DNA of 64,000 bases from IMG/VR virus record IMGVR_UViG_3300036781_000236, positions 23,999 through 87,998 of that record. One strand, 5' to 3'. Positions 1 to 64,000 of the stretch are shown in pieces. The translations under genes and the position numbers were made by a program. This stretch comes from a virus. The notes under the pieces are model-generated. The model saw only the letters and a program-made list of their open reading frames with translations. It ran no database searches and was not told where the DNA came from. The stretch's first letter is position 1. Each line of letters begins with the position of its first letter.

Positions 1-14
1 TCACGCCCGCGTGA
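1..14. repeat. 14-bp palindrome, copy 1, with TATACG box
   Basis: Perfect palindrome TCACGC-CC-GCGTGA at the window edge. A TATACG box starts 17 bp after its left arm (position 24). Read rightward this would run antisense into tRNA-Ser. Read leftward the palindrome lies downstream of the tRNAs and probably upstream of a gene beyond the window. Confidence 0.8.
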
Positions 15-32
15 GAGGCCAGCTATACGAAG

Positions 33-119
33 CGGAGGAAGTCGGGATCGAACCGACACAGCCCTTACAGGCCATCGCCCTTTTCGAGAGGGGTAAGCAC
101 GCCAGCCTTGCGTTCCTCC
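33..119 (-). tRNA. tRNA-Ser (CGA anticodon)
   Basis: An 87-nt class II cloverleaf on the minus strand. The acceptor stem GGAGGAA pairs with TTCCTCC. The D arm is GCA/TGC with a GG-containing loop. The anticodon loop CTCGAAA reads CGA (serine). A long variable arm follows, as expected for Ser, and the T arm is GTCGG-TTCGATC-CCGAC. The first anticodon-stem pair is a C-C mismatch. No 3' CCA is encoded. It lies 4 nt downstream of the split tRNA gene, so the two are probably co-transcribed. Confidence 0.85.
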
Positions 120-123
120 AAGG

Positions 124-735
124 CGGCGGGAGTGGGATTCGAACCCACGCACCCCGAAGGGCCTAGCGCGCTAGCAACAGAAGTCTCTCTAAGAGACACA
201 CTCAAGCGTGTAATCATTGATCTTACGAACTACCAGAAGATTTCGTGTAATCTCAGCGTGGTGATTCGGACAAATAGCAAACATGTTACCTACCTCGTAT
301 TTACCGCCGTCTTTACCAGGAACAAGCCTATGGATATCAAAGGTTTTAGAATACTCGCACCCTTCAATCATGCAATATGTGAAGAGAAACCTTTCTGACA
401 AAAAATCTAAACGGCGTGTTGAATCATTTCTTGCTGGACGTTCTCTACCTCTTGTTGGTCTTTGTCGCTTAGCGACACAACTCTTACTACAAAACCGTGA
501 CTTTTTTGAAAAGGGCGAAAACTCCTTATCGCAATTCTCACATCTCTTCGTTGGGAGACGGCGTCGCAACCCATCGCATGCCTTTGAGCAATAGACATTT
601 CGGCTAATGACTAACTGACTAGGACGCCTATAAATAGGCGTACTACATACCGAGCACACAGTATTGGGTGTTCTCATCGTCTGCTGTGCCATAGTGTTTC
701 AGCCGTGCCCTCTTGAACCACTTGAGTACCCCGCC
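124..735 (-). tRNA. class II tRNA gene split by an HNH gene
   Basis: Two tRNA halves face each other about 0.5 kb apart. The 5' half (735 down to about 700) has acceptor GGCGGGG, TA, and a CTC/GAG D stem with AAGTGGTTCAA loop, as in bacterial tRNA-Tyr. The 3' half (about 180 down to 124) has a class II variable arm (CCC-TTCG-GGG), T arm GTGGG-TTCGAAT-CCCAC and acceptor TCCCGCC, which pairs with all seven bases of the 5' half (one G-T). The anticodon arm cannot be rebuilt: the 3' strand of its stem is missing or replaced. The HNH gene at 189-692 fills the insert nearly completely, leaving no room for a separate intron core. Amino-acid identity is uncertain (Tyr-like 5' half, but the 3' half alone can be read GCT). 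It may be non-functional. Confidence 0.6.
189..692 (-). CDS. HNH endonuclease inserted in a tRNA gene
   Basis: 167 residues. Two Cys-rich treble-clef-like zinc motifs fill the N-terminal half (CSVC...YCSKAC and CENC...FCSKSC). A C-terminal HNH core contains DIHR and CPNHHAEI. This is a homing-type endonuclease that would cut an uninterrupted copy of its target. The DNA is AT-richer than its surroundings, which suggests recent arrival. The start codon is only about 10 nt after the last recognisable tRNA base; a GAGGG in the tRNA D arm is the nearest possible ribosome site. The stop lies in a 6-bp hairpin (GTCTCT-TAG-AGAGAC) just before the second tRNA half. Confidence 0.8.
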   Translation of the reverse strand: MAQQTMRTPNTVCSVCSTPIYRRPSQLVISRNVYCSKACDGLRRRLPTKRCENCDKEFSPFSKKSRFCSKSCVAKRQRPTRGRERPARNDSTRRLDFLSERFLFTYCMIEGCEYSKTFDIHRLVPGKDGGKYEVGNMFAICPNHHAEITRNLLVVRKINDYTLECVS

Positions 736-830
736 GAGAACGGCTATGTGGTGCGGGTACTCATGAGCGGCACATAGTCGGGATGGTACCACGCTTGCGG
801 TGCCCCACCCCTATGTGTAGGGTAGCAACC

Positions 831-1682
831 ATGACACGAAAAACAGTCAACCGCGATAAGCTGGAGGCATGGCTTGACGAGCAAGGTATCGTCGCTGACG
901 TTACGTTGCTGTTCGAGAAGCCACCGAAGGCACCACGCTACGCAGAACGGAACGCCGAAGCCGCACGTCTCTACACCGAAGAACGCCTGACGCTCCAGGA
1001 GATCGGTGACCGCTTCGGTGTCACCCGAGAATCCGTGCGGCTGTGGTTGAAAGCAGCGAACGTACCGAAGGTTGCGGTGCGGTCCCGGACCACGGAGCGC
1101 CGTAACCTGCGGATCGCCGCGCTGGTGGAACGCCGCGACGAGATGCGCGCGATGTACTTCGAGTGCGGTAACACCCCAGCTTTCGCGAAGCGTCTCGGTG
1201 TCGGACCAGCTATCGCGAAAGGGGTGGTAGACGCGGTGATCGGACGGGATGAGTGGCGGTTAGCGAAAGTGTGCGGTGCTCATCGCGTCTCCGACGACCT
1301 CCTCAGTGGCTATCTCCGTGACGCGGCGGCGCAGGTAGGCCAGGATGTGCCTCTCACCTACAAGGCTTACGACGAGATCGCGGAAGCCCGTGGGTGGCCC
1401 ACACACCAGACGTTCGAGTTGAGGTGGGGAGGATGGCGCGACGCCTGTTCCGCGAACGGTGTGCGGTGCAACGACGTTCGACGTTCCTACACTCGTAAGT
1501 GGCCCGCGGAGAAGTGCTGGGAGTGCGTCCGCGGACTCGCCGTCGAAATCGGTCGTGTCCCCACAGTCACCGAGTACGAGCTGTGGAGCAAGGGACATCC
1601 AGACCGTGCGTCGGTTGCGATTGTGCGTCGCCGTATCGGAGGATGGAAGGACGTGATCCGTACCCTCAGCACCGAACTGTGA
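831..1682 (+). CDS. HTH protein with homing-endonuclease-associated repeats
   Basis: Residues about 50-75 form a helix-turn-helix of the sigma-70 region 4 type (TLQEIGDRFGVTRESVRLWL). The C-terminal half holds two repeats ending in WGGWRDAC and IGGWKDVI, the pattern of the homing-endonuclease-associated repeat (HNH_repeat) family. No HNH catalytic core is visible, so it probably binds DNA without cutting. The start at 831 is chosen because a TTGCGG-N17-TAGGGT promoter ends 7 nt upstream, implying a leaderless message. An upstream ATG (783) would place that promoter inside the gene. It is divergent from the split tRNA. Confidence 0.65.
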   Translation: MTRKTVNRDKLEAWLDEQGIVADVTLLFEKPPKAPRYAERNAEAARLYTEERLTLQEIGDRFGVTRESVRLWLKAANVPKVAVRSRTTERRNLRIAALVERRDEMRAMYFECGNTPAFAKRLGVGPAIAKGVVDAVIGRDEWRLAKVCGAHRVSDDLLSGYLRDAAAQVGQDVPLTYKAYDEIAEARGWPTHQTFELRWGGWRDACSANGVRCNDVRRSYTRKWPAEKCWECVRGLAVEIGRVPTVTEYELWSKGHPDRASVAIVRRRIGGWKDVIRTLSTEL

Positions 1683-1685
1683 ACG

Positions 1686-1714
1686 TCACGCGGGCGTGAC
1701 AGTCCTGCTATACG
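1686..1714 (+). promoter_or_regulatory. palindrome copy 2 and promoter of tRNA-Leu
   Basis: TCACGC-GG-GCGTGA (1686-1699) followed by TGCTATACGA. TATACG (1709-1714) is 17 bp after the left arm, so the arm sits where a -35 box would. The tRNA begins 10 nt downstream of the box, close to the expected start of transcription. This is the clearest case of the module reading into a gene in the sense direction. Confidence 0.65.
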
Positions 1715-1724
1715 ATGCTGGTTC

Positions 1725-1807
1725 GCGCGAGTGGTGGAACGGCATACACGATGCGCTCAAAACGCATTGCCCTTCGGGGCTTGAGGGTTCGAATCCCTCC
1801 TCGCGCA
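1725..1807 (+). tRNA. tRNA-Leu (CAA anticodon)
   Basis: An 83-nt class II cloverleaf. The acceptor GCGCGAG pairs perfectly with CTCGCGC. The anticodon arm ATGCG-CTCAAAA-CGCAT reads CAA (leucine UUG codons). The variable arm is GCCC-TTCG-GGGC, the T arm GAGGG-TTCGAAT-CCCTC and the discriminator A, with no encoded CCA. It is transcribed rightward, opposite to the other tRNAs. Confidence 0.93.
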
Positions 1808-1892
1808 CTTAGGTAGAATGGGGCCAGCGGGCGCGAACCCGCCGACCCCGATACGGGGCCACATCACAACCACGACGAAGGAGTAGCCCCGA

Positions 1893-2429
1893 ATGCAGAA
1901 CACTACCGGAGGACTCTGCGAGTGCGGGTGTGGACAGCCAGCTCCTCTTGCTAAGCGGACAGATAGGCGTCAGGGGACTGTCAAAGGAGAGCCACAACGC
2001 TACATACGTGGTCACAGTATGAAGTCTGGACCCGACGATGTACCTCGTGAGTGTGCTTGTGGGTGTGGAAAACTTACTACCCTGAGAAACGGTCATGCCA
2101 AGAAGTTCGTTCACGGGCATAACTCAGAAGTACGAAATATTACAGAGGCAGACTACACCGTAACCGAAACTGGATTCGGTACACCTTGTTGGATTTGGAA
2201 TCGAACCACTAGCGAGGGGCGCGGTAAAGTACAGATTGACAAGAAGAAGACATACCCATATCGTGTCTTGTACACAATGCTAGTCGGAGAAATACCGCAA
2301 GGCTATGTGCTACATCATCTATGTGAGAACCCGCTATGTGTCAACCCCGAACATCTCCAACCAATGACTCAATCAAAACATATTAAACTACATCGAATAC
2401 CTGGGCATAACCGAAGATCAGATTCCTAA
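1893..2429 (+). CDS. HNH endonuclease with CxCGCG zinc motifs
   Basis: 178 residues. Two CECGCG/CACGCG zinc motifs occupy about residues 8-70, followed by an HNH core (YVLHHLCENPLCVNPEHLQP, about 135-155). It belongs to the same subfamily as the gene at 5616. It is rightward, against the leftward structural genes, and its 3' end overlaps the end of the head-tail adaptor gene by 12 nt. A GGAG ribosome site lies about 10 nt before the ATG. The leader (1815-1860) is rich in GC hairpins (GCGGG..CCCGC and CCCCG..CGGGG). Base composition is lower in GC than its neighbours. Confidence 0.85.
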   Translation: MQNTTGGLCECGCGQPAPLAKRTDRRQGTVKGEPQRYIRGHSMKSGPDDVPRECACGCGKLTTLRNGHAKKFVHGHNSEVRNITEADYTVTETGFGTPCWIWNRTTSEGRGKVQIDKKKTYPYRVLYTMLVGEIPQGYVLHHLCENPLCVNPEHLQPMTQSKHIKLHRIPGHNRRSDS

Positions 2430-3683
2430 ATCGTTCATTCCTAATAGTGATGCGCAACTAGCATCGCCGCTAGTATTACCGATTGGGCGACTATAACCCT
2501 GTACGTCTGGACTCCAAACTGCGGCGCGCATCTTCGCGCGCGTTCGGTTGTACGCCGACAGGAACGCGTCAACTGCGACCAGACCAGTCCCAGTGTTGGA
2601 GAAGAAATCAGCGAGCAACTCTCTCTCCACCTCGATTCCTTGCCGGGTGACCTTGGTGACGCCAGCGGGGAGCACGCAGTCCTCACCGTCACCGCACGCG
2701 AGGTACAGCTGACACGCCATCTGCTTCGCGGCCTGCAACCCCAACGGTGGCGGCGGGACACCCCACAAGTAGTCCACCGAGAACGTGCCTGGCTGGTCAT
2801 CGTTCAGATCGAGCGCCTGGCATGACGGCCAGAATCCTTGGATGTACGTGGAGTCCGGTGTCGCTCCAGGGAGGCTCATGCGGGTCAGGTACCGCCACTC
2901 ATCGAGCCGGTAGCAGTCGGGGTCAAGCACCTCACCGTTGATCGTCACCTTCAAGATTTGCCGTACGGGGTAGCCGGACAAGCGCACACGGCTAAGTCCG
3001 TTGCAGCCCATCTGCTGACCGTTCTCGTTCCACCATCCCCACCCTGCCCCGTAGCCGCCGCCCCACGCGTACCCGCCCGCGTAACCACCGGGCAGCCACA
3101 GCCACGGCCCTAGCCCGGACGCCCACGAGCACCCGCACGCCTGGTTCATCGGCCGGACGTGAGCGTGAGTCAACCCTGGGAACTGACGACCGGACATTTG
3201 GTACAGCAGCATCCCCGCCTCCACGGCGACCATGTCCCACACCGCCGCGTTATCCGCGTACGTCGCGGAGCAGCACGCGGCTGCTTCCTGCCCCGTGATC
3301 CAGTTCACCGTTGGCCCCTCGACAGGCATCGGCGGAATGGTGCTGACGGGGCCATACGGGGTGTACACGTAGCCTTGCAACTGGAACTCGTACACCGTCA
3401 CACCGTTCACTTCGGTGACGTTCACGAACCCAGCGGACCCACCGAGATAGAGGGACGCCCAGTTCCCGTAGGCGGCGCTAACGGCCGTCTCGACCTGCGC
3501 CTGCGTAGATCCTTCCGCCAACAAACCCACCTTGTCGGTGCCCCACCCTGTCGTAGAACCACCCTCGAAGTACGCGCACACGATCCACCCGACGGTGCCC
3601 TCTGTCTGTTCGCTGAAATACTGCTCCCACGTCGGGGTGGCTAGACACGACTCGTACGGTGGGTAGGGAGGCAGGACGCTCAT
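2418..3683 (-). CDS. head-to-tail adaptor / connector-like protein
   Basis: 421 residues. The central segment AGMLLYQMSGRQFPGLTH (about 180-200) matches the pattern of actinobacteriophage head-tail adaptors, where a helix precedes an S-G-RQFPG loop. It is followed by a Cys/Gly/Trp-rich region and a helical C terminus. It would join the portal ring to the tail. It is the last structural gene visible at the left and lies downstream of the capsid genes, as expected for a connector. The identification rests on the motif and gene order only. Confidence 0.55.
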   Translation of the reverse strand: MSVLPPYPPYESCLATPTWEQYFSEQTEGTVGWIVCAYFEGGSTTGWGTDKVGLLAEGSTQAQVETAVSAAYGNWASLYLGGSAGFVNVTEVNGVTVYEFQLQGYVYTPYGPVSTIPPMPVEGPTVNWITGQEAAACCSATYADNAAVWDMVAVEAGMLLYQMSGRQFPGLTHAHVRPMNQACGCSWASGLGPWLWLPGGYAGGYAWGGGYGAGWGWWNENGQQMGCNGLSRVRLSGYPVRQILKVTINGEVLDPDCYRLDEWRYLTRMSLPGATPDSTYIQGFWPSCQALDLNDDQPGTFSVDYLWGVPPPPLGLQAAKQMACQLYLACGDGEDCVLPAGVTKVTRQGIEVERELLADFFSNTGTGLVAVDAFLSAYNRTRAKMRAAVWSPDVQGYSRPIGNTSGDASCASLLGMNDLGI

Positions 3684-3700
3684 AGGGTCACATGGTACGG

Positions 3701-3730
3701 GCGGGGCCAGCCAACGCTAGCCCCGCCCAC
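3701..3730. terminator. GC-rich hairpin between structural genes
   Basis: GGGCGGGGC and GCCCCGCCC form a 9-bp stem with a 12-nt loop between two leftward structural genes. There is no U tract on the minus strand, so it may attenuate transcription or protect mRNA rather than terminate fully. Confidence 0.4.
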
Positions 3731-3739
3731 ACGACCTTC

Positions 3740-4396
3740 TTAGGTCGTTGCCTGCGTCTGCCAACCGCACTCGGCGGTCGGGATGGTGGTGTCGTAGAAC
3801 CACCCTCCGGTCGCAGCGATGGCCTGCGGCTGATCACCGAAGATCCCCTCACCCCAGTTCGGGTTCGACCGCGTCCACGCCGTCAGCTTCGGCTGGTTGA
3901 AGTCCATCTGCAACGAGAAGTCGCTCATCTGCCAGTACGACGACGGCCAGATGTACCGGGTGTACGGGAAGTCCGTCACCTGATGGTCGTCCTGCCAGTT
4001 GTCCTGCCACGCCTCGATAGCGACGTTCGGCTGCGTCGGGGCGGCACAGTCAAGCTGGTTCGGCCAGTTCATGCCGATGGCGGCACCGTCCTGCATGATC
4101 GACGTTCCGCCCGTCAGGATCTCTTCCAGGCCCGGCTCCACCAGACCCTGGTCAAGCTCAAGCGTGAAATACTTGAGCTTGTCGTACCCGTGGTAGAACG
4201 CGATGATGCAGTCACACCCGCCGATCAGCGGCTTGTCCACTCCGGCCTCGATAGCAGGCTTAGCGGAAAGCATGATCGAGTTGTCCGACACGTACACGTT
4301 GTTCGGTCCCGGAGAAGGGTTCCCGAGACTATCAAGGCGCGTGATACGAACCGCACAGATTTTGATCTGAGCAAAGCACTCAGCAGCAGCAGCCAT
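3740..4396 (-). CDS. putative virion structural protein
   Basis: 218 residues with an N-terminal stretch of hydrophobic and basic residues and a Trp/Asp/Gln-rich second half. It contains no catalytic motif that I recognise. It sits between a capsid-region protein and the head-tail adaptor. Its size and position would fit a major tail or head-completion protein, but I cannot assign it to a family. A good GGAGGAATAGAA ribosome site precedes the ATG. Confidence 0.45.
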   Translation of the reverse strand: MAAAAECFAQIKICAVRITRLDSLGNPSPGPNNVYVSDNSIMLSAKPAIEAGVDKPLIGGCDCIIAFYHGYDKLKYFTLELDQGLVEPGLEEILTGGTSIMQDGAAIGMNWPNQLDCAAPTQPNVAIEAWQDNWQDDHQVTDFPYTRYIWPSSYWQMSDFSLQMDFNQPKLTAWTRSNPNWGEGIFGDQPQAIAATGGWFYDTTIPTAECGWQTQATT

Positions 4397-4432
4397 TTCT
4401 ATTCCTCCTTCCGGGAGATGTATTGCGGGAAA

Positions 4433-4452
4433 CCCCCCACTATTGTGGGAGG
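4433..4452 (-). terminator. possible terminator between structural genes
   Basis: On the minus strand CCTCCCAC-AATA-GTGGGGGG forms an 8-bp stem (one U-G pair) followed by UUUCCC. It lies between the leftward genes ending at 4465 and starting at 4396. The U run is short, so partial termination is more likely than complete. Confidence 0.4.
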
Positions 4453-4464
4453 AAGTTTGTTAGG

Positions 4465-5430
4465 TCAGTCTGCCCCGTCGCATTTGATGTAACAACGGTC
4501 AACCAGAACCGCAGCGTGAATAGCCAGGTCGTAACTCACGACGTAATAGCGCTCGGCCCGGTAGGTGATGCTGTTCGGGACATTGTTCGTTGCTCCCATG
4601 CCGCGGTCGAGTGCTTCGCTCACGTTGTCCGGCTGCGTGAACAACTCCGAACGCCGGATATTGATCGCGCCGGTCGCGTAAATCCACTCCTGCGTACCTG
4701 ACGGCGCGGGGTGGTTCGCGGGATGGGACTCCTCCTGGTTCGCCAATGCGTACCCGAAGTCCGGGATCACGATGTTCCCGTTCAACGTGCGGATGTACCC
4801 AGCGCGGTTGTCGATACGGAACTGCCCCATGATCGTCGCCGCCGCCGGGGTCATGTGGATCACACCGAGCTTCCCCGACATGGCCGCGATGTAGTTCTCC
4901 AGGGTCGCCACACCGTTCACGACGCTGGTAGGTGTGTTGCCGAGCGGGAACGCGGTGTTCACACCATCCGCCAAGTGCGGGTTCGCGGGGATACGTGCCC
5001 CAGTCATAAACTCGTATGCGACAGCGGCACCATCCACCGCCGACAGGGCGACGTTGGCGCGGGCCTTGAACAACTCCTGCCCCTGGTCCCCGGCCCACGA
5101 CACACGAGCCGACGTACACGTCTCGGCAAGCCACACCGTCATCGCGCCGAACGTCGGGTTCTCCAACGTTTCGCCGAAGCCCTTCGTCGTCGCGACGCTC
5201 CCTGGTGCGCACGGGTCATACACGTCCCCCAAATCGGGCGGGTACGGGTACACCGCGACACCGTTGATCCAACGCTCCACACCGTCCGCGTCCACATCCG
5301 GTGTCACCAAGGTCACACCAGGTTCGCTCGCCGTCATCGCGGCCTGCAACAACCCGAACTGCTGCGGAACCGGAGCAGGTCCGTCAACGCGCCAGAGGGG
5401 GCCGAAACCGACGGTCTGGGTGCTGCTCAC
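4465..5430 (-). CDS. putative virion structural protein, capsid region
   Basis: 321 residues from a GTG at 5430, preceded by a G-rich ribosome site. A longer open frame starts at 5475 without one. It contains alternating beta-strand-like segments (ENYIAAMSGKLGVIHMTP, NIVIPDFGYALA, NSITYRAERYYVVSYDLAIH). The last resembles the penetrating beta strands at the end of HK97-fold subunits, but that is only an impression. It lies directly downstream of the major capsid gene, interrupted by an oppositely oriented HNH gene. It may be a second capsid-like or accessory shell protein. Confidence 0.45.
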   Translation of the reverse strand: MSSTQTVGFGPLWRVDGPAPVPQQFGLLQAAMTASEPGVTLVTPDVDADGVERWINGVAVYPYPPDLGDVYDPCAPGSVATTKGFGETLENPTFGAMTVWLAETCTSARVSWAGDQGQELFKARANVALSAVDGAAVAYEFMTGARIPANPHLADGVNTAFPLGNTPTSVVNGVATLENYIAAMSGKLGVIHMTPAAATIMGQFRIDNRAGYIRTLNGNIVIPDFGYALANQEESHPANHPAPSGTQEWIYATGAINIRRSELFTQPDNVSEALDRGMGATNNVPNSITYRAERYYVVSYDLAIHAAVLVDRCYIKCDGAD

Positions 5431-5552
5431 GTGGTCACCCCCGGAAGGGGTGTTGCGGCAGCCGCCCCGAACCATCCGGCCGCCGCAACCCTGAATCCAA
5501 CAAAGGATGCTTTCTCAAACAGAAAGAAACAGAAGCGGTGTGTGTTATAGTT

Positions 5553-5580
5553 GGGCCGTAGCGTTGACGCGCTACGGCCC
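5553..5580. terminator. perfect 11-bp hairpin upstream of an HNH gene
   Basis: GGGCCGTAGCG and CGCTACGGCCC form a perfect 11-bp stem with a 6-nt loop, 35 nt before the rightward HNH gene. It could be part of the HNH leader, or a leftward terminator shielding the following structural gene. A TATAGT box lies just upstream on the plus strand. Confidence 0.45.
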
Positions 5581-5615
5581 ATGCAGGCCAGTCCACCATC
5601 GAGAGGAACGAACCT

Positions 5616-6311
5616 ATGAGTAACCCTACCGGAATCTGCAAGTGCGGATGCGGACAGAAGACGACCGTCTCGGAGTACACGTGGGCCAAGTACGGCTACG
5701 TGAAGGGAGAACCGCGCGACTACCTCAAGGGTCACAGCGGACGTGGCAAGCGCTTGAGCGACCCGTCGAAGGATCTTCCCGTGAACCACAACGGCCTGTG
5801 CCTCTGCGGCTGCGGGGAGAAAACACCTATCGCGACCTACACAAATCGTCCCCTCGGGATCTACGAAGGCATGCCCGTTCGTCACATACGAGGACACCAG
5901 AGCAAGCAAAGAAAGAACCTTGAACGCTACAAGGTCACGAACACGGGATTCGAGACTCCATGCTGGCTTTGGACTGGACCCATCGACGTTCAGGGATACG
6001 GAAAGCATGGAGGACGTTCCCAAGTTGCTCACAAGGCAGTTTACGAGAGCATCCGAGGAACCGTTCAGCGTGGTCTTTTCCTTCATCACAAATGCGAACA
6101 GAAGTCGTGTGTGAACCCAGACCACCTCGAACCACTTTCTCGCTCCGAACATATGAGAGAGCACGCCTTGATGCGTATTTCTGAGGACAAGATCGAAGCT
6201 ATACGCCGTGACGTTTCCGGGGATATTCCCAGAGGAACCGCACGTCGAGTCGCTGAGAAACACGATGTCAGCTACGCACTTGTTTGGCGCATCTGGAAAG
6301 GTCAGAGGTAG
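5616..6311 (+). CDS. HNH endonuclease with two CxCGCG motifs and C-terminal HTH
   Basis: 231 residues. Two zinc motifs (CKCGCGQ about residue 9, CLCGCGE about 68) are each followed by VKGEP/YEGMP and RGHS/RGHQ signatures. The HNH core is LFLHHKCEQKSCVNPDHLEP (about 150-170). A C-terminal helix-turn-helix (GTARRVAEKHDVSYALVWRI) is absent from its relative at 1893. It sits in reverse orientation between the capsid gene and the next structural gene, so leftward late transcripts would be antisense to it unless terminated. The ribosome site is GAGAGGAACG. Confidence 0.85.
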   Translation: MSNPTGICKCGCGQKTTVSEYTWAKYGYVKGEPRDYLKGHSGRGKRLSDPSKDLPVNHNGLCLCGCGEKTPIATYTNRPLGIYEGMPVRHIRGHQSKQRKNLERYKVTNTGFETPCWLWTGPIDVQGYGKHGGRSQVAHKAVYESIRGTVQRGLFLHHKCEQKSCVNPDHLEPLSRSEHMREHALMRISEDKIEAIRRDVSGDIPRGTARRVAEKHDVSYALVWRIWKGQR

Positions 6312-6324
6312 AGAATTTGGACGC

Positions 6325-6354
6325 GAGGGGAGTCCCAATGATGGGACTCCCCTC
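6325..6354. terminator. bidirectional terminator between HNH and capsid genes
   Basis: GAGGGGAGTCCC and GGGACTCCCCTC form a perfect 12-bp stem with a 6-nt loop. It lies 13 nt after the HNH stop codon and 43 nt after the capsid stop on the other strand, so it could end both convergent transcripts. U tracts are weak on both sides. Confidence 0.6.
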
Positions 6355-6396
6355 TTCGACCCAAGATTCACGAACGCGGACAGCTTCGGTTCCTTA

Positions 6397-8322
6397 TCAG
6401 GAAGCAGTCGCGTAGGTGTATGGGCAATTGTGATCAGCATAGGGAGCTGCGACGCGTCCGCTGTCACAAGTGCTTGACACAATAGCGAGAGACTGAATCC
6501 CCACGAAAGCAGAATTCTCAAAGCTCTCACCAAATAGCTGAAATACGTTGGTGCTGTTCAACACGGAGTCGCGGACGATTCCGAGTTCGAGGACTCCGCC
6601 GTCGAGGAACAGATGGCTGCCCTCGGGGAAGAGGTACATGACGACGTTGGACGGGAACGTGTTGAGGACGCCTGCGCCCTGGGTGGCGAACACCTGTCCG
6701 CGTCCTGCTGCGCTGTCGATGTAGTACGTCGGCTCGATGTTGAAGCTGCGGAACAGTGCGGTGACCTTCGCCTCCGTGGTGTCGAACCGCTCGAACTGGC
6801 TGCGGATAACGTCGGAGACGATCAGGTCGACTGCCCAGAACGGCAGCATGAGCCGGAGGATGGCGGTGGGGTCCATGCGGTTCGCGGACCGGACACCGTT
6901 CGCGGCTGCGAGCACCTGCGAGAAGATCGTCGCGGACGCCCCAAGCCCGAGCGAACCGGCGGTGACCTGGGTGCTGTTCGTGTCGATCTGGGTGAGGAGG
7001 TTCGCCTCAGCGAGCCGTGCGTGTGCCGCGAGCGTGGTTTCGGATGCCTGAGCGACCTGCTCCGGGAAGGAGCGGGCACCGAGGTTCCCGAACTGCAAGC
7101 AGTGGTAGATGATGTCCACGTCGGTCTGGACGACTGGAGGGCAGACGACGGTGAGGCACGACTTCTGCGCGGAGGAGCCACCGGCGGCGTCCTGCGCTTC
7201 CGTGATCAGGCCGACGGCGGACGAGAAGGCGCTGAGTCCGGCGGGCTGGACGAAGATGATGCCGCCGCGGTCAGCGTTGAACGACGGCAACGCTGCCTGG
7301 ACGGGCCGCATCGGCGTCGAGAGCATCTGGAGGTTGTAGTACGGCGTCACGGGGTTGCAGAGACCACCGGCTGCGACCAGCGACTGGTCGTAGGGGTTTT
7401 CGATCTGTGCGCGCTTCAGCTTCTCGAACTGCGTCTTGATGCGCTTCGGGTCGGTGACGGACGCAACAAGCGCCATGTCATCCGTCAGACTCTCGCCCGT
7501 GAGGTGGCGATCCTCGGGATAGGTGTGCCGCCAGTCGGCGCGGGCAACGACATCGTTCTCGCGCATTCCTTCCGGGATGTGACCGTAGGAACGAAGGCGA
7601 TCCTGCATGACCTTCGCGACCTCGGTCATCGAATCGAACGCCTCACCAAGAGGCTTGATGTTCGACACCGCTGCACCAGCGGTGAGCGTCACCTTCGCGG
7701 AGCGATGCTCGCGTGGGACGTTCCCGCCGACGGGACGCGGAAGCGGGACACGAACCTGGGCGGCAGCCGTGACAGTCTCGGCCTGCGTCTTGCCCTTCGC
7801 CTTCGCCTTACCGCGAACGTTCGGCATGACCTTCTCACCCGCGGGGATACCGTCGGTCTCGCCTTCGGTGTCCTCGTCGTCCTCAGTGTCCTTCATCGCG
7901 GCCTCCGCGGCGAGCGCGGCAAGTTCGGCGTCCACGTCGGCACCCTCAGCGCCCTCCGTGTCAGCGGTCTCGTCGGTCTCGACCTCGGTGGTGTCTTCCG
8001 CCTCGGCGGTGACACGCGACGCAAGCTCGGTGCGGATCGCGCCAAGCGACTCGACAGCGGCCTTCGCCTCGGCGAGCAGGTCGGCGGGGGTGTACTCGTC
8101 CGTGACGAACTCGGCGGCGTTGTCGCGTGCGGCCTGGACACCAGCGACGATGCTCGCCTCAAGTGCGGAAAGCTCGTCGGCGCTCAGCGCCGAAAGATCG
8201 GTGGGAACGTCCGGGAAAAGGTTGTCGTCGGCGTCGCTGCCGCCGCGCATGACAGGGATCACACGGCCGCGGTAGACGCGGGCGAGGCCCTGCTCGATCA
8301 GATGCTGCTGGTGCGGGTTCAT
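6397..8322 (-). CDS. major capsid protein with N-terminal acidic (scaffold-like) region
   Basis: 641 residues. Residues 1-180 are helical and strongly acidic (runs of Glu, Asp and Thr), then Lys/Arg-rich, as in capsid proteins that carry their own scaffold or delta domain for removal by the prohead protease. The rest (about 270-641) has the character of an HK97-type shell protein and ends with LFLDGGVLELGIVRDS and a Cys-containing tail. The second in-frame ATG (8322) is preferred because AGGAGG lies 7 nt before it; the first ATG overlaps that site. It lies downstream of protease and portal genes in the usual order. Confidence 0.8.
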   Translation of the reverse strand: MNPHQQHLIEQGLARVYRGRVIPVMRGGSDADDNLFPDVPTDLSALSADELSALEASIVAGVQAARDNAAEFVTDEYTPADLLAEAKAAVESLGAIRTELASRVTAEAEDTTEVETDETADTEGAEGADVDAELAALAAEAAMKDTEDDEDTEGETDGIPAGEKVMPNVRGKAKAKGKTQAETVTAAAQVRVPLPRPVGGNVPREHRSAKVTLTAGAAVSNIKPLGEAFDSMTEVAKVMQDRLRSYGHIPEGMRENDVVARADWRHTYPEDRHLTGESLTDDMALVASVTDPKRIKTQFEKLKRAQIENPYDQSLVAAGGLCNPVTPYYNLQMLSTPMRPVQAALPSFNADRGGIIFVQPAGLSAFSSAVGLITEAQDAAGGSSAQKSCLTVVCPPVVQTDVDIIYHCLQFGNLGARSFPEQVAQASETTLAAHARLAEANLLTQIDTNSTQVTAGSLGLGASATIFSQVLAAANGVRSANRMDPTAILRLMLPFWAVDLIVSDVIRSQFERFDTTEAKVTALFRSFNIEPTYYIDSAAGRGQVFATQGAGVLNTFPSNVVMYLFPEGSHLFLDGGVLELGIVRDSVLNSTNVFQLFGESFENSAFVGIQSLAIVSSTCDSGRVAAPYADHNCPYTYATAS

Positions 8323-8470
8323 AGCCATTCCTCCTGGCGCAAAGTTGAAGTTCTCGGTTTGCGCTAGGCGGCTATGACGCCGAGCTACCCAGGAACGACT
8401 ATGGCGTTCGGGTGGGTACGCAGAATCTTACCGTGGTGCGTGGTGGCGTCCCTCAACCAGCGGTCGAGTG

Positions 8471-8500
8471 TTGTCACGCGGGCGTGACGGCATGTATCCT
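8471..8500 (+). promoter_or_regulatory. promoter containing palindrome copy 3
   Basis: TTGTCA (8471-8476), 18-bp spacer, TATCCT (8495-8500). The palindrome TCACGC-GG-GCGTGA (8474-8487) overlaps the -35 box and most of the spacer, an arrangement that would let a bound protein exclude RNA polymerase. The ATG at 8510 is 9 nt past the -10 box, implying a leaderless message. The 8323-8470 stretch to the left holds only the capsid gene leader. Confidence 0.55.
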
Positions 8501-8509
8501 GCTATGCGA

Positions 8510-8869
8510 ATGTCGAGGAACATCGTTCATCCCGAGACGGCAGAGAGAAACCGCACGGTAGGTCTTCCTGGCGGTTACACCTTCAACTCCTACACGCCAG
8601 ACGACTACGAAGGCATCACGCTTTCGTTCGGATGCGTCAGGATCGGCGATCACGCGCACATCCTTGTTGAGTCAGGCCGCGTTCTAAGGATTGTCGCAGG
8701 TGATAGCTGCCCGACCGCCAGAACTGGCGGCGCGGGAAAGCTTGTGTTGCGATGGCATGAATGGCTTGTGCTACGCGAGGTTTTGGACGCCGATCCTCGC
8801 ATCCGCATAGCTGAGATTGAGAAGCCAACCACCAAGATGGCGGCACGACACGCAGGAGGGAAGCAATGA
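8510..8869 (+). CDS. hypothetical protein, first gene of rightward operon 1
   Basis: 119 residues, no recognised domain. It begins with short beta strands (GGYTFNSYTPDDYEGITLSFG). Start codons further upstream in the same frame overlap the promoter, so the ATG at 8510 is chosen. Its end overlaps the glycosyltransferase gene by 4 nt, so the two are translated from one message. Function unknown. Confidence 0.6.
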   Translation: MSRNIVHPETAERNRTVGLPGGYTFNSYTPDDYEGITLSFGCVRIGDHAHILVESGRVLRIVAGDSCPTARTGGAGKLVLRWHEWLVLREVLDADPRIRIAEIEKPTTKMAARHAGGKQ

Positions 8870-9564
8870 GCGCGTACATCGTGGCAGTTCTTACGCCTGT
8901 CCTCGCGCGCCCTCACCGCGTTGAGCCATTGATCGCTTCCCTGCGTGCCGCGGCCACGATCACTCCATGCCGCCTGGTGTTCATCGCGACAGAAGGAGAC
9001 GACGAGGAGATCGCAGCGATCCTGCCGCACACGGGCCAGCACGGCGATGTGTGGCTGCTCACCGTCTCGCCCGAGCAGGAAGGATGGGGCAGGAAGATCA
9101 ACTTCGGGATGCGGTTCACCACCGAGCCGTTCGTCTTCACCGGGGCCGACGACCTCGACTTCCACCCCGGCTGCTTCGAACGGATGCTCGCCGCGCACCT
9201 CGAAACCCGCGCGTGCGTGATCGGAACGAACGACGAAGCTAATCCGCGCGTCCAGTCGGGCCACCACTCCACCCACATGCTCGTGTGTCGCGAATACGGC
9301 GAGTGCGGCACCGTAGACGCCCCGGACTCGGGGAATATCATGTGCGAGGCGTACGACCACAGCTTCGTTGATGACGAGTTCGTCGCGACCGCACGCGCTC
9401 GGGGAACGTACGCTCACGCGAAGGACGCTGTGGTCGCGCACAGCCACCCGAACTGGGGGACGGCCCCTACGGACGGCACCTACCAGAAGGGGCAGCGGCG
9501 CTTCGCGGAAGACCAGCGGCTGTTCCAGTCCCGCCGGTACCTGTGGGAACAGCGGCTCGCGTGA
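8866..9564 (+). CDS. family 2-like glycosyltransferase
   Basis: 232 residues. The GT-A pattern is present: an N-terminal strand (YIVAVLTPVLARPHRVEPLIASL), a nucleotide-sugar region, and GADDLDFHPGCFERML (about 95-110), where DDLD takes the place of the metal-binding DXD. A later His-rich segment (HAKDAVVAHSHPNW) fits an acceptor-side loop. It would move a sugar from a nucleotide-sugar donor to an unknown acceptor. It and the gene at 10584 lie apart from the island at 24-39 kb. Confidence 0.75.
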   Translation: MSAYIVAVLTPVLARPHRVEPLIASLRAAATITPCRLVFIATEGDDEEIAAILPHTGQHGDVWLLTVSPEQEGWGRKINFGMRFTTEPFVFTGADDLDFHPGCFERMLAAHLETRACVIGTNDEANPRVQSGHHSTHMLVCREYGECGTVDAPDSGNIMCEAYDHSFVDDEFVATARARGTYAHAKDAVVAHSHPNWGTAPTDGTYQKGQRRFAEDQRLFQSRRYLWEQRLA

Positions 9565-9674
9565 CGCGCCCCCAAGCCATCATCGTCGTCGTCTGCTCCG
9601 TGTTGGCGTGCCTGCTGGGTTTGCTCGGTGCGTTCGCTAAAGCGATGGAAGCCACCGAAAGCGCGTCCGACTAG
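9561..9674 (+). CDS. small single-span membrane protein
   Basis: 37 residues from a GTG that overlaps the glycosyltransferase stop codon (GTGA). After VTRPQ it has one hydrophobic segment of about 20 residues (IIVVVCSVLACLLGLLGAF), then a short charged tail. The coupling suggests it is co-translated with the glycosyltransferase and might tether or assist it at the membrane; that role is inferred. Confidence 0.55.
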   Translation: MTRPQAIIVVVCSVLACLLGLLGAFAKAMEATESASD

Positions 9675-9690
9675 ATCACATTTCCCACCC

Positions 9691-9719
9691 TTGACTTCGT
9701 ATAGCAGGGTCGGTACGCT
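9691..9719 (+). promoter_or_regulatory. promoter within rightward operon 1
   Basis: TTGACT, 17-bp spacer containing CGTATAGCAGGG, then TACGCT. The same box, spacer element and downstream leader recur at 18191. The spacer element is the reverse complement of the CCTGCTATACG box that serves as -10 at other promoters. Confidence 0.65.
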
Positions 9720-9726
9720 TTCCGGC

Positions 9727-9736
9727 GTCACGATCC
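9727..9736 (+). repeat. GTCACGATCC leader motif of operon 1
   Basis: A 10-bp motif in the 5' leader. It is found again in the leader at 18226 and, inverted (GGATCGTGAC), near the end of both rightward operons (10519 and 19329). Confidence 0.6.
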
Positions 9737-9759
9737 AACCAATCTAGGAGGGTGAGCAA

Positions 9760-9909
9760 ATGAAGTCCACCACTACCGAGGATCTTTGCCGGGAGCGCAC
9801 ATCGCTTCGGATGCAGCGCGACGCTTTCAGCGCAGGCCACGAGCCGGCTTCTGTCATGAACCGCCTGCGAGAGATCGAACGGGAGCTTGCTCGTCGCCGA
9901 ACTGCGTAG
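9760..9909 (+). CDS. small charged hypothetical protein
   Basis: 49 residues, predicted mostly helical and rich in Arg and Glu (REIERELARRRTA at the C terminus). AGGAGG lies 8 nt before the ATG. It is the first gene after the 9691 promoter. No family recognised. Confidence 0.6.
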   Translation: MKSTTTEDLCRERTSLRMQRDAFSAGHEPASVMNRLREIERELARRRTA

Positions 9910-9979
9910 CTTTGCGGATCGTCGCCTACTGGGCGGCGGTTCGGAGCGCTACCGCTCCCGAAGCAGGAGGGTGAGATAC

Positions 9980-10150
9980 ATGAAAGACGCAGTGAAGGAA
10001 ATGACCGTGCCGACGAAAGCGCACAATCTGTGCTTGCTGCCGGTGTTCGAGAACGGCATCAAGGTCGCAAACTGCACCCATCCTCGCGGTACAGAGCATT
10101 TCCACGAGGTTTGGACGAAGAACACCGAGCCCGCTAAGGAGGCGTCGTGA
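9980..10150 (+). CDS. small hypothetical protein
   Basis: 56 residues with a clear AGGAGG ribosome site before the ATG. It contains one Cys-His pair region (LCLLPVF, CTHPRGTEHFHEVW) that could bind a metal. A short hairpin (GGAGCG-CTAC-CGCTCC) lies 20-40 nt upstream. The stop overlaps the next gene (GTGA). Confidence 0.6.
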   Translation: MKDAVKEMTVPTKAHNLCLLPVFENGIKVANCTHPRGTEHFHEVWTKNTEPAKEAS

Positions 10151-10269
10151 GCCACGGGGCGTTGGTGTTCGTCGCCTGGGCCATGACCCACGGCATGAGG
10201 TGCTGGAGCGAAGTTCACTTGTACGGTGGGCCGTTGGTGGGGACGTGGCGGGAATGGCTGTGCAAATGA
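10147..10269 (+). CDS. small hypothetical protein
   Basis: 40 residues from a GTG overlapping the previous stop. It is aromatic-rich (ALVFVAWAMTHGMRCW, GTWREWLCK) and weakly hydrophobic at the N terminus. Overlaps at both ends support translation by coupling. No family recognised. Confidence 0.5.
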   Translation: MSHGALVFVAWAMTHGMRCWSEVHLYGGPLVGTWREWLCK

Positions 10270-10445
10270 GCGCGGACAAGCTCTCAGGATGGGTCGCTGT
10301 CGGCGGCACTCACCCGCTTCGTGGCTTGACGCTATACGGGCCATTCAATACAGCCGACGAAGCGTCGGAATGGGCTAATGAGGAGCTGGGCCAGGTCGGG
10401 GATTGGTGGATCGAGGAGCTTTGGGCGGCGGAGGAGAAGTCATGA
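10266..10445 (+). CDS. small hypothetical protein
   Basis: 59 residues from an ATG overlapping the previous stop (ATGA). The pattern WVAVGGTHPLRGLTLYGPF followed by an acidic helix (ADEASEWANEEL) suggests a small alpha/beta fold. No family recognised. Confidence 0.6.
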   Translation: MSADKLSGWVAVGGTHPLRGLTLYGPFNTADEASEWANEELGQVGDWWIEELWAAEEKS

Positions 10446-10510
10446 CTTCGGAGCCGAAGCTGGACGCTGCCGTTGAGGCTCACCGTGCGGTAGAGACGCT
10501 AAGGACTTAG
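10442..10510 (+). CDS. very small open frame at the end of operon 1
   Basis: 22 residues starting at an ATG that overlaps the previous stop, predicted helical. Included because of the tight coupling; it could equally be untranslated. Confidence 0.35.
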   Translation: MTSEPKLDAAVEAHRAVETLRT

Positions 10511-10518
10511 CGGCGGGT

Positions 10519-10528
10519 GGATCGTGAC
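10519..10528 (+). repeat. inverted copy of the leader motif at the end of operon 1
   Basis: GGATCGTGAC, the reverse complement of the 10-bp leader motif at 9727. Fourteen bases including its flank (AGTCACGATCCACC when reversed) match the operon 2 leader. Confidence 0.6.
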
Positions 10529-10558
10529 TGAACCCTCCCTGGTACGCCGCTAACGAAC

Positions 10559-10580
10559 GAGGCCCCCGCAAGGGGGCCTC
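10559..10580. terminator. terminator between convergent genes
   Basis: GAGGCCCCC-GCAA-GGGGGCCTC, a perfect 9-bp stem closed by a GCAA tetraloop and followed by TGTT. It lies after operon 1 and 4 nt before the stop of the leftward glycosyltransferase, so it serves both strands. Confidence 0.85.
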
Positions 10581-10583
10581 TGT

Positions 10584-11270
10584 TCATCCAGGCCCGAGCG
10601 TCCAATCCACATACAGGGCGCAGTCATCCATGGGGAAGCACACGGCGACACGGCCTGGGTCCACACCCAATCGGTGCTTCTTCCCGAGCAGCGACTGCAC
10701 CAGGTCGGGATGCTGCACGAGGGACGGGACCGACCCGAGCGGTGTCTCGCCGTGGTCGCGGAGGAACCTGCCGATGATCTCATCATCGGCGACGAACGAC
10801 TCGGGCCACAGCTGTTCGTCCACATAACGGAGCAGGGGGTGGATGAGCCGCACGGGCCAGCACGTAGCTACGGCGCTACACCAACGTGCGGTGGTGAGTT
10901 CCGCCCACGACACCCCTCGGGCGCACGCGCGCTCCATCGCCTGCTTATGCTCGTACGGGTTCCCGCTCACGTGGAACACGAGGACCCTGTCCGGCCTCGC
11001 CACTATCGCAGCGACCAGGGCTTCCGTGAAGCCCTGACATAGCTCACCGTCGTCCTGCACGACCATGCGGTGCGTCGGTGCGCCTGCGTTCGTGAATCCG
11101 CACCCGAACCCTGGTGTCGCCTCAAGCACGGCACGGTAGGTGCGCCACGGCGACCGGCGCGGATGATCGGGGGTCGGGTCGAACACCACGTCCGCGCCTG
11201 TAGCGGCGGCGAGTGCAGCGGCCATGTCAGCGCGTGCGGGCGACGCTTGTATCCCGATGCTAACCCTCAA
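10584..11270 (-). CDS. glycosyltransferase-like protein
   Basis: About 228 residues. The N-terminal strand RVSIGIQASPAR, then HRMVVQDDGELC (about 75-85) with a QDD pair in the DXD position, and a C-terminal region ending SFVADDEIIGRFLRDHG fit a GT-A fold enzyme acting on a nucleotide sugar. A TTG at 11270 gives the typical start MRVSIGIQ. The open frame continues to a GTG at 11291 inside the palindrome, which is an alternative start. Confidence 0.6.
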   Translation of the reverse strand: MRVSIGIQASPARADMAAALAAATGADVVFDPTPDHPRRSPWRTYRAVLEATPGFGCGFTNAGAPTHRMVVQDDGELCQGFTEALVAAIVARPDRVLVFHVSGNPYEHKQAMERACARGVSWAELTTARWCSAVATCWPVRLIHPLLRYVDEQLWPESFVADDEIIGRFLRDHGETPLGSVPSLVQHPDLVQSLLGKKHRLGVDPGRVAVCFPMDDCALYVDWTLGPG

Positions 11271-11287
11271 CCCAACGTTTAGGTCTA

Positions 11288-11301
11288 TCACGCGCGCGTG
11301 A
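11288..11301. repeat. 14-bp palindrome, copy 4, with TATAGC box
   Basis: TCACGC-GC-GCGTGA. TATAGC lies 17 bp from the left arm (11311) on the plus strand, inside the perfect palindrome TGCTATAGCA. Both neighbours are leftward: a gene ends at 11310 and another starts at about 11270. Confidence 0.75.
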
Positions 11302-11309
11302 CGGGCCTG

Positions 11310-13001
11310 CTATAGCAAGCCGAGCGCGATGAGTTCCGCGATCTCCGCCAGGTCACGGTCGTCCAACGGCTGCTCGCCGAGTCTGCGTGCCACCCACCCT
11401 GCGGGGAAGCCGCTCCCGCCGACACCAGCCGCCACAGTAGGGATCGGCGCTGGGATCGCGGTGAGGAGTGCTGCCAACGCGCCTTCCCCACCGAGCAGCG
11501 CAACCAGACGCTGGTACTCCGTCACCGTGACACTCAACGCACCCGCACCGGCGAGCGAGGCGACAAACCGCTGATACGGGGTGATCGTTGCGTTCAACGC
11601 CCCCGTGCCCATTAGGGACGCAGCGAACCGCTGGTACAAGGTCATCGACGCGGCGAGCGACCCAGCACCTACCATCGCGGCCGTGAACCGCTTATACGGC
11701 GTCACCGCAGCCGACAGAGCACCCACGCCTGCCAGTTGCGGAGCGAGCCGCTGATATGGCGTTACTGTCGCAGACAAAGCACCCGCGCCTGCGAGGGATA
11801 CGAGTATTTGAACGAGCGGGTTGTAGTCCACCGATGCCCACACGTTCGTGACACCAACCGCTTGAAGGTTGATCACGGACTGCAAATAGCCGATCTGCAT
11901 TGATGTGAGCGTCGCGGCTGTCCACGCGCCACCGTCCGGGTCCAGGTACGTGACCAACGGGTAGTACGACGCCCCTGGCTGTGTCGGGTTCGTCGTCCAC
12001 GTCACCGTGTTCGGAGCCAACGACGCCGACATAGCCTTCGTGCCACCACTTGTCTTCTCGATCTGCACCTTCACCGCCGCCGTCGCATCCGCACCAACAA
12101 GGTCAGCGATCCTGCCGCCAACGCACAGCGTGTTGATCGTGTCGAGTGACCCGACCCCAGACGCCCCGACCGCGAACAGGTCGCTCGCGTTCAAAACCGC
12201 AGACGCGTTATACGAGGTCGCGTCGTCCGGCGGCACCTCATTCACCCTAGTCCAGTTATTCGCTGACCCAGCCGTACCTCCCACTTGCACAGGGAACGTG
12301 TTGCTATCACCTGGCGCTGCGGGATGAAGATGGATGATCTTTCCCGGCCCGCACCACGAGTTCTGCACTGACCCTGTAGCGTCATTCACGGCAAGATCGT
12401 CTGCGTACATCACTCCCTGAGTTACTGTAGAGTTAGGCAATCCAACCTGAAATCTCGCCGTAGAACCAGCAACATTGTTAACACCAGACCCAATCACGAT
12501 TCCAGCCGTACCTGGATCGTTACCTGACGTTCCACAATCTGTATATCTCGCCTCATATGTACACGGAGAAACAGTGGCATCTACCTTGAACTCAATACGA
12601 TACCAATGTCCTACCTGAACAATACCGTTAGCGGTATTACCAATGATAGTTCCACCTGTCTGCTGCAAGAAAAGAGCGCCGTTTCCGTTAGTTGCAATGC
12701 TTCCCTGTGCTCCACCTCCTATCGCAGCCCATTGTGCAAATATCTTACGGTTTCCTCCCTCTGAAATAAGAGTGTCGAACAATACATATGCTCTAGAGTA
12801 GAAAACCGCGGATTGGTTCGTCTTAGCAAACGCCCAGTTGATTGTCTGAGCAGCACCAGAAGGCGCGAACTTCCAAGACGCCAGTCCTGACCGAACTTTT
12901 GCGGCTGTCGTAGAGATCGTTACACCAGCAGAAACGGTGTCTGCTTCAACACCTGCGGTGGCGCTCTGAAGTTCTGCTCCGCTTTGCAGGAGACGGGCCA
13001 T
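11310..13001 (-). CDS. fibre-like virion protein with 20-residue repeats
   Basis: 563 residues from an ATG with GGAGGGG upstream. The first about 230 residues look like a beta-sandwich (laminin-G/jelly-roll type: repeated strands, WYRIEFKVD, YADDLAVND). The C terminus has five to six 20-residue repeats of the form LAGAGALSATVTPYQRLAPQ. It is probably displayed on the virion (head fibre, decoration or tail-tip protein). Composition in the middle (12400-12950) is visibly lower in GC than the repeats, hinting at a composite origin. The binding target is unknown. Confidence 0.6.
   Translation of the reverse strand: MARLLQSGAELQSATAGVEADTVSAGVTISTTAAKVRSGLASWKFAPSGAAQTINWAFAKTNQSAVFYSRAYVLFDTLISEGGNRKIFAQWAAIGGGAQGSIATNGNGALFLQQTGGTIIGNTANGIVQVGHWYRIEFKVDATVSPCTYEARYTDCGTSGNDPGTAGIVIGSGVNNVAGSTARFQVGLPNSTVTQGVMYADDLAVNDATGSVQNSWCGPGKIIHLHPAAPGDSNTFPVQVGGTAGSANNWTRVNEVPPDDATSYNASAVLNASDLFAVGASGVGSLDTINTLCVGGRIADLVGADATAAVKVQIEKTSGGTKAMSASLAPNTVTWTTNPTQPGASYYPLVTYLDPDGGAWTAATLTSMQIGYLQSVINLQAVGVTNVWASVDYNPLVQILVSLAGAGALSATVTPYQRLAPQLAGVGALSAAVTPYKRFTAAMVGAGSLAASMTLYQRFAASLMGTGALNATITPYQRFVASLAGAGALSVTVTEYQRLVALLGGEGALAALLTAIPAPIPTVAAGVGGSGFPAGWVARRLGEQPLDDRDLAEIAELIALGLL
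11440..11800 (-). repeat. 60-bp tandem coding repeats
   Basis: Five to six tandem 60-bp units encode the 20-residue motif with core G-x-GAL-x-A-x-(V/I)-T-x-YQR. The units have diverged from one another (YKR, YQR; PY, LY, EY), so the array is not a recent expansion. Confidence 0.75.
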
Positions 13002-13014
13002 CGCCCCTCCTACT

Positions 13015-13554
13015 CTACGTCTCGGTGATCGACTCAGCCCCAGACACAATCTGGGGAGTGTCACCGGGGTTGATCGCTGTGCTAGTGATAGAGCACCAGT
13101 ACAGGATGTTTCCGCTCGATGCTGCGTCTAGGATCGCGAAGTAGGTGACGGTCTGCAACGACCCAGCGTTCGTGCCGAACGTGATCGCGACGCTGTTTGT
13201 CGTCGCCGACCCCGCGGTCGAGGTGCTGTAGTTCGACGTGTTCGCGGTGACCGCTACACGGGCGTACCCTGTGTAGGAAGCCTCACCGCTCGAAGCGCCC
13301 GTAGACGACGCCGACAGCGCCGATGTCCACAACGCCTGGTAGAGCGTCGCGGGTGGCGTGTATGTGGTGGCGTTGAAGATCGCGTTCAGCAGCTTGCTGA
13401 CCAAATATTGGCTCTTGCCCGTCACCCACCGCACGAGGTCGCGGAGACCTGTAGAGGTCGGCTTGAACACCACCGCGCCGCCCGTCACGCGGGCGTGATA
13501 GACCCGGCCGTCGCGGCCGTGCCACACCAACCCGTCCAGCGATACAGCGGTCAC
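13015..13554 (-). CDS. fibre-like structural protein
   Basis: 179 residues. The middle resembles phage tail-fibre and head-fibre domains (TLYQALWTSALSASSTG, SYTGYARVAV, QTVTYFAILDAAS). It starts at a GTG overlapping the preceding stop (GTGA). Palindrome copy 5 (13485-13498) lies inside its 5' coding region. It probably works with the repeat protein encoded just downstream. Confidence 0.55.
   Translation of the reverse strand: MTAVSLDGLVWHGRDGRVYHARVTGGAVVFKPTSTGLRDLVRWVTGKSQYLVSKLLNAIFNATTYTPPATLYQALWTSALSASSTGASSGEASYTGYARVAVTANTSNYSTSTAGSATTNSVAITFGTNAGSLQTVTYFAILDAASSGNILYWCSITSTAINPGDTPQIVSGAESITET
13485..13498. repeat. 14-bp palindrome, copy 5 (coding)
   Basis: Perfect TCACGC-GG-GCGTGA inside the first 25 codons of the fibre-like gene. 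No TATACG box is nearby. One of few perfect copies not at a gene boundary. Confidence 0.7.
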
Positions 13555-13829
13555 TGTGTGCTCCTGATGTCGTCCAGCACCTTCTGCACGGCGGTCATCT
13601 CGTCGGGGGTGACGCTAACCATCGGAGAGCCGTCAGCAGGCACCAGGAGTGCGTACCGTTCATGCTTCCGGTCAGACCACGACTCGTCACCATCGGTAGA
13701 GACGCGATAGGTGCCGTCGTCGTTCAAGTACAGCCGTTCCCCAAGCGCGTCATAACCCGTGGCAGGGTCGGTGACGACCGAGTAGTGCCACCCGTCCTGG
13801 TAACACACCGGACCCGTGTAGACGGTCAC
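13551..13829 (-). CDS. hypothetical protein in the structural operon
   Basis: 92 residues from a GTG overlapping the ATPase stop (GTG-ACG region). The N-terminal half looks like beta strands (YQDGWHYSVVTDPATGYDALGERLYL); the C-terminal helix is TPDEMTAVQKVLDDI. It is coupled on both sides. No family recognised. Confidence 0.6.
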   Translation of the reverse strand: MTVYTGPVCYQDGWHYSVVTDPATGYDALGERLYLNDDGTYRVSTDGDESWSDRKHERYALLVPADGSPMVSVTPDEMTAVQKVLDDIRSTQ

Positions 13830-15931
13830 GTGGCGTCCTCGGTGACGTAGGACTTCGCGCCGGTTTCAGCGTCGTACTCCACCCGGACACGACGCGCAGA
13901 CGCAGCAACAGGCTCAGGGGTCGTGACATGCACATCGACCTGGGCGGCTGGGACATGAACGTCGATTTTCTGCTCAGGCACGTTCACGATGATAGGCGAA
14001 GGCTCCGCCGCCGCCTGCTCCGGCACATGCACCGTGACGTTCGCGACAGGAGCGGGCTGCACAGGCATGTGAACGTCGAAGCGTGGCTCCACCTTCGACC
14101 CCTCCACCGTCACCGCCAAATCGTGCTGTGGGACGTGAACGTGGATGTCGCCAAGTTGGGGCGCTGCGGGTGCAGGACGCGAGGCGAACTCGCGAAGCAC
14201 CCCGAGCGCCGTCAATGCCAATGCGTCCCCGGTGCCGTGCGTGCGCTCCGTATGCGCAGACGCGACGAGGGACGCGATCCCTTCCGTGGTTGCCTTGTGA
14301 GACGCCGCGAGTGCTTCGATACCGGCGCGCAACGCAGGTGACTCCGCTACGTGCGGCAGCGACGCGACGAGCGCCGACACGTCTGGGGAATCAGAGAGAA
14401 GGTTCTGTGTGTCCCCTTCGAGTTCGAGCGGCTGCGTGGCGAGTTCCAGAAGCGTCGCGAACTCAACCTCAGCGGCCGTCTCGTCGGCCTGCTGCTTCTC
14501 CTCCGCTTCCTCCGCGATCCACCGCTCCACATTCGGGAGCGTGAACACGCCTTCGTCGCCTCCTTCCACCCGCGCGGCCACATCGGAGTGGATAGGCTCC
14601 GCGAGTTCAAGGTGCCAGTACTGCAACGCTTGGTCGACGGGATCGAATCCTGTCTCCTGCCCTTCGAGGACACGGTCTTCCTCGTGCTCTGCCCAGTAGG
14701 CGTTCAAGGCTTCCTGGGCGTCCACGGCGATCTCTTCGATCATCACGCCAGCGTGAACATCATGGGCGGCCGCGACCATAGCTTCGTCGTCTGTGGTGAT
14801 TGCTTCCGCACCATTGTTCTTGCGTGCGTACAACTCCGCGAGGGTCGCGCCTTCCACGGCGTCCTCACCAGCCCATGCTGCTACTTCGTCGGCGGTCATC
14901 GGCAGGAACTCGATCTGCGACGCGCACCGTCCCGGCCGGGTGACGGCAGGATGCAGCGTCCCGAGTTCGTCGTTCGTCGTGACCAGCGCGAGTACCCGGA
15001 GGCCCTGCCCGATCATGCCGTCCACTACGTTCAGGAGCCGCGACAGTCCCTGCCCGTACTTCTCCTTCGCGGTAGCGGACAGCAGCTCCCCCGTGTCTTC
15101 CAGGATGAGGACACGCCACTTCCCGAGCGGGTTGCTTTCCGCGTACACGTCGCCGCTGACGGGTTCGAGCATGTCGTAGCTGTCCGCGAGCAGCACGTTG
15201 ATCATGTAGGAGGGGTCGTCCACGAAGAACGAGTCGGGGTCGGTGATGTAGTGGAACTCGGCCCACGGTGCCCACTGCGACGCAAGCGCCCGGAGCGCCC
15301 ACGACTTCCCTGTGCCGGGCTGTCCCTGCCAAAGCAGCAGCTGGCCGTCAACCGTCTCGGGTGCGTCCCACGCCATGAGCGACCCGAGCGAGTCACGGAC
15401 ATGGGAGGTGTAGTTCTGCTCGATGTCGCCCCACTGTGCGGACTCCACACGACGGAGGCGCGGGATAGGGCCGTGCTTGCTGTTCGCCCAGAACGTGATC
15501 GGGACGGTCGCGTTGTCCTGCGTCAGATACGACGCGGGATACGCCTGCCTGAATGCAGCGCATGCGGTGTCTACCTGCGTCTGACTGTCTCCTGCGACGC
15601 GCACATTGAACCAACCGTCCCCGATGCTGATAAGCGCGAGCGCACCGCTGTTTGTCGCTACAACCGCCGATCCCCTGTCTACGAACAGCACGTTCTTGGA
15701 CGGAAGCCCTGCGCTACTAGCTTCGATAGGCCACGAGTCGCCGCCCCAAACCGGCGACTCCCTCTGCAACGCGTGCTCCTTGAAGAACTTCTCCGCTGCT
15801 CCGCCGTACAACATGTCGTACGTCGGGAGCATCGCTGGGGCCGCAGCCGTGAGGCTACGGAACGCGGCACGGCGACGCTGCGAAAGCGTGCGCGGCTGCC
15901 GCTGCCCGACCTTCACACTGGCGCGACCCAC
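13826..15931 (-). CDS. AAA-type ATPase in the capsid gene cluster
   Basis: 701 residues. Walker A GQPGTGKSW (203-211), Walker B VLILEDT (274-280), a sensor-like VTTND (about 320) and RPGRC fit an AAA ATPase. The N-terminal part resembles the DUF5925 region found with such ATPases in actinobacteria and their phages. A long acidic helical stretch follows. The C terminus has beta-like repeats of the type VHVP (HVHVPQ, VHVPEQ, VNVPEQ, VHVPAA). It follows the protease gene with a 3-nt gap. Its role in head assembly is unknown; remodelling or an ejected protein are possibilities. Confidence 0.75.
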   Translation of the reverse strand: MGRASVKVGQRQPRTLSQRRRAAFRSLTAAAPAMLPTYDMLYGGAAEKFFKEHALQRESPVWGGDSWPIEASSAGLPSKNVLFVDRGSAVVATNSGALALISIGDGWFNVRVAGDSQTQVDTACAAFRQAYPASYLTQDNATVPITFWANSKHGPIPRLRRVESAQWGDIEQNYTSHVRDSLGSLMAWDAPETVDGQLLLWQGQPGTGKSWALRALASQWAPWAEFHYITDPDSFFVDDPSYMINVLLADSYDMLEPVSGDVYAESNPLGKWRVLILEDTGELLSATAKEKYGQGLSRLLNVVDGMIGQGLRVLALVTTNDELGTLHPAVTRPGRCASQIEFLPMTADEVAAWAGEDAVEGATLAELYARKNNGAEAITTDDEAMVAAAHDVHAGVMIEEIAVDAQEALNAYWAEHEEDRVLEGQETGFDPVDQALQYWHLELAEPIHSDVAARVEGGDEGVFTLPNVERWIAEEAEEKQQADETAAEVEFATLLELATQPLELEGDTQNLLSDSPDVSALVASLPHVAESPALRAGIEALAASHKATTEGIASLVASAHTERTHGTGDALALTALGVLREFASRPAPAAPQLGDIHVHVPQHDLAVTVEGSKVEPRFDVHMPVQPAPVANVTVHVPEQAAAEPSPIIVNVPEQKIDVHVPAAQVDVHVTTPEPVAASARRVRVEYDAETGAKSYVTEDAT

Positions 15932-15934
15932 CGT

Positions 15935-18106
15935 CTACGCCTCGATGGAATCAGCGAGTTCCGCGATCTCGGCCATCGCGGCCTGGCACTCCGCACCGCA
16001 CACGATCCCGGCGGCCGTCAAAGACATCACCTCGGGTGCTTCACCCGACGCGACCACGGATGCGCGGGTGCGGGGGATCGGGAACCCAGGCACGTTGACG
16101 GCGAGCGCGGCGACGAGTTCGAGGTTGCCGTTCACGTTCCGCCAGTCCCCCGACAGTTTCGCTGCCCGCAACACACGGATCGTTTCCTCCGACGTGCCGG
16201 GACGAACAGCCCCCGCGACCCAGATGCCGTGCTCGTCCTCACCGCACGCCACATCCGCCACCACAGTGCCTGTGTGGTCGTAATGGGCGGCCGCGGCGGC
16301 CTGACCCAACCCCGATGACGCATGGCCGGTGCCGAGGGTGATGTTCCCGACTGGGACACGCTCCCCGTCCGCACAGGCGATCTCACCGAGCATGTAGTAG
16401 GCGTAATCGGTCTTCGACCGTGGCGCGTACACGTGGTTGTCTGGGAACGCGATGTGCGGGACGTTCCACTCAGCAGCATGGCCGTACACCTGCCCGTCGT
16501 CGGTGACGGTGAGCGGCTGCGGCCCGTCGAACTCGGGGTTCGCGAACCACTCCACGGGCGGGCGAACGGGGATCTCGGTCTCGACCGCGGAAGCGACCAG
16601 AGCCGCAGCGTTCCGTACCGGGGTGACGCGGTAGCCGCCCTGCGACGTGACTGTCCACATCGCTTCGAGCTGCGTCGAAGCGACCAGCGACGACGCAAGC
16701 TGGATCGTGGCTTCAGCGAACGCCTGGAACGGGCACGCGGTCGCCATACCGATAGTGGCGTCAGCGACGACGATGATCGTGTCGTCGCCCTTCTCCCCAA
16801 ACGCGATGTCGATGAGGGAGGGTGCGTCGGTTTCGTCGTCGGGCTTCGGTGCCCACACGCCTTCCGCGTCGAACCAGTCGCTTTTCGGCCCCACATCGTA
16901 CTGATGCACCGCCAAGTCCACGCTGATGCCGCGCAACGTGCCATCTCCGACCATGCGGGCGATCATCTGCCCGAACTCGCCGTCATCGAACACACCCGAC
17001 GCCTGGATCAGATTCCCTTCGCGCCAGATGTTGTCGATCCGTCCCGCGACCTGAGCGCCATCGTGGCCGCCCTCCGCAGACGTTTCGACCAGGCCCATGA
17101 GGGTGAGCGGCAGGTCACGCCACGAGATGCTGTCAGGAGCGAACGCACGGTTGTCCGCCGTCATCGCGGCCTCCGGTGCAAGGGTGGCGGTCCACTGCAT
17201 CTGCGCAGATGCCTTATCCGAACCTGTCGGCACCTTCGTGATGTCAGGCAAGCGCGGCGACGGGTTCCGCTTCGGGATACGACTCGACGGCTTATGCGCG
17301 TCGATCAGCGGAATACCGTCGTCGCCCGCGAACGTGAGAGCGAATCGTGCGAGGGTGTCACGCAACGGTGTGTCCTGACCGTCACGGACAGTGACGTACT
17401 CCGCGATCTCCGCGATCAGGCCGTCCACCGCAGCGGCAGCGAGGTCTTCGCCGTCCATGTCCGTCGTCTCGAATCCGTCGCAGTCACAACCGAGGGCGGA
17501 GCATGCACCCATGTTGCCGTCGCCGCCATGCATGCCGTCAGGGTGGCCGCAGTCACCGTCAGCGCACACCGCCGTGTTCGCGACGGCTGCCAACTCCTCT
17601 GTGTCGGCCTCGGCATTCGCGTTGTCGTCCTTCCACGGCACGGTGATGGTGTCGTCCTCGTACTTCTTCGCGGCTGCCTTGTAGTAGCCCTCCACTGCCG
17701 TCTTGATCTTGGCCTTGTCGGCGTCCGGGATGTCAGCGCCGCCACGGGCACCCGAAAGCACACCCGCGACCGCGGTGACAGCCTTCCAGACGGCGTGCTT
17801 GCCGCCGTCCTTCGACACGAACGGGAACTTGTACGACGACTTGACCGCAGGGTCACCGTCGGAGTCCTTCCACATGAAGCAGTCCGCGTCGGCGGGAAGT
17901 TCGTAGTCCTTCGTGGCCGCGGGGCCGTCCCACGCCTCGTCGCGCGCGCCGAGCGGAAGACCGTCCGCTCCGCTCGCGTCAGCGGTGATCGCCGCGAGTT
18001 CCGCGACCTGCTCCTCAGTGAACGCAGGGATGCGCTTCTCGGCCGCCACACGTGCGGCGGCCCTACGTGCCCTACGACGAGCCTGTGCGGCTCCAGATCC
18101 AGCCAT
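15935..18106 (-). CDS. capsid maturation protease (multi-domain)
   Basis: 723 residues. Residues 1-30 are very basic (ARRRARRAAARVAAEKR). A Cys/His cluster with CADGDCGHPDGMHGGDGNMGA follows at about 180-200. A protease-like core follows (SISWRDLPLTLMGLV, GRIDNIWREGNLIQASGVFDD, LRGISVDLAV), as in proteases fused to or replacing scaffold. A second region (WFANPEFDGPQPLTV, GHAAEWN, HIAFP) is typical of actinophage versions. The start at 18106 has an AAGGGGAA ribosome site. It would trim the acidic N terminus of the capsid protein. Confidence 0.65.
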   Translation of the reverse strand: MAGSGAAQARRRARRAAARVAAEKRIPAFTEEQVAELAAITADASGADGLPLGARDEAWDGPAATKDYELPADADCFMWKDSDGDPAVKSSYKFPFVSKDGGKHAVWKAVTAVAGVLSGARGGADIPDADKAKIKTAVEGYYKAAAKKYEDDTITVPWKDDNANAEADTEELAAVANTAVCADGDCGHPDGMHGGDGNMGACSALGCDCDGFETTDMDGEDLAAAAVDGLIAEIAEYVTVRDGQDTPLRDTLARFALTFAGDDGIPLIDAHKPSSRIPKRNPSPRLPDITKVPTGSDKASAQMQWTATLAPEAAMTADNRAFAPDSISWRDLPLTLMGLVETSAEGGHDGAQVAGRIDNIWREGNLIQASGVFDDGEFGQMIARMVGDGTLRGISVDLAVHQYDVGPKSDWFDAEGVWAPKPDDETDAPSLIDIAFGEKGDDTIIVVADATIGMATACPFQAFAEATIQLASSLVASTQLEAMWTVTSQGGYRVTPVRNAAALVASAVETEIPVRPPVEWFANPEFDGPQPLTVTDDGQVYGHAAEWNVPHIAFPDNHVYAPRSKTDYAYYMLGEIACADGERVPVGNITLGTGHASSGLGQAAAAAHYDHTGTVVADVACGEDEHGIWVAGAVRPGTSEETIRVLRAAKLSGDWRNVNGNLELVAALAVNVPGFPIPRTRASVVASGEAPEVMSLTAAGIVCGAECQAAMAEIAELADSIEA

Positions 18107-18151
18107 GACCGATTCCCCTTTTCCAGATGGACGGTGAAAGTTCCGTGGGCC

Positions 18152-18167
18152 GTAGGCTAGCGCGGCG
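18152..18167 (-). promoter_or_regulatory. 16-bp shared element upstream of the protease gene
   Basis: On the minus strand CGCCGCGCTAGCCTAC, identical at all 16 bases to 23606-23621 upstream of the portal operon. Both copies lie 30-60 nt before the first gene of a structural transcription unit, so a late-promoter role is likely. TAGCCT could act as a -10 box. Confidence 0.5.
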
Positions 18168-18190
18168 GGGTGGTAGCTCCACACCCACCC

Positions 18191-18219
18191 TTGACTTCGT
18201 ATAGCAGGCTAGGTATGGT
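18191..18219 (+). promoter_or_regulatory. promoter of rightward operon 2
   Basis: TTGACT, 17-bp spacer containing CGTATAGCAGGC, then TATGGT. The first 18 bp are identical to the operon 1 promoter at 9691. The leader continues with the shared GTCACGATCC motif (18226-18235) and AAGGAGG. Confidence 0.7.
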
Positions 18220-18225
18220 TGGGGA

Positions 18226-18235
18226 GTCACGATCC
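18226..18235 (+). repeat. GTCACGATCC leader motif of operon 2
   Basis: Same 10-bp motif as at 9727, here 7 nt downstream of the -10 box and therefore close to the transcription start. Its reverse complement closes the operon at 19329. Confidence 0.6.
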
Positions 18236-18251
18236 ACCAAGGAGGCACACC

Positions 18252-18650
18252 ATGAGCAAAGAAACACTTCTGCTTCAGGAGTACGGGTTCGGCGGTAAGC
18301 GCGTTCCCGATCTCACCATCGAGGTTGAGTACCGCAAAGCGCCGTACTACGACCACGACACCACCTACGCGCCCGACCATCGCGGCAAGACGCTGACGGC
18401 GTACGACGTGTATGTGGACGGAACCCTCACAGGACGTATCCGTCAGACCATCGCGTCAACGGACAGGAACTACAACACGATCCGTGTTCCTGGACGCGGC
18501 AAAATCGCGTGGTCGTGGGATCGCAAGCACACAGCAGGACCGAACCGACAGGATCGCACCAGCAACTACCCTGGCCTCTACAGAACTTCCAAGCGCTCCG
18601 CGGTTGGCGACATGATGGGATACGGATGCGCCACGAAGGTTGCATCGTGA
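18252..18650 (+). CDS. hypothetical protein, first gene of rightward operon 2
   Basis: 132 residues, rich in Arg and Tyr, with a beta-rich N-terminal half (LTIEVEYRKAPYYDHDTTY, LTAYDVYVDG). AAGGAGG lies 9 nt before the ATG. It is basic overall, so nucleic-acid binding is possible but unsupported by a motif. Confidence 0.65.
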   Translation: MSKETLLLQEYGFGGKRVPDLTIEVEYRKAPYYDHDTTYAPDHRGKTLTAYDVYVDGTLTGRIRQTIASTDRNYNTIRVPGRGKIAWSWDRKHTAGPNRQDRTSNYPGLYRTSKRSAVGDMMGYGCATKVAS

Positions 18651-18850
18651 GTGTCGTCGCGCGAGTCTACGACAGCGGCGGCATCACGGAGCACACCGAC
18701 ACCGTGCAGATCGCCACGCTCGTAGCGTCACTCAACCTCGCAGGCTTCGAGATGAAGCCTCACGGATCAGTTAGGGATCGCGTGCAGATGCGTAACGAAG
18801 CAGCCGGTGTCGACATCACCCTGTCCCTTCTCAAGAACGAGGATGCATGA
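18647..18850 (+). CDS. small hypothetical protein
   Basis: 67 residues from a GTG overlapping the previous stop (GTGA). A strand-helix pattern (VVARVYDSGGITEHTDTVQI, LVASLNLAGFEM, VDITLSLLKNEDA) suggests a small alpha/beta domain. No family recognised. Confidence 0.6.
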   Translation: MSVVARVYDSGGITEHTDTVQIATLVASLNLAGFEMKPHGSVRDRVQMRNEAAGVDITLSLLKNEDA

Positions 18851-19308
18851 GCTACGACTTCTCCGCACGTATCGACACGGGCGGCCCGTACCCGCACTAC
18901 ATCGAACCGTCCTTTGATGACACCCACCCTGGTCTAGCTACCAACGGGGTCGAGGGTTCCACCGTGGCCTTCTACCCGGAGGGAGGTTACACCCGCATCG
19001 GGAACTACACCTCGAATGTCTCCCCGATCTGGGCGCGCTGCCTCACGAAAGCCGCGCTCAGCATCCGGTACCCGAAGCACCTCCCAGACGGGGATATGTG
19101 GCTGTCCGACATCGACGGCGAACGCCTCGGTGACATCACGACGCTTCTCCACGCCGCCGTCGAGTACGGCATCGACCACCTCGAAGATCTGCGCGAACTG
19201 GAACCCGAGAACAGGTGGGGAAACGCGGAAGGCGCGATCACCTACCTGTGGGACATCCAGCGGTTCAGCGAGATGCACCCCAACGCGTTCCTGAGTCTGA
19301 ATCGCTAA
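18847..19308 (+). CDS. hypothetical protein, last gene of operon 2
   Basis: 153 residues from an ATG overlapping the previous stop (ATGA). It begins MSYDFSARIDTGGP, typical of a conserved phage family of unknown function with an N-terminal YD motif, and has a helical C terminus (LHAAVEYGIDHLEDLRELEP). Function unknown. Confidence 0.65.
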   Translation: MSYDFSARIDTGGPYPHYIEPSFDDTHPGLATNGVEGSTVAFYPEGGYTRIGNYTSNVSPIWARCLTKAALSIRYPKHLPDGDMWLSDIDGERLGDITTLLHAAVEYGIDHLEDLRELEPENRWGNAEGAITYLWDIQRFSEMHPNAFLSLNR

Positions 19309-19328
19309 AAGCTTCTCGGCTGGTGCAG

Positions 19329-19338
19329 GGATCGTGAC
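19329..19338 (+). repeat. inverted copy of the leader motif at the end of operon 2
   Basis: GGATCGTGAC, the reverse complement of GTCACGATCC at 18226, placed 36 nt before the terminator exactly as in operon 1. Confidence 0.6.
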
Positions 19339-19373
19339 AGTTCTCCTGCCTCCAAGCCGCCGAGGATGAGCAG

Positions 19374-19393
19374 ACGGCCCCGCAAGGGGCCGT
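19374..19393. terminator. terminator between operon 2 and the MuF gene
   Basis: ACGGCCCC-GCAA-GGGGCCGT, a perfect 8-bp stem with the same GCAA tetraloop as the operon 1 terminator, followed by TACGCTTTCT. It lies between convergent genes. Confidence 0.8.
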
Positions 19394-19401
19394 TACGCTT
19401 T

Positions 19402-21066
19402 CTACTCCGCTTCCGCGTCGTCCCCGCTCATATAACCAAGCGTGCAACGACAGTTGATCACCGATCCCGCCTCACCGGATGGGTCACCTGGGAACATGAG
19501 CGAGTCGCCGTCCACGTCGAAAGGAGCGTCGAGGGGCTGCGTTTGTCCGTCAAGCCCGTCCACAAGTTCATGGCGCGGGTAGATAGCTCCCTCGGCGGTC
19601 ATCCACACCTTGCTTAGCTTCGAGTTCCCGCCGGTCGCGGCGTCAATGGCTTGTGTCGCGGCGAGGCTCCCGCCCCCTGTGGCCCCGGCGAGGGTGGTGC
19701 GGGCGATAGTGACAGCGCGGGTGTAAGACTGCTCGTTCATCCCTACCTGGATCGCCCTAGCGGTGTCCGGGATCGACAAGCCCTGGTCGTAGGACGCCTG
19801 CACGATCTTCGTGACGTTGTCCAACGTCGTCTGCGCGATGTTAGGGATCTGGCTCGCGGTGTTCGCGATCTCCTTCGCGACATACGGGTTGCTCACATCG
19901 AAGCTGACCCCTGCGCTTTCCAAACTGGCTTGTGTGACCGAACGAACCATCGCCTGCCGGACAGGCTCCGTCTTCGTGCGTAGCGAGAAGATCAGCGCAT
20001 CCACGTCCAGCATTTCGGCAGGGGCCGGGGCGCTCCACACGGGGTTACCGGCGGACGCCGCGTACAGATCAGCTTGGGCGTCGCGGAGGTTCGCCTTCGC
20101 CGCCTCAACATGCTCGGGGCTGCTTCCGTCGGATAGGGCGGTGCGGAGTTCGCCCTTAGCTTCCTCGACGGCCTTGTGGCGTGCCGCCAACTGCTCCGGG
20201 GTGAGCGTGGCGGGAGGCTGCTTCTTCGCGGCTGCGGCCGTCAACGGCAATCCCCCGGTGAGCGGCAGCGTGATCTCGACCTGGTCGCCCCGGACTACGT
20301 AGAGCGCATCGAACGTCAATGGAAGCCCGAACACCGTTGCGGTGTCGGGCGCGTCGGGTGTGCCAGTGGATGCGTGCGCTTCGAAGCCGTGGTCGCGGGC
20401 GTACTCGACCCCGTACTTCACCAGTGCCTGCGTCACCGCTACCCGCAGTTCGACCAGACCTGGTACGTCGGGAAGGAGGATGCCGATGGTGTCGCCGTCT
20501 GGTTTCCCGAACTCGCCGCTACCTGCCACCACACCCGTCAGGGGACCGCAGTTCGCAGCGACCAACCGCAATGCGTCACCAAGCATGTCGAGTGGCCCAT
20601 CGATCTCCCCGAGCGACGCCAATGTGACGTGCAGCATCCCCGCTGGGTCACCGCCAGGGACAGTGAGCGCAGCGGATTGCTCCGCAGTAGGTTTCAGACA
20701 AACCATCGTGCTCAACGGTGTCGGAGCCGCCGCCGTCAACGCCAATGACGCAACGAGCGACCGGACATCAGCGGGCGCGAGTCCTACGAGCGCCGCCATG
20801 TCCGCGTCCCGACGTGCCGAAGCGGTGAGGTGGTTCGTCACTGTCGCCGTGAAGTTCGCGGCTGCGTCACGGCCTGCTTTCCGCAGGATCGGTTCGAGCA
20901 CCTTCACCATCCGCGGCACCAGATCGTCGGCGCGCTTATACCCAGCCTGGATGACACGGTTGTGGTGCGCCGCCGATGGTGCGACAGGGACAGCCTTCTC
21001 TGGCTTCGGCTGCGTCGCTTCCACCGCTTCCGCGGTGGTCTCCTTGACGGAGCGGTACTCGGGCAT
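19402..21066 (-). CDS. MuF-like minor head protein with internal 2H phosphoesterase domain
   Basis: 554 residues (a TTG at 21078 is an alternative start). Residues about 125-270 form a 2H phosphoesterase domain of the 2'-5' RNA ligase type, with HVT (150-152) and HAS (235-237) spaced about 85 residues apart. A helical linker follows. The C-terminal third carries a MuF-like head-morphogenesis region (TRAVTIARTTL, then W-x-T..HELVDGLDGQ and a closing INCRCTLGYM). MuF proteins bind the portal and can enter the host with the DNA. The gene lies just downstream of the portal gene, as usual for MuF. Confidence 0.75.
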   Translation of the reverse strand: MPEYRSVKETTAEAVEATQPKPEKAVPVAPSAAHHNRVIQAGYKRADDLVPRMVKVLEPILRKAGRDAAANFTATVTNHLTASARRDADMAALVGLAPADVRSLVASLALTAAAPTPLSTMVCLKPTAEQSAALTVPGGDPAGMLHVTLASLGEIDGPLDMLGDALRLVAANCGPLTGVVAGSGEFGKPDGDTIGILLPDVPGLVELRVAVTQALVKYGVEYARDHGFEAHASTGTPDAPDTATVFGLPLTFDALYVVRGDQVEITLPLTGGLPLTAAAAKKQPPATLTPEQLAARHKAVEEAKGELRTALSDGSSPEHVEAAKANLRDAQADLYAASAGNPVWSAPAPAEMLDVDALIFSLRTKTEPVRQAMVRSVTQASLESAGVSFDVSNPYVAKEIANTASQIPNIAQTTLDNVTKIVQASYDQGLSIPDTARAIQVGMNEQSYTRAVTIARTTLAGATGGGSLAATQAIDAATGGNSKLSKVWMTAEGAIYPRHELVDGLDGQTQPLDAPFDVDGDSLMFPGDPSGEAGSVINCRCTLGYMSGDDAEAE

Positions 21067-21080
21067 CTGGACGCCCAACC

Positions 21081-21275
21081 CTAAACCTCTACTTGACCCT
21101 CATCACGCGGGCGTGATTCGCCCATCACCGCAGCCTGCAACCGGCGAAGCTCGGATGCCTTCACCACTTCCTCGCCACCAGACTCGTCCCACGCCAATGC
21201 GCCGCCATGACCGCGCTGCTCTTTGACGACAGCCTCGGCGTTCGCGCAACGCGTCTCACGTGTCATGTCCATCAC
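21081..21275 (-). CDS. small charged hypothetical protein
   Basis: 64 residues from a GTG overlapping the previous stop (alternative ATG 3 nt later). It is charged and predicted helical (GEEVVKASELRRLQAAVM). Palindrome copy 6 lies inside its 3' end, encoding Ser-Arg-Pro-Arg-Asp. Located between the portal and MuF genes. Confidence 0.5.
   Translation of the reverse strand: MMDMTRETRCANAEAVVKEQRGHGGALAWDESGGEEVVKASELRRLQAAVMGESRPRDEGQVEV
21103..21116. repeat. 14-bp palindrome, copy 6
   Basis: Perfect TCACGC-GG-GCGTGA at the 3' end of a small gene, 37 nt before the MuF gene start. A plus-strand TTGACC lies just to the left. Confidence 0.7.
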
Positions 21276-21439
21276 TGCTTCCTCCGTGGCGGTGAACCAT
21301 CGATCTTGTCGAAAGCCCGCTCGGACGCCTTGCCTACCTCATCGACAGTGGTCTCTACCGCCTCGACAGCTTCCGCGACGATGGTCAACGGAGCCGTGAT
21401 GACTTCACCGACGATCCTCCCGAGAAGCTTCCCGATCAC
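21272..21439 (-). CDS. small amphipathic protein after the portal gene
   Basis: 55 residues from a GTG overlapping the portal stop (GTGA). An amphipathic helix (VIGKLLGRIVGEVITAPLTI, then a long Val/Glu/Ala helix) suggests membrane association or coiled-coil packing. A longer open frame exists upstream inside the portal gene but is not coupled to a ribosome site. Confidence 0.55.
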   Translation of the reverse strand: MIGKLLGRIVGEVITAPLTIVAEAVEAVETTVDEVGKASERAFDKIDGSPPRRKQ

Positions 21440-23385
21440 GCCGTCACCTTCCCGTTCGCAGCGGCAGCAACCCTGTTCGTCAACGACGCCGACACCGGGG
21501 CCGGGAGCGTCTCGAACAAAGTTCGTGACGCGTGCAACTCGACGTTCGACACGAACAACTCCACCATCGCCGTGTCCGTGACGTGACATGACCGCAACGC
21601 TTCCTCGATCATCCCTCGCGCACCCGCGACCAGCTGCGCAGGCTGCTGCTTCGTCAACGTCTTCACGCGATCCGCACCCAGGGTAGCCGCGACAAGGTTC
21701 GCGCGTACCCCGTCGATCAACGCCAACGCGTCCGGGTCCTTCTTCGCGAGGGACCGGAGCTTCGACCCGGCGAGTTCGCGGGCACGATACACCGCCAGTT
21801 CCGCCGCGATAGACACGGCCGCCGTCGCGGCCGATCCGATCACCTCGCCGCTGATCGGCTGCGGCGGCTTTCCCTTCGTCGTCTCCGACGCCGACCCGCC
21901 AGGGCCACGCACCGGAGCGGACGTTACGCCACCCGATCCGCCATCCGCACCACCTGTGTCCGGGGTTTCGAGCACGCCAGGCGCGATCTCCAGTTCCGAC
22001 CCTGGACGCAGTGACGGTGTCCCGTACACCGCCAAACCAGGGTCGCGGAGCTTGATCCCCAAGTACACGTTCCGTTCCTCAGGGGACGGCGCATCGGCGT
22101 CATCGAACCCCTTCGACTTCCGGTACGTGTCATCGCTGATCGTGCCCCGGTCGAACGCCTCATCAGCAGCAGCGCCCCGGTCAGGGTGGTTGATGATCGC
22201 GGACGCGTCGTAGTCGATGCAATAGGTCTGCCAATCAGCGACACCCATATCGCTAAGGTAGGGACGCAGGTAGGACTGCGTGAGGTCGGACACCAACTGT
22301 TGCGCCATCGGCTGCAAGTGCGCCTTCCACGTGCTCTCATCGACCTGCCATGCGTTCCAGTGCGTCAGGTCCCCCATCCCTGTCAGGATCTCCGCTGGAA
22401 GGTCGAGTCCGATAGCGATACGACGGATGCATTCCTCCCTCAATCCTGTCTCCGGATACAGCTGCACTGGGTCGACAAGCTCCATGTGGTACACAAGATC
22501 CTTGAGGGATTTATTTTCTGGGACAGGGACGCGCATGATCAGCGGAACAACAGCGGACGCTGACCCTTCGTTCTCGATGGAGGCAGTCATAGCGTCCGTC
22601 AGGTCCTGCAAGAAAATGTCGTTCAACGGGTCTTCGTCACCCAGCGGTTCTAGCGGGGTCTGTGACAGGGCGTCGTCTATCCACAGAATCCCGTTCCCTG
22701 CCTGCCGTGAACGGGCGCGCGCGCGGACGACGGCGGTGAGTAGCACGAGTTCTTCCACGAGCAGGAGGACACCGGCCATTGAGGAGTCCGCGAGTGCCGA
22801 CCACCTCGGCGACCGCTTCCACAGCCTGTACGCGACAGCGCTGTCGTCATCAACGGGGAAGAAATCCTCGTCCTTCACCTCGTGGTAGTTCTGGATCATG
22901 ATCGACGGTGCGCGGTACCGCATGATCACGCCGTCCATGACGCGCAACTCGTCGGTGGACAGAACCTCCCACTGCTCCAACCCGGTGAACGGGTCGTTGC
23001 TCACGAGGAGGTACGCCTCCCCGGTGAGAAACATGAGTTTGCCGTACTGCTGCTGCAACCCGTTCCGCTGCCCCTTACCTCCGCCGGGGTCCTGGATACG
23101 GGCGAGCGCGTCAACGACGTTCTGATTCGTGGTGGGCTTGATCTCCCCGTCAGGTTGGATCTGCGCAGGTAGCAGCGTCAGTAGGCTCATGGCGTGCCCG
23201 ACGTAGTTCGCGGCGTACTTGATCTCCCCCACCATGTCGTAGTACGACAGGGCGCGGGTCTGCCACGGCTGGATCAGGCGGCGCATGATCTGCGCGTCCC
23301 GCTGATGCACCCGTACCCCGGCGGCCGTCAACGATGCGGGATTACCGATCCGCATCCCTGGCTTCTTGCGGCTAAACCACCCCAC
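21436..23385 (-). CDS. portal protein
   Basis: 649 residues, within the usual range for actinophage portals. The order of features fits: basic N terminus (WFSRKKPG), an early helix (PWQTRALSYYDMVGEIKYAANYVG), the conserved beta region with LVSNDPFTGLEQWEVLS, the long stem helix, LPAEILTGMGDLTHWNAW (about 340), and a low-complexity hinge near residue 480 before a helical C-terminal extension. It forms the dodecameric ring at the packaging vertex. The stop overlaps the next gene. Confidence 0.85.
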   Translation of the reverse strand: MGWFSRKKPGMRIGNPASLTAAGVRVHQRDAQIMRRLIQPWQTRALSYYDMVGEIKYAANYVGHAMSLLTLLPAQIQPDGEIKPTTNQNVVDALARIQDPGGGKGQRNGLQQQYGKLMFLTGEAYLLVSNDPFTGLEQWEVLSTDELRVMDGVIMRYRAPSIMIQNYHEVKDEDFFPVDDDSAVAYRLWKRSPRWSALADSSMAGVLLLVEELVLLTAVVRARARSRQAGNGILWIDDALSQTPLEPLGDEDPLNDIFLQDLTDAMTASIENEGSASAVVPLIMRVPVPENKSLKDLVYHMELVDPVQLYPETGLREECIRRIAIGLDLPAEILTGMGDLTHWNAWQVDESTWKAHLQPMAQQLVSDLTQSYLRPYLSDMGVADWQTYCIDYDASAIINHPDRGAAADEAFDRGTISDDTYRKSKGFDDADAPSPEERNVYLGIKLRDPGLAVYGTPSLRPGSELEIAPGVLETPDTGGADGGSGGVTSAPVRGPGGSASETTKGKPPQPISGEVIGSAATAAVSIAAELAVYRARELAGSKLRSLAKKDPDALALIDGVRANLVAATLGADRVKTLTKQQPAQLVAGARGMIEEALRSCHVTDTAMVELFVSNVELHASRTLFETLPAPVSASLTNRVAAAANGKVTA

Positions 23386-23397
23386 GTGCGGGGCCGG

Positions 23398-23568
23398 TTA
23401 CTGGCCGGTCGTCGGGGCAGGCTGGTTCGGCCTGTCCGGCGGATTCCACACCAGGCTAGCCATCGTGACTTCGCGGCGGTCGGAGCGAGGGGTGCGCGCA
23501 CCCGTGGCCTGGTTCGCCTCAGCGTTCTGCACCGCTGTCTTCACGCTTCCAGAGCATCCACAACCCAT
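23398..23568 (-). CDS. small Cys-starting hypothetical protein before the portal gene
   Basis: 56 residues: MGCGCSGSV, then a charged, Pro-rich tail (WNPPDRPNQPAPTTGQ). AAGGAGG lies 6 nt before the ATG. It is the first gene of the portal transcription unit and 13 nt from the portal start. The N-terminal CxC could bind metal. Function unknown. Confidence 0.6.
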   Translation of the reverse strand: MGCGCSGSVKTAVQNAEANQATGARTPRSDRREVTMASLVWNPPDRPNQPAPTTGQ

Positions 23569-23605
23569 ACAGGGCCTCCTTCGGTGGTGATTCGGTTCGG
23601 GACTT

Positions 23606-23621
23606 GTAGGCTAGCGCGGCG
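23606..23621 (-). promoter_or_regulatory. 16-bp shared element upstream of the portal operon
   Basis: Same CGCCGCGCTAGCCTAC as upstream of the protease gene (18152-18167). It lies 38 nt before the first gene of the portal unit. Probably a late-promoter element. Confidence 0.5.
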
Positions 23622-23647
23622 AACGGTTAGCGCCCCCAGATACACGA

Positions 23648-23669
23648 CGGGCGCTCCGAAGAGCGCCCG
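23648..23669. terminator. 9-bp hairpin before the structural block
   Basis: CGGGCGCTC-CGAA-GAGCGCCCG, a perfect stem with a CGAA tetraloop and no U tract. It lies between the accessory gene ending at 23733 and the portal unit, so it probably separates the glycan island from the late genes. Confidence 0.6.
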
Positions 23670-23732
23670 CACCCGAAGGTGACCTGCCAGCCCCGTAGAG
23701 GCCGCTAGGTTCCGTCCAACCCTACCACGCGG

Positions 23733-24023
23733 CTATTCGTCCCGGCCGAACGCCTGATCGCGAGCGCGACGCAGGTGACGGATCAGGTCGTTGATCGCCT
23801 GCCGGTCAAGATCAACGTAGAAACCGCCCAGGCTGATTTCCCTAACGTCCGTTCCAGTGGCATCAGACATGACACGAACACCGTCTGCGCCTGTCTGCGC
23901 GTCGACACACTTACTCACGACTTGCACATACTGGTCGCGGTTCCAACGAACCTCGACTATGGCCTTGCGCGGGTCGTTCTCGTCAAAAGCCAGTGGGCTT
24001 CCGTACACGGATTCTTTGGGCAT
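23733..24023 (-). CDS. hypothetical protein
   Basis: 96 residues from an ATG with AAGGAGG upstream. Beta strands with conserved-looking Arg/Asp (AIVEVRWNRDQYVQVVSKCVD) precede a C-terminal helix (QAINDLIRHLRRARDQAF). Acidic/basic balanced. No family recognised. Confidence 0.65.
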   Translation of the reverse strand: MPKESVYGSPLAFDENDPRKAIVEVRWNRDQYVQVVSKCVDAQTGADGVRVMSDATGTDVREISLGGFYVDLDRQAINDLIRHLRRARDQAFGRDE

Positions 24024-24071
24024 CTCGCCCTCCTTGCCCATCACGGGCGGTAGTGGAACCCGCAGACCGTA

Positions 24072-24085
24072 TCACGCCCGCGTGA
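24072..24085. repeat. 14-bp palindrome, copy 7
   Basis: Perfect TCACGC-CC-GCGTGA between two leftward genes (24090 end, 24023 start). On the minus strand it is followed at once by TACGGT. Confidence 0.7.
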
Positions 24086-24089
24086 TGGC

Positions 24090-24455
24090 TCAGGGGTCGA
24101 GCCAGCGGGCAGCAAGGCCAACGGTCATACTCAACGCGAACGGCGCGAGCACCGCCACCGTCCACGACGGCTCCAGACGCCACGCCACATACGCTACGAC
24201 CGACCACCACCAGCCCTGGCAGAACGCGCACTCAAGAAGCTCCGCGAGCACAGGACGCCTGTACGTGACTGTCGCGGTGACCTGCTCCGACGTTAGCCCG
24301 TTCACAGCGTTCTGCGAGCCTGTGCGAGACACGGTAGTGCCGAGCAGCCACGCCCGGGCGCGGACGACAGGAGGGAACGTGTCCCAACCAACGAGTCGCA
24401 CCACCCGGAGAGTGCCGAGCGCTAGCACCACCGACAGCCAAGGAGACGGAATCAC
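24090..24455 (-). CDS. DUF1360-like membrane protein
   Basis: 121 residues from a GTG overlapping the previous stop. The pattern RVVRLVGWDTFPPVVRARAWLLG, then RRPVLAELLECAFCQGWWWS with its C-x-x-C-like CxGWW end, and a final hydrophobic pair of helices is typical of DUF1360 proteins carried by many actinophages. Probably an inner-membrane protein; its job is unknown. Confidence 0.65.
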   Translation of the reverse strand: MIPSPWLSVVLALGTLRVVRLVGWDTFPPVVRARAWLLGTTVSRTGSQNAVNGLTSEQVTATVTYRRPVLAELLECAFCQGWWWSVVAYVAWRLEPSWTVAVLAPFALSMTVGLAARWLDP

Positions 24456-24847
24456 GTATTCACCACCGTGAGATTCGAAGCAACGCTTGTCACTTCGAAG
24501 GTACGGCAGCGAGCGCAATACCACCGCCGCTGGTAGGTAAGACACTTTCCCTGATAGCCGGGTTCGACGCGCCAGAGTTCTTTCTCCTCAATGAGCCGCC
24601 AGTCATGCGACTGAAACTCACCTGTGACAGTGACGTGTGAGCACCACGTATCAAGGTCGCGCATGTCTGCCGCACCCGCGGCCTTGTTCAACCCGTCGAC
24701 CATGGCCTTCGCCAACTCCTCTTTGTGCGGCAGCGATTCCTTCACCCGAGCGATCCATCCGATACCGACGTCGTCGTAGATCGTGACGGGACCGTGCGCC
24801 CTATATACGTAGGCGTACGGGGGATTGAACACGTCGCTGCCGCTCAT
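24452..24847 (-). CDS. hypothetical protein with C-terminal Cys pair
   Basis: 131 residues, coupled to neighbours on both sides. The N-terminal half is helical (KEELAKAMVDGLNKAAG). The C-terminal half is Trp/Cys-rich (CLTYQRRWYCARCRTFEV) and could bind one zinc. Function unknown. Confidence 0.6.
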   Translation of the reverse strand: MSGSDVFNPPYAYVYRAHGPVTIYDDVGIGWIARVKESLPHKEELAKAMVDGLNKAAGAADMRDLDTWCSHVTVTGEFQSHDWRLIEEKELWRVEPGYQGKCLTYQRRWYCARCRTFEVTSVASNLTVVNT

Positions 24848-24996
24848 GGCTGCATCTTACGCAAGCCACGGAACGGTCTGCATGTCAGCGTGCCGTCAGC
24901 CAACCGCAACAACACGTTTCGCGGACACCCGTTGCCAAGCCACTTCGCGAGGACGGTGACGGGTTCGCCGCGAAGCAGGTACGTCTTACCGACCAT
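24844..24996 (-). CDS. small beta-rich hypothetical protein
   Basis: 50 residues (an in-frame GTG 9 nt earlier overlaps the previous stop). The pattern KTYLLRGEPVTVLAKW, then NVLLRLADGTLTCRPFRGL suggests a small beta barrel, as in many short phage proteins. The stop overlaps the next start (ATGA), which supports it as a real gene. Confidence 0.6.
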   Translation of the reverse strand: MVGKTYLLRGEPVTVLAKWLGNGCPRNVLLRLADGTLTCRPFRGLRKMQP

Positions 24997-25001
24997 GCCG
25001 C

Positions 25002-25262
25002 TCACGCTTCCTCGTCCTGTCGAGCAGGAGGCTCAGAGTGCGGCACATAGCCCAACACTTCCAAACACTGGCAGCCATCGACTGGACCCCACGACGGGCA
25101 GACCTCATGGAATCCTCTGTCGTGTTCGCACGGCATCACCAGCAATCGTCCTGGCTTGTCAAGCGCTCCCGTGATCCATCCGCCGCAAGCGTCACAGACA
25201 CAGTACGGGTCAGCGAAGCGCCGCTCATTGTAGACCGCAACGTAGGTGCGCGTGATCGTCAC
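25002..25262 (-). CDS. hypothetical Cys-rich protein
   Basis: 86 residues from a GTG overlapping the previous stop (GTGA). Cys residues occur in pairs (YCVCDACGGW, then MPCEHDRGFHEVCPSW and CQC), which fits a small zinc-binding fold. Function unknown. Confidence 0.6.
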   Translation of the reverse strand: MTITRTYVAVYNERRFADPYCVCDACGGWITGALDKPGRLLVMPCEHDRGFHEVCPSWGPVDGCQCLEVLGYVPHSEPPARQDEEA

Positions 25263-25408
25263 GAGAGGATGTTCTGCCACTGGGGGCACCAGTCCAACCG
25301 GCAACACCGCACCTTGAGGTACAGGTGCAGCCCGAGCGGCCCAGCCCACAGGTGCAGGCCGGGGCTTCCGTAGCGGGGACGTGAGACGCTGAAGAACGGT
25401 TCACTCAT
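25259..25408 (-). CDS. small hypothetical protein with FSVSRPRYG start
   Basis: 49 residues. It begins MSEPFFSVSRPRYG and continues with LHLWAGPLGLHLYLKV, an aromatic beta pattern. The ATG lies 1 nt after the TATACGA box of the promoter just upstream, so translation may begin near the transcript end; the start is therefore uncertain. The stop overlaps the next GTG start. Confidence 0.5.
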   Translation of the reverse strand: MSEPFFSVSRPRYGSPGLHLWAGPLGLHLYLKVRCCRLDWCPQWQNILS

Positions 25409-25438
25409 TCGTATAGCTAGCTTACCACGCGGGCGTCA
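25409..25438 (-). promoter_or_regulatory. promoter with variant palindrome (copy 8)
   Basis: On the minus strand TGACGC-CC-GCGTGG (two changes from the palindrome) is followed 17 bp after its first arm by TATACGA. The geometry is the same as at 1686, in the sense direction for the leftward genes below. Confidence 0.55.
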
Positions 25439-25443
25439 TGCAT

Positions 25444-25824
25444 CTACTCTGCCGTCCACGGCTCTCGTGGGTCTGTGATCTGCCAAAGATGAAAGACGTG
25501 GTCTTGCTGCGGTACGTTCACGTACACCTCACGTGGCGGTAGCAGCATCCCGAACGTCAACTCTGGGTCGAGGAGCCTGTATCGCGCGGTCTTGATTTCG
25601 TCCCATGACGGATGCCGTGTCGGGTGGGAGATGGAGAGATGCCACAGGTACTCGCCGTTCACACCAGCGGGTTCGCGTCCGAGCAGTATGGAGCATTCGC
25701 CCATCTCGAACAGACTGGCTTTCATCCCCATTCGCTTCATCACGTCAGGGAGAGCGCGCTGAGTGAACCCGGCTTCGACGTAGCCTGGTTCATGGCTGCC
25801 AGGGATCGGCTCCTTGTACGGCAT
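25444..25824 (-). CDS. conserved phage hypothetical protein
   Basis: 126 residues. The WHLSISHPTRHPSWDEIKTARYRLL stretch and a closing HVFHLWQI are typical of a family widespread in tailed phages with unknown function (DUF7694-like). The start overlaps the glycosyltransferase stop (TAATG). Confidence 0.6.
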   Translation of the reverse strand: MPYKEPIPGSHEPGYVEAGFTQRALPDVMKRMGMKASLFEMGECSILLGREPAGVNGEYLWHLSISHPTRHPSWDEIKTARYRLLDPELTFGMLLPPREVYVNVPQQDHVFHLWQITDPREPWTAE

Positions 25825-26657
25825 TAGATCGGTGCGGGGTCGTAGATCATGCTGCTGTCCGCGTACGGGTCAGGACTGTAGAACCACGTCGTGAAATGAT
25901 CGCCGACGCGCTGCTCCCACTCCGCGAGCGCCGCCGGATCGTCGGGCGGCAGGCCATGCATCCGCCAGTGCGCCCCCACGGACTCGTCCATAGCGGTGAG
26001 CGCATAGGCTCGCGCACCTGTGGCGATCTTGCGGACGTACTGCTCCCGTGTGCGCCAGCTGTAGTGCCGCACCACAAGACCCGGGGCCGCGGGTGCGATC
26101 CCCGGCAGGTACGCGGAGTGGTTCCCCATGTGGATGATGAGTCCGTCGCACAACCGGACGCACACCTTCGGGAGCGGTGCCCGCTCCCGTTTTCGCCACC
26201 CGATGCGGCGGAACGGGTTCGGTTCGCTGCTCACCAGTTCGTCTGTGAACCTGTCCCGCTCGAACTCCAGCGGGTCGATAGCCGTAGGGATGTGGTTGAA
26301 CAACTCGGTGGTCACGACACGAATGTCGGGGGCCAGACCATCGAGGTAGACGCGGATCGGGCGGTTGTCGGTCGTCATCCACGCTTCGTCCAGATCGGAT
26401 GCGACAGCCCACGTGAACCCCATGTTCAGCGCCCGTGCCGCGAGGGCACTCATCTTGTCCGACTGCTGGTACGCGGGGTCGGGGTCGTCAATGAGCGTGA
26501 TCGCGTCCCCGAACGACGCCATGATCTCGCGTGTCCCGTCTGTGCTGAGATTGTCCGCGACGATCAGGTGGTCGACCTGGGTGAGCATGTGCTCGCACCA
26601 TGCCTGAGCTATGTCGGCTTCATCCCTCGCCATCGCTATCGCTACGCAAGCGCTCAC
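25824..26657 (-). CDS. glycosyltransferase (GT2/GT92-like)
   Basis: 277 residues from a GTG overlapping the previous stop. It begins CVAIAMARDEADIAQAWCEHML, then DHLIVADNLSTDGT (the D-x-STDGT donor-site motif), and ASDLDEAWM, where SDLDE is the metal-binding DXD. C-terminal HYSWRTREQYVRKIATGA is typical of GT2-like glycan glycosyltransferases. It has no membrane segment; the neighbouring small membrane protein might anchor it. Confidence 0.8.
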   Translation of the reverse strand: MSACVAIAMARDEADIAQAWCEHMLTQVDHLIVADNLSTDGTREIMASFGDAITLIDDPDPAYQQSDKMSALAARALNMGFTWAVASDLDEAWMTTDNRPIRVYLDGLAPDIRVVTTELFNHIPTAIDPLEFERDRFTDELVSSEPNPFRRIGWRKRERAPLPKVCVRLCDGLIIHMGNHSAYLPGIAPAAPGLVVRHYSWRTREQYVRKIATGARAYALTAMDESVGAHWRMHGLPPDDPAALAEWEQRVGDHFTTWFYSPDPYADSSMIYDPAPI

Positions 26658-26842
26658 TTCGACATCTTGTACGTTAGGACAGATCCGATGATGGCACCGC
26701 ACCCTGCTAGTACAAGCATGAGAGACAGAGGCCACGCCCCTACCTGATGGTTCCCATCCACGATCATCGTCGGTAACGCCACAGGGAGCGCTGCCCAGTA
26801 TGTCCCCATCAGAAATCCCCACAGGACGAAGCATGTTCTCAT
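26654..26842 (-). CDS. small two-span membrane protein
   Basis: 62 residues with two hydrophobic segments (CFVLWGFLMGTYWAALPVAL and LSLMLVLAGCGAIIGSVL) separated by a short polar loop. It is coupled by 4-nt overlaps to the genes before and after, including a glycosyltransferase. Confidence 0.65.
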   Translation of the reverse strand: MRTCFVLWGFLMGTYWAALPVALPTMIVDGNHQVGAWPLSLMLVLAGCGAIIGSVLTYKMSK

Positions 26843-27315
26843 GCTTCGTCCTCGCCGTCTTCGAGTTCGTAGAGCACACGGTCATGCTCACCCAACATCC
26901 ACTGCTCCTTGAACGCCGCCTGGTTGTAGGTCGGCATGTACCCGGTACCGCCCGTGGCGGCAAGGAACGCCGCCGCGTACGGCAGACGGTGCGTGCCCAC
27001 GGTCTTGCGCGGTGACCCGTCAGGACGGTACGGCTCGAACGTGTACCTCACTGCGCGGCTTCCGGTTGCACGGCCGCCGAGTGCCTTGACGGCTTTCCGC
27101 CACGCCGAGCGGCACTCGGAGCACTTGAGCGCTTCAACGTCGAACATCGAGCCGCCGGGGGCGGATGCCCTTTCGGGGTCGTTGCCGAAGAACGGATCGT
27201 CTGAGGTGTCGGGCGGCGAGCAGATCGTCCCGTTCAGAGCGATGTTCATTAGGGATTCCAGCACCTCGATGGCCGCGTCCGGATCGGGATCTTGCACAGG
27301 AGACACTGTAATCAT
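26839..27315 (-). CDS. hypothetical protein
   Basis: 158 residues, acidic. It has one Cys pair (LKCSECRSAW) and a Gly-rich stretch (FLAATGGTGYMPTYN). Coupled on both sides in the glycan island. No family recognised. Confidence 0.6.
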   Translation of the reverse strand: MITVSPVQDPDPDAAIEVLESLMNIALNGTICSPPDTSDDPFFGNDPERASAPGGSMFDVEALKCSECRSAWRKAVKALGGRATGSRAVRYTFEPYRPDGSPRKTVGTHRLPYAAAFLAATGGTGYMPTYNQAAFKEQWMLGEHDRVLYELEDGEDEA

Positions 27316-27911
27316 GCGTGGTTCCTGCGGAAGATGAGGCCGGTGTCGCGGAAGTAGTTCGTCGCGCGGCCGTTCAACGCTGCGAGTCGTCGCGCGTTTT
27401 CGGTGTTCTCCTCATCGAACCGGAACCCTGCGGCGGCGAACGCACCGATCCAGTAACTATCGGGCTGAAGGTTCACGTGATGCCACCCTGCCTGCCCCGG
27501 CACCGCATGCGTTACCGCGACAGTGTGAGCCTGACACATGGTGCGCATGACGTTCGGGAGGTACTGCTCCTCGATGTGCTCCAGGAACTCGCAGCACCAG
27601 ATCGTCCCGTACGTATCACAGCGGAATGGACCATGCGTGAAGTCGTGCTGGTAGATACGGATGCGGTCGAATGGCATCCCGTCGACCCCTTCGGAGTAGA
27701 GACCGAGACTTGAGAACGCATCGACGGCTACCCCGTCGCCGCACCCAACGTCGAGCAGGCGTGTGTTGCGGCGCTCTTTCGCGTCCTCCGCGATCCACGC
27801 CCAGAGTTCTGGGTAGATACAGTCCTTGTCGCCAGTTTCGACGTAACCGCCGAGGTGGCCGTCCACGACCATCACGTGCTCGTCGGAGACCGGGATACGC
27901 TCCACCGTCAC
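27312..27911 (-). CDS. class I SAM-dependent methyltransferase
   Basis: 199 residues. Motif I LLDVGCGDGVAVDAF (about 53-67), the post-motif acidic residue in GVDGMPFD, and motif IV-like GTIWCCEFLEHIEEQYLPNVM place it in the Methyltransf_11/25 group. Its position between glycosyltransferase genes suggests it methylates a sugar; the substrate is inferred. Confidence 0.8.
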   Translation of the reverse strand: MTVERIPVSDEHVMVVDGHLGGYVETGDKDCIYPELWAWIAEDAKERRNTRLLDVGCGDGVAVDAFSSLGLYSEGVDGMPFDRIRIYQHDFTHGPFRCDTYGTIWCCEFLEHIEEQYLPNVMRTMCQAHTVAVTHAVPGQAGWHHVNLQPDSYWIGAFAAAGFRFDEENTENARRLAALNGRATNYFRDTGLIFRRNHA

Positions 27912-28183
27912 GCGGCACCAACCAACGGCTTACCGTAGCGTTCCCACACGGCCTGCGACCAAGGGTCAGTAGCGGTGCCGTCCTGCTGCTTCATCTGTCC
28001 GTCCTGGAAGACGTTGAGAGGTAGGACGCCCTTGATACCGGGGCGCTTCAGCACACGACCTGCTGTTACCAAGGACTCGACGCTCACGTCGGGGGTTGTA
28101 TCGAGGAGCACGCGTCGCACCCGAACCGTCCAGCCGCAGCCACTCCAAATCGACCCGACCTCAGGAAGCGCGTCAGCGTCCAT
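27908..28183 (-). CDS. small hypothetical protein
   Basis: 91 residues from an ATG with GGAGG upstream (an earlier ATG at 28198 lacks one). It contains beta-strand-like segments (VGSIWSGCGWTVRVRRVLLD) and a Trp-rich C terminus (DPWSQAVWERYGKPL). Stop overlaps the methyltransferase start. No family recognised. Confidence 0.6.
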   Translation of the reverse strand: MDADALPEVGSIWSGCGWTVRVRRVLLDTTPDVSVESLVTAGRVLKRPGIKGVLPLNVFQDGQMKQQDGTATDPWSQAVWERYGKPLVGAA

Positions 28184-28646
28184 CAGTGCCTCCGTCATGG
28201 CGGATTACGCTCACGTCCGACACAAGCGCCTCCATCTCCTCCGGTGATATACGCACAACCTGCGTAGCAGGAGTGACTCGCGGCGGTCCTTCTAGCGCTT
28301 TGAGCAGCAATGCTGCCTCCGCTGGTTTCACCATCGCGGAGAACTCCCCTGACTCCACCGCCCACCTGAGTTTCGCAACCACGTTCGCGAGTTCGCTGAT
28401 GGCGTTCGGCGAACCGGAGCGAGCGGCATCCTCACGGGTAGCCGCAGGCATCGCAAGAACTGCCGTCCCCGATGGCCTCGTAAGCCCCTCCGGTTCGCGC
28501 AACGCCACCTCGCGCTCAAGCTCATCGATCCGCGCTGCCGCCTGAACCATCAACGCACGGTCATCCATCAAGAAGACCTGGAGGTCGCGGTTCGCGCGCT
28601 CCCGCAGCAGCTCGCGCAACGTCGCTGGTGCCTCACCCCCGAACAC
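28173..28646 (-). CDS. helical hypothetical protein
   Basis: 157 residues from a GTG with GGAG upstream. It is predicted largely helical with a coiled-coil-like stretch (MVQAAARIDELEREVAL), followed by a second helical region. A role in protein interactions is possible. Overlaps both neighbours. Confidence 0.55.
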   Translation of the reverse strand: MFGGEAPATLRELLRERANRDLQVFLMDDRALMVQAAARIDELEREVALREPEGLTRPSGTAVLAMPAATREDAARSGSPNAISELANVVAKLRWAVESGEFSAMVKPAEAALLLKALEGPPRVTPATQVVRISPEEMEALVSDVSVIRHDGGTDGR

Positions 28647-28860
28647 TGGTGCTCCTCGGTTTGACGCGAACGTTGCTGCCGAAGTAGTCGCGGTCGCGGC
28701 GCATCCGTGCGGTGAGCGGTCCGCGTGGGTGCTCATCTAGATGTTCGATCCTGCTGCGATAGTCCGACACCGCCCACGTCTGACCGAACAGGGCTGCCCC
28801 GGCGATGTTGCTCTCATAGAGACGGCGAAGTTCGCTGCGTACGGAATGGCGGACGCTCAT
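28633..28860 (-). CDS. small basic hypothetical protein
   Basis: 75 residues from an ATG overlapping the previous stop. It is Arg-rich (SVRHSVRSELRRLYESN, RMRRDRDYFGS), so nucleic-acid contact is conceivable. No family recognised. Confidence 0.55.
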   Translation of the reverse strand: MSVRHSVRSELRRLYESNIAGAALFGQTWAVSDYRSRIEHLDEHPRGPLTARMRRDRDYFGSNVRVKPRSTSVRG

Positions 28861-29168
28861 GCCGCCACCTCGCCGCAGAAGTCGTGGCCGTCCTGTGTCG
28901 GCAAGTAGTGCCACGACGCCGACCATGCCGTCCACTCACGCCACACCAACCCACGCGATGCGAGCACGCCGAGCGTACGTCCCACCGCTGAAGGCGTCAG
29001 CTTCCGGTAGCGCATTTGGTCTATGTCGTCGGCGCGTTCCGCTGCGTCACGAATAAGCCAGCCGAGTACCGCCAACGCTTCGATGGGGTGCCCTGTATCC
29101 TTCGCGCACAAAGCGCGCAGCACGCTCTCCTGTAGACGCGTGAGAGGCGGTATTGTCGCGTCAGCCAC
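28857..29168 (-). CDS. winged-helix-like hypothetical protein
   Basis: 103 residues. The pattern LTRLQESVLRALCA, then RKLTPSAVGRTLGVLASRGLVWRE resembles a winged helix-turn-helix (a recognition helix followed by a GLV wing). It may bind DNA. GTG start overlapping the previous stop. Confidence 0.55.
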   Translation of the reverse strand: MADATIPPLTRLQESVLRALCAKDTGHPIEALAVLGWLIRDAAERADDIDQMRYRKLTPSAVGRTLGVLASRGLVWREWTAWSASWHYLPTQDGHDFCGEVAA

Positions 29169-29403
29169 GGTAGTCCCCTCCGTCGCCGCCGTCGTTGCGG
29201 ATGCCGTTCACGTAGGCGATCTCGTGCTCGACTCCGATGAAGCCGCCGTCGCCTGGATCACGACGTAGCGAGATCGAGCTGCCGTCACCCGCGAACAGGA
29301 TCAGATCGCGCGGCCAGTTCTTAGCCAGGCGCTTCAGGCCACGTACGATGCGCTTCTCGTCCTCAGTGAGCACGTCGAAGTCCTCTGGCTCCACAAAATA
29401 CAT
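29161..29403 (-). CDS. hypothetical protein, first gene of a glycan-island operon
   Basis: 80 residues. The start (MYFVEPEDF) is chosen because the promoter's TATACG box lies 9 nt upstream, giving a leaderless message. The N-terminal helix is TEDEKRIVRGLKRLAKNW; the C terminus is Gly/Asp-rich. No family recognised. Confidence 0.65.
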   Translation of the reverse strand: MYFVEPEDFDVLTEDEKRIVRGLKRLAKNWPRDLILFAGDGSSISLRRDPGDGGFIGVEHEIAYVNGIRNDGGDGGDYRG

Positions 29404-29412
29404 TGCCCGCAT

Positions 29413-29439
29413 CGTATAGCAGGCTTCGGGTGGGGTCAA
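29413..29439 (-). promoter_or_regulatory. promoter of the 29.4-24 kb operon
   Basis: TTGACC, 15-bp spacer, extended -10 TGC-TATACG. The next ATG is 9 nt away. TTGAGAGTTGACC recurs at 38106. The palindrome (variant, 29463-29476) lies 24 bp upstream of the -35 box. Confidence 0.75.
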
Positions 29440-29462
29440 CTCTCAACCAACACCCGAGACTT

Positions 29463-29476
29463 TCACGCGGGTGTGA
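29463..29476. repeat. 14-bp palindrome, copy 9 (one mismatch)
   Basis: TCACGC-GG-GTGTGA. On the minus strand it encodes the last residues Thr-Pro-Ala and the stop codon of the methyltransferase gene. Confidence 0.65.
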
Positions 29477-30110
29477 CAGGCCACGCAACGGTGCAGATCA
29501 CGTCACGGTCGTACTCGTCGCGGTAGCTCATCTCACCGCTCGGCGCGAGCGGTAGCACCGTCCTGTCTTCCGTGAGGTCGACCGTCCAGATAGACGTGCC
29601 CCCCGGGACATGCAGCCGCTCAATCCCGAACACGGCGTTGACGGCTTCGGCGACTCCTGGGAACCCTGCGCCCTCACCGGGGTAGTAGTCGTGTCCGCAC
29701 AACAGCCTCCGGGTTTTCGGGAGCCAACCTGCGATGTCCGCCAACACCGCCTCGTAAGTGTGGGCACCGTCGATGAAACACATATCCACGTCCGGCACGT
29801 CCACGGCGACAGCGGGGCTGAGGCCACGTACAGCGTGGAGGTTCGCGAACCTGCCGCAGTGCCCCATGAAACTCCCGAACGACACGTCATGCTCGTCGTC
29901 CCATGTGTCGATGCACCACACTGGCCCCTTGCATCCGGTGAGAAGCGCGGTGGACGAGCGGCCGTGCAAGCAACCGATCTCGGCAACGCTCCCCATCGTT
30001 TCCGCGGTGGCGCGTAGCCACCTCAGTTCGATATCTGACATCCACCCTGGCACGTCGAGTCCGGCCACGTCGGTGCCGTAGGTTGGTTCGGGTCCCATGA
30101 TCGGAGTCAC
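29463..30110 (-). CDS. SAM-dependent methyltransferase (Methyltransf_24-like)
   Basis: 215 residues from a GTG overlapping the previous stop. SVAEIGCLHGRSSTALL (motif I, about 42-58), VWCIDTWD, and DVDMCFIDGAHTYEAVLADIAGW (FIDGDHSY-type motif) are characteristic of the family that methylates sugars and polyketide-linked sugars. RLLCGHDYYPGEG fits the usual motif following. Probably decorates a glycan made by the adjacent glycosyltransferases. Confidence 0.75.
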   Translation of the reverse strand: MTPIMGPEPTYGTDVAGLDVPGWMSDIELRWLRATAETMGSVAEIGCLHGRSSTALLTGCKGPVWCIDTWDDEHDVSFGSFMGHCGRFANLHAVRGLSPAVAVDVPDVDMCFIDGAHTYEAVLADIAGWLPKTRRLLCGHDYYPGEGAGFPGVAEAVNAVFGIERLHVPGGTSIWTVDLTEDRTVLPLAPSGEMSYRDEYDRDVICTVAWPVTPA

Positions 30111-30844
30111 AGCAGCCTGCTCCTTGTCGGTGGTGGTTTCGCGGCGACCATCGCCGTCATCGGCTCGAAGTCACCTTCGAGCGCGCTGCCTGCCGCTTCG
30201 ATGTAGGCGGTCGCGAGTCGCGCCTGTTCGGGTGCGTGCTCGTGGAGGTTCTCTTCCTGGTCGCCGCGAGGATGCCACAAATGCACAGCCGCACCGGGGT
30301 AGCGGCGCACCGTCCCGTAGATGGCGTTCAGCGCGAGCGCCAACGCGACATCGTCGGGGCCGTGACCGACGAACCGTTCGTCCGCGCCACCGACCTGCCA
30401 GAACGCGGCAGCCGGGACGATCACCAACCCTGACCAGCAAATCTTCTCCCCGATCCACTCCACGTTCGTGTGGTCGAACGTCACCTTGTCGCGGCCGTCC
30501 ATGAAGGTGTCGGTGGCGTGCTCGCGTAGCTGGACGTACCGTTCCGGTAGCCGCCACACACCGTCTGCCACGGTCGCTTCGACAGCGTTCCGGAACGCGG
30601 CTGCGTCGTCGGGAACGGTGTCTGCGTCCACGATCACCAGTACGCTCCCCGATGCTTGCGATGCGGCGATGTTGATCGCCTGCCCGTGGTTGAACAGTCC
30701 GTCGTGCTGGTGGAGGTCGTCAGCGACGATCGCTTCCACCCCGAGTGCCGCGTGCGCGACGGCCTCGACGTAACTGAACAGGCGGTCCCGGTGTGGGTCA
30801 CCGGGCCGGTACGGGATCACGACCGACGCGTCCAAGGACGACAC
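30107..30844 (-). CDS. glycosyltransferase family 2 protein
   Basis: 245 residues from a GTG 2 nt after the previous stop. DASVVIPYRPGDPHRDRL is the standard GT2 entry. Further on are LFNHGQAINIAA and VLVIVDADTVPD (DXD). RYVQLREHATDTFMDG and GGADERFVGHGPDDVALALAL (ED-like acceptor motif) follow, and a closing HLWHPRG shared with the next two glycosyltransferases. It resembles the galactosyltransferase/GT27 C-terminal type. Confidence 0.85.
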   Translation of the reverse strand: MSSLDASVVIPYRPGDPHRDRLFSYVEAVAHAALGVEAIVADDLHQHDGLFNHGQAINIAASQASGSVLVIVDADTVPDDAAAFRNAVEATVADGVWRLPERYVQLREHATDTFMDGRDKVTFDHTNVEWIGEKICWSGLVIVPAAAFWQVGGADERFVGHGPDDVALALALNAIYGTVRRYPGAAVHLWHPRGDQEENLHEHAPEQARLATAYIEAAGSALEGDFEPMTAMVAAKPPPTRSRLL

Positions 30845-30845
30845 G

Positions 30846-31553
30846 TTAGACGGGGAGGCAGAGGAGGTTGCCCCACCCATCCGACACTTCTCCGTGCGAC
30901 AGGTTCGCGGCGTCCAACGCTGCCTCCACCGTCGCCTTGTACGTGTCACGGGCGTCACCGTCGAACATCGGGGCGTGCGTCGCCAACATCACCGGGACAC
31001 GCAGGGTGGCAAGGAACGGGGCGGCTTGCGGCAGAATCGCCTCCTCCCCACCCTCCACGTCGATCTTCACCAGGGAACACGCCCCAAGACCGAACCGCTC
31101 GAACAACCCTTCCAGGGTGAGCGCGGGCACCTCGACACGGTCGGTAGCGTGGAGCATGCTCGACATCGAATCCCCCAACGCACCCAACGGGTGACGGCCG
31201 ATCCACCCGGTGCCTGCCTCCGCACCGACCATGCCTTCCCACACTGTGATATCGGCGTCGTTCCAGTTGGCGTGCTCGCGCAGTTGGTGGCACGCGACGG
31301 GGTCTGGTTCGACGGCGTACACCTTCGCCCCGAGCTTGGCGGCGTACAGGCTGACGGGGCCGATCCACGCACCAACGTCCACGAGCACGTCCCCTGGTCG
31401 CAGCCGTTCGTTCAGGACACCGATGGTGTCTGTTTCCCAGGAGTGCTGGAACTGGTCCCAGAACGCGGCCTCGTGGGGTTGTCCGCTGTCGGCGTCAGGG
31501 TCACGGACAGTGAAGATGTGGCCGTCACGGGTAACGGTGCGCCGCTCGCTCAT
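30846..31553 (-). CDS. FkbM-family methyltransferase
   Basis: 235 residues. LVDVGAWIGPVSLYAAKLGAKVYAVEPDP (motif I region), ACSLVKIDVEGGEEAIL and the final PVMLATHAP are the FkbM signature; members add methyl groups to sugar hydroxyls or related targets. Flanked by glycosyltransferase genes and coupled to one by a 4-nt overlap. Confidence 0.88.
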   Translation of the reverse strand: MSERRTVTRDGHIFTVRDPDADSGQPHEAAFWDQFQHSWETDTIGVLNERLRPGDVLVDVGAWIGPVSLYAAKLGAKVYAVEPDPVACHQLREHANWNDADITVWEGMVGAEAGTGWIGRHPLGALGDSMSSMLHATDRVEVPALTLEGLFERFGLGACSLVKIDVEGGEEAILPQAAPFLATLRVPVMLATHAPMFDGDARDTYKATVEAALDAANLSHGEVSDGWGNLLCLPV

Positions 31554-32227
31554 GGCGTCACGGTACCGTCGAGGACTGCCCGCATCTTCTCACGGGAGCC
31601 GCGGGACGCGAGATAGAGACGGCCAAGCGCTTGGTTTGCTGCATGCGCTGGGTGCCCTTCGCGGCTCTCCCACACACGAGGATGCCACAGGTGATAGACG
31701 GGGCCAGGGATGCGTTGGTGTCCGCCGCCCATCACGTCGCAGGCAGCGAAGAACGCCCAGTCGTCCCAGCCCCACCCGGCGAGTCGTTCATCGAACCCGC
31801 CTACGTCGTCCCACAAGCTGCGTGGCACGGCGAGCGCGGACGAGTACGTGTTCTTCTCGGTGCGTTCAACCATGAACTCATCGATCTTCCAGCCGCCCTG
31901 CAACCGTGCCGTGCCCTGCTGCGACAGATCCCGGATCTCGCTATGGGCGAACGTCAGTTGTCCTGTCTCGCGGGCGCGTGCGACGGCATCGACGTACTGG
32001 AGGTGCTCCCCCAAGATCACGTCGCCGTCGATGATGAGCGCTACGTCCCAGTCACCTGCTTCCACGGCCGCGGTGTTGATCGCTTTGCCGCGGTTGAACA
32101 ACCCATCCGTGTCGTGCCCTTCGATGATGGGCCACCCGAGCCACGCCCACCACTCCCTCGTGAACTCCCATAGCCGGTCGCGGTGCCCACCATCGGGACG
32201 CCAGGGAACAAGGATCGGGACGGTCAA
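31550..32227 (-). CDS. glycosyltransferase family 2 protein
   Basis: 225 residues from a TTG overlapping the previous stop (TTGA). VPILVPWRPDGGHRDRLWEF, LFNRGKAINTAA, VALIIDGDVILG (DXD) and GGFDERLAGWGWDDWAFF match GT2 enzymes with a GT27-like C terminus. The HLWHPR motif recurs. It is close in layout to the product of 30107, so the two probably arose by duplication. Confidence 0.87.
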   Translation of the reverse strand: MTVPILVPWRPDGGHRDRLWEFTREWWAWLGWPIIEGHDTDGLFNRGKAINTAAVEAGDWDVALIIDGDVILGEHLQYVDAVARARETGQLTFAHSEIRDLSQQGTARLQGGWKIDEFMVERTEKNTYSSALAVPRSLWDDVGGFDERLAGWGWDDWAFFAACDVMGGGHQRIPGPVYHLWHPRVWESREGHPAHAANQALGRLYLASRGSREKMRAVLDGTVTP

Positions 32228-32886
32228 CGGTGCTCCGCGAGGTACGCGAGGGTGGCGGCGCGGTCGAAGCGACGGTCGCGATAGTCGCGATACAAAGTAT
32301 GGTTGCGCTCGTACAGGTCGTTCCCGCGCGTGACCCCCGGTGGGTTCGGGTGCCACAGGTGGCATACCGGCCCGTCGACCACACGGGGCGGACCGGCCAG
32401 ACCGTGCAGACACTCTAGGATGGCGCTGTCCTCAAGCCCGAAGCCGGTGAATCGCTCATCGAAGCCGCGGCTCTCTTCCCACAGGTCGCGGCGTACCCCA
32501 AGCAAGCTCACGCCCGTGAACGGGTTGACTGTCCATGCGTCCGCGTGTTCCAACTGGATCTCGCCGCTCAGGACACGCGGGGTGTCGTGCTCGGTGAGCA
32601 TGCGGAAGTCGGTCGCTCCTGCGTACCCGTAGAAGTACGCCTCCTCCGCAACTTTGCTAGCGACCTCGGGTGGGCACGCGATCTCGGCGTCCGTCCACAG
32701 CACCACGTCCCAGGACAAGTCATCGTCAGGCACGGCACGGTTCCGCGCGACTGACCAGTTGAAGTCACCGTCGCTGTCCCCGGTGTGCAACTCGTACCCC
32801 ATCTGCGTCCAGCGTGGGAGCGTGTACTCCCAGATCGAGGCGCGGTCCACGGTGGGACGAGCAGCGCAACACACCACGGCTTTCAC
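32224..32886 (-). CDS. glycosyltransferase family 2 protein
   Basis: 220 residues. The GTG at 32886 gives a standard N terminus (VKAVVCCAARPTVDRASIWEYTLPRW); the longer frame to 32919 runs through the palindrome. LSWDVVLWTDAEIACP carries TDAE in the DXD place. GFDERFTGFGLEDSAILECL and HLWHPNPPG follow the pattern of the neighbouring enzymes. Confidence 0.82.
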   Translation of the reverse strand: MKAVVCCAARPTVDRASIWEYTLPRWTQMGYELHTGDSDGDFNWSVARNRAVPDDDLSWDVVLWTDAEIACPPEVASKVAEEAYFYGYAGATDFRMLTEHDTPRVLSGEIQLEHADAWTVNPFTGVSLLGVRRDLWEESRGFDERFTGFGLEDSAILECLHGLAGPPRVVDGPVCHLWHPNPPGVTRGNDLYERNHTLYRDYRDRRFDRAATLAYLAEHR

Positions 32887-32899
32887 AGCAGCGACGCTA

Positions 32900-32928
32900 T
32901 CACGCGGGCGTGATAGCACTGCTATACG
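32900..32928. repeat. 14-bp palindrome, copy 10, with TATACG box
   Basis: TCACGC-GG-GCGTGA (32900-32913) with TATACG 17 bp after the left arm on the plus strand. Both neighbouring genes are leftward, so a transcript from this box would be antisense to the glycosyltransferase ending at 32941. Confidence 0.75.
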
Positions 32929-32940
32929 AAGTTCGTCTAG

Positions 32941-33684
32941 CTAGTGTCCCCATCCCGAGTGGATGCCGATGTGCTGGCACCACACGTCACCGTTCAAGGC
33001 ATCCTCGATGCTGCCCCACAGGCCATACTCCACGTCAGGGTCGCTCTCCGCTAGCTGCTGCGTGAACACGTGCTCGCACCCAGGGTGGGAGGGGAGCACG
33101 TGCGTGGCGAAGAACTGGGTGGGCCACAGCGACGGGTTGAACGTCAGGTTCCGGCGGTGCGCGATCCATACCGCAACCCACGCGAGTCCGCCAGAGCCGT
33201 TCGTGTCATCAACGTTCGTCCACACCTCGTCGTACCGCTCCCGCGCGGTCGCGATGAACCCACCGGGCGGCTCGCCCTTCACGGCGTTCCGCACCAACGC
33301 CATCTGCGCGAGCGTCGGGTGCGTGTCGAGCACCGACGCGAGGTCGCGCAGGTCGACGTGACGGTTGAACGTGAAGTCCCCTTCCAGGAGGAACACGTAC
33401 GGCTCGACGGCCTGCGCGTTGTCTGCCCACACTCTGGATTGCGATCCGCAGCATCCCAATCCGGGCGGCTCAGTTGTGAGGACACGCGCGCTTTCACCGA
33501 AGTAGTTCAGCGCGAGGGACTCCGTCCACGCGAGCGCCTGCGCGTCCGTGGGATTGTCGTGGTGGACGAGTACCGAGGTGGGTGCTGGTGTCACGTTCGC
33601 TGCGAACGACGCCAGCGACGCTACGAGCGGCGCGGCGTCACCGTGAGTTAGCACAGCAAGCCGGTACGCGAAGTCGTCTACCAC
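32941..33684 (-). CDS. glycosyltransferase-like protein
   Basis: 247 residues from a GTG overlapping the end of the preceding gene. FAYRLAVLTHGDAAPLVASLASF, APTSVLVHHDNP, and VFLLEGDFTFNRHVDLRDLASVLD (EGDF in the DXD place) define it. It shares this layout, including VDLRDLA-VLD and LAQM-L-R-AV, with the gene at 36669, so the two are paralogues. It is a distinct subgroup from the HLWHP enzymes. Confidence 0.75.
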   Translation of the reverse strand: MVDDFAYRLAVLTHGDAAPLVASLASFAANVTPAPTSVLVHHDNPTDAQALAWTESLALNYFGESARVLTTEPPGLGCCGSQSRVWADNAQAVEPYVFLLEGDFTFNRHVDLRDLASVLDTHPTLAQMALVRNAVKGEPPGGFIATARERYDEVWTNVDDTNGSGGLAWVAVWIAHRRNLTFNPSLWPTQFFATHVLPSHPGCEHVFTQQLAESDPDVEYGLWGSIEDALNGDVWCQHIGIHSGWGH

Positions 33685-33962
33685 GGCACGCACTCCCCTT
33701 CGTGTCCTTCGAGGAGAGAGCACTTGTACGCGATGGACGAACTCTTCCATACACGGTTCGGGCACTCGGGTCCCTCGACGCGGTGCCGTATCTCCTCGAA
33801 GAACGGCCACAGCGTCTCGCGGATGTCCTCATGCACGTCCGCGGGATCGGCAGTCTCGTCGTGCTGCATCGACGCTCGCTCGATACGCGCGAAGTCGTCC
33901 ATGAGCGCCAACGTTGCGCGTAGGCGTACGTCGAGGAGAAACGATCGGAACTCAGTATCCAC
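33678..33962 (-). CDS. hypothetical protein with C-terminal zinc-like motif
   Basis: 94 residues from a GTG. The N terminus (MDTEFRSFLLDVRL) resembles that of the next gene upstream. The C terminus CPNRVWKSSSIAYKCSLLEGHEGEC is a Cys-x-H-x-C pattern common in small phage proteins. Function unknown. Confidence 0.6.
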   Translation of the reverse strand: MDTEFRSFLLDVRLRATLALMDDFARIERASMQHDETADPADVHEDIRETLWPFFEEIRHRVEGPECPNRVWKSSSIAYKCSLLEGHEGECVPW

Positions 33963-34176
33963 GGTAACCCGTAGATCCCTGCTGGTGAACTACGTTGCCG
34001 CTATCGATAACACGCCACGGCCCACGGTGTTCCACTCCAGCGATGCGTAGCCCAACAGACTCGTATGATTTACCTACCGTGAACTCATACGAGTGATGTG
34101 CCAAAGTGGTCCAACCGAAAAAGGTGCGGATCTGGACAACGGGATACGCGCGAAACTTGGTGTCCACCGTGCTCAT
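33952..34176 (-). CDS. small beta-rich hypothetical protein
   Basis: 74 residues from an ATG overlapping the previous stop (ATGA). Strands alternate (FRAYPVVQIRTFFGWTTLA, YEFTVGKSYESVGLRIAG), ending in Gly/Tyr-rich sequence. No family recognised. Confidence 0.6.
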   Translation of the reverse strand: MSTVDTKFRAYPVVQIRTFFGWTTLAHHSYEFTVGKSYESVGLRIAGVEHRGPWRVIDSGNVVHQQGSTGYRGY

Positions 34177-34325
34177 TTCGCAGCCTGCTTGAACGCGGTT
34201 ATTACCAGGCGGTTCATGCACGTCGGAAACGTCTTCCGCCCCTGTGTCTCCACCGTCACGGTCTTGTCGGACCACTGCACGAGCATCCACCGCGCAGGGA
34301 GCAACCGTGGCTTGGCGTGACTCAC
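34173..34325 (-). CDS. small basic hypothetical protein
   Basis: 50 residues from a GTG overlapping the previous stop. Strands RWMLVQWSDKTVTVETQGR are followed by a helix containing one Cys (FPTCMNRLVITAFKQAAK). Overlaps on both sides support it. Confidence 0.55.
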   Translation of the reverse strand: MSHAKPRLLPARWMLVQWSDKTVTVETQGRKTFPTCMNRLVITAFKQAAK

Positions 34326-34504
34326 CGTTTCTCCCACCCTGGCAGTTCACGGTTGATCAAGTACAGCCGTGTCCCGCAGCTCTCGCAGTTCAGGGCGCGT
34401 GGCTCGTTCAGGTCACCGCAACCAGGGCACGCAGGCAGACGATCCGGTGCGGCCCTGTCGGTCGCGTCCTGCGCATCAACCCAGCTGCCACCCAAGCCCG
34501 TCAT
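34322..34504 (-). CDS. small zinc-ribbon protein
   Basis: 60 residues from an ATG overlapping the previous stop. One complete zinc ribbon, CPGCGDLNEPRALNCESCG, occupies residues about 26-44. Likely a protein- or nucleic-acid-binding adaptor. No catalytic residues are seen. Confidence 0.65.
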   Translation of the reverse strand: MTGLGGSWVDAQDATDRAAPDRLPACPGCGDLNEPRALNCESCGTRLYLINRELPGWEKR

Positions 34505-34803
34505 GTGCGCCACCAGAGGGACTCGCCGACCATCGTGGCGCGTTGCACGAGGCTGAACTCCTCCAACCGTTCCAGCCGGTACGCGATCCCCGGCACGCCA
34601 CCTTCCGCGAGCGTGTGCAGCCACACCATCGGTGATGTTTCCGTCACGTCACGCATGCTCAGCAACTCGCGGGCTTCGCTAATGATCTCCGCTGTCTCGT
34701 CGGACTCGAACGCCTGCACCGTCAACGAGTGCAGTTCCGCGGTGGTCATTGGGCCGCCGAGCATCCCAAGCAGCAACGCTGTTTGCGGGCCAAGGTTCAT
34801 CAC
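34501..34803 (-). CDS. winged-helix-like hypothetical protein
   Basis: 100 residues. The helical N terminus (LGPQTALLLGMLGGPMTTAELHSLT) looks like helices 1-3 of a winged helix, and YRLERLEEFSLVQRATMVGESLWWRT like its wing. It may be a small DNA-binding regulator. GTG start overlapping the epimerase stop. Confidence 0.5.
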   Translation of the reverse strand: MMNLGPQTALLLGMLGGPMTTAELHSLTVQAFESDETAEIISEARELLSMRDVTETSPMVWLHTLAEGGVPGIAYRLERLEEFSLVQRATMVGESLWWRT

Positions 34804-34813
34804 GCTGGTGTGA
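34800..34813. repeat. palindrome variant, copy 11
   Basis: TCACGC-TG-GTGTGA, one mismatch in the arms. It supplies the Thr-Pro-Ala-stop end of the epimerase gene and the start region of the next. Confidence 0.5.
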
Positions 34814-35696
34814 CCGGAATGCGCTGGATTCCTTCTTCGACCGAGACCAGCGGTGTCCAGCCGAGCAGATCATGCGCTTTGGTTGCGTCAAGAACGGAGT
34901 GTTGCACGTCCCCGATCCGTGCAGGCTCACGCACATGAGACGAGGTCACGAATGCGGCTTTCGTACACCAACGGTGCAGATCGTTCACCGATGAACCTAC
35001 CCCAGTGCCGACGTTGAACACACCCGGGTTGCCTGCGGCAGCGAGGAATGCCGCTACCGCGTCGGTGACGTACAGCATGTCACGGGTCTGTTCGCCGTCA
35101 CCGTAGATCGTGCAGCGCTCGCCGCGCATCGCGTGATCGAGGAAGATCGCGACGACACCGCCCTCCTGTGCCACTGACTGACGGGGGCCGTACACGTTCG
35201 CCAACCGGAGCACAGTGTTCGCGGTGTCATGCACCCGGTTCCACCCGAGCACATACCCTTCCGCGGCGTGCTTCGACATCCCATACGGCGACACAGGGCA
35301 TGGGGGAGTGTCCTCAGCCGCTGGCACGTCGCATTCTCCATACATCGCGCCCCCAGTTGAAGCGAACACCACTGGGCATCCCTCCAACGCAGCCGCGTGA
35401 AGGACACACACCGTCCCAACAACATTCACGCGCGCGTCGTATCCAGGGTTCCTGACCGATGCTTGCACGTCCGCTTGCGCTGCGAGGTGGAACACCACGT
35501 CGCAGCCGCTGACCGCGTCCCTGACGATCTCTTCGTCTGTGACGGAACCAAGGAAAAAGGACGCCGATGGTGAGACGTGGTCGTCGTTCCCAGTCGACAG
35601 ATCATCCAGCACGACCACAGTGTCCCCGCTCGTCACGAGTGCGTCTACGAGGTGGCTTCCGATGAAGCCTGCGCCTCCCGTGATGAGCGCCTTCAA
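34800..35696 (-). CDS. NAD-dependent epimerase (UDP-glucose 4-epimerase-like)
   Basis: 298 residues from a TTG overlapping the previous stop (MKALITGGAGFIG when read as Met). The Rossmann GGAGFIGSH motif binds NAD. The catalytic YGMSK (Tyr and Lys spaced by three, about residue 140) and upstream FASTGGAMYG identify an extended short-chain dehydrogenase of the GalE/RmlB type. It would supply nucleotide sugars for the surrounding glycosyltransferases. The exact sugar cannot be read from sequence. Confidence 0.85.
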   Translation of the reverse strand: MKALITGGAGFIGSHLVDALVTSGDTVVVLDDLSTGNDDHVSPSASFFLGSVTDEEIVRDAVSGCDVVFHLAAQADVQASVRNPGYDARVNVVGTVCVLHAAALEGCPVVFASTGGAMYGECDVPAAEDTPPCPVSPYGMSKHAAEGYVLGWNRVHDTANTVLRLANVYGPRQSVAQEGGVVAIFLDHAMRGERCTIYGDGEQTRDMLYVTDAVAAFLAAAGNPGVFNVGTGVGSSVNDLHRWCTKAAFVTSSHVREPARIGDVQHSVLDATKAHDLLGWTPLVSVEEGIQRIPVTPA

Positions 35697-35908
35697 ATCT
35701 TTCCCCACTGTCGCAGATACTCGATGTCTTGCCTACCGCGCTCGCGGTGTCCCCACCATCCTACGTACACGGCCATCACCGCGATCACCGCAGCACCGAT
35801 CAGGAATCCCCACATGCCCCACAGCGCGTATCCGAATACGCATGTCGCGAGTGGTACCCACGACAGCCAGATAACCAGACCGGGTATTTCGTCGTATCCT
35901 TCCATCAT
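35693..35908 (-). CDS. small two-span membrane protein
   Basis: 71 residues. Two hydrophobic segments (GLVIWLSWVPLATCVFGYAL and WGFLIGAAVIAVMAVYVGWW) precede a charged tail (RERGRQDIEYLRQW). ATG overlaps the previous stop; the stop overlaps the epimerase start. Confidence 0.65.
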   Translation of the reverse strand: MMEGYDEIPGLVIWLSWVPLATCVFGYALWGMWGFLIGAAVIAVMAVYVGWWGHRERGRQDIEYLRQWGKI

Positions 35909-36138
35909 CGTTCCTTTCGTTGTGCTGACTTCGCAGCTGCGACCTGCGCCGGGTCGGCAGTATCGGACTGGAAGCACACGAAGTCGTCGCACCCACCGAA
36001 TGGCTCCTCGGCGTGAGGATGCTCAGGGTGGGCGCACTCACCCGTGTTCAGGTATGCGCCGTGCTCGTCACCGTTGAAGCGGTAGAACTGGCAGAAGTCG
36101 CACGCGTCTATGCAACCTGTCCCGCAGAACTCAGGCAT
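35905..36138 (-). CDS. Cys-rich zinc-binding hypothetical protein
   Basis: 77 residues with at least six Cys (CGTGCIDACDFCQFYRFNGD, then CAHPEHP and CDDFVCF). The CDFCQFYRFNGD stretch occurs in a family of short phage proteins. It probably binds two zinc ions. Function unknown. Confidence 0.65.
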   Translation of the reverse strand: MPEFCGTGCIDACDFCQFYRFNGDEHGAYLNTGECAHPEHPHAEEPFGGCDDFVCFQSDTADPAQVAAAKSAQRKER

Positions 36139-36349
36139 CGGTGTCTTTCGCGATCAGCTGCTCGTACTCCAAGAACTGCGGCGACCCGATCACCAACGTC
36201 ACACGCTCATGGCTGTCCACGTCCTCGATGGTGACAGTCGGGTCCGAGGCGATACCGATGACGCGGTAGATGCCGTCGCCGTGGCGGAACACGTCACGCA
36301 GGCCGACACCACGAACACGGTGGTTGCTCATGTCAGTATCGAGTCCCAT
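36131..36349 (-). CDS. small hypothetical protein
   Basis: 72 residues with a beta pattern (VGLRDVFRHGDGIYRVIGI, TVTIEDVDSHERVTLVIG). It resembles small beta-barrel regulators but no family is recognised. Confidence 0.6.
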   Translation of the reverse strand: MGLDTDMSNHRVRGVGLRDVFRHGDGIYRVIGIASDPTVTIEDVDSHERVTLVIGSPQFLEYEQLIAKDTDA

Positions 36350-36669
36350 TACGCCAACGCCTCGGCGAGGGTGAGTACGTCCATGTTCAACGTCAGCGCT
36401 ATGTGGTGTTCAAGGCGTGCGCCGCGACTCTTGTGCCACCCGTCGAGTAGCACGATCCCGTCGCAGTACGTCAGGATGCGTACGTCGTGGCGGATGAAGT
36501 CTTCCCACAGGGAAGTGCCTGCGAGGAGTCCACTCTCGGCGTCGATCTCCGCAGGAGACACAACCTCGTAGCCGTACTCGCGCAGCGCGGCGCTCGCCTC
36601 ATGGAAAGCCGGGTAGTTGAACTCGGGGTAGCCAGTCATCGGTCCGCTCACGTACACCTTGCTCGCCAT
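36349..36669 (-). CDS. DUF4406-like protein (deoxyribosyltransferase fold)
   Basis: 106 residues. VYVSGPMTGYPEFNYPAFHEAS at the start, then ILTYCDGIVLLDGWHKSRGARLEHHIAL are the hallmarks of DUF4406, a family related to nucleoside 2-deoxyribosyltransferases and often carried by phages. It may act on nucleotides or nucleotide sugars; a role in the island is not shown. Confidence 0.8.
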   Translation of the reverse strand: MASKVYVSGPMTGYPEFNYPAFHEASAALREYGYEVVSPAEIDAESGLLAGTSLWEDFIRHDVRILTYCDGIVLLDGWHKSRGARLEHHIALTLNMDVLTLAEALA

Positions 36670-37475
36670 CAGTATCCGATCCCGTCACGCACGCCTACGT
36701 GCATGCAGTTCGGGGTCCCATCGCCCCACACCCCGAAGTCCCATCCCTGCTCGCGCAAAGCCCACCCGTAGATGCCTTCGCACTCCGCGGTCACCATGTG
36801 CGGGTCGGGCCACGGGTGCTGCTCCATCCAGTCGCGGCGCATCAGCGAAGGGTTCGTGGTCACGTACATACGGTGCCGCAAGAAATGCACGTCCTTCGCG
36901 TTCGTAGTGCACATTGTTCGCAGTTCGTAGTCGTCGCGGCGTAGCTCGTACAAGCCTCCGGCGGCACGCTCTGCGTGATTGACGGCCTGCCGCATCAAAG
37001 ACATTTGCGCCAACGCGGGAGTCTCGTCCAGCACCTCAGCGAGGTCGCGTAGGTCGACAGGCTCGGCGATCTCGAAGTCGTGTTCCAAATGGAAGACGTG
37101 CGACACCCCTGGCTTCGCTCCCTCCGCCCACGCTCGCGCCGTGGCATGGCAGAATCCGCGCTGCGTATCCGCACCGATAACCAGTGACGTATCCCACGCG
37201 TAGCCTGCGCCTCGGGTTGCCTCGGACCATGCGTTCGTGTGCATGTCGCGTAGCGGGCCGTCCACGATGAGAACTACCTCTTTGGGTGCGGGGGTGACGT
37301 GCTGGACAAACGCGGTGAGGCACCGCTCCAACGTCGCGCCCGCGCCGTGCGTCAACACCACAAGGCGGTACGTGAACGGCTCGTTGAGTGACTGCTCCAA
37401 CTGCTCACGTGCAGCGGCGAGTGCTTCGGGTGTGGACTTGTGGTGGATGTCCTCCCACCGATGATGCCCTGTCAC
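36669..37475 (-). CDS. glycosyltransferase-like protein
   Basis: 268 residues from a GTG overlapping the previous stop. TYRLVVLTHGAGATLERCLTAF, EVVLIVDGPL, VFHLEHDFEIAEPVDLRDLAEVLD (EHDF in the DXD place) and LRHRMYVTTNPSLMRRDWM match the gene at 32941 in order and spacing. A helical N-terminal extension of about 35 residues is extra. Confidence 0.75.
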   Translation of the reverse strand: MTGHHRWEDIHHKSTPEALAAAREQLEQSLNEPFTYRLVVLTHGAGATLERCLTAFVQHVTPAPKEVVLIVDGPLRDMHTNAWSEATRGAGYAWDTSLVIGADTQRGFCHATARAWAEGAKPGVSHVFHLEHDFEIAEPVDLRDLAEVLDETPALAQMSLMRQAVNHAERAAGGLYELRRDDYELRTMCTTNAKDVHFLRHRMYVTTNPSLMRRDWMEQHPWPDPHMVTAECEGIYGWALREQGWDFGVWGDGTPNCMHVGVRDGIGY

Positions 37476-37669
37476 GCGCGTCTCTTCACATCGACACTGC
37501 ATAGGAAGACGCAGAGCAGCGCAGCACTCAATGCGCACCAACCCAGGACGGCCGCGGCCTCCCAATTATGGCGGAAGTGGTTAGAGGCGTTACCGACCGC
37601 CGCTAGTACCGAGGTCAGAACGAAGACAGACGCCACGATCCCTGACAGGATACGTGCCTCCGTCATCAT
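37472..37669 (-). CDS. small two-span membrane protein
   Basis: 65 residues. Two hydrophobic segments (ILSGIVASVFVLTSVLAAVG and AAAVLGWCALSAALLCVFLC) with a short polar loop and a basic C terminus. Coupled to the following glycosyltransferase. Confidence 0.65.
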   Translation of the reverse strand: MMTEARILSGIVASVFVLTSVLAAVGNASNHFRHNWEAAAVLGWCALSAALLCVFLCSVDVKRRA

Positions 37670-37857
37670 TCCCCACCTCCCGCGCGAGTGATCGCCTGAC
37701 CGAGACGTTGCGCGTCCGGACCGCTTAGGCGAACCTCGTAGTCGCCGGGGAGACGCAATAGCACCGTTGTGTACGCGATGTCCGCGTAGGGCCACTCACT
37801 GATCGTGACGACGGTCTGCTTCGGAGTGCTGGACCCCCATTCGAGTTGGTCTGTCAC
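37666..37857 (-). CDS. small hypothetical protein
   Basis: 63 residues from a GTG overlapping the previous stop. Beta strands (TVVTISEWPYADIAYTTVLLR, DYEVRLSG) precede a C-terminal helix. No family recognised. Confidence 0.6.
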   Translation of the reverse strand: MTDQLEWGSSTPKQTVVTISEWPYADIAYTTVLLRLPGDYEVRLSGPDAQRLGQAITRAGGGE

Positions 37858-38069
37858 GGCGCTCCGAACACCTGCTCGATAGCAGCGATGGTCTCGTCGT
37901 TCAGCGGCAGGAATCTGTCTGCTGCTTCGAGCACGTCCCCGTCGTGCAGGATCATCTCGCGTGGTGTCCACTCGCCGGTCGCGCCGTCCAGGTAGCAGAT
38001 CAGCACTCCTGGCGATCCCTCGGATCGAACCTCGGCGGTTTCTGCGTCTAGTGCAGTCGCTGTGATCAT
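37854..38069 (-). CDS. small acidic hypothetical protein, first of its operon
   Basis: 71 residues. The ATG is 9 nt downstream of a TATACG box, so the message is probably leaderless. A beta N terminus (ITATALDAETAEV, GVLICYLDG) precedes an acidic helical end. No family recognised. Confidence 0.65.
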   Translation of the reverse strand: MITATALDAETAEVRSEGSPGVLICYLDGATGEWTPREMILHDGDVLEAADRFLPLNDETIAAIEQVFGAP

Positions 38070-38078
38070 GCCGCCTAT

Positions 38079-38106
38079 CGTATAGCAGGGAACCTGCCTG
38101 GGTCAA
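38079..38106 (-). promoter_or_regulatory. promoter of the 38-29.5 kb operon
   Basis: TTGACC, 16-bp spacer, extended -10 TGC-TATACG, start codon 9 nt on. The upstream flank GGTTGAGAG matches the promoters at 29439 and 61494. The palindrome (38129-38142) lies 23 bp upstream of the -35 box. This unit covers most of the glycosyltransferase genes. Confidence 0.78.
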
Positions 38107-38128
38107 CTCTCAACCCGTGGTCGAGGCA

Positions 38129-38142
38129 TCACGCGGGCGTGA
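38129..38142. repeat. 14-bp palindrome, copy 12
   Basis: Perfect TCACGC-GG-GCGTGA. It encodes Thr-Pro-Ala-stop at the end of the gene to its right and lies just upstream of the promoter at 38106. Confidence 0.8.
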
Positions 38143-38464
38143 CGAGACGTGCCATCGAGGCCATGCAGTCGTCGCATGTGAGGACACCGTAGAAGCTGCA
38201 CGCGGTGGAACCCGCAGGGTTCACGTACCTGTCGCAGCCGTCGCACTTGAACGACGGCTGCTCGTCCGGACGAGCACCGATGTGGCTCATGTACACGAAC
38301 GACAGGTTGCGGCCTCGGTTCCACTGACGGAGCGTGTCGCGTACGTCGTCGGGCCACGAAGCCCATGACGTGACCGTCGAGCGGCTATACACCGTGTGCC
38401 CGTTCACAAGGCGCGTGTTGCGATAGAAGCTCACGCCAGCGGATCGTTGCGGGGGACGCTTCAC
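38129..38464 (-). CDS. zinc-binding hypothetical protein
   Basis: 111 residues from a GTG overlapping the previous stop. FKCDGCDRYVNPAGSTACSF and LTCDDCMASM give two CxxC pairs in the C-terminal half. The N-terminal half is beta-rich and basic. Function unknown. Confidence 0.6.
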   Translation of the reverse strand: MKRPPQRSAGVSFYRNTRLVNGHTVYSRSTVTSWASWPDDVRDTLRQWNRGRNLSFVYMSHIGARPDEQPSFKCDGCDRYVNPAGSTACSFYGVLTCDDCMASMARLVTPA

Positions 38465-38742
38465 GACTTCCCATCCAACGAGGCATGATGCTCGCAAGGT
38501 GCTTCTACGAAGCAGCAATCCTCGGTAAAACCGTTGGGGTAGACATCTCCTGCGTTCTCATCGAGTCCAGCGGCACGTGCTCTGCCGACCCATTCTTCAT
38601 GCGTAACCTTGCGTAGCCATACGTGCTCGCCGAAGTGGTTCACAATCTTGCTGTCAGGTCCCCACCTGAGAAACTTCAGTATCTCCTCCGGTCCTACTCC
38701 CTCATAACCGAGGCGATCAAGTTCATCCCTGGGAGTAGTCAC
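38461..38742 (-). CDS. hypothetical protein
   Basis: 93 residues, acidic, with a helix (RDELDRLGYEGVGPEEILKF) and a C-terminal Cys/His stretch (CCFVEAPCEHHAS) that could bind metal. GTG start coupled to the glycosyltransferase stop. Confidence 0.6.
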   Translation of the reverse strand: MTTPRDELDRLGYEGVGPEEILKFLRWGPDSKIVNHFGEHVWLRKVTHEEWVGRARAAGLDENAGDVYPNGFTEDCCFVEAPCEHHASLDGKS

Positions 38743-39395
38743 AGCGGCTTGTTGCGTGGGATAACGGACAGGTCATACCTGGCGCAGATCGCATCGTAGG
38801 TCGCGGTGCGCACCGCCGCTGGTTGGAGGTTGCGTCCGTCGGGGTTGCGGGTAGCGCAGTAGACCGCATCGGGGACAGACACCAGCCGTGCCCCCCTGAT
38901 CGCCATAGCCACGAACAACGCGAAGTCCTCGTAGATCGGCCATTCGTCGCTGAACCCACCAACCTCAACGAACAGGGTGCGTGGGACGGCGGTGCCGATA
39001 CATGCGCAGTTGACTTGGGGCCAGCGGTCCCAATCCGGGATGCTCGGCACGGTGAGGCAGATCCCGTCGGGTTCAACCAAGCCCATCGCGGGCACGAAGA
39101 TGGGTTCGCCCCAGAACGGCCCGTTGTCTTGGTCGTCCCACCATGCTGCACGGATCGCGTCCACGTACCCGTCGCACAGGGCGTCGTCTGCGTCCAGGTG
39201 GATCAGCATGTCGCCCGTAGCTTGAGCGGCAAGTGCGTTGCGGGCTGCGGCGACACCCATGTCTGGGTAGTGCGCGATGAGCACCTCATCCGCGCCTTGG
39301 CCTTCCGTGCTCGGCACGGCATGGGCGTAGGCCATGTCCTCCCACCGCCGATCGCCACACGTAGCCACGACGATGCTGACGCTCGGCCCGTTCAC
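38739..39395 (-). CDS. glycosyltransferase family 2 protein
   Basis: 218 residues from a GTG just downstream of the palindrome. SVSIVVATCGDRRWEDMAYA, MGVAAARNALAAQATGDMLIHLDADDALCDGYVDA (classic GT2 with HLDADD as the DXD), and GGFSDEWPIYEDFALFVAM (ED acceptor motif) make this the most typical GT2 in the window. It opens the island on its right side. Confidence 0.9.
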   Translation of the reverse strand: MNGPSVSIVVATCGDRRWEDMAYAHAVPSTEGQGADEVLIAHYPDMGVAAARNALAAQATGDMLIHLDADDALCDGYVDAIRAAWWDDQDNGPFWGEPIFVPAMGLVEPDGICLTVPSIPDWDRWPQVNCACIGTAVPRTLFVEVGGFSDEWPIYEDFALFVAMAIRGARLVSVPDAVYCATRNPDGRNLQPAAVRTATYDAICARYDLSVIPRNKPL

Positions 39396-39408
39396 CCTGC
39401 TATGTCTA

Positions 39409-39422
39409 TCACGCGGGCGTGA
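39409..39422. repeat. 14-bp palindrome, copy 13
   Basis: Perfect TCACGC-GG-GCGTGA, 14 bp before the glycosyltransferase start. A CCTGCTATG element lies to its left on the plus strand. TTGTGA-N17-ATAGAC spans it on the minus strand as a possible promoter. Confidence 0.75.
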
Positions 39423-39426
39423 ACGT

Positions 39427-39564
39427 TCACAACAGGTTCCACACGTGAGCGATCTCACCGATCACGATGACCGTCGACACGAGCTTCGCGGTATCGAACA
39501 CGAACCCTGCGACCTCGACCACCCGGCGGAATCGACGCCAATGAGCACGCAGTCGCGTGGTCAC
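39427..39564 (-). CDS. small membrane-associated protein
   Basis: 45 residues from a GTG overlapping the previous stop. A very basic N terminus (VTTRLRAHWRRFRRVVEV) precedes a hydrophobic segment (AGFVFDTAKLVSTVIVIGEI). Length and composition suggest a peripheral or single-span membrane peptide. Confidence 0.5.
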   Translation of the reverse strand: MTTRLRAHWRRFRRVVEVAGFVFDTAKLVSTVIVIGEIAHVWNLL

Positions 39565-39917
39565 GGCTTCTCCGTCAACCGCGCCAGCAACTCACGAAGC
39601 CTGCGCTCGCTCTGCTTACCTTGATGGCCCTTGCTGAGAACGTGTCGTACCGTCTGGATGGCGTCATCCCGCGCATCGCGCAAAGGGGTCGTTTCGTCGC
39701 GGTACCAATCCATGTACCGACCGGCCTTCTCTTTCCAGCGGTCGCGTTCGGTGCAGGCGGCTGCTAGCTCAACCAACAACGCATCGAGCGCCCTGAACGC
39801 AGCGGCACGAGGCCCAACTCCAGCCTCATTGCGGTCTGTTCCTCCCGAGCCAGAACGAAGTTCCGACCGGATCGCGTCGATGTGTGCCTGCGTGTCTGTT
39901 GGGAATCCGCCGCTCAC
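39561..39917 (-). CDS. helical hypothetical protein
   Basis: 118 residues, predicted almost entirely helical (ALDALLVELAAACTERDRWKEK, DDAIQTVRHVLSKGHQGKQS), which suggests a coiled coil. Coupled on both sides. No family recognised. Confidence 0.6.
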   Translation of the reverse strand: MSGGFPTDTQAHIDAIRSELRSGSGGTDRNEAGVGPRAAAFRALDALLVELAAACTERDRWKEKAGRYMDWYRDETTPLRDARDDAIQTVRHVLSKGHQGKQSERRLRELLARLTEKP

Positions 39918-40183
39918 TGCTTCTCCTTCGGCAGCACCAACGCATCAACTTCGGGGTCAGAGTCGGGAGTCGGCTCCGCCTCCGGAGTACCGCCCAGAAC
40001 CTTGAACTCGCTCGGTGAGTACCAACCGAACACTTCCTCATCGTTCGCGAGCCATGCAAAAACCTTTGCCTTAGGGCGGCTCCCGATCATCGTCTTCTTG
40101 ACCGTCGCGTATTTCCCAGCGTGACTCGACATCAAGATCAACACAGACATGCCCGCTTCCGGAACATCACCCATCCCGCTCAC
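39914..40183 (-). CDS. hypothetical protein
   Basis: 89 residues from a GTG. The N-terminal half is beta-rich (MSVLILMSSHAGKYATVKK) and the C terminus Pro/Asp/Glu-rich. Located in a train of coupled small genes (43.7-39.4 kb). No family recognised. Confidence 0.6.
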   Translation of the reverse strand: MSGMGDVPEAGMSVLILMSSHAGKYATVKKTMIGSRPKAKVFAWLANDEEVFGWYSPSEFKVLGGTPEAEPTPDSDPEVDALVLPKEKQ

Positions 40184-40608
40184 TGCTGCTTCCCTCCACT
40201 ACGAGCGTCGCGCATGACGGAGTCGTCCGTAGCGCACGTCCACCTGAGGAAGCTGATCCTGTCCGGAGACCGGTCGTAGAGTTCGGTGACGCAGGCGGGG
40301 CATAGGACGCCTGGCGCGGCCTCGCCGTCGAGCGCCCGCGTGTATCCCGTGACCGCCGTCCAGATCGCGTCGGGGACATGGAAGACGAGCCGTACGCGGC
40401 CGCCGCACCGCCCACAAATCTCGGTCTCGTGGCCGCGTGCTGTCCAGTAGAGGCAGCGCAGCCGTGCGAGCCGCAGACGGTACGGCGGCCAGTCACGGCC
40501 ACGAAGCGCGGTGCGTGCGAGAACGAAGCGTGTGGGAAGCCAGAAGCGGTAGCTACCGTCAGGCAGGAGCCCGAATCCGAACGGAAAGCCCTGCGGCGCC
40601 TCAGCCAT
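40180..40608 (-). CDS. zinc-ribbon hypothetical protein
   Basis: 142 residues from an ATG overlapping the previous gene by 8 nt. CGRCGGRVRLVFH and GVLCPACVTELYD supply two CxxC knuckles. Preceded by an Arg-rich stretch (RLRLARLRCLYWTARGHE). Probably nucleic-acid or protein binding. Confidence 0.6.
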   Translation of the reverse strand: MAEAPQGFPFGFGLLPDGSYRFWLPTRFVLARTALRGRDWPPYRLRLARLRCLYWTARGHETEICGRCGGRVRLVFHVPDAIWTAVTGYTRALDGEAAPGVLCPACVTELYDRSPDRISFLRWTCATDDSVMRDARSGGKQQ

Positions 40609-40855
40609 GGTGGTCTCCGTCCTCACCAGGAACGTCGCCGGCCCACTGGCGACATTTAGAGCAGTAGGCGCGGTAGTACTCGTGGTCATCGCAGGACTCC
40701 AGACCTCCAAGCGCCACCGGCTCGGTCGAATCCGGGAACCGAACGCAGTAGCACTCCGAGCCGTCAGGTGCTGCTCCGGCGCACATACCGCCAGCCGAAT
40801 GACGTTCGCGCGGATGGCCGCAGCTCGGGCAATCTCCCTTCAGATGCCTAGCCAC
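40601..40855 (-). CDS. Cys/His-rich small protein
   Basis: 84 residues from a GTG. CPSCGHPRERHSAGGMCAG, ECYC and YCSKCRQW give up to eight metal ligands, so two zinc sites are likely. Function unknown. Confidence 0.6.
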   Translation of the reverse strand: MARHLKGDCPSCGHPRERHSAGGMCAGAAPDGSECYCVRFPDSTEPVALGGLESCDDHEYYRAYCSKCRQWAGDVPGEDGDHHG

Positions 40856-41144
40856 GGTTGTCTCCCTGCTCGCCCTTCGGGGCTTCCGGAGGAACCGCCG
40901 CGAAGACGACGGGTTGTGACGCCTCAACGCGAACGGCCGCCCCGAGCCGTTCCAGCAGCCTCTTCCGCTTCTGAGCGCCTGAGCGCGACAGGTACAGCGC
41001 CCGCGTGGGCCACGTGAACTCCGGCTCGATCTCCTCCGGGTCTGGCCCTGGCGCGTACTCGTACCCGTAGAGAATCCGGTGCCAGTCCTCGGGAGGTTCT
41101 GGCTGGCTCTCGTAGACGAGCTTGTAGACGCGCACGTCGCTCAT
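40848..41144 (-). CDS. hypothetical protein
   Basis: 98 residues from an ATG overlapping the previous stop (ATGA). Acidic N-terminal half (YAPGPDPEEIEPEFTWPTRAL), basic middle (GAQKRKRLLERLG). No family recognised. Confidence 0.6.
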   Translation of the reverse strand: MSDVRVYKLVYESQPEPPEDWHRILYGYEYAPGPDPEEIEPEFTWPTRALYLSRSGAQKRKRLLERLGAAVRVEASQPVVFAAVPPEAPKGEQGDNRG

Positions 41145-41818
41145 GCCTTGTCTCCCCATCCGAGGAGGAACCGCTCGATCTCATCGGTAAGAGAATGTGG
41201 AAACTCGCTGTTACCGTCGATGTCTAGTGCTTTGCGAAGTAGTTCGGCGGCTTCCGGTGGAACAGACACCGCAGCGAACGGGACGGCTGTCGCATTGAGC
41301 GCCGCTCCGCACTCGGCGGTTGCCCGTGAGAGACGTGCGGCCTCAGCGTCGGCGGGGCGACCTGTCCCGTTCGGGTACTCCGTGTTCAGGAAGTCGTTGG
41401 CGACCTCAGTCAAACATCGGGCTGCTTCAAGCGCTGCCCGGTCGGTGGCTTGTACAGGAGAAGACACCGCAGCGAGGGCGTCGAGCACGGCCATCACGTC
41501 CCGGTAGAACGCGACGCTCTCTGGCCCGCTGTTCCGGTCGAGGCACCGCTGCGAATGAGACCGCAACCGCTCGGTGGCTTCTGACGGAAGCAGCGAACCA
41601 GCAGAGCCAGAATCGGGAGTCGGCGCAAGCGCCTCCGGTGTGACGGCAGCGGCATCGGGAGATGGGTGACCGTGACGTTCACAGAGCAGTCCGTCGGGAA
41701 GCTGGCCTCCGCGCCCATGCTCGCCGCACGTTGGGAATCCGCAGATCGCGACCCATTGGTCATGGCCGCACTCGCTGATCGCGGGACGGCCGCACGAACA
41801 GATACCTCGGTCACTCAT
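41141..41818 (-). CDS. hypothetical protein with N-terminal zinc cluster
   Basis: 225 residues. Residues 1-50 carry a Cys/His cluster (CSCGRPAISECGHDQWVAICG, CGEHG, CERHGH), the rest is helical with Ala/Glu-rich segments. The zinc part resembles a family of short phage proteins. Function unknown. Confidence 0.6.
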   Translation of the reverse strand: MSDRGICSCGRPAISECGHDQWVAICGFPTCGEHGRGGQLPDGLLCERHGHPSPDAAAVTPEALAPTPDSGSAGSLLPSEATERLRSHSQRCLDRNSGPESVAFYRDVMAVLDALAAVSSPVQATDRAALEAARCLTEVANDFLNTEYPNGTGRPADAEAARLSRATAECGAALNATAVPFAAVSVPPEAAELLRKALDIDGNSEFPHSLTDEIERFLLGWGDKA

Positions 41819-42608
41819 GGCTCGCCTCTTCTGCTGTTACACGGGCGTCCCCGACGCCTCCCAGAACTTCGTCTGTGTCCATCTCGACGTGCTCGGGCAG
41901 GTGCATGAAGTCGCCTGGCTGCGGCTCGGGTGGTGTTGATGGGACACCAGCAGCAGAGGAAGATGGCCCGGCTTTAGGTACCGGGCCGTGAGCGCCTGAC
42001 CCCAGGGGGTCTTCATCAGCGCAACCAACCTCAGCAACAGCAAGAGCAGCTTCGATCTCCTGTCCGCGCTTGATATGAACCTCTGACGGCTTGCGGTCGA
42101 ACGCGACGTGTGGAGCAAGAGCAGCAAGGGCGATCTTGCGAACCTCCGCGAGGCAATAGCTCGCGTCGTCGTCCGGATCGACCTGGAATCCAAAGATCTC
42201 GCTGAGTGCTTCGCGTAGCTGAGCGATGATGCCCTCGGCCGCGTACCACTGATCGCACACGTCCTGAAAGTCTTCGTACGTGACGCGGCTGTCGCGTTCC
42301 TCGGTGAGGGAAACGACCAGCGCCTCAGCCGCTTCCGCCCGCTCGATGAACGGAAGCTGCACGTACCCGTAGGCCGTCGAGCCGAGGTAGCCATCGAGGC
42401 TCTGCACCCAGTTCGTGAGACCGCGCTTCTCCATCTCGCCGCGCGTGCGTTCGTAGTCCGTGGTTGGCATCCAGTCGTCGCCCCGTAGCGTCGCGTTCTC
42501 CTCAAGCAACGCATCCACCGCCCGGAGCCCCTTCAGAACGTCATCGGGACGCGCCGCGCGACTCATCGCTGCCTTCGCTGTCTCGGCGTGTGTGGATACG
42601 TCACTCAC
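41811..42608 (-). CDS. hypothetical helical protein
   Basis: 265 residues, mostly helical and acidic (DVLKGLRAVDALLEENATLRG, FIERAEAAEALVVSLTEERD), with a Pro/Ser-rich linker near residue 215. GTG start overlapping the previous stop. No family recognised. Confidence 0.6.
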   Translation of the reverse strand: MSDVSTHAETAKAAMSRAARPDDVLKGLRAVDALLEENATLRGDDWMPTTDYERTRGEMEKRGLTNWVQSLDGYLGSTAYGYVQLPFIERAEAAEALVVSLTEERDSRVTYEDFQDVCDQWYAAEGIIAQLREALSEIFGFQVDPDDDASYCLAEVRKIALAALAPHVAFDRKPSEVHIKRGQEIEAALAVAEVGCADEDPLGSGAHGPVPKAGPSSSAAGVPSTPPEPQPGDFMHLPEHVEMDTDEVLGGVGDARVTAEEASHE

Positions 42609-42844
42609 CGAACAGCCCCCGAACCAACTTCGGGAGTCGCCTGACGGCTCCGAGTAGAGGCAGTGGCGGTGGTCGTGAGAATCTGGTCGATAGAGTCGCG
42701 AAGCTGCCGGGCTTCGGTGTGGCTCAGATAGACCTCAACGCGGGCGCTGCCGTATTCACGCTCGATCAGAACACGTACGTAGTTGCCTGAGGGAGAAGCG
42801 CCGCAGTAGCCACGCAGCCACTTCGAGACACGCGCACCGCTCAC
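42605..42844 (-). CDS. small hypothetical protein
   Basis: 79 residues. A beta pattern (NYVRVLIEREYGSARVEVYLS) precedes a helix (EARQLRDSIDQIL), then a Thr/Ser-rich end. Possibly a small DNA-binding fold, but no motif proves it. Confidence 0.55.
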   Translation of the reverse strand: MSGARVSKWLRGYCGASPSGNYVRVLIEREYGSARVEVYLSHTEARQLRDSIDQILTTTATASTRSRQATPEVGSGAVR

Positions 42845-43140
42845 TGCTGCTCACCTCCGTTGCTTTCACTCGGACGCAGAGCGTCTCCAAGCTGTTCGTT
42901 TGGCTGTCCGGGTTCTTCTGTGAAGGGACGAAGCGCGTCGCGAAGCTCGCAGGCTGCTGCATCGAGGGCCTCGTCATGGTCGAAGCTGCCGCGCGCCTCG
43001 GTGAGGTCATCGAGGCTTCGCGCGGCTTTGACGGCGCGAACAAATGCCCGCAACTCCTCTGAGTGCATCTGCACCCACCAGCAGTCAGGTTCGGCCAGAC
43101 GCTCGATGCGTTCTAGGTCGATCCGAACAACAGAAGTCAC
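42841..43140 (-). CDS. helical hypothetical protein
   Basis: 99 residues from a GTG overlapping the previous stop; a longer open frame to 43572 is out of register with the coupling. Mostly helical (RIDLERIERLAE, ELRAFVRAVKAARSLDDLTEA). No family recognised. Confidence 0.55.
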   Translation of the reverse strand: MTSVVRIDLERIERLAEPDCWWVQMHSEELRAFVRAVKAARSLDDLTEARGSFDHDEALDAAACELRDALRPFTEEPGQPNEQLGDALRPSESNGGEQQ

Positions 43141-43565
43141 GACGCACGCCCTGACTGAGGCGGGATCTTGTGGAAGGTCATCTTCTCGGCCGCGACCACC
43201 CAACGAAGATCGCCAGTGAGCGTGACTACATCGCTGTACGCGGGCTTGCCGTCTTCGCGGTCGCCCTCTTCCCCGATTGCGCCGGAGAAGGTCTTCGTCG
43301 TTCCGGCGGACTGGTACGGACAGGTGATCCGCCAAACACCGAACTCGTCGTACCGGATCGCGAGCACGGTCCCGTCTCCGAAGATCAGCCAGGTGTCCTG
43401 GTCGTCGCTGTCGGGGTTGAACTCCTCGCTGAGGCTTCCCTCGACCTCGATCAGATCGTCGGAGTATCCGTAGACGGTCACCGTGGACAGTCCGGGTGCC
43501 TCCACTACGGGCGTCGTGACGCCCTCCAAGCTGTTGCCCTGTTCGCTGTCTGTCTTCTCGTTCAC
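43137..43565 (-). CDS. beta-rich hypothetical protein
   Basis: 142 residues. Strands alternate through the middle (LSTVTVYGYSDDLIEVEGSL, DTWLIFGDGTVLAIRYDEFG, VWRITCPYQSAG). Coupled to both neighbours. No family recognised. Confidence 0.6.
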   Translation of the reverse strand: MNEKTDSEQGNSLEGVTTPVVEAPGLSTVTVYGYSDDLIEVEGSLSEEFNPDSDDQDTWLIFGDGTVLAIRYDEFGVWRITCPYQSAGTTKTFSGAIGEEGDREDGKPAYSDVVTLTGDLRWVVAAEKMTFHKIPPQSGRAS

Positions 43566-43693
43566 TGCTCACCCTCCAATGCTCGAAAATATTGGGAAGC
43601 CATCACGGATGGCTCGTAGTAGAACCCGCGCTCTTTATCCCACTTCGTTCCTGTCCAGTCCTCGTAACTGTCCAGCGAAGGCAAGGAACTCAT
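43562..43693 (-). CDS. small hypothetical protein after the tRNA-like elements
   Basis: 43 residues. The ATG directly follows the last base of tRNA-like element A. Aromatic and acidic (SYEDWTGTKWDKERGFYYEP). A longer frame continues through the structured element but is unlikely to be coding. Confidence 0.5.
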   Translation of the reverse strand: MSSLPSLDSYEDWTGTKWDKERGFYYEPSVMASQYFRALEGEQ

Positions 43694-43811
43694 GGAGCAG
43701 GGACAGTGGAGGAATCGAACCTCACCGCGGCCATGCATCACAGGCGGTGTCGAAGCCGCCGCATCCCTGCCGGGAAGGCGCAACCATGCGCGTCTGATCC
43801 ATCCCTGCTCC
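43694..43811 (-). ncRNA. tRNA-like element A
   Basis: 118 nt closed by a perfect 10-bp stem (GGAGCAGGGA/TCCCTGCTCC). It contains a T-arm-like GAGG-TTCGATT-CCTC hairpin and others (GCGC-ATGGTT-GCGC, TCCC-GGCA-GGGA, GGCGG-CTTCGACA-CCGCC). Between the T arm and the closing GGAGCAG/CTGCTCC is an acceptor-like pairing GGATGGA/ACTGTCC (six of seven). No standard anticodon loop can be assigned. Element B has the same length and the same 7-bp terminal stem. Confidence 0.5.
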
Positions 43812-43848
43812 ATCAACTCTCTCTTGGTGTAAGAACAGAAGGACTCAC

Positions 43849-43966
43849 GGAGCAGGCGGCGGCGGGATTCGAACCCGCGGGCTGGGGCACCCATAACCCC
43901 AGCAGAATCATCGACGGGTTGATCGAGTCTCCCGTTGTGGCCGCTTCGGGTACACCGCGCTGCTCC
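43849..43966 (-). ncRNA. tRNA-like element B
   Basis: 118 nt, ends GGAGCAG/CTGCTCC as in element A. Inside are a D-arm-like hairpin (TA-CCCG-AAGCGGCCACAA-CGGG), a hairpin TCGA..TCGA, a variable-arm-like CTGGGG..CCCCAG and a perfect T arm GCGGG-TTCGAAT-CCCGC. A GCGGTG/CGCCGC helix continues the terminal stem with one bulged C. D arm and T arm look genuine; the anticodon arm does not. It may be an altered or extended tRNA. Confidence 0.55.
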
Positions 43967-43986
43967 ATCAGTCCTCCACCCATCAC

Positions 43987-44205
43987 TTATGCCTGAGCCC
44001 GCATCTTCCGCGCCTCGCGCATGATCTTCCGTACAGCTGCGTTGTCGTAGGATTCGATGTCCCACTCCTCGCCGCCGTAGTCCTTGCAGAAGCGGTCGAT
44101 GAACTCCTCAGTGGAGAGCCGTTCGTCACCGAACCAGTCGAGGGTATTTAGGATCATCGGCTCCATTTCTGGGGTGATGTCCTCGGCTGTGGTGAGCACT
44201 CTCAT
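43987..44205 (-). CDS. acidic helical hypothetical protein
   Basis: 72 residues. The ATG is 8 nt from a TATACG box, so the message is probably leaderless. Predicted helical (ITPEMEPMILNTLDWFGDE, STEEFIDRFCKDYGGEEWDI). It heads the operon that includes the tRNA-like elements. Confidence 0.65.
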   Translation of the reverse strand: MRVLTTAEDITPEMEPMILNTLDWFGDERLSTEEFIDRFCKDYGGEEWDIESYDNAAVRKIMREARKMRAQA

Positions 44206-44213
44206 ACCCCCAT

Positions 44214-44239
44214 CGTATAGCAGGGTAGCGGCATGTCAA
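44214..44239 (-). promoter_or_regulatory. promoter of the 44.2-39.4 kb operon
   Basis: TTGACA, 14-bp spacer, extended -10 TGC-TATACG; ATG 8 nt on. The spacer is short, but the extended -10 may compensate. The flank GGTTGAGAC upstream matches the other promoters of this class. Confidence 0.7.
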
Positions 44240-44263
44240 GTCTCAACCTTAGGTCGAGGCCCG

Positions 44264-44277
44264 TCACGCGGGCGTGA
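44264..44277. repeat. 14-bp palindrome, copy 14
   Basis: Perfect TCACGC-GG-GCGTGA between the end of the endolysin gene and the promoter at 44239, which begins 24 bp further on. Confidence 0.8.
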
Positions 44278-44287
44278 CGGGCGTGGC

Positions 44288-45007
44288 TTATCCGGTGGTG
44301 GGCTTGTTGCCCTTCTTGCGGTTCTTGATGTAGACCGCGTACCGCAACCACCAACTCGGCGGGATAACCTTCGGCACCGAGGGACGCACCTTCTTCGCGC
44401 TCTTCCCGTAGGGCTTCCAGTCCCCTTCACCCAGCCGCCACGCGACCCACGCGAACCACCCAGTGCGGGCACGCAGCTTGTCTTGCGGGGTCGGCACATA
44501 TTTCGGGACAGGCAGACGGAGGTACTGCGCGACACGGCCGTCCTGGGACAGCCGATACGTGTTCGGGGCACCCTGATGACCAAACGACCACAGCAACGGG
44601 TCGACGCCAGCTTCGAGCACCATCGCGGCGTGCTCGTCCCCGTCGGGTCCGAACGTCACGACATCACCGACCAGCAAATCGCTAGGACTGTCGAGGTGCT
44701 GCAAGTTGAGCCACAGCGTGTAGCTGTTCCCTCCCGTACCGAAACCGTTCCCCATCGGGTCAACGCACCCAGGCACCCACCAGCTAAGAAACTGGACGCC
44801 CTTCGAGCAGTCGCCAACCACCTTTGAGCCGGGCACGTACTTCCGTCCTGTGGTTGGCATCGCGCACGGACGCGCAGCGAGGTACGTCCAGTCGTGATTC
44901 GTGGTCTCGTCCGCCAGGGTGGCGCGCATCACTGCTTCCAGCTGCTTCCGGATATCGGGTGTCGCTGCCTTCGGGGCAGCCTTCTTCTTCGGGGCGGGCT
45001 TCGTCAC
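44288..45007 (-). CDS. endolysin (NlpC/P60 or CHAP-type peptidase)
   Basis: 239 residues. A basic, Ala-rich N-terminal tail precedes VVGDCSKGVQFLSWW (catalytic Cys, about residue 67), LLVGDVVTFGPDGDEHAAMV (catalytic His, about 127) and LLWSFGHQGAP, the Cys-His order of NlpC/P60-like cell-wall peptidases. A basic, Trp-rich C terminus (WFAWVAWRLG, PSWWLRYAVYIKNRKKG) may bind the wall. It directly follows a holin-like gene. Confidence 0.8.
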   Translation of the reverse strand: MTKPAPKKKAAPKAATPDIRKQLEAVMRATLADETTNHDWTYLAARPCAMPTTGRKYVPGSKVVGDCSKGVQFLSWWVPGCVDPMGNGFGTGGNSYTLWLNLQHLDSPSDLLVGDVVTFGPDGDEHAAMVLEAGVDPLLWSFGHQGAPNTYRLSQDGRVAQYLRLPVPKYVPTPQDKLRARTGWFAWVAWRLGEGDWKPYGKSAKKVRPSVPKVIPPSWWLRYAVYIKNRKKGNKPTTG

Positions 45008-45231
45008 TTGCCGATGAGCTTGTCGTGTCCTGCGATCTGCACCGTCGCGCGTGCCGTCACCTCACGGGACTCGTACCATGACACCGCCAGAGCGAGCGCG
45101 GTAGTAGTGACACCAACGAACGCGAGGATGGCGTCCTGCTGCGCCTGGCTGATGCTCACCCCGAACGACACCGCCAACGTGAGTCCGTCAGCGACGACAG
45201 CGAGAATCACGGCTTTCACAGTGCTCGACAT
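45004..45231 (-). CDS. holin candidate
   Basis: 75 residues with two hydrophobic helices (VKAVILAVVADGLTLAVSFG and AILAFVGVTTTALALAVSWY) separated by a polar turn, and a charged C-terminal tail. Size, topology and place directly before the endolysin gene fit a class II holin. The stop overlaps the endolysin start. Confidence 0.7.
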   Translation of the reverse strand: MSSTVKAVILAVVADGLTLAVSFGVSISQAQQDAILAFVGVTTTALALAVSWYESREVTARATVQIAGHDKLIGK

Positions 45232-45260
45232 TACGTGTCCATCTCCTTGATCACCTCCGG

Positions 45261-46037
45261 TTAGAGTGCTGCAAGATCGGCTTGCAAAGCCGCCAGGTCG
45301 AACCCTGCTGGTGTCGCGCCCTGCGCGTCCAGCCAGTCACGGGACAGTAGCGCGTACGCTTCGTCAACGTAGGTGTGCAGGAACGCGGTCGTCATCTTCA
45401 GCGTGCCGCCCCACGTCACGACCGTGAACGTGTCCGGGTCGTACCCCACGATAGGGATAGCGTGGCCGCCCCACGAACCCGGTTCCGCGTCCTTCACGGC
45501 CACGTCCCATTCGTGCTGGCCCTGCGCGGACAGCGGTAGCGCCGCACCGATGTACAGGCCGCCGAACACCGCCGTGGCTTGCTTCACGAGGTTCGTGTCA
45601 CGCAAGCTCACTTTCGCGTATCCGACGATCCTGTCGCCGCCGAAACCGACGTTGCGCCACTGGTTCAGCACGTCGAGTTCGACACGTCCGGTGTCGGTGG
45701 GGCCACCAGGCTGGCATGGCTCATTCGGCGGTGCGCCGGTCGCCCAGTACAAGCCGAGCACGTCACCGTCGGTGGGAGTGACGAGGGTGTTCGCGTTCGC
45801 GGTCCACGCCTGCACCATGTGACCGGCGGCGGCGGCGGTACAGTCACCGAGCTTCTCGTTGCCGTACATCGGCCACGATCCCACCTTAGCCGTCATGTCG
45901 AACACAGCTGGGGCCGGGGGCAACTCCGCGTGGGTGTAGCTGGTGAGCATCACCGTGCGCGGGTCTTCGCGGGGCGGGAGCGCACCGAGAGGCAAGTGAG
46001 CGAACGAGCCGTGCTCCGCAAGCACAGGGTGCGTCAC
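45261..46037 (-). CDS. papain-like cysteine peptidase
   Basis: 258 residues from a GTG overlapping the previous stop. MYGNEKLGDCTAAAAGHMV carries the candidate catalytic Cys, and SWGGHAIPIVGYD the His, in the order and surroundings of papain/C39-like peptidases. WGGTLKMTTAFL follows. It lies next to the lysis genes, so it may be a second lysin (peptide cutter) or a virion peptidase. Confidence 0.7.
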   Translation of the reverse strand: MTHPVLAEHGSFAHLPLGALPPREDPRTVMLTSYTHAELPPAPAVFDMTAKVGSWPMYGNEKLGDCTAAAAGHMVQAWTANANTLVTPTDGDVLGLYWATGAPPNEPCQPGGPTDTGRVELDVLNQWRNVGFGGDRIVGYAKVSLRDTNLVKQATAVFGGLYIGAALPLSAQGQHEWDVAVKDAEPGSWGGHAIPIVGYDPDTFTVVTWGGTLKMTTAFLHTYVDEAYALLSRDWLDAQGATPAGFDLAALQADLAAL

Positions 46038-46207
46038 GCGGCGATATCCTCGCACTCGCACTTCACAACCAGCCACTGGCCGCGTCTACCCACTACCGTA
46101 GCGACTCCTTCAAGGATCTCTCTTGTCCTGGTTAGAAGCGGGTCAGTCGTCGCTGGTGGAAGGGTGTCGTCGCTGGTCACGTCTTTGTCGTGAAGCATGG
46201 CGCTCAT
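46034..46207 (-). CDS. small hypothetical protein
   Basis: 57 residues from an ATG overlapping the previous stop. Thr/Asp-rich N terminus, then a strand (VATVVGRRGQWLVVKCECED) with a CxC. Function unknown. Confidence 0.55.
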   Translation of the reverse strand: MSAMLHDKDVTSDDTLPPATTDPLLTRTREILEGVATVVGRRGQWLVVKCECEDIAA

Positions 46208-46521
46208 GCAGTCGCGAACTCCTTCGTCTTGCAATCGCACGGGCCGTTCGGGAACGCTGGCTCGTTATGAACCGAGCAGTCAGACGCATGCATCACACCA
46301 CTGACGCAGGCAGCGCACTGGCATCCCGATGCGATTTCCTTCGTGTCGCACTTGCAGTCCCCACCACACGGGCAAGCCTCGGCCTGCTCGCTGGTGGCGC
46401 GGTACCGGGCGATCACATCCGCGATGTCACGGAGCAGCACCTCGATACGCTCCAGCCCGTCATCGAGCGGCTGCATGTCTGGTGCGATCCGCACCGACGC
46501 AGTAGCGATTGGCTGACCCAT
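46204..46521 (-). CDS. Cys-rich small protein
   Basis: 105 residues. The N-terminal helix (DDGLERIEVLLRDIADVIARY) precedes a Cys-rich tail with about ten Cys (CPCGGDCKCDTKEI, CQCAAC, CDCK), so multiple metal ions are likely. A TTGGGC-N18-TACGAT promoter ends 8 nt before the ATG, giving a leaderless message. Its spacer holds CGTATAGCA. Confidence 0.65.
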   Translation of the reverse strand: MGQPIATASVRIAPDMQPLDDGLERIEVLLRDIADVIARYRATSEQAEACPCGGDCKCDTKEIASGCQCAACVSGVMHASDCSVHNEPAFPNGPCDCKTKEFATA

Positions 46522-46548
46522 CGCGCCGAATCGTAGCGTGCTATACGG

Positions 46549-46782
46549 TCATCGCCCAAGCTTGTGGCCATGGCTGTGATGCGAACGGCACGCCGGGAAC
46601 CCATGCTCCGTGTCCGTGTGCCCGATCCGCCAGCAGCCACGCTGATGGCAGGTGTGCTTCCGCCACAACATCCACACCCCCACCACGAGCGGCAGTTCAC
46701 CGAGGTCACCGAGCACCCCGCCGTAGAGGCTTGCGCCGTTCGCTGAGAGCGGGTGGAGGAACGCATGCCACGCTGACCCCAT
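46549..46782 (-). CDS. small membrane protein with Cys/His tail
   Basis: 77 residues. FLHPLSANGASLYGGVLGDLGE, then a hydrophobic segment (LPLVVGVWMLW), RKHTCHQRGCWRIGHTD and a His-rich end. This layout (LSANGAGLYSG.., RKH.C...GC.R.G) is common to a family of short actinophage membrane proteins of unknown role. Close to the lysis genes. Confidence 0.7.
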   Translation of the reverse strand: MGSAWHAFLHPLSANGASLYGGVLGDLGELPLVVGVWMLWRKHTCHQRGCWRIGHTDTEHGFPACRSHHSHGHKLGR

Positions 46783-46812
46783 ACCCCTAGTGTGCGCAGC
46801 GAAGCGGACGGG

Positions 46813-47277
46813 CTAGTCGTCGTCCAAGGGTGGCAACAACATCTCCATCAGATCCGCAACTGGGCCTCGGCGGTAGTCCACCGCGTCCGTTCCCTTCGAA
46901 GAGTTACACGGCGTGCAAAGAGTCTGATAGTTGCTCATGTCATCACGTCCACCAACGTCAAGCGGCACAACGTGATCTATTGTCAGCCGTTCGGTAGACC
47001 CGCAGCGCAAGCACGCCTGCCCGTCACGGGCATATATAAGGTTTCGCACATCAGCCCTGATACCACGTCTAGGTGTCGGGGCAAGAACGGAATACGTCTC
47101 ATCTAACTTCGTGGCAGCAGAATGGAAAGAAAACAAAACGTCCTCAACCTCTTTCATTCTCTGTCCGTAGTCGAGGTGTTCGCTTTTGTCGGCGATGTCC
47201 ATGATCGTTCTTACGGCTACCTCTGCTACCGCCTTGTAGGCAACATCCGATTCTACGTACGCTGTAGGTCTCGTCAC
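46813..47277 (-). CDS. HNH endonuclease
   Basis: 154 residues. A helical N-terminal half precedes ADVRNLIYARDGQACLRCGSTERLTIDHVVPLDVGG and YQTLCTPCNSSKG, a full HNH core with CxxC zinc knuckles. Coupled to the ribbon-helix-helix gene. Such operon-embedded HNH proteins can support packaging or act as mobile elements; it is not adjacent to the terminase, so the latter is more likely. Confidence 0.85.
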   Translation of the reverse strand: MTRPTAYVESDVAYKAVAEVAVRTIMDIADKSEHLDYGQRMKEVEDVLFSFHSAATKLDETYSVLAPTPRRGIRADVRNLIYARDGQACLRCGSTERLTIDHVVPLDVGGRDDMSNYQTLCTPCNSSKGTDAVDYRRGPVADLMEMLLPPLDDD

Positions 47278-47534
47278 TTAGGCACGATTCCGCATCGCTT
47301 GCAGTACACACCCGAGCGGTGACGGTACTCGGCGTCACACACCACTGTCTTGCCGCCACGGGTTCGCTTCGCTGTAGACGGCGCATGGACAGGCGGCATC
47401 TCCGCGCTGTCGAGATCGAGTACCCGATCCGCTGCACCACGTAGCCACTCCGCAAGCGTCACACCATCGGCTTTCGCTGCGGCCTTGTACGCGGCCATGC
47501 GTTCGTCGTCGGTCTTGAGGAGGTAGGTAGCCAC
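47274..47534 (-). CDS. ribbon-helix-helix-like protein
   Basis: 86 residues from a GTG 8 nt downstream of a TATACT box (leaderless). VATYLLKTDDERMAAYKAAA-type strand and helix, then DGVTLAEWLRGAADRVL resemble ribbon-helix-helix/MobC-like DNA-binding domains. The C terminus has a Cys pair (SGVYCKRCG). A plausible regulator. Confidence 0.6.
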   Translation of the reverse strand: MATYLLKTDDERMAAYKAAAKADGVTLAEWLRGAADRVLDLDSAEMPPVHAPSTAKRTRGGKTVVCDAEYRHRSGVYCKRCGIVPK

Positions 47535-47671
47535 GCCCCAGAAGTATATACGTTCGACTACGGAAGGGTGGCGGCTGCCGTCCACGGACAAGGCTCCCCG
47601 GGACCCGTGCCGTGCAAACACAGGTCGACCAGTGGATGTCGTGGTGGGCAGCAGCCGCCACTACCCGTAGG

Positions 47672-48184
47672 CTACCGCGTCAAGCGGCGGAGCGTGGCGA
47701 TAGCGCGCTGCGCGCGAACCAGATCGCGGCCTCGCATGACACGGATACGTTCGACCAGTGCTTCACGGTTCCGTACCTCCGCTTCCCATCGCTCCGTCAT
47801 CGCGCCCAACGCCATCACCAAGGACTGGATGCGGCGGCGGGACTCACGGTTCGACGCGCCATGCCCGAGTGCTTGCAGCGACAGCAGCTGGGCGCGCTGC
47901 TCCTTGATACGTCGTTCCAGGCGGTGCGCGTAGTTCTCCCACGTCTCCCCTGTCCGCATCTGGTGCTCCGGCATGAAGTCGCTGCCGTGACCGCTGACGG
48001 GGTTCGAGGACAAATGCCATCCTTCGCAAACCCGGCACACGTAGAAGTGCGTCTCGGCGTCCTTCCCGTCAGGGTGTTCTAGCCGGTAGCCACGCACCCG
48101 CACCAACGCGGCGAGCGCAGCGGCCTCGGTGTCGTACCTCACCTTGCCGGTGTTGCACCCGCCCGTCTCTGTCCGCTTACCCAT
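47672..48184 (-). CDS. hypothetical protein with zinc motif and coiled coil
   Basis: 170 residues. The ATG is 9 nt from a TATATG box (leaderless). FYVCRVCEGWHLSSNP is a half zinc ribbon at about residue 50. The rest is an Arg-rich coiled coil (HRLERRIKEQRAQLLSLQAL, RNREALVERIRVM). The 137 bp to its left contain no gene. Confidence 0.6.
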   Translation of the reverse strand: MGKRTETGGCNTGKVRYDTEAAALAALVRVRGYRLEHPDGKDAETHFYVCRVCEGWHLSSNPVSGHGSDFMPEHQMRTGETWENYAHRLERRIKEQRAQLLSLQALGHGASNRESRRRIQSLVMALGAMTERWEAEVRNREALVERIRVMRGRDLVRAQRAIATLRRLTR

Positions 48185-48189
48185 AGCCG

Positions 48190-48223
48190 CCATCATATAG
48201 CAGGCTTTGTCACGCGCGCGTGA
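48190..48223 (-). promoter_or_regulatory. promoter with palindrome copy 15
   Basis: On the minus strand TCACGC-GC-GCGTGA (48210-48223) is followed 18 bp after its first arm by TATATG; the extended -10 TGC is present. The gene start is 9 nt downstream, sense direction. Confidence 0.7.
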
Positions 48224-48237
48224 CGGACATCAGACGC

Positions 48238-48265
48238 AATGCGGGCACCCGAAGGTGCCCGCATT
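48238..48265. terminator. terminator downstream of the terminase operon
   Basis: AATGCGGGCACC-CGAA-GGTGCCCGCATT, a perfect 12-bp stem with a CGAA tetraloop. It ends the leftward unit (48297 gene) before the promoter at 48223. Confidence 0.85.
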
Positions 48266-48296
48266 CTCAGACCCGCCCCGTGGTCAGCGTCAGATG

Positions 48297-48527
48297 TTAC
48301 TCGACGCCCAACTCCACCAGTTGCGCCCGCGCCTTCGCGGCACGCGCCTCGGCCTTCTCGATGCTCACGCGGAGCGCCGTAACGCTCAATCCGCGCAACG
48401 GCTGCGGCGGCAAACCCTCCGCGACACGTGCGTCACGAAGCAGACCGTCGTACTCCTCCGAGTGCGCCGTCTGCAACGCCTTCACCGCCGCCGCGCGTGC
48501 CGTCAATGCGCTCTTCGTACCAGCCAT
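48297..48527 (-). CDS. small helical protein after the terminase gene
   Basis: 76 residues, Ala/Arg/Glu-rich and fully helical (VTALRVSIEKAEARAAKARA), suggesting a coiled coil. A weak GAGGT precedes the ATG. The last gene of the terminase unit. Function unknown. Confidence 0.6.
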   Translation of the reverse strand: MAGTKSALTARAAAVKALQTAHSEEYDGLLRDARVAEGLPPQPLRGLSVTALRVSIEKAEARAAKARAQLVELGVE

Positions 48528-48575
48528 AGTTCTGTACCTCTTTCGGTTCGGGGATACAACTAGGCGGACTCTACT

Positions 48576-50036
48576 CTAAAATGGGCCGCCGCGCGGGCGC
48601 ATATCCGACAGGCCAGTGCGTGGGTCTATCCCACGGATCTGACGACGAGGGACAGATGACCTAGCGGGTTGCTGCTGCGGCTTCCAAATCTCCAGTTCCG
48701 TCAGCGCCCACACCAACGCATCCATGCGGTCTGGGGAATCCGCTTCACCAGCCCACGTCGTCATCTCGTCCTCTAGATCCTCGAACACACCGACATGGTG
48801 AACCGACGGTGATGGGTTACCGTCACCGTCTTTGCGGTCATACAGCGTCGAGATCGGCTCCGCGCGTGTGCGTTTCCCACGCGACGCCGACACGAGCTTC
48901 ACCGGCACAGACGGATCAACTGCCTTGATCACCATCGAGACCATGTCACCGCCGTTGTTCTTCTCCGCAACGATATGGTCGGCTTTCCAGTCATGGTAGG
49001 CATCAACCGCCGCTTGCGACCACTCAGCCGGTCCACCGCGAACAATCGTGCGGTCAGCGAGCACATACCCATGCCGATCGCTATGACCCCTGCCGCACAC
49101 GATGATCCCGGCGCTGTCCGACGTTTCCCCGCTCGTTGCGTTCGGGTCAATTGCCACCACAATCCTGGACAGCGGCGGCTCCGCGATAACACGGCCCAGG
49201 TCGATCATCGCCCGGGTCCACAACGCGCCCTCTACGTCCTCCAACAGTTCCGCTTCGATCTCCTGCCGCCCCGTACGTGTCCCTTCCAGCGGTGCGACGA
49301 CGGTGTCCCACCACGACACCGCGAGGTTCTGTCGGTTCTCATATGACGAGCCGCGAACCACGACCAGCGAGCGATCAGGCATGCCGAGAACGTCACGGGT
49401 GAGTTTGTTCGTCTTCGGTGTCGAGGTCAGTACGGCCCGCGGACGCACACCGAGTCGCAGCCCAAGCTTCAGGTTCGACCATGTCGTCTCCAGCACATCG
49501 CCCTTGCGGGCATCATCCCAAGACGACACCTCCTCACCCCACACGTAGTGATGCTGCGGGCCACGCAAACGGTCAGGTGTCTCCGACGAGAACCCCTTGA
49601 ACATTGTGCCGTTCGCTAACGTCAACTCCATCAGCGTCTTGTTCCACGCAGCCTCCCTCGACTGACCGAACAGCGCCGCCGTCGGGATCACCGACAAAAG
49701 GCCAGTTTCGCCTTCCACCATCGTTGAGATCACGTCACCGCGAGTAGGAGCAACCAACGCGATACGGCACTCCTGCTCCACAGCGCGTTCCTTCACCCAC
49801 TGAGCAGCAGAAAGCGTCTTTCCGAATCCGCGTCCGCAAAGAAGAAACCAGAACATCCAGTCGCCATCCGGTGCTTGCTGCTTCGGACGACCAACAAACC
49901 TCCACGACCGCAGAAGCATCCCCTTCAAATGATCCGGGGACATGCCGTGCTTCCGTGCCTCCTCCGCGATCAGCGCCTCCCGCTCATGAGGAGGCAGAGC
50001 AGCAAGACGCTCCAGAGGGGATTCGCTGCCCGTCAC
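48576..50036 (-). CDS. terL: terminase large subunit
   Basis: 486 residues. Walker A CGRGFGKT (67-74), Walker B YVWGEE (164-169), coupling motif STP in LTSTPKTN (about 205), and RNase H-like nuclease residues beginning VVAIDPNAT (Asp about 297) with DRMDALVWALTEL near the end. This is the DNA-packaging motor and cutter that docks on the portal. It is transcribed with the small subunit upstream (4-nt overlap). The portal gene lies 25 kb away. Confidence 0.95.
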   Translation of the reverse strand: MTGSESPLERLAALPPHEREALIAEEARKHGMSPDHLKGMLLRSWRFVGRPKQQAPDGDWMFWFLLCGRGFGKTLSAAQWVKERAVEQECRIALVAPTRGDVISTMVEGETGLLSVIPTAALFGQSREAAWNKTLMELTLANGTMFKGFSSETPDRLRGPQHHYVWGEEVSSWDDARKGDVLETTWSNLKLGLRLGVRPRAVLTSTPKTNKLTRDVLGMPDRSLVVVRGSSYENRQNLAVSWWDTVVAPLEGTRTGRQEIEAELLEDVEGALWTRAMIDLGRVIAEPPLSRIVVAIDPNATSGETSDSAGIIVCGRGHSDRHGYVLADRTIVRGGPAEWSQAAVDAYHDWKADHIVAEKNNGGDMVSMVIKAVDPSVPVKLVSASRGKRTRAEPISTLYDRKDGDGNPSPSVHHVGVFEDLEDEMTTWAGEADSPDRMDALVWALTELEIWKPQQQPARSSVPRRQIRGIDPRTGLSDMRPRGGPF

Positions 50037-50455
50037 GCAGCGTTCGTGCGGCGAGCGTCGAGTTCGCTCAAGCGAGCGTCGAACTGCGTCGCTACCTCAG
50101 CAGCCTCCTGATCCGTCATCTCCAATGGATCGTCGGCTTCCACTGGTGCGTACTGCGGGGCCTTCCCCCACCCGCGCTCCGCGAGAAACTGAGACGCCTT
50201 CAACCGAAGCACAGTGTCTTCTTTCGGGTTCGCCATGATGCTCGTCCAGAACCCGACGAGGAGATCAGCTCCTGTCTGTCCCTCTGTGGTCGAGGCGGCT
50301 TTGTCGAGGCGTTCACGGACGGCTTTCGCGAGTCCCTTGGGGCGTCCGCCTGGGTTCCCGGACACGCCTTTCTGGAAGGGGCGGAGGTTCTCGACGCGTC
50401 CTCTGCTTTTCTCCTTGTTCTGAGTGGGGGGTGCGGTGTCGTCTACGGTGCTCAT
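50033..50455 (-). CDS. terS: terminase small subunit
   Basis: 140 residues. NLRPFQKGVSGNPGGRPKGLAK is the DUF5681-type DNA-binding start of many small terminases, followed by a helical oligomerisation region. The ATG at 50455 is preferred; an in-frame ATG at 50476 is possible and neither has a strong ribosome site. A TATAGC box lies near 50498. Overlaps the large-subunit gene. Confidence 0.8.
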   Translation of the reverse strand: MSTVDDTAPPTQNKEKSRGRVENLRPFQKGVSGNPGGRPKGLAKAVRERLDKAASTTEGQTGADLLVGFWTSIMANPKEDTVLRLKASQFLAERGWGKAPQYAPVEADDPLEMTDQEAAEVATQFDARLSELDARRTNAA

Positions 50456-50506
50456 GGTTGGTGTGTCAGGGTACATGCGTGGGGCGGACGTTGCCGCTAT
50501 AGCAGG

Positions 50507-50677
50507 CTAACGTTCGTTCCGTTCGACCCAGTCGTATGCGGTGGTCGCGTAGGTGTGTTCGTCCACCTTCACATAGGTGACCGCTAACCAGCCCCACATG
50601 AGCCGGGTTGAGATCGAGGAGCGGTGGAAGGAGCCTCGTAGTTGGAAGGGACGTTCAATCACGAACCGTAGGTGCAT
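50507..50677 (-). CDS. small hypothetical protein
   Basis: 56 residues with a GAGGAG ribosome site. Basic N terminus (MHLRFVIERPFQLRGSFHRS), then aromatic strands (LMWGWLAVTYVKVDEHTY). Too short for the larger ORF filters but well placed between coupled genes. Confidence 0.6.
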   Translation of the reverse strand: MHLRFVIERPFQLRGSFHRSSISTRLMWGWLAVTYVKVDEHTYATTAYDWVERNER

Positions 50678-50679
50678 TG

Positions 50680-51426
50680 TCACTCCTCGGTAAATACGGG
50701 TTGGTGGGAAGCGGCAGGATCAAGAGCACGATGACGCGGGTCTGGGCGCACGCTCACCCACCGCACCAACTGACCCAGTTCGTGCGGTCCCAGAGCAGGT
50801 ACTTGTTTCCGGCGTGGCGCTGGCTTCACCACCCGTGCACAATGGTCGTCCACCTCGATCAGCCCTAGATCGGCGGGGACCCACACCGTCGGGGCCGTCA
50901 GCTCCACCGTGGACTTCGCGAGATAGCCCCTCCCGCCGCACACCCGGCACTCAATGGTGCGGTAGCCGCCATAGGCTCCGTAGCCGTCCTTGGCGTCGTA
51001 CGGGTACCGCGACACATGACGTGACGCAGTCGTCGGGACAGGAACCATCTCCTTGCAGCGGCCGTGACGGCGGTTCGGGCACCACGACCGGCTGAACGCA
51101 TCGTCGTCCCAAACGGGTTCCACGAACGCCAATTCCGCGGCGGTCAGCAAGCCCTTCGGGACAGCCAACCAGAACTCGTTACACCACTCCACGTTCAACA
51201 AGCGCTTCCGTGGATTCAACAACTCCTGCCGCAGATCGCTACGAGACACCTTCACCTCGTAGCCCACCCGTGCATGCCCGCACGGTTTCGTAGACCCCCA
51301 CGCCGACATAGCCAAAAGGTCGATGTTGCGCCACTCCTCAAGGCACGTCCACGCACCAGGACCAGCCACAGGTCCGAGCGCCGGGTGACGGCGGTACAAC
51401 GCCGCCTTCACCTCAGCCGCAGTCAC
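50680..51426 (-). CDS. PD-(D/E)XK-like nuclease candidate with zinc motif
   Basis: 248 residues from a GTG overlapping the previous stop. WRNIDLLAMSAWGS (Asp) and GYEVKVSRSDLRQEL (E-x-K) fit the PD-(D/E)XK core seen in MmcB-like and restriction-like proteins. EFWLAVPKGLL is the usual following strand. An added Cys-rich part (WCPNRRHGRC and IECRVCGGRGYL) may bind zinc. It lies in a group of DNA-modifying genes. Confidence 0.6.
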   Translation of the reverse strand: MTAAEVKAALYRRHPALGPVAGPGAWTCLEEWRNIDLLAMSAWGSTKPCGHARVGYEVKVSRSDLRQELLNPRKRLLNVEWCNEFWLAVPKGLLTAAELAFVEPVWDDDAFSRSWCPNRRHGRCKEMVPVPTTASRHVSRYPYDAKDGYGAYGGYRTIECRVCGGRGYLAKSTVELTAPTVWVPADLGLIEVDDHCARVVKPAPRRKQVPALGPHELGQLVRWVSVRPDPRHRALDPAASHQPVFTEE

Positions 51427-51644
51427 CCGTCCGCCTTCTCCAACAACATCCGGATTGTCGGCGGATCGCAAGCAGCGATGAACTCCGCCAGCGACGACGG
51501 GAAATCCGGGTTCTCGAACACCTCCGCGACCTCAACCACCGATCCGACCGCGAACACGTGCTGCGGGTAGCCGCCACGCCACTCCCACGGCCGATCCACA
51601 TTCGTACCGCTAAGACGCGCCAGCGCGATCCGCAACCTGTCCAT
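51423..51644 (-). CDS. small hypothetical protein
   Basis: 73 residues (a TTG at 51659 overlapping the methyltransferase stop is an alternative). VFAVGSVVEVAEVFENPDF, then a helix (SLAEFIAACDPPTIRMLLEKA). Similar short proteins with a C-terminal PPTI-x-x-LLE helix are common in phages; function unknown. Confidence 0.55.
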   Translation of the reverse strand: MDRLRIALARLSGTNVDRPWEWRGGYPQHVFAVGSVVEVAEVFENPDFPSSLAEFIAACDPPTIRMLLEKADG

Positions 51645-51652
51645 GTTCCCGC

Positions 51653-53911
51653 TCAACCCAACACATCCCACAAATCCATCTGGCCGCTCTCAACCACCGA
51701 CTCCTTCTCACGCTCCGCTGCATCCCGCGCGTACATCACCGCGAGCGCATCCTCACCATGCTCCGCCCAAAACGCGACCCGTGCTTCTGCGACAGCCATG
51801 TAGTCCTGCTCACGCTCAATCCCGATGAACCGTGCCCCCTCAAGAACCGCCGCGCAACCCGTCGACCCCGACCCCATGAACGGGTCCAACACCGTCCCCC
51901 CAGGTGGCGTGACAAGACGGATCAGGTACCGCATCAAGTCGATGGGCTTCACGGTCGGGTGATGATTCGCACGCGCCGTCGCGCCACGAAGCCGCGGATT
52001 ATCCGCCGCAACCTTCCGTCCGTCAGTCCAAACAGAGGCTGCGTCTGCCTCAAGACCAGCACTGCGCTCCGCGCGGCTGACTTTAGGGCAGTAGAAGAAC
52101 CGCGACGCCCCTCCCATGTCGTCGTACTCCGCACCCGTCGAAGTCATGCCCCACCCATCGCCCGGAGCGGCAGAGGCGCGCGGCGCGCCGATACGGCTGA
52201 CCGACTCCCCGGTCTGCGCGTCGAGGATCACGCCAGCCTCGGCGTCGAGGATCACGTTCGCGGGCCAGCGACCGCTATTAAGTTCCTCTGTGGTACATGC
52301 GCCATACTCTCCATACACCTGATTCGTGCGGATGCCGTCACCAATCGGAAGATCGCGAGTACCTCCATTAGTACCAATCCTGCACGCGTCGATGTTGAGC
52401 GCCCCAGTGCCGTGCGCGAGGACGTTCGCGGCGACAGTCCCTATCAGTGGCTTGCGTGCGACGACGATCGGCTCGAACGCCGGTTCAGGACTTGCGTCGG
52501 CTGCGGTGGTAGCAGTCTGGCCCGCAGAACTTGCCACCGCCAGGACGCCTGAACTCACGTCCGCAACCTGCGCAAGTGCTGACGCCACCGCGAGCGCGAT
52601 GGGCTCGATAGCAGTCGCGGGAGCAGAAGCACTCAGGATGTCGAGCCACTTCGTCCATTCGACGCTCGAAGGAGCGTCCACATTCTGTGCATAGCACGGT
52701 TGCCCAACGGTCAGGCACTCGCACACTGGCATGGTGGTCGGCGATGTGAGCGGCGCGAGTAGTGAGTTCAAGGTTCTCAAGGCGGTTGTCGTGCTTGATG
52801 CCGTTGAGGTGGTGGACATTCTCGTCTGTGTTGAGAGGTCGGCCAAGATGCTGCTCCATGACTTGACGATGTTCGAGCACGTTGCGGCCAGCGCCAGTGA
52901 GTTGTACGTACCCGTCCGCTCGGATTCGTCGGGTGACATGACCGTTGCGACACTCACGCGAGCAGAAACGCACCATGCCGCGTGCGGCCCGCGAAGACTT
53001 GACAAGGAAGGATTCACCGCACGCTTCGCAGGTGTGAGTGCTAGCCATAGAAGTGCCGCGAGACCATGGTGGATAGTGTTGACTTCATCCCAACATGGTA
53101 CCGGACTAAACGGCTTTTGAGCCCATACGACTGGCTCGTGCGCAGGTTTGAGCGCTGTTCCCCAGCCCTGCCACTCGCGGGCGGCGCTGGTGTACGGAGA
53201 CGTGATCGGAACAACGCGTGTCGCGCCTGTCCCTCCGTGCGTTTCGCCCGCGAATCCAAGGCGGGACTCCGATGTGTCGACCATCTCCGCCACGCCGATT
53301 ATCTCTCTTGCTTTGAAGTCCTGAGACTCGACGGTTCGTTCAGCGACTAGCCTCTCGATCTCGGCGGGAACCGCCGGAAGGTACGGTCGAAGAAGATCAA
53401 ATAGATCAGCCGTCGCGACGCTCGGCTGAGTCGGGTGGGTCGTGAGGTGATGCCCCATGTCCGTCCCAGTGATCTCGTTCACCCGTTGCGGAGTCATGTG
53501 CTCGCGTAGCCATGTCTGGAACGTGCGTGCTCGATCCAGCCGTTCCACCGACGCATCGAGCTTGTCGATCCCCTTTGATACATCAAGGCTTTTGGGAAAT
53601 CCTGAGCCGAACATCCAAGCGATCTGGTCGCGTATATCGAATCCAGCGTCCTCGATAGCGACGGCGATCCGATGAACTGTGCGGGTGCCACCAAACGCCA
53701 ACAGATGGCCGCCAGGCTTCAGCACACGGAGAGCAGCCTCCCACGTTTTCGGATCGAACGCGACCCCAGAACTGTCCCACGATTTTCCCATGAACCCGAG
53801 TTCGTACGGCGGGTCGCACACGACCGCGTCAACGGATTCCGGTTCGATCGCAGCCATCGCTTCGACGCAGTCGCCGAGGATCAGCCGGGGGGTGAAATCG
53901 GTGCCCGTCAC
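51653..53911 (-). CDS. DNA methyltransferase with nested HNH gene
   Basis: 752-codon open frame from a GTG within palindrome copy 16. N-terminal part (1-268): DPPY (33-36, motif IV), SKSLDV region and GWGTALKPA. C-terminal part (about 477-752): EPIVVARKPL, FFYCPKVSRAER, KPIDLMRYLIRLV and LDPFMGSGSTG (about 675, SAM-binding motif I). Order IV-then-I is that of beta-class N6A/N4C methyltransferases. Codons about 269-476 do not belong: this stretch is the HNH gene (52485-53048) read out of frame, Ser/Thr/Ala-rich. EP(V/I)V-x-A-x-KP occurs on both sides of the insert. Whether one fused protein, two fragments or a spliced product is made is open. Confidence 0.75.
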   Translation of the reverse strand: MTGTDFTPRLILGDCVEAMAAIEPESVDAVVCDPPYELGFMGKSWDSSGVAFDPKTWEAALRVLKPGGHLLAFGGTRTVHRIAVAIEDAGFDIRDQIAWMFGSGFPKSLDVSKGIDKLDASVERLDRARTFQTWLREHMTPQRVNEITGTDMGHHLTTHPTQPSVATADLFDLLRPYLPAVPAEIERLVAERTVESQDFKAREIIGVAEMVDTSESRLGFAGETHGGTGATRVVPITSPYTSAAREWQGWGTALKPAHEPVVWAQKPFSPVPCWDEVNTIHHGLAALLWLALTPAKRAVNPSLSSLRGPHAAWCVSARVSVATVMSPDESERTGTYNSLALAATCSNIVKSWSSILADLSTQTRMSTTSTASSTTTALRTLNSLLAPLTSPTTMPVCECLTVGQPCYAQNVDAPSSVEWTKWLDILSASAPATAIEPIALAVASALAQVADVSSGVLAVASSAGQTATTAADASPEPAFEPIVVARKPLIGTVAANVLAHGTGALNIDACRIGTNGGTRDLPIGDGIRTNQVYGEYGACTTEELNSGRWPANVILDAEAGVILDAQTGESVSRIGAPRASAAPGDGWGMTSTGAEYDDMGGASRFFYCPKVSRAERSAGLEADAASVWTDGRKVAADNPRLRGATARANHHPTVKPIDLMRYLIRLVTPPGGTVLDPFMGSGSTGCAAVLEGARFIGIEREQDYMAVAEARVAFWAEHGEDALAVMYARDAAEREKESVVESGQMDLWDVLG
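52485..53048 (-). CDS. HNH endonuclease nested in the methyltransferase gene
   Basis: 187 residues in a different frame of the same strand as the methyltransferase. CEACGESFLVKSSRAARGM starts an N-terminal zinc motif. The HNH core is VHHLNGIKHDNRLENLELTT (about 80-100). Two further Cys clusters follow (CTECGRSF, CAGCGREFRRPGGGKFCGPDC). The stop codon is directly followed by the resumed methyltransferase coding sequence, so the insert ends with the gene. Confidence 0.85.
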   Translation of the reverse strand: MASTHTCEACGESFLVKSSRAARGMVRFCSRECRNGHVTRRIRADGYVQLTGAGRNVLEHRQVMEQHLGRPLNTDENVHHLNGIKHDNRLENLELTTRAAHIADHHASVRVPDRWATVLCTECGRSFERRMDEVARHPECFCSRDCYRAHRARGGVSTCAGCGREFRRPGGGKFCGPDCYHRSRRKS

Positions 53912-53936
53912 GCCCGCGTGAGAACAGTGCTATACG
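53908..53936. repeat. 14-bp palindrome, copy 16, with TATACG box
   Basis: TCACGC-CC-GCGTGA (53908-53921), TATACG 17 bp after the left arm (53931) on the plus strand. On the minus strand the right arm holds the GTG start of the methyltransferase gene. Confidence 0.75.
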
Positions 53937-54115
53937 AACGCACGGTTCAGGCGCTCCGCCGCCTTACGACACACCCCACGACAATACTTCCGCCTATCCT
54001 CGAACGACCGCGGCGCGAACTCCGCATCACAGAACTCGCAGCGACGCACAGCGAGTCTCCGGCGGCGCGCCAGGTCGATCAGTTCCCGCACCCGTTGCCG
54101 CTGCCACGCGTTCAC
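53930..54115 (-). CDS. small zinc-finger protein
   Basis: 61 residues from a GTG overlapping the previous stop. Helix WQRQRVRELIDLARRRRL, then CEFCDAEFAPRSFEDRRKYC and C: a treble-clef-like CxxC...CxxxC finger that resembles the N-terminal fingers of the HNH proteins. Possibly a truncated relative. Confidence 0.6.
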   Translation of the reverse strand: MNAWQRQRVRELIDLARRRRLAVRRCEFCDAEFAPRSFEDRRKYCRGVCRKAAERLNRAFV

Positions 54116-54525
54116 TGGCTGCCCCTAGCGTCGAACGCGGTGAACTCGATACCGCGACGGTTCTTCTCGACCCGCAACGCCAACGCCAGTTCCGGGTGCC
54201 CCGCGAGATATATCTCGCACTCGCAGAAGCAGTAGTTCGCGTCGCAGTAACGGTGATGAACCAAACCCATACCCCCCGGTGACCGAAGCACGCGCTTCTT
54301 CCGCGCAGAACGCTTTGTCACTGGTTCCTCGTTCGTCTCGTCGGGGAGACGATTTCCTTTCGCGCTATTACACGGTCCGCACATCGTCTGCAAGTTCTCG
54401 TGCCGGTTCGTGCCGCCACGCGACAACGGCACGATATGGTCAATCGTCAAATCATCGGACGTTCCGCACGCCACGCACCGGTGGTTGTCGCGGGCGTACA
54501 CCTTCTGGCGCTTCCCCTCACGCAC
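54112..54525 (-). CDS. HNH endonuclease
   Basis: 137 residues. KVYARDNHRCVACGTSDDL, TIDHIVPLSRGGTNRHENLQ and MCGPCNSAKGNR make a complete HNH with zinc knuckles in the first 65 residues. A Cys-containing tail (YCDANYCFCECEIYL) follows. GTG start overlapping the methyltransferase end. Confidence 0.88.
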   Translation of the reverse strand: MREGKRQKVYARDNHRCVACGTSDDLTIDHIVPLSRGGTNRHENLQTMCGPCNSAKGNRLPDETNEEPVTKRSARKKRVLRSPGGMGLVHHRYCDANYCFCECEIYLAGHPELALALRVEKNRRGIEFTAFDARGSQ

Positions 54526-55093
54526 CGTCTAATCCCTCCAACGGCGGGTGCTCTGCCTTCGCGCGCGCCCGACGCGCAGCGCGCTTCTCAGCAGACGGAG
54601 ACAACCCCAACAGCAACCCCGGTGCCGCCTGCCAGTCAACCCACGCACGTCCCACCTGGCCGCTCCCAGGGAACAGATCGTCCAAGGTGTCGTCCGGGCG
54701 CGCACCAAGCCACTCGAACACCCACCGGCAGAACGCCACCGGCTTCTGACCGATCACGTAACTGTCGGGCTTCACCCGCCACTGATAGGAGTCCGGCTCA
54801 ACCTGGTTCCAGTCCCTCACCCCCTGCGGGACACGAGCCGACATGACGATCACGGGTTCCCACGACACCGTGACGGTGTGCTTCACCCACGCCAACACCC
54901 GAGCTTCGCGCGGGCACAACGGCAAGATCCACCGGAGCGACTCCGCGTTCGTGCACAGCGCCCACCCGTCATAGCCGTCATATCGGAGCTTCCAGATCAG
55001 CTCCTCGTGGTCAACCTCACCCGCATAATCGGGGTGGTCCGCATACAGGTGCGCGCGCCCAGGGTAGGGCGGATCGGCCACCGCGAGCCTCAC
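54518..55093 (-). CDS. DNA methyltransferase (DPPY type)
   Basis: 191 residues from a GTG overlapping the previous stop. VRLAVADPPYPGRAH (motif IV) at the start and LDDLFPGSGQVGRAWVDW (motif I) at about 150 give the beta-class order. Between them is WALCTNAESLRWILPLCP and RVLAWVKHTV. Shorter than stand-alone DNA methyltransferases (usually above 250), so it may be a minimal form without a target-recognition domain. Confidence 0.75.
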   Translation of the reverse strand: MRLAVADPPYPGRAHLYADHPDYAGEVDHEELIWKLRYDGYDGWALCTNAESLRWILPLCPREARVLAWVKHTVTVSWEPVIVMSARVPQGVRDWNQVEPDSYQWRVKPDSYVIGQKPVAFCRWVFEWLGARPDDTLDDLFPGSGQVGRAWVDWQAAPGLLLGLSPSAEKRAARRARAKAEHPPLEGLDGA

Positions 55094-55359
55094 GACTGCG
55101 CGAACGGTGTCGCGGCGAACGGCGAAACGATCCACGTGCCCGTCTCGCACACCCGGCCGCCAGGCTGCACGTCAAGTACCCCGCAGATCGACTCCCCCTC
55201 GTCCGTGAGCACCACGAGCGCGACACCGACCGCGCCTGGGTCGGCGCACGCGCACACCACTGCCAAGTCCGCGCCGTCCCACTTATACAACCTGTACCTG
55301 TACGCGGGATTGTCGCGCGGCCATAGATCGTCTGTCGTCAAACGCGTCAGGTCGGTCAC
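55090..55359 (-). CDS. hypothetical protein
   Basis: 89 residues from a GTG overlapping the previous stop. A beta pattern (YRYRLYKWDGADLAVVCACAD, GVALVVLTDEGESICGVLD) suggests a small sandwich. The start region has a half palindrome (TCACGCGGGC). No family recognised. Confidence 0.6.
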   Translation of the reverse strand: MTDLTRLTTDDLWPRDNPAYRYRLYKWDGADLAVVCACADPGAVGVALVVLTDEGESICGVLDVQPGGRVCETGTWIVSPFAATPFAQS

Positions 55360-55616
55360 GCGGGCTTCTCCTGCTGCACCGTCAACCGTGCATCCGCGAA
55401 CGCGAACGCCCTCGTCAGAGCGTCATGCGTCGCGTTCAAACCCGCCATCGCCGCCACGATCTCCGGGGCCAACTCAGGATCGAGGGCAACGAGCGCCTGC
55501 AACGAGTCCAGGGTGTGACGGGTGTAGGTCAGCGACCCGAGGAGACGTTCGGAGCAGCGCGCGTACAGCAGCAGCTGCTCCATCCTCAACCGGATCAGAT
55601 CCTCCGCTTCGGTCAT
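55356..55616 (-). CDS. helical hypothetical protein, first of its operon
   Basis: 86 residues, all-helical (AEDLIRLRMEQLLLYARCSERL, VAAMAGLNATHDALTRAFAF). The ATG is 8 nt from a TATACG box (leaderless). Confidence 0.65.
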   Translation of the reverse strand: MTEAEDLIRLRMEQLLLYARCSERLLGSLTYTRHTLDSLQALVALDPELAPEIVAAMAGLNATHDALTRAFAFADARLTVQQEKPA

Positions 55617-55624
55617 ACCCCCAT

Positions 55625-55651
55625 CGTATAGCAGGGAACGTGGGAGCGCAA
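55625..55651 (-). promoter_or_regulatory. promoter of the 55.6-50 kb operon
   Basis: TTGCGC, 15-bp spacer, extended -10 TGC-TATACG. No palindrome lies next to it, unlike most others of this class. It probably drives the methyltransferase genes. Confidence 0.65.
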
Positions 55652-55655
55652 GTGT

Positions 55656-56009
55656 CTAGGCGGCGACCATACCCCGACGACGAGCCAACCGCGCCTCACA
55701 CAACTTGCGGGCCTGCTCTGTCGCGTGATGATGCCCGCACCGCGGGTGATCCCTAACGGCCTGTCGCACGACCGCACGACGCAAACTCTCCCACATCGGG
55801 TGGTGAGCCGAACACGACGTGCCGATGTTCGACAGATCGTACGGGTCGCCGCCCTCGGACAACGCAACGATGTGGTGAGCGTGGAGGGGTGCGTTAGAGC
55901 AAGCGCCGCCAAGCAGCCGCGCCACGGTACAACGGTCGTCGTCTCTAGCCAGTGCTTGGGCGCGAAGCGCCCGCCACCTGGCCGTGCTGTAGAACGATTC
56001 GCTGTGCAT
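55656..56009 (-). CDS. HNH endonuclease
   Basis: 117 residues. FYSTARWRALRAQALARDDDRC is a typical HNH entry; LHAHHIVALSEGGDPYDLSNIGTSCSAHHPMWE is the core, with His replacing the usual second CxxC. The start at 56009 is 10 nt from a TATAGC box. Located between a promoter and the ParB-like gene. Confidence 0.85.
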   Translation of the reverse strand: MHSESFYSTARWRALRAQALARDDDRCTVARLLGGACSNAPLHAHHIVALSEGGDPYDLSNIGTSCSAHHPMWESLRRAVVRQAVRDHPRCGHHHATEQARKLCEARLARRRGMVAA

Positions 56010-56074
56010 AAGGCATCTAGCTATACGATGCCCATAGCATCGGATAGCAAACCTCGACCTGAGGTAGACGGTCA

Positions 56075-56088
56075 TCACGTGGGCGTGA
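56075..56088. repeat. 14-bp palindrome, copy 17 (one mismatch)
   Basis: TCACGT-GG-GCGTGA in the 99-bp gap between the ParB-like gene end and the HNH gene start. Confidence 0.6.
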
Positions 56089-56108
56089 AACCCGGAGGAG
56101 AGTTCCGG

Positions 56109-56756
56109 TTACCCGTTCAGTTGCTGCGCGGCGAGCATCAACGCAGCCAGAACACTCTCGGACGTACCCGACGTGCCGCGCTCGCGTGCAACGATGCCCA
56201 ACCAAATCTCTGCTTGCGCGAAGTCCGCCTCGCTATACACCAGCACGAGTTCCTTCAAGCCAGGATCGCGGTGCTCGCGCTTACCGCTCTTCGCATCGAT
56301 CACCGCAGGACCGGTCTCATCGAGCTTCTGCAAGCGTTTCAAAGCAGCGTCAAGATCCGAGTCCGCGAAGCCTGTACCGCTAAGACCGTCGTCCATCTCC
56401 GCGAGCAACGCCAGTTGATCCGTTAGAAGCGCGTCATCGAACGCACCTGCGGCAGCGGTTCCGTTATCGGCCACGTTGTAGGCGAGTCGTTCGTTGTCGT
56501 CGCGGAACTCGTTCGGGATAGCCGCTACGTGCGTCCACCCGAGTTCCTGCGCCGCCAACACAAGATGGTGTCCGCCGATGATCGTGGTGCCGTCGACCAG
56601 TATGGGACGTACTTGCCCGAAGCGTTCCAAGGACGCACGGATAGCGGGCACGTCGCCTTTGCGTGCGTTACCCGAGAACGGGTCCAACGTGTCTATAGGA
56701 ACGAGGAACTCGCTCAATGCGGACGATCCCTCCCACACCTTCGTGACGGCGGTCAT
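56109..56756 (-). CDS. ParB-like nuclease-domain protein
   Basis: 215 residues. IDTLDPFSGNARKGDVPAIRASLERFGQVRPILVD and IIGGHHLVLAAQELGWTHVAAI form the ParB/sulfiredoxin fold with GGHHLVLAA standing for the GEHR-type box. ERLAYNVADNGTAA follows. Phage versions are commonly found near DNA methyltransferases. It may recruit DNA enzymes rather than partition DNA. Confidence 0.85.
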   Translation of the reverse strand: MTAVTKVWEGSSALSEFLVPIDTLDPFSGNARKGDVPAIRASLERFGQVRPILVDGTTIIGGHHLVLAAQELGWTHVAAIPNEFRDDNERLAYNVADNGTAAAGAFDDALLTDQLALLAEMDDGLSGTGFADSDLDAALKRLQKLDETGPAVIDAKSGKREHRDPGLKELVLVYSEADFAQAEIWLGIVARERGTSGTSESVLAALMLAAQQLNG

Positions 56757-56944
56757 GCCTGCAACTCTACGTCACCGACAGGTCGAACCTGCCGCGGATC
56801 GATCCTGTATTGCAACCCGTCCTGACCGACCATCACGAACTGCGCCCCGAACAAGATTGCGTCGGCGTCCAGCAACAAGGCTTCGCGGACGGTGGTGTGG
56901 AGGACACCGAACGGGCCGTAGTACAGCACAGGCTTCTTAGTCAT
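56753..56944 (-). CDS. small hypothetical protein
   Basis: 63 residues. Beta strands (VLYYGPFGVLHTTVREALLL, ILFGAQFVMVGQDGLQYRI). Coupled to the ParB-like gene (ATGA). No family recognised. Confidence 0.6.
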   Translation of the reverse strand: MTKKPVLYYGPFGVLHTTVREALLLDADAILFGAQFVMVGQDGLQYRIDPRQVRPVGDVELQA

Positions 56945-56948
56945 GCGG

Positions 56949-57428
56949 TCAGGCTACTTGCTTGCGCGGATGCTCCCGCAGCAATGCGTCGAGCAGCCCG
57001 TGCTCGGTGGCGAACTGGACGGTACAGACCGGAAGCCGCTCGAACGCCACGACGGCGTGGCGGGACGTGTGACGCATATGGTCGCTCGCGCAAAGCGCTA
57101 CAGCGTTGCGGGGGTCCCACAGCAGCGCGTGCAAGCCGAGTCGTTTCAATCGCTGCTGAGGGACGGCGTGGTGCGCCTGCAAGGGTGCGCCGTCTTCGTC
57201 CCATGCTTCCTGCTCGGTGCAGCCGCACTGCGCGCACCGTTCACCCGAGATGGCCGCACGGAACGCTGAACCCTCGACCTTCACCTGAGCGTTATCACGC
57301 GCGCGTGACGCACGCCCCTTCGCCCCGATAGGGGCTAGCTCGGTGCGTTTCAACTGGCTATCGCCCTGCGCCAACGGGGTCTTCGCCTTCAACGGCGTGC
57401 GCCGCTGCAACGGCTTACCAGGCTTCAC
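56949..57428 (-). CDS. HNH endonuclease
   Basis: 159 residues. A basic N-terminal arm (PLQRRTPLKAKTPL) precedes an HNH core: ERCAQCGCTEQEAWDEDGAP, LQAHHAVPQQRLKRLG, NAVALCASDHMRHTSRH. Palindrome copy 18 (57295-57308) lies inside its coding region. This type with an SRLK-like basic arm is frequent in actinophages. Confidence 0.85.
   Translation of the reverse strand: MKPGKPLQRRTPLKAKTPLAQGDSQLKRTELAPIGAKGRASRARDNAQVKVEGSAFRAAISGERCAQCGCTEQEAWDEDGAPLQAHHAVPQQRLKRLGLHALLWDPRNAVALCASDHMRHTSRHAVVAFERLPVCTVQFATEHGLLDALLREHPRKQVA
57295..57308. repeat. 14-bp palindrome, copy 18 (coding)
   Basis: Perfect TCACGC-GC-GCGTGA inside the HNH gene, coding for Ser-Arg-Ala-Arg-Asp. No promoter-like box nearby. 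Confidence 0.7.
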
Positions 57429-57712
57429 TGCCGCCTCCTAAACCATCTGCGTCGCGAGCGATCTATCGCGTAGCGGCGGGCAATATTCGCTACGCCGTCC
57501 AAGCCCTGCTGCTCCAGTAGTTCGACTGACACCCGCGTGAGCGGATGCCCAGACGCGACACGCTTGACCCTCTCAAAGTTCTGTAGCTCCTCCAACACTC
57601 GTGCGTTGTAGACACGTCGGCCCTCCGTACAGAGAACGAGATCGTTGGACTGAATCCATTCGACAGCCTCAATCAGCTTCGTCAGAGACGAAAGATCGAA
57701 CTCACGGCTCAC
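57425..57712 (-). CDS. helical hypothetical protein
   Basis: 95 residues from a GTG overlapping the previous stop. Helical (SLTKLIEAVEWIQSNDLVL, VYNARVLEELQNFERVKRVA) and basic at the C terminus (RRYAIDRSRRRWFRRRQ), which could contact DNA or RNA. Confidence 0.6.
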   Translation of the reverse strand: MSREFDLSSLTKLIEAVEWIQSNDLVLCTEGRRVYNARVLEELQNFERVKRVASGHPLTRVSVELLEQQGLDGVANIARRYAIDRSRRRWFRRRQ

Positions 57713-57873
57713 GGCTTGCAGTCCTTCGCCCGCAGGTGCCACACACGGCGTCCCACGACGATGCCGCGGTTCAGGTCAGTGCGGAACCCGAGCGAGTCCG
57801 ACTTCCGTACGGCCTTGTCGCACACCACGCACCACAGTGCGTAGCCGTCTACATCCACACGCGGTTCGCTCAC
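57709..57873 (-). CDS. small Cys-pair protein
   Basis: 54 residues from a GTG overlapping the previous stop. YALWCVVCDKAV supplies one CxxC near the N terminus; the end (RRVWHLRAKDC) adds His and Cys, enough for one zinc site. Confidence 0.6.
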   Translation of the reverse strand: MSEPRVDVDGYALWCVVCDKAVRKSDSLGFRTDLNRGIVVGRRVWHLRAKDCKP

Positions 57874-58343
57874 TCCGAGGGACCAGACGGGAGAGCCAAC
57901 TGCATCTTTGTCGGCATCGCCCCAGACACGTACGCCTCATCTATCTGGGGGCGCATCCACTCACCCACCGTCTCACCCGAAGGCAAAACGATATGGGCCA
58001 TGAACTCGTCTTCAAACAGGGTGATTTGGGCCTCGACGGCTTCCAACTTCGCTTTCACGACGAGCGCGAGCGCACGCCAGCGTTGGCGGCACGCCTGCTC
58101 CCACTCCTCCAACGCAGCGTCAGCGGTTCGGTACCCGCGCGAGTGCTGCGTGAATCGTCGGTCAGTCTTGTCGGGAAGCGGCAACTCGAACTTGATGTGA
58201 CGACCGTGCGCGCGAAACTGGATCGCTGCGCCCTTGTCGTTCCAGCCATACATGAAAGCGTCACACCCGTAGCGTTGCAAGATCCGTTCGATCTCCGCAC
58301 GGGACTTCTCGACAGAGACGGTGGTGTTCTGCGCGTAGCTCAC
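57870..58343 (-). CDS. conserved phage hypothetical protein
   Basis: 157 residues. The start SYAQNTTVSVEKSRAEIERIL, then YGCDAFMYGWN and IKFELPLPD, and ALEEWEQACRQRWRALALVVKAKLEAV are hallmarks of a family present in many tailed phages, usually near replication or recombination genes. Function unknown. GTG start. Confidence 0.7.
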   Translation of the reverse strand: MSYAQNTTVSVEKSRAEIERILQRYGCDAFMYGWNDKGAAIQFRAHGRHIKFELPLPDKTDRRFTQHSRGYRTADAALEEWEQACRQRWRALALVVKAKLEAVEAQITLFEDEFMAHIVLPSGETVGEWMRPQIDEAYVSGAMPTKMQLALPSGPSE

Positions 58344-58353
58344 GCGAGTGTGA
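58340..58353. repeat. palindrome variant, copy 19
   Basis: TCACGC-GA-GTGTGA, one arm mismatch. It supplies the stop of one leftward gene and the GTG start of the next. Confidence 0.45.
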
Positions 58354-58627
58354 TTTGTCCGGGATGGACGTACGGCAACGGCTCGCCGTCAAGCTCGAGC
58401 TTGACTAGCTCTGAGCGCGCGCCATCCCAACCGCACTCTCCGCACCCAACTTCACAGAAAGCGCCTGAGTCTCGCGCGACGTGGTCCCAGTCGACATCTT
58501 TCTCACCGTCTGTGGGTTCTAGGTTCTTATCGAGAGAACGAAAGCCCTGCACGAGCACGGCTTCCAAGAATCCGTCCGTTTCTTTGCACTTCGGGCAGCG
58601 GTAGGTCGACTTCGGTGTGTCCGTCAT
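58340..58627 (-). CDS. zinc-ribbon protein
   Basis: 95 residues. YRCPKCKETDGF at the start and FCEVGCGECGWDG in the second half form a complete four-Cys ribbon (CxxC...CxxC). Acidic linker in between. Probably an adaptor; no catalytic motif. Confidence 0.65.
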   Translation of the reverse strand: MTDTPKSTYRCPKCKETDGFLEAVLVQGFRSLDKNLEPTDGEKDVDWDHVARDSGAFCEVGCGECGWDGARSELVKLELDGEPLPYVHPGQITLA

Positions 58628-58629
58628 GG

Positions 58630-59019
58630 CTAGTACCAGTCCCCAGCACCAGTGATGTGCGCGTACTGATCACGACGATACGCCTGCGCGCTCTCAACTT
58701 TAGCGAGACGTTCCGGTGTCGGTAGATAGTGCAACTCGTCCTCCTTATACGCGCGGGGGTCGTCGTCGCTTTCGTGGTTCTCGAAGTACGAGAACCCTTT
58801 ACCCCACGTGGTGAGCCAGATCGTTTCGTGGTCTGTCGCCGGGTCGCTCTCGACACCGTGAACGTCGAACTCGCACCCAGCGCGTAGGAGCGCCCAGCAC
58901 TCACCGACCTGGAACTGTGCCGTGTAGCTGTCGAGGTCGTGCCAGTTCGTCTCCGGCACTGTCGCCTGCTCGCAGATAGCGATCAGTTCCTCCCGCGTGT
59001 AATCCGTGCGGACGGTCAC
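58630..59019 (-). CDS. acidic hypothetical protein
   Basis: 129 residues, rich in Asp, Glu, Trp and Tyr (LDSYTAQFQVGECWALLRAG, FSYFENHESDDDPRAY). No family recognised. Confidence 0.6.
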   Translation of the reverse strand: MTVRTDYTREELIAICEQATVPETNWHDLDSYTAQFQVGECWALLRAGCEFDVHGVESDPATDHETIWLTTWGKGFSYFENHESDDDPRAYKEDELHYLPTPERLAKVESAQAYRRDQYAHITGAGDWY

Positions 59020-59213
59020 AGCGACTCTCCGTTCACGACGAGACGGCCCCGAGTGTCGATACGGTCACCCACGACATGCGCGTGAGGGCACACGAACTCA
59101 CCGTACGCCACTACCCGGTACACGAAGTCGGCCCCACCTGCGCGTGTCTCAGGGTTGGTGACGCACCCGCAGATCAACGTCACTTCCACCTGTGTGTCGC
59201 GACGCGGCTTCAT
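59016..59213 (-). CDS. small hypothetical protein
   Basis: 65 residues from an ATG overlapping the previous stop. VEVTLICGCVTNPETRAGGA, then VCPHAHVVGDR: Cys/His pairs fit one metal site. Function unknown. Confidence 0.6.
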   Translation of the reverse strand: MKPRRDTQVEVTLICGCVTNPETRAGGADFVYRVVAYGEFVCPHAHVVGDRIDTRGRLVVNGESL

Positions 59214-59401
59214 GCATCCTTCCATTCGGTAAGTGGCTTGAACTCTTCGCAAGAGTCAACGATAGGAATGTCCGGCCCACGGTTCATCCAGAGCGAACAC
59301 CCTGGCGTGTGACACTCTCCGCCCTTACCAGCGAGACAACCTGTGCAAAGCACAAGCGTCACTCGCACCAAGCCGAGCGTCTCTTCGAGAGGGACGCTCA
59401 T
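59210..59401 (-). CDS. small Cys-rich protein
   Basis: 63 residues. LCTGCLAGKGGECHTPGCSLW holds four Cys and a His, then CEEFKPLTEW. The ending CEEF..L-x-W resembles other short phage zinc proteins. Confidence 0.6.
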   Translation of the reverse strand: MSVPLEETLGLVRVTLVLCTGCLAGKGGECHTPGCSLWMNRGPDIPIVDSCEEFKPLTEWKDA

Positions 59402-59850
59402 GCGCCCTCAATCCGCACGTACTGCCTTTTCGGGGTCCGGGTCTGCGCAGCCGCGACGATCACGGCGTACGCGGGATTCGCTCCCGCGATCTGCTTCGCG
59501 ACCGCCGCATTGACTTTGTAGGTGACTGTCTCCCCTACAAGCGCCTGGTAGCGCTCCGCAGGTAGCCCCGCGTCCAACAGCTTCACGAGTTCGGTGATGT
59601 CCCACGTGAGTTCCGTGTCCGCGCTCACCGAAGCTGTCACCGCCCCCAGGTGCAACGTTTTGGTGCCCTGCCGTGCGCTCTCCTCCACCAGCGCGGCTTC
59701 CAACACCGCGCGGGCGCCGTCGGCGTGACGCTTCCAGTCCCGCAGCGACGACAACGCACGCGCGACCTCCGCGGCATCATCGAGGTTGACGATCTGGCCC
59801 GTGCCGGGGAGTACGAGTTCGCGGGATTCGTTGACGGCTAGGTCGGTCAC
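59398..59850 (-). CDS. conserved phage hypothetical protein
   Basis: 150 residues from a GTG that lies in palindrome copy 20. Helix (DDAAEVARALSSLRDWKRHADG), strands (TLHLGAVTASVSAD), then LLDAGLPAERYQALVGETVTYKVNAAVAKQIAG. Related proteins occur beside phage replication and recombination genes; function unknown. Confidence 0.65.
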   Translation of the reverse strand: MTDLAVNESRELVLPGTGQIVNLDDAAEVARALSSLRDWKRHADGARAVLEAALVEESARQGTKTLHLGAVTASVSADTELTWDITELVKLLDAGLPAERYQALVGETVTYKVNAAVAKQIAGANPAYAVIVAAAQTRTPKRQYVRIEGA

Positions 59851-59860
59851 GCGGGCGTGA
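59847..59860. repeat. 14-bp palindrome, copy 20
   Basis: Perfect TCACGC-GG-GCGTGA. It encodes Thr-Pro-Ala-stop of one gene and contains the GTG start of the next. Confidence 0.8.
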
Positions 59861-60122
59861 TCTCAATCTTCGGCTCCGACTTCACCGACATCTTCCGTGG
59901 CTGCCACGCCACCTCGCTCACCGCGACGAACGTGCCGTTCACCGGATCGCTGTCTGTGTCAGCGGCCTGCATCGCGTACACCCGCAGAGCGTGGTCGCGG
60001 TCCCTGGCCTGCACATCGCCGCTAGGAACCCAGACCGCGCGCGTCTCGCCAGAATCCGGGTACACGATGTCGCTCATTTTGAACACATGGAACGTGGTGA
60101 GCGTCTTCTCAGAACCCATCGG
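59847..60122 (-). CDS. hypothetical protein
   Basis: 91 residues from an ATG overlapping the previous gene. Beta-rich (TTFHVFKMSDIVYPDSGETRA, GTFVAVSEVAWQ). Ends in Ile-Thr-Pro-Ala encoded by the palindrome. No family recognised. Confidence 0.6.
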   Translation of the reverse strand, partial: PMGSEKTLTTFHVFKMSDIVYPDSGETRAVWVPSGDVQARDRDHALRVYAMQAADTDSDPVNGTFVAVSEVAWQPRKMSVKSEPKIEITPA

Positions 60123-60327
60123 GGTGTTCCTCCATCGTGTCGATGCTGCTGTAGCGGATCGCTCCGCCATCGTCGGTGTCGAGCCACACGTCTACCCCGG
60201 CGCTCATCGAGCCGACCAGTGAGCCGGATACCGCATCGCTGATCACGGCGAGCACGTCGTCCTTGGACTTGAATGTGTCCGCGAGTGTGAACGCGCGGCC
60301 GTTACGGGTAGTCACCCGAACTGTCAT
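60109..60327 (-). CDS. small hypothetical protein
   Basis: 72 residues from an ATG overlapping the previous stop. VRVTTRNGRAFTLADTFKSKDDVLAVI and VDVWLDTDDGGAIRYSSI suggest a beta-alpha-beta fold. Function unknown. Confidence 0.6.
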   Translation of the reverse strand: MTVRVTTRNGRAFTLADTFKSKDDVLAVISDAVSGSLVGSMSAGVDVWLDTDDGGAIRYSSIDTMEEHPDGF

Positions 60328-60995
60328 GCTTCCTCTCCTTCGTTCAGGGCAGCCACCAACGGCTCCCACACATGCGACGGGATCAGATAGCCGTCTTCGT
60401 ACGGCTCCGCGAGTTCCGCGGCCTTATGGGCGCACCACGCGACGTGCTCGGCGGCGACCATGATCCTGTCGCGCCGCCCCAACGCGCCACCCCCACCGCC
60501 TGTGCTTTGCCGCGGGCCGTTGATCGCGGCACGCAAATCCTCACGAGTCCAGGCGTTGTCAACCGCCTTTTGCAACCACTCGTTCTGCTCATCCGGTGAC
60601 AACTTGCCAACTGGCTCATGTGTGAGCGCAGGCAGTTCGACGCGCCGCCGGGACTTCGCGATACGCGCCGACAAACTCATGTAGTTACGGAGCGTGTCCG
60701 CCGCGAGTCCTGTGACACGCGCGGCTACGTCGTAACGGTCAGGTGTCGCGCCCTCCGTAGCGGCGTAGGCGTCGTCACCGAACGAACCGACACCCCACAG
60801 CAGCCAGTCGCCCAACGCGAACGCTGACCAGCGGTGAACGTGGCCGAGGCCACGGCCGATGCTCTCCCACTGTTCGAACGACAGCTGGTGCCCTTCGAGG
60901 TCGAGTCCGACGAGGGACAGTGAGCCGTCGGGGAGGTTCGCGGCTTGCTCCAAACCAGCGAACACCGAGTTCTCACGGGTAGCGATCTCGCTCAC
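60324..60995 (-). CDS. LmbU-like DNA-binding protein candidate
   Basis: 223 residues. LSFEQWESIGRGLGHVHRWSAFALGDWLLWGVGSFG, then TGLAADTLRNYMSLSARI and LTHEPVGKLSPDEQNEWLQKAVDNAWTREDLR. Read as helix-turn-helix context, this resembles LmbU-family regulators known from actinobacteria and their phages. A Gly-rich linker precedes the C-terminal helix. Probable transcription regulator. Confidence 0.65.
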   Translation of the reverse strand: MSEIATRENSVFAGLEQAANLPDGSLSLVGLDLEGHQLSFEQWESIGRGLGHVHRWSAFALGDWLLWGVGSFGDDAYAATEGATPDRYDVAARVTGLAADTLRNYMSLSARIAKSRRRVELPALTHEPVGKLSPDEQNEWLQKAVDNAWTREDLRAAINGPRQSTGGGGGALGRRDRIMVAAEHVAWCAHKAAELAEPYEDGYLIPSHVWEPLVAALNEGEEA

Positions 60996-61258
60996 AGCAG
61001 CGACTCCTGTCCTGGTTGCGCGCCGTCACGGCCGACGAACATCTTGCACTGACCGTTCCCCAACCCGTCCTCGTCACGGGGAATCAGGAGGTGGAGGATG
61101 CTGTCGGGGTTGTTGCACTCCTCGTAGTTATGGAGGGTGTGCGCCATCCAGACGGGGCACGGCGGGTCGACACCGATGTCTAGGTCGTAGTGGATGCAGT
61201 TGGTGCAGTAGTGCGCCTCGTACGCTGCGCCCTCGCTGCCGTTGGAGAAATAGCCCAC
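60992..61258 (-). CDS. Cys-rich small protein
   Basis: 88 residues. MGYFSNGSEGAAYEAHYCTNCIHYD is a start shared by a family of short phage zinc proteins; CPVWMAHTLHNYEECNN and CKMF provide further ligands. Function unknown. Confidence 0.7.
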   Translation of the reverse strand: MGYFSNGSEGAAYEAHYCTNCIHYDLDIGVDPPCPVWMAHTLHNYEECNNPDSILHLLIPRDEDGLGNGQCKMFVGRDGAQPGQESLL

Positions 61259-61458
61259 TAGCTGCTCGTCTCTACGTGCTCGCCTGGAAGGAAGCCGCCT
61301 GGCGCGTTATACCGTGCCTGCACCTCGTCCCACGTCTCGGGGAACGCCGCACGGAGCTTCGCTGCGTTGGTGGAGTCGGCCTGCCTCATCGCTGCCATGA
61401 TGAGCGCGTAGAAGTCAGGCTCGTAGGTCTTGCTTAGTTCGTATTCGTAGCGGCTCAC
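61258..61458 (-). CDS. small hypothetical protein, first of its operon
   Basis: 66 residues. The GTG at 61458 is 9 nt from a TATATC box (leaderless); the longer frame would cross the promoter. Helical (EPDFYALIMAAMRQADSTNA, LRAAFPETWDEVQARY). No family recognised. Confidence 0.65.
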   Translation of the reverse strand: MSRYEYELSKTYEPDFYALIMAAMRQADSTNAAKLRAAFPETWDEVQARYNAPGGFLPGEHVETSS

Positions 61459-61467
61459 GTGACCGAT

Positions 61468-61494
61468 GATATAGCAGGGAAGCGGGCTGGGCAA
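61468..61494 (-). promoter_or_regulatory. promoter of the 61.4-56 kb operon
   Basis: TTGCCC, 15-bp spacer, extended -10 TGC-TATATC; GTG start 9 nt on. The flank GGTTGAGAG and the palindrome about 25 bp upstream repeat the layout seen at 38.1 and 44.2 kb. Confidence 0.72.
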
Positions 61495-61518
61495 CTCTCA
61501 ACCTGAGGTTGAGGCCCG

Positions 61519-61532
61519 TCACGCGGGCGTGA
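61519..61532. repeat. 14-bp palindrome, copy 21
   Basis: Perfect TCACGC-GG-GCGTGA between the tandem ribbon-helix-helix gene (stop at 61536) and the promoter at 61494. Confidence 0.8.
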
Positions 61533-61535
61533 CGC

Positions 61536-61919
61536 TCAGGCGGCGATGGTGGCGCGGCGTGGGCCGTGCCGTTTCCGCATCGCCTCGAACGTGAGACCGT
61601 AGTGCTCGCTCAGTGTGCGGATCGTTTCGTCCTGCCGCGACAAGCCGTTCGCTGCTGCCCCCGCGTCCACCGCCGCCAGCAACACGGCTGGGACCCGTAG
61701 CGCGAGCACGTCATCGTTGGGGTTCGGGTGGGCGCGTCTGCCTCGTGGCTCCCACGGTGTCCCGTAGTGCTCGGAGAGGACAGCGACGACGGTGTCGTTG
61801 AGGTTGCTCTCCCGTTCGAGCACGTCGGTGACGATGGCGGCGCGCAACCCTTCGGGGGCGAACGGCAGCCCTGTGGTGGCGGACTGCAACCGCACGAACA
61901 GCTGTCTCAACTCGGTCAT
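61536..61919 (-). CDS. tandem ribbon-helix-helix-like protein
   Basis: 127 residues with an internal duplication: NLNDTVVAVLSEHYGTPWEP and LSRQDETIRTLSEHYGLTFEA, each preceded by a strand-like segment (LRAAIVTDVLERES; LALRVPAVLLAAVD). This fits two fused Arc/CopG-type DNA-binding units. It has the symmetry to bind a palindromic operator and sits next to one, so it is a candidate binder of the dispersed 14-bp sites; that is inference. Confidence 0.55.
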   Translation of the reverse strand: MTELRQLFVRLQSATTGLPFAPEGLRAAIVTDVLERESNLNDTVVAVLSEHYGTPWEPRGRRAHPNPNDDVLALRVPAVLLAAVDAGAAANGLSRQDETIRTLSEHYGLTFEAMRKRHGPRRATIAA

Positions 61920-61962
61920 CGTGTGTCAGGGTAGCGCACAGTTACGCCCGTACCCCCTGAAC

Positions 61963-61992
61963 GACGTAGCGCCCCTTGCGAGGCGCTACGTC
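61963..61992. terminator. terminator after the 62.0 kb gene
   Basis: GACGTAGCGCC and GGCGCTACGTC form a perfect 11-bp stem with an 8-nt loop, 52 nt downstream of the leftward gene ending at 62045. No strong U tract. Confidence 0.7.
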
Positions 61993-62044
61993 TCTAGCGG
62001 CGGTTCACGGAGGGCTTGTCACGGTCCACCCCGCCGCTAAGACA

Positions 62045-62557
62045 TCAGTCGTTCCAAGAAAACCACTTGTCAGTTCGAACATAGGTAGCGTCTTCGCGCT
62101 TCTCTACGTTGCCGCGCTCGACCATTTTCACGAGCGCCTTCTCCACACGTCCAACGGTCTTCCCAGCCTTCTCCGCGATTTGTGCGGAGGTTGATCCGTC
62201 TGGCTTGATATACGCGTAGACGCTTTGCTCAAGAGATGTTGTGTAAACGTCCATCTCTTTGAGATGCTCACGAATCGCCTGCATTGATTCGGAGTAGGTT
62301 TGACCGTTGTCGGTTGAACTCCATCCACAGGAGCAGTGGGCTTCGGAGCAGCGGAAGGTGCCACCGCCACGAATGGGCGAACCGCCAAGAGTGCGAGTTC
62401 TAGTGCGGGTAGTGTGACGCTCGGACTGTTTCCAGATCGCGATATTGAGTTCATGTACCCGCTGATAGGCAGCGTAGTGATCGACAACGGTTTCGACAAC
62501 CTCGCCAGTCGCGTCTACTACTTCGTAGTGGCTTCCTCTGTTGATGTACTTGAACAT
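62045..62557 (-). CDS. winged-helix protein with Cys motif
   Basis: 170 residues from an ATG with GGAGG upstream. The N-terminal half has a beta start (FKYINRGSHYEVVDATGEVV) and a C-x-C motif (CSEAHCSCGWSS). The C-terminal third (YIKPDGSTSAQIAEKAGKTV, GRVEKALVKMVERGNVEKRE) is a winged helix-turn-helix. Lower GC than neighbours. Probable transcription regulator with its own promoter and terminator. Confidence 0.65.
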   Translation of the reverse strand: MFKYINRGSHYEVVDATGEVVETVVDHYAAYQRVHELNIAIWKQSERHTTRTRTRTLGGSPIRGGGTFRCSEAHCSCGWSSTDNGQTYSESMQAIREHLKEMDVYTTSLEQSVYAYIKPDGSTSAQIAEKAGKTVGRVEKALVKMVERGNVEKREDATYVRTDKWFSWND

Positions 62558-62594
62558 TTCGTACCTCCGTGTTGGTGTGACCGTGACAACCACA

Positions 62595-62624
62595 ACACTA
62601 CACCCTGCTATACGAAGTTGTCAA
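62595..62624 (-). promoter_or_regulatory. promoter of the 62.0 kb gene
   Basis: TTGACA, 18-bp spacer containing CTTCGTATAGCAGGG, then TAGTGT. The spacer carries the same element as the rightward operon promoters at 9691 and 18191. The -35 overlaps the end of the upstream gene. A leader of about 35 nt follows. Confidence 0.68.
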
Positions 62625-63073
62625 GTCATGTCCAGGGCGGCGACCGCACGGATCTCAGCGTCGCGTGCCTCACGGAAGAACCGAAGCATCTGCCCCCGTA
62701 CGACTTCGGGGCGGTCGGCGCACCGGATCGAGTGCCACCCCCCCACATGCGCGACGGCTTCCCGCACCAGCGGATGCACTACCGGGGCGTCCGCTTGGCG
62801 GGGGCCGCGTGCCCACTGGATGCGCGCCTCGACCTGCCGTGCCGCGTCGCGTTCCGTCGGCAGCCCCAACGCGGTTTCGGCGCAGGCGGCGCGGATCTCA
62901 CCCACCGATGGTGCCCACTCCCGCGACGTTCGCAGCAACGCTTTCACTGCCGCCGCCAGGGTGGATTCGGGTATGTCCGCGAGTTCGCGTTCGTACTGGC
63001 CTAGGTCGAACGGCTGCCGCGGATACGCACGGGCGAGATATGCGACGGTGTCGGTACGCGACGGGGCGCTCAC
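62621..63073 (-). CDS. replisome-organizer / helicase-loader candidate
   Basis: 150 residues. YPRQPFDLGQYERELADIPEST, LLRTSREWAPSVGEIRAACAE and LGLPTERDAARQVEARIQWARG resemble the region shared by phage helicase loaders and replisome organizers (WPPSVGEI-type motif). Its place two genes downstream of a DnaB-like helicase supports a replication role. It lacks a P-loop. Confidence 0.55.
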   Translation of the reverse strand: MSAPSRTDTVAYLARAYPRQPFDLGQYERELADIPESTLAAAVKALLRTSREWAPSVGEIRAACAETALGLPTERDAARQVEARIQWARGPRQADAPVVHPLVREAVAHVGGWHSIRCADRPEVVRGQMLRFFREARDAEIRAVAALDMT

Positions 63074-63354
63074 GCCGCAGCGGGCGGGTCGAGCTTCCGG
63101 GTAGCACAGTCACGCGCAGCCTGCCTTGTCGGCAACACCTGCGACCCGCAGTGATACCCACCGCACGCACACAGATACGCGACCAACTTTCCCTTCGGGT
63201 CAACGGTGGGTTTCCCCAACCGCCGCAGCACCGTCCGTGCGTCCTTCCGTGTCTCATAGGTGCGTTTCCCTGGTGTGGGGCACCCGGCGGCTGCTTCGGA
63301 CAGCCAGAACTCCACACGCCAGCTACGGTCGCTCTCACTCCACTTCTTCGCCAC
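63070..63354 (-). CDS. small hypothetical protein with Cys/His pair
   Basis: 94 residues from a GTG. Basic (KRTYETRKDARTVLRRLG), then YLCACGGYHCGSQVLPTRQA: a CxCGGYH-type motif found in short phage proteins and possibly zinc-binding. Between phosphatase and helicase-loader genes. Confidence 0.6.
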   Translation of the reverse strand: MAKKWSESDRSWRVEFWLSEAAAGCPTPGKRTYETRKDARTVLRRLGKPTVDPKGKLVAYLCACGGYHCGSQVLPTRQAARDCATRKLDPPAAA

Positions 63355-63356
63355 CG

Positions 63357-63839
63357 CTACGCGCTTTCGCGGAACGCGCTGGTTTCGGCGGTGGGTAGGA
63401 ACTCACGGAGCGCCCACCGCTCGAACGCACGGTTACACAGACAGAACTTGTCGCGCTTCTCACGGATCAGTTCGACAGCCTCGCGACGCGAGTAGCCGAG
63501 GTCGACCAGCACCTCAACGGTTACGAGCGACGAGCGGTTCAACCCACCCGAGCAGTGAACGAGAACGGGGCCTTCGCCGAGGCAGCGTGCCGCGGCTAGG
63601 GCAGCTGCGTAGATCGCGCCTTGCATCGAAGGCAAGTCGAACTCGTCATCATCCACTAGCGGCACATGGACTGTCACACCCTGGTAGCCCTCCATCGGTT
63701 TCTTCGCTAGGAACTCCTCACACGACACCACGAGGGAGTACCCGATGTAGGACTCTGGGCGGACTCCTTGCCACAGACCAGGGAAGATTTCGCTGACGGC
63801 GGGGATCGCGACGATTCCGGTGTAGTCAGGCTTCGCCAC
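63357..63839 (-). CDS. tyrosine/dual-specificity phosphatase
   Basis: 160 residues. VLVHCSGGLNRSSLVTVEVLVDLG is the HCxxGxxRS phosphate-binding loop with the nucleophilic Cys and the Arg; the upstream VDDDEFDLPS region supplies the general-acid Asp. The GTG at 63839 is chosen because a TTGACC-N17-TATACG promoter lies 10 nt upstream; the open frame to 63878 crosses it. It would dephosphorylate proteins or nucleotides; the host target is unknown. Confidence 0.8.
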   Translation of the reverse strand: MAKPDYTGIVAIPAVSEIFPGLWQGVRPESYIGYSLVVSCEEFLAKKPMEGYQGVTVHVPLVDDDEFDLPSMQGAIYAAALAAARCLGEGPVLVHCSGGLNRSSLVTVEVLVDLGYSRREAVELIREKRDKFCLCNRAFERWALREFLPTAETSAFRESA

Positions 63840-63849
63840 GACACCATTA

Positions 63850-63878
63850 CGTATATCAGGGTGGGTGGGTGGGGTCAA
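63850..63878 (-). promoter_or_regulatory. promoter of the phosphatase operon
   Basis: TTGACC, 17-bp spacer, TATACG; start codon 10 nt downstream, so a nearly leaderless message. The -35 box overlaps the helicase stop codon. The best match to a consensus promoter in the window. Confidence 0.8.
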
Positions 63879-64000
63879 GGATCGTACCGCCGCGAAGCCG
63901 CGTTCGGCTCCCGCGCAAGGTCACCGAACGTAGTGTACCTGTCCACGAACGCGACGTTCACGGTCCCGGTGGGGCCGTTGCGGTGCTTCAACACGATCAG
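63875..64000 (-). CDS. replicative DNA helicase (DnaB-like), C-terminal end
   Basis: 41 C-terminal residues of a gene that continues past the window: LIVLKHRNGPTGTVNVAFVD, then RYTTFGDLAREP. The K-(H/N)RNGPTG-x-V-x-(L/V)-x-F pattern is the conserved end of DnaB-family helicases (R-finger strand and final beta strand). It would unwind phage DNA ahead of the polymerase. Confidence 0.85.
   Translation of the reverse strand: MIVLKHRNGPTGTVNVAFVDRYTTFGDLAREPNAASRRYDP

Follow-up and report, generated by a model that had tools for sequence, protein, structure and literature searches.

Clamped tRNA-like elements downstream of a phage terminase gene and their predicted counterpart in Squashvirus

Introduction

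The tRNA mimics known from bacteria are few, i.e., tmRNA and the Y RNAs. YrlA is an RNA of 90-150 nt with a large stem of paired 5' and 3' ends and a tRNA-like domain, and it is regarded as a tRNA mimic (PMC8394870), which has also been suggested as a possible competitive inhibitor of an anticodon nuclease (PMC7790460). In YrlA the module is permuted, with the order T arm, acceptor, D arm, and the stem takes the place of the anticodon arm. The occurrence of Y RNAs in mycobacteriophages is reported in a passage of PMC12282133 citing Chen et al. 2014. A passage of PMC11455837, citing van den Berg et al. (eLife), describes phage tRNAs that resist the tRNA-cleaving defence of the host. Our literature search brought up no study of clamped tRNA-like RNAs from phages or of phage tRNA modules in permuted order, a result of little weight given its thin coverage of subscription papers.

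Here we describe two tRNA-like elements, A and B, in a stretch of 64,000 nt (positions 23,999 to 87,998 of IMG/VR virus record IMGVR_UViG_3300036781_000236), hereafter the window, and compare them with tRNAs, tmRNA, Y RNAs and an un-annotated element of isolated phages.

Results

Locus and phage context

The window belongs to a virus record of 88 kb that has the tailed-phage genes for terminase, portal, major capsid and head-tail adaptor, and the best relatives of its terminase that we found are 58-59% identical. Elements A and B lie downstream of the terminase gene on the strand that also carries the portal gene (Table 1). No copy of either is present in these closest terminase relatives, no annotated phage record matched the 10-kb stretch around them at the DNA level, and a search for relatives through the proteins of the neighbouring genes found none. 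Judging from the promoter-like site at 44239-44212, A and B are presumably co-transcribed with the surrounding genes.

The inverted repeat TCACGCCCGCGTGA recurs in the window at 44260-44283, about 1685-1710 and 1-20, where it adjoins the promoter-like CTGCTATACGAT or CGTATAGC, and the two together may be a terminator-promoter module of the phage. A further gene (window 19402-21078, minus strand) encodes a head-morphogenesis-type protein, the N-terminal part of which matches phage RNA ligase families.

Table 1. Features of the A/B locus in window coordinates, and the related element of Squashvirus
Feature	Position	Strand	Remarks
Terminase gene	48576-50036	(-), same as A and B	A and B ~4.6 kb downstream
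Promoter-like site TTGACA-16-TACGAT	44212..44239	(-)	Ahead of the 72-aa ORF, B and A; consensus match only, 10/12
72-aa ORF	43985..44205	(-)	Upstream of B, same direction as B
Element B	43849..43966	(-)	118-nt tRNA-like RNA (predicted), likeness to tRNA clearest here; class II-type D arm, long variable-type arm, perfect T arm
B clamp, 5' strand ATGGAGCAG	43960..43968	(-)	Pairs with 43847-43855
B D-arm-like CCCG-AAGCGGCCACAA-CGGG	43931..43950	(-)	GCGGCC D-loop motif in common with Blab L119:2581-2717
B, 27 nt at anticodon-arm position	43904..43930	(-)	No standard 5-bp stem and 7-nt loop in the sequence; no ARAGORN call
B variable-arm-like hairpin GCTGGGG...CCCCAGC	43881..43903	(-)	7 bp
B T arm GCGGG-TTCGAAT-CCCGC	43862..43878	(-)	5 bp; pairs changed on both sides relative to A
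B clamp, 3' strand CTGCTCCGT	43847..43855	(-)	
Spacer, B to A	43812..43848	(-)	37 nt; start matches the 3' flank of A (TGAGT-CCTT)
Element A	43694..43811	(-)	118-nt tRNA-like RNA (predicted), core unlike that of B; T arm and several hairpins, weak tRNA-Sec likeness
A clamp, 5' strand ATGGAGCAG	43805..43813	(-)	Pairs with 43692-43700
A D-arm-like hairpin GCGCA-TGGT-TGCGC	43778..43791	(-)	5 bp, loop UGGU
A T arm TGAGG-TTCGATT-CCTCC	43708..43724	(-)	4 bp and one mismatch
A clamp, 3' strand CTGCTCCAT	43692..43700	(-)	Final 2 nt supply the AT of the ATG of the next ORF
43-aa ORF	43562..43693	(-)	ATG directly after A; weak Pfam DUF7397 match, below cut-off
Squashvirus element	Blab MZ322018, 8080-8216 (= L119:2581-2717)		137 nt, un-annotated; also in Gazebo OP068337

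A 15-bp clamp around two different cores

The initial annotation described two minus-strand elements of exactly 118 nt, 37 nt apart, with the termini GGAGCAG/CTGCTCC and with the start codon of the next gene directly after A, all of which was confirmed on the sequence. It also described a terminal stem with an acceptor-like helix inside it; the helix is present, but the stem was drawn too short, as it comprises 15 bp in each element and reaches 2 bases beyond the reported ends. Its strands read AUGGAGCAG and CUGCUCC(A or G)U. In A, 15 consecutive standard pairs extend outward from the T stem after a 1-nt linker, and in B 15 pairs do so with one bulged C; the helix consists of an inner 7-bp acceptor-like stem and an outer 8-bp pairing of leader and trailer. 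The 3' end of both RNAs is predicted to lie inside this helix, and four of the seven acceptor pairs differ between A and B on both sides with the pairing kept. Among 750 ordinary tRNAs (the distinct ARAGORN tRNAs from the loci fetched for analysis), leader and trailer form no more than 2 bp outside the acceptor stem in 747, and 3 bp or more in only three; since ordinary tRNAs are almost without such pairing, the 8 bp of A and B are beyond chance.

Inside the clamp the elements differ, as had been noted when a simple duplication was denied. The whole elements align with a score of 70 (shuffles 53.3 ± 5.8), while the cores, with the 7-nt ends removed, score 47 (shuffles 46.5 ± 5.4), and the view of the cores as alignable copies was rejected because their whole-core alignment stays at shuffle level. 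What A and B have in common are the ends and about 10 nt of flank (TGATGGAGCAG ... CTGCTCC(A/G)TGAGT(T)CCTT). A and B are a constant clamp around different cores. The T arm with a TTCGAnT loop that had been assigned to each element is there, with a proper T-loop in both, and A has two further hairpins besides this arm and its D-arm-like hairpin. Both fold more stably than shuffled sequences (z -2.36 for A and -3.01 for B); in unconstrained folds the T arm misses the lowest energy by about 1 kcal/mol in both, so it is supported by its motif and by the co-variation given below, not by energy.

Comparison with tRNA and tmRNA

ARAGORN found no tRNA and no tmRNA in A or B, its two tRNAs of the window being elsewhere, and at the gathering score Rfam returned nothing in either element, with tRNA-Leu as its sole match in the window. 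The missing calls are not a general failure of the programs on this phage, as these detect the ordinary tRNAs of the phage just upstream of the window. At relaxed threshold, A matched tRNA-Sec with 22.6 bits, where the gathering score is 47, and B matched the tmRNA model only in an 18-nt fragment of the T arm. Ordinary tRNAs scoring well inside the elements, named beforehand as the outcome that should overturn the annotation, were thus found by neither ARAGORN nor Rfam. The judgement that the elements are too long for tRNAs agrees with their 118 nt and with scores below the tRNA thresholds over the whole molecule, and that of a lacking normal anticodon arm with the sequence and folds, in which neither has a 5-bp stem with a 7-nt loop. 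The suggestion of precursors with extended acceptor stems is correct as to the anatomy, but nothing indicates maturation into tRNAs. The annotation also offered RNase P decoys and regulatory RNAs, either of which may apply.

B resembles class II tRNAs (Ser, Leu, Tyr; RF00005) in its D arm, variable-type arm and T arm, and the weak match of A is a likeness to tRNA-Sec (RF01852); both elements differ from these tRNAs in having no anticodon stem-loop, sub-threshold scores, the 15-bp clamp and a length of 118 nt. With the tRNA-like domain of tmRNA (RF00023) they share the T-arm consensus and the missing anticodon arm, but the proposal of tmRNA-like parts fails, since the Rfam match is confined to the 18 nt of the T arm and ARAGORN found neither a tmRNA nor a tag frame. 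Two further candidates were rejected, namely A as tRNA-Sec, on account of its mere 22.6 bits, and A as a permuted tRNA, for which GGACAGT about 20 nt downstream complements ACTGTCC after the T stem and no convincing D arm follows.

A tRNA-Ser(gct) gene in the window (122-735, minus strand) is apparently split by an insert of about 526 nt with an HNH-like ORF (189-692), beside which there is little space for a group I ribozyme. Upstream of the window, an HNH-type ORF follows a tRNA 5' half (GGAGCCGTAGCGTAGTGGCAGCGCATGCTCCTTTCC) at about 5281-5760 of locus L109 (minus strand), and no 3' half to match it turned up in the record.

A co-varying element in Squashvirus

A search with B gave weak matches in the un-annotated gap between terminase and portal of the Microbacterium phages Blab and Gazebo, which are isolated, sequenced Squashvirus phages. 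The Blab element follows the plan GTAGCA-GGGGTCG ... GCGGGTTCGAGTCCCGC-CGGCCCC-TGCTAC, has the GCGGCC D-loop motif and a long arm of about 58 nt at the anticodon position, and is separated from the terminase gene by one gene and a tRNA-Gln. The helices of A, B and the Squashvirus element share one register of seven acceptor pairs followed on the outside by AGCA/UGCU, and A and B likewise have the 5-bp T stem (with one mismatch in A) and the location downstream of the terminase gene. Besides this clamped acceptor helix, the likeness covers the GCGGCC D-loop, the T arm, the replaced anticodon arm and the post-terminase position; the Squashvirus element differs in its 137 nt, another core and a single copy, and it belongs to no named family.

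Co-variation was assessed on three sequences (A, B and the Blab element) with both stem strands excised by hand; the 3' stem strand of Blab had been selected by the search, whereas the pairing of its 5' strand had not. Standard pairs fill 96.7% of the cells of the stem alignment, and 8 of 20 pairs are changed on both sides, compared with a mean of 2.7 in shuffled alignments and a count of 8 in none of 500 shuffles. When the stem strands were slid against each other, only 0 or 1 pairs were changed on both sides. This computation shows that the clamp and T stem of A and B are conserved and co-vary with those of the Squashvirus element, and the matching element in a laboratory-grown Microbacterium phage argues that A and B are real structured RNAs.

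A second hairpin, CCCCCC(G/A)TACCGGTTCGACCGGG(C/T)GGGGG, lies just before the Squashvirus element (L119 about 2553-2585, and L227) and has a compensatory change between Blab and AluminumJesus.

Natural variants and wider searches

In AluminumJesus a short loop closes the same clamp sequence, with no tRNA core (GTAGCAGGGGCCAG-TTCTTCGGC-CTGGCCCCTGCTAC), and the whole block is missing from Rudy, Squash and OneinaGillian. Judging from these sequences, the core is dispensable in AluminumJesus and the clamp can exist without it. The 3' clamp strand of Squashvirus overlaps the promoter-like CTGCTACGCT, which may be a promoter; because it is kept in Rudy, where the element is missing, the common UGCU may have another cause.

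A pattern search for the same ends in viral contigs gave seven matches, which were set aside as apparent chance matches in coding sequence. The wider pattern AGCAG...T-loop...CTGCT retrieved a few long clamped elements (L275, L331, L311/L330, L268); as AGCAG/CTGCT and the length were selection criteria, these do not count here as independent evidence. Their contigs yielded no TROVE gene, and in a scan of genome contigs with the wider pattern no candidate passed the helix test.

Comparison with Y RNAs

A and B resemble YrlA (RF02553), the RNA associated with Rsr/Ro60, as non-coding RNAs of ~100 nt with a long stem of paired ends, here 15 bp, and with T and D arms lacking a working anticodon. 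They differ in that the order runs from D to T, the stem prolongs the acceptor and no Rsr was found; in B, the D arm precedes the T arm and the acceptor is continuous with the basal stem, which is not the module order of YrlA. Neither A nor B matched a Y RNA model, and for YrlA this held up to E = 10. No TROVE/Rsr gene was found in the 88-kb record, which may be a fragment, nor in Blab (complete genome according to its deposition, 62 kb), Gazebo or AluminumJesus. The elements share the plan of Y RNAs and may work in a like manner, but fail the tests of family match and module order, and we do not class them as members.

In the record L010, a relative whose terminase is 59% identical, the region after the terminase gene (L010 13520-16087) contains an Rsr/Ro60 (TROVE) gene, preceded by an array of permuted tRNA-like units with GCGCTGGGCCG...CGGTTACC and CTCGCCCGCGC in common. 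In these units the T arm stands before the D arm, one is closed by UUCG, and there is a sub-threshold YrlA match; they are probably phage Y RNAs. L111 (900-1580, minus strand) has four similar tRNA-like units, mostly permuted, in a frame unlike that of L010: each stands between paired strands with recurring ATAAC, TACAAAC and CAACTT motifs. YrlA was matched there below threshold, with 29.1 bits, and the L111 record yielded no TROVE gene.

Discussion

A and B appear to be tRNA-derived non-coding RNAs that are unlikely to decode. In the anatomy that we propose, the acceptor stem would be lengthened into the 15-bp clamp by base pairs between 5' leader and 3' trailer, and the anticodon arm would be replaced. 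From what is known of tRNA biology, such a clamp should hinder RNase P cleavage and CCA addition, and RNAs with no anticodon should not decode. We suggest, with a probability of roughly 0.4, that they function as tRNA mimics, which would be made during infection and would occupy a tRNA-handling protein, the candidates being RNase P, a tRNA-modifying enzyme, a tRNA-cleaving defence nuclease or an exoribonuclease, while the clamp would mark and protect their ends. This reading is supported by the common register of the helix, the co-variation and the near absence of such pairing from ordinary tRNAs, by the un-annotated element of Blab and Gazebo together with the similar location of A and B downstream of the terminase gene, and by the fact that no tRNA was called in either. 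YrlA, a known tRNA mimic suggested to inhibit an anticodon nuclease (PMC7790460), lends further support. The defence-resistant phage tRNAs, in the account given by PMC11455837, are likewise phage-encoded RNAs of tRNA type with an altered anticodon region, but they are decoding tRNAs with anticodon-loop changes. The mimicry is weakened by the clamp without a tRNA core in AluminumJesus, by the weak likeness of the core of A to tRNA and by the overlap of the Squashvirus 3' clamp strand with CTGCTACGCT.

The same observations lend themselves to a cis-acting role in the mRNA, as processing sites (for RNase III on a stacked helix of ~20 bp, or for RNase P) or in translation control of the flanking genes, which we consider possible though on the whole doubtful. 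What stays constant is the clamp, which A and B have in identical form with unrelated cores inside, and AluminumJesus retains it when the tRNA core is gone, which is why we weight such a role not far below mimicry. It would also fit the position of the pair inside an operon after a promoter-like site, and the end of A at the ATG, where its clamp extends over the A and T of the next start codon. For such a role, however, a simple hairpin would suffice, yet the T-loop and T stem persist with co-variation, and B retains a D arm.

It is unlikely that A and B are decaying class II tRNA genes with degenerated anticodon arms and a chance pairing of leader and trailer. The resemblance of the D arm, variable-type arm and T arm of B to tRNA-Ser/Leu/Tyr and the presence of other broken tRNA genes in the phage would suit decay, but decay should cost stem pairing, and in both copies the 15-bp helix is perfect or nearly so and has pairs that are changed on both sides. 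The same anatomy in another phage genus also argues against it.

Returning to RNAs that mimic tRNA, we advance only as a speculation, itself improbable in this full form, that A, B and the Squashvirus element might constitute an undescribed class of phage non-coding RNA with a constant clamp and exchangeable tRNA-like cores, i.e., a non-permuted counterpart of Y RNAs with no phage Rsr, serving as a decoy for host proteins that handle or cleave tRNA. That they are an actual form of Y RNA, with the clamp as a basal stem bound by Rsr/Ro60 and the core as a non-permuted tRNA-like effector domain, we consider quite improbable: the general plan of YrlA (PMC8394870) fits, and in a relative whose terminase is 59% identical an Rsr gene and permuted tRNA-like units lie next to the terminase gene, but A and B have no YrlA or Y RNA match and a module order unlike that of YrlA, and no TROVE/Rsr gene was found in the record, which may be a fragment, in Blab, Gazebo or AluminumJesus, or in the contigs with similar elements.

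It is very improbable that A and B are functional tRNAs whose anticodon arm holds an intron-like insert and whose precursor stem is unusual. The anticodon arm of ~58 nt in the Blab element does look like a tRNA with an insert, a 109-nt element in locus L018 reaches 44.4 bits with 42 nt where the model has 11, and an HNH gene apparently splits another tRNA gene of the phage; against this, no anticodon stem-loop can be recovered from A or B, the clamp would block maturation, and we know of no mechanism for removing such short tRNA inserts in bacteria. A chance resemblance of coding sequence to tRNA is hardly credible, as the open frames that traverse each element from ATGGAGCAG, both beginning ATG GAG CAG, have codon-position G+C without the low second position typical of the neighbouring genes, and the pairing, co-variation and T-loop motifs in place argue against it.

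If the mimicry is real, a phage element with the elbow of tRNA, no anticodon and zipped ends would be a tool for asking what tRNA shape does on its own; if A and B are only processing or control elements, they would represent an unusual phage route for building tRNA parts into operons. Elements of this type are invisible to current annotation, and with a homologue in a Microbacterium phage that has been isolated and sequenced, tests of expression and deletion are already feasible.

Other clamped elements also came to light. The 135-nt elements at L311 11600-11734 and L330 348-482 (both minus strand) have T-arms and a core resembling CGCACGGTNATACTAGNTAARTCCGGGGAA in common, and with a -10-like box just upstream they are possibly another small RNA family. 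L225 is rich in structured, partly tRNA-like units at 11900-12700, among them a 110-nt clamped element at 12244-12353.
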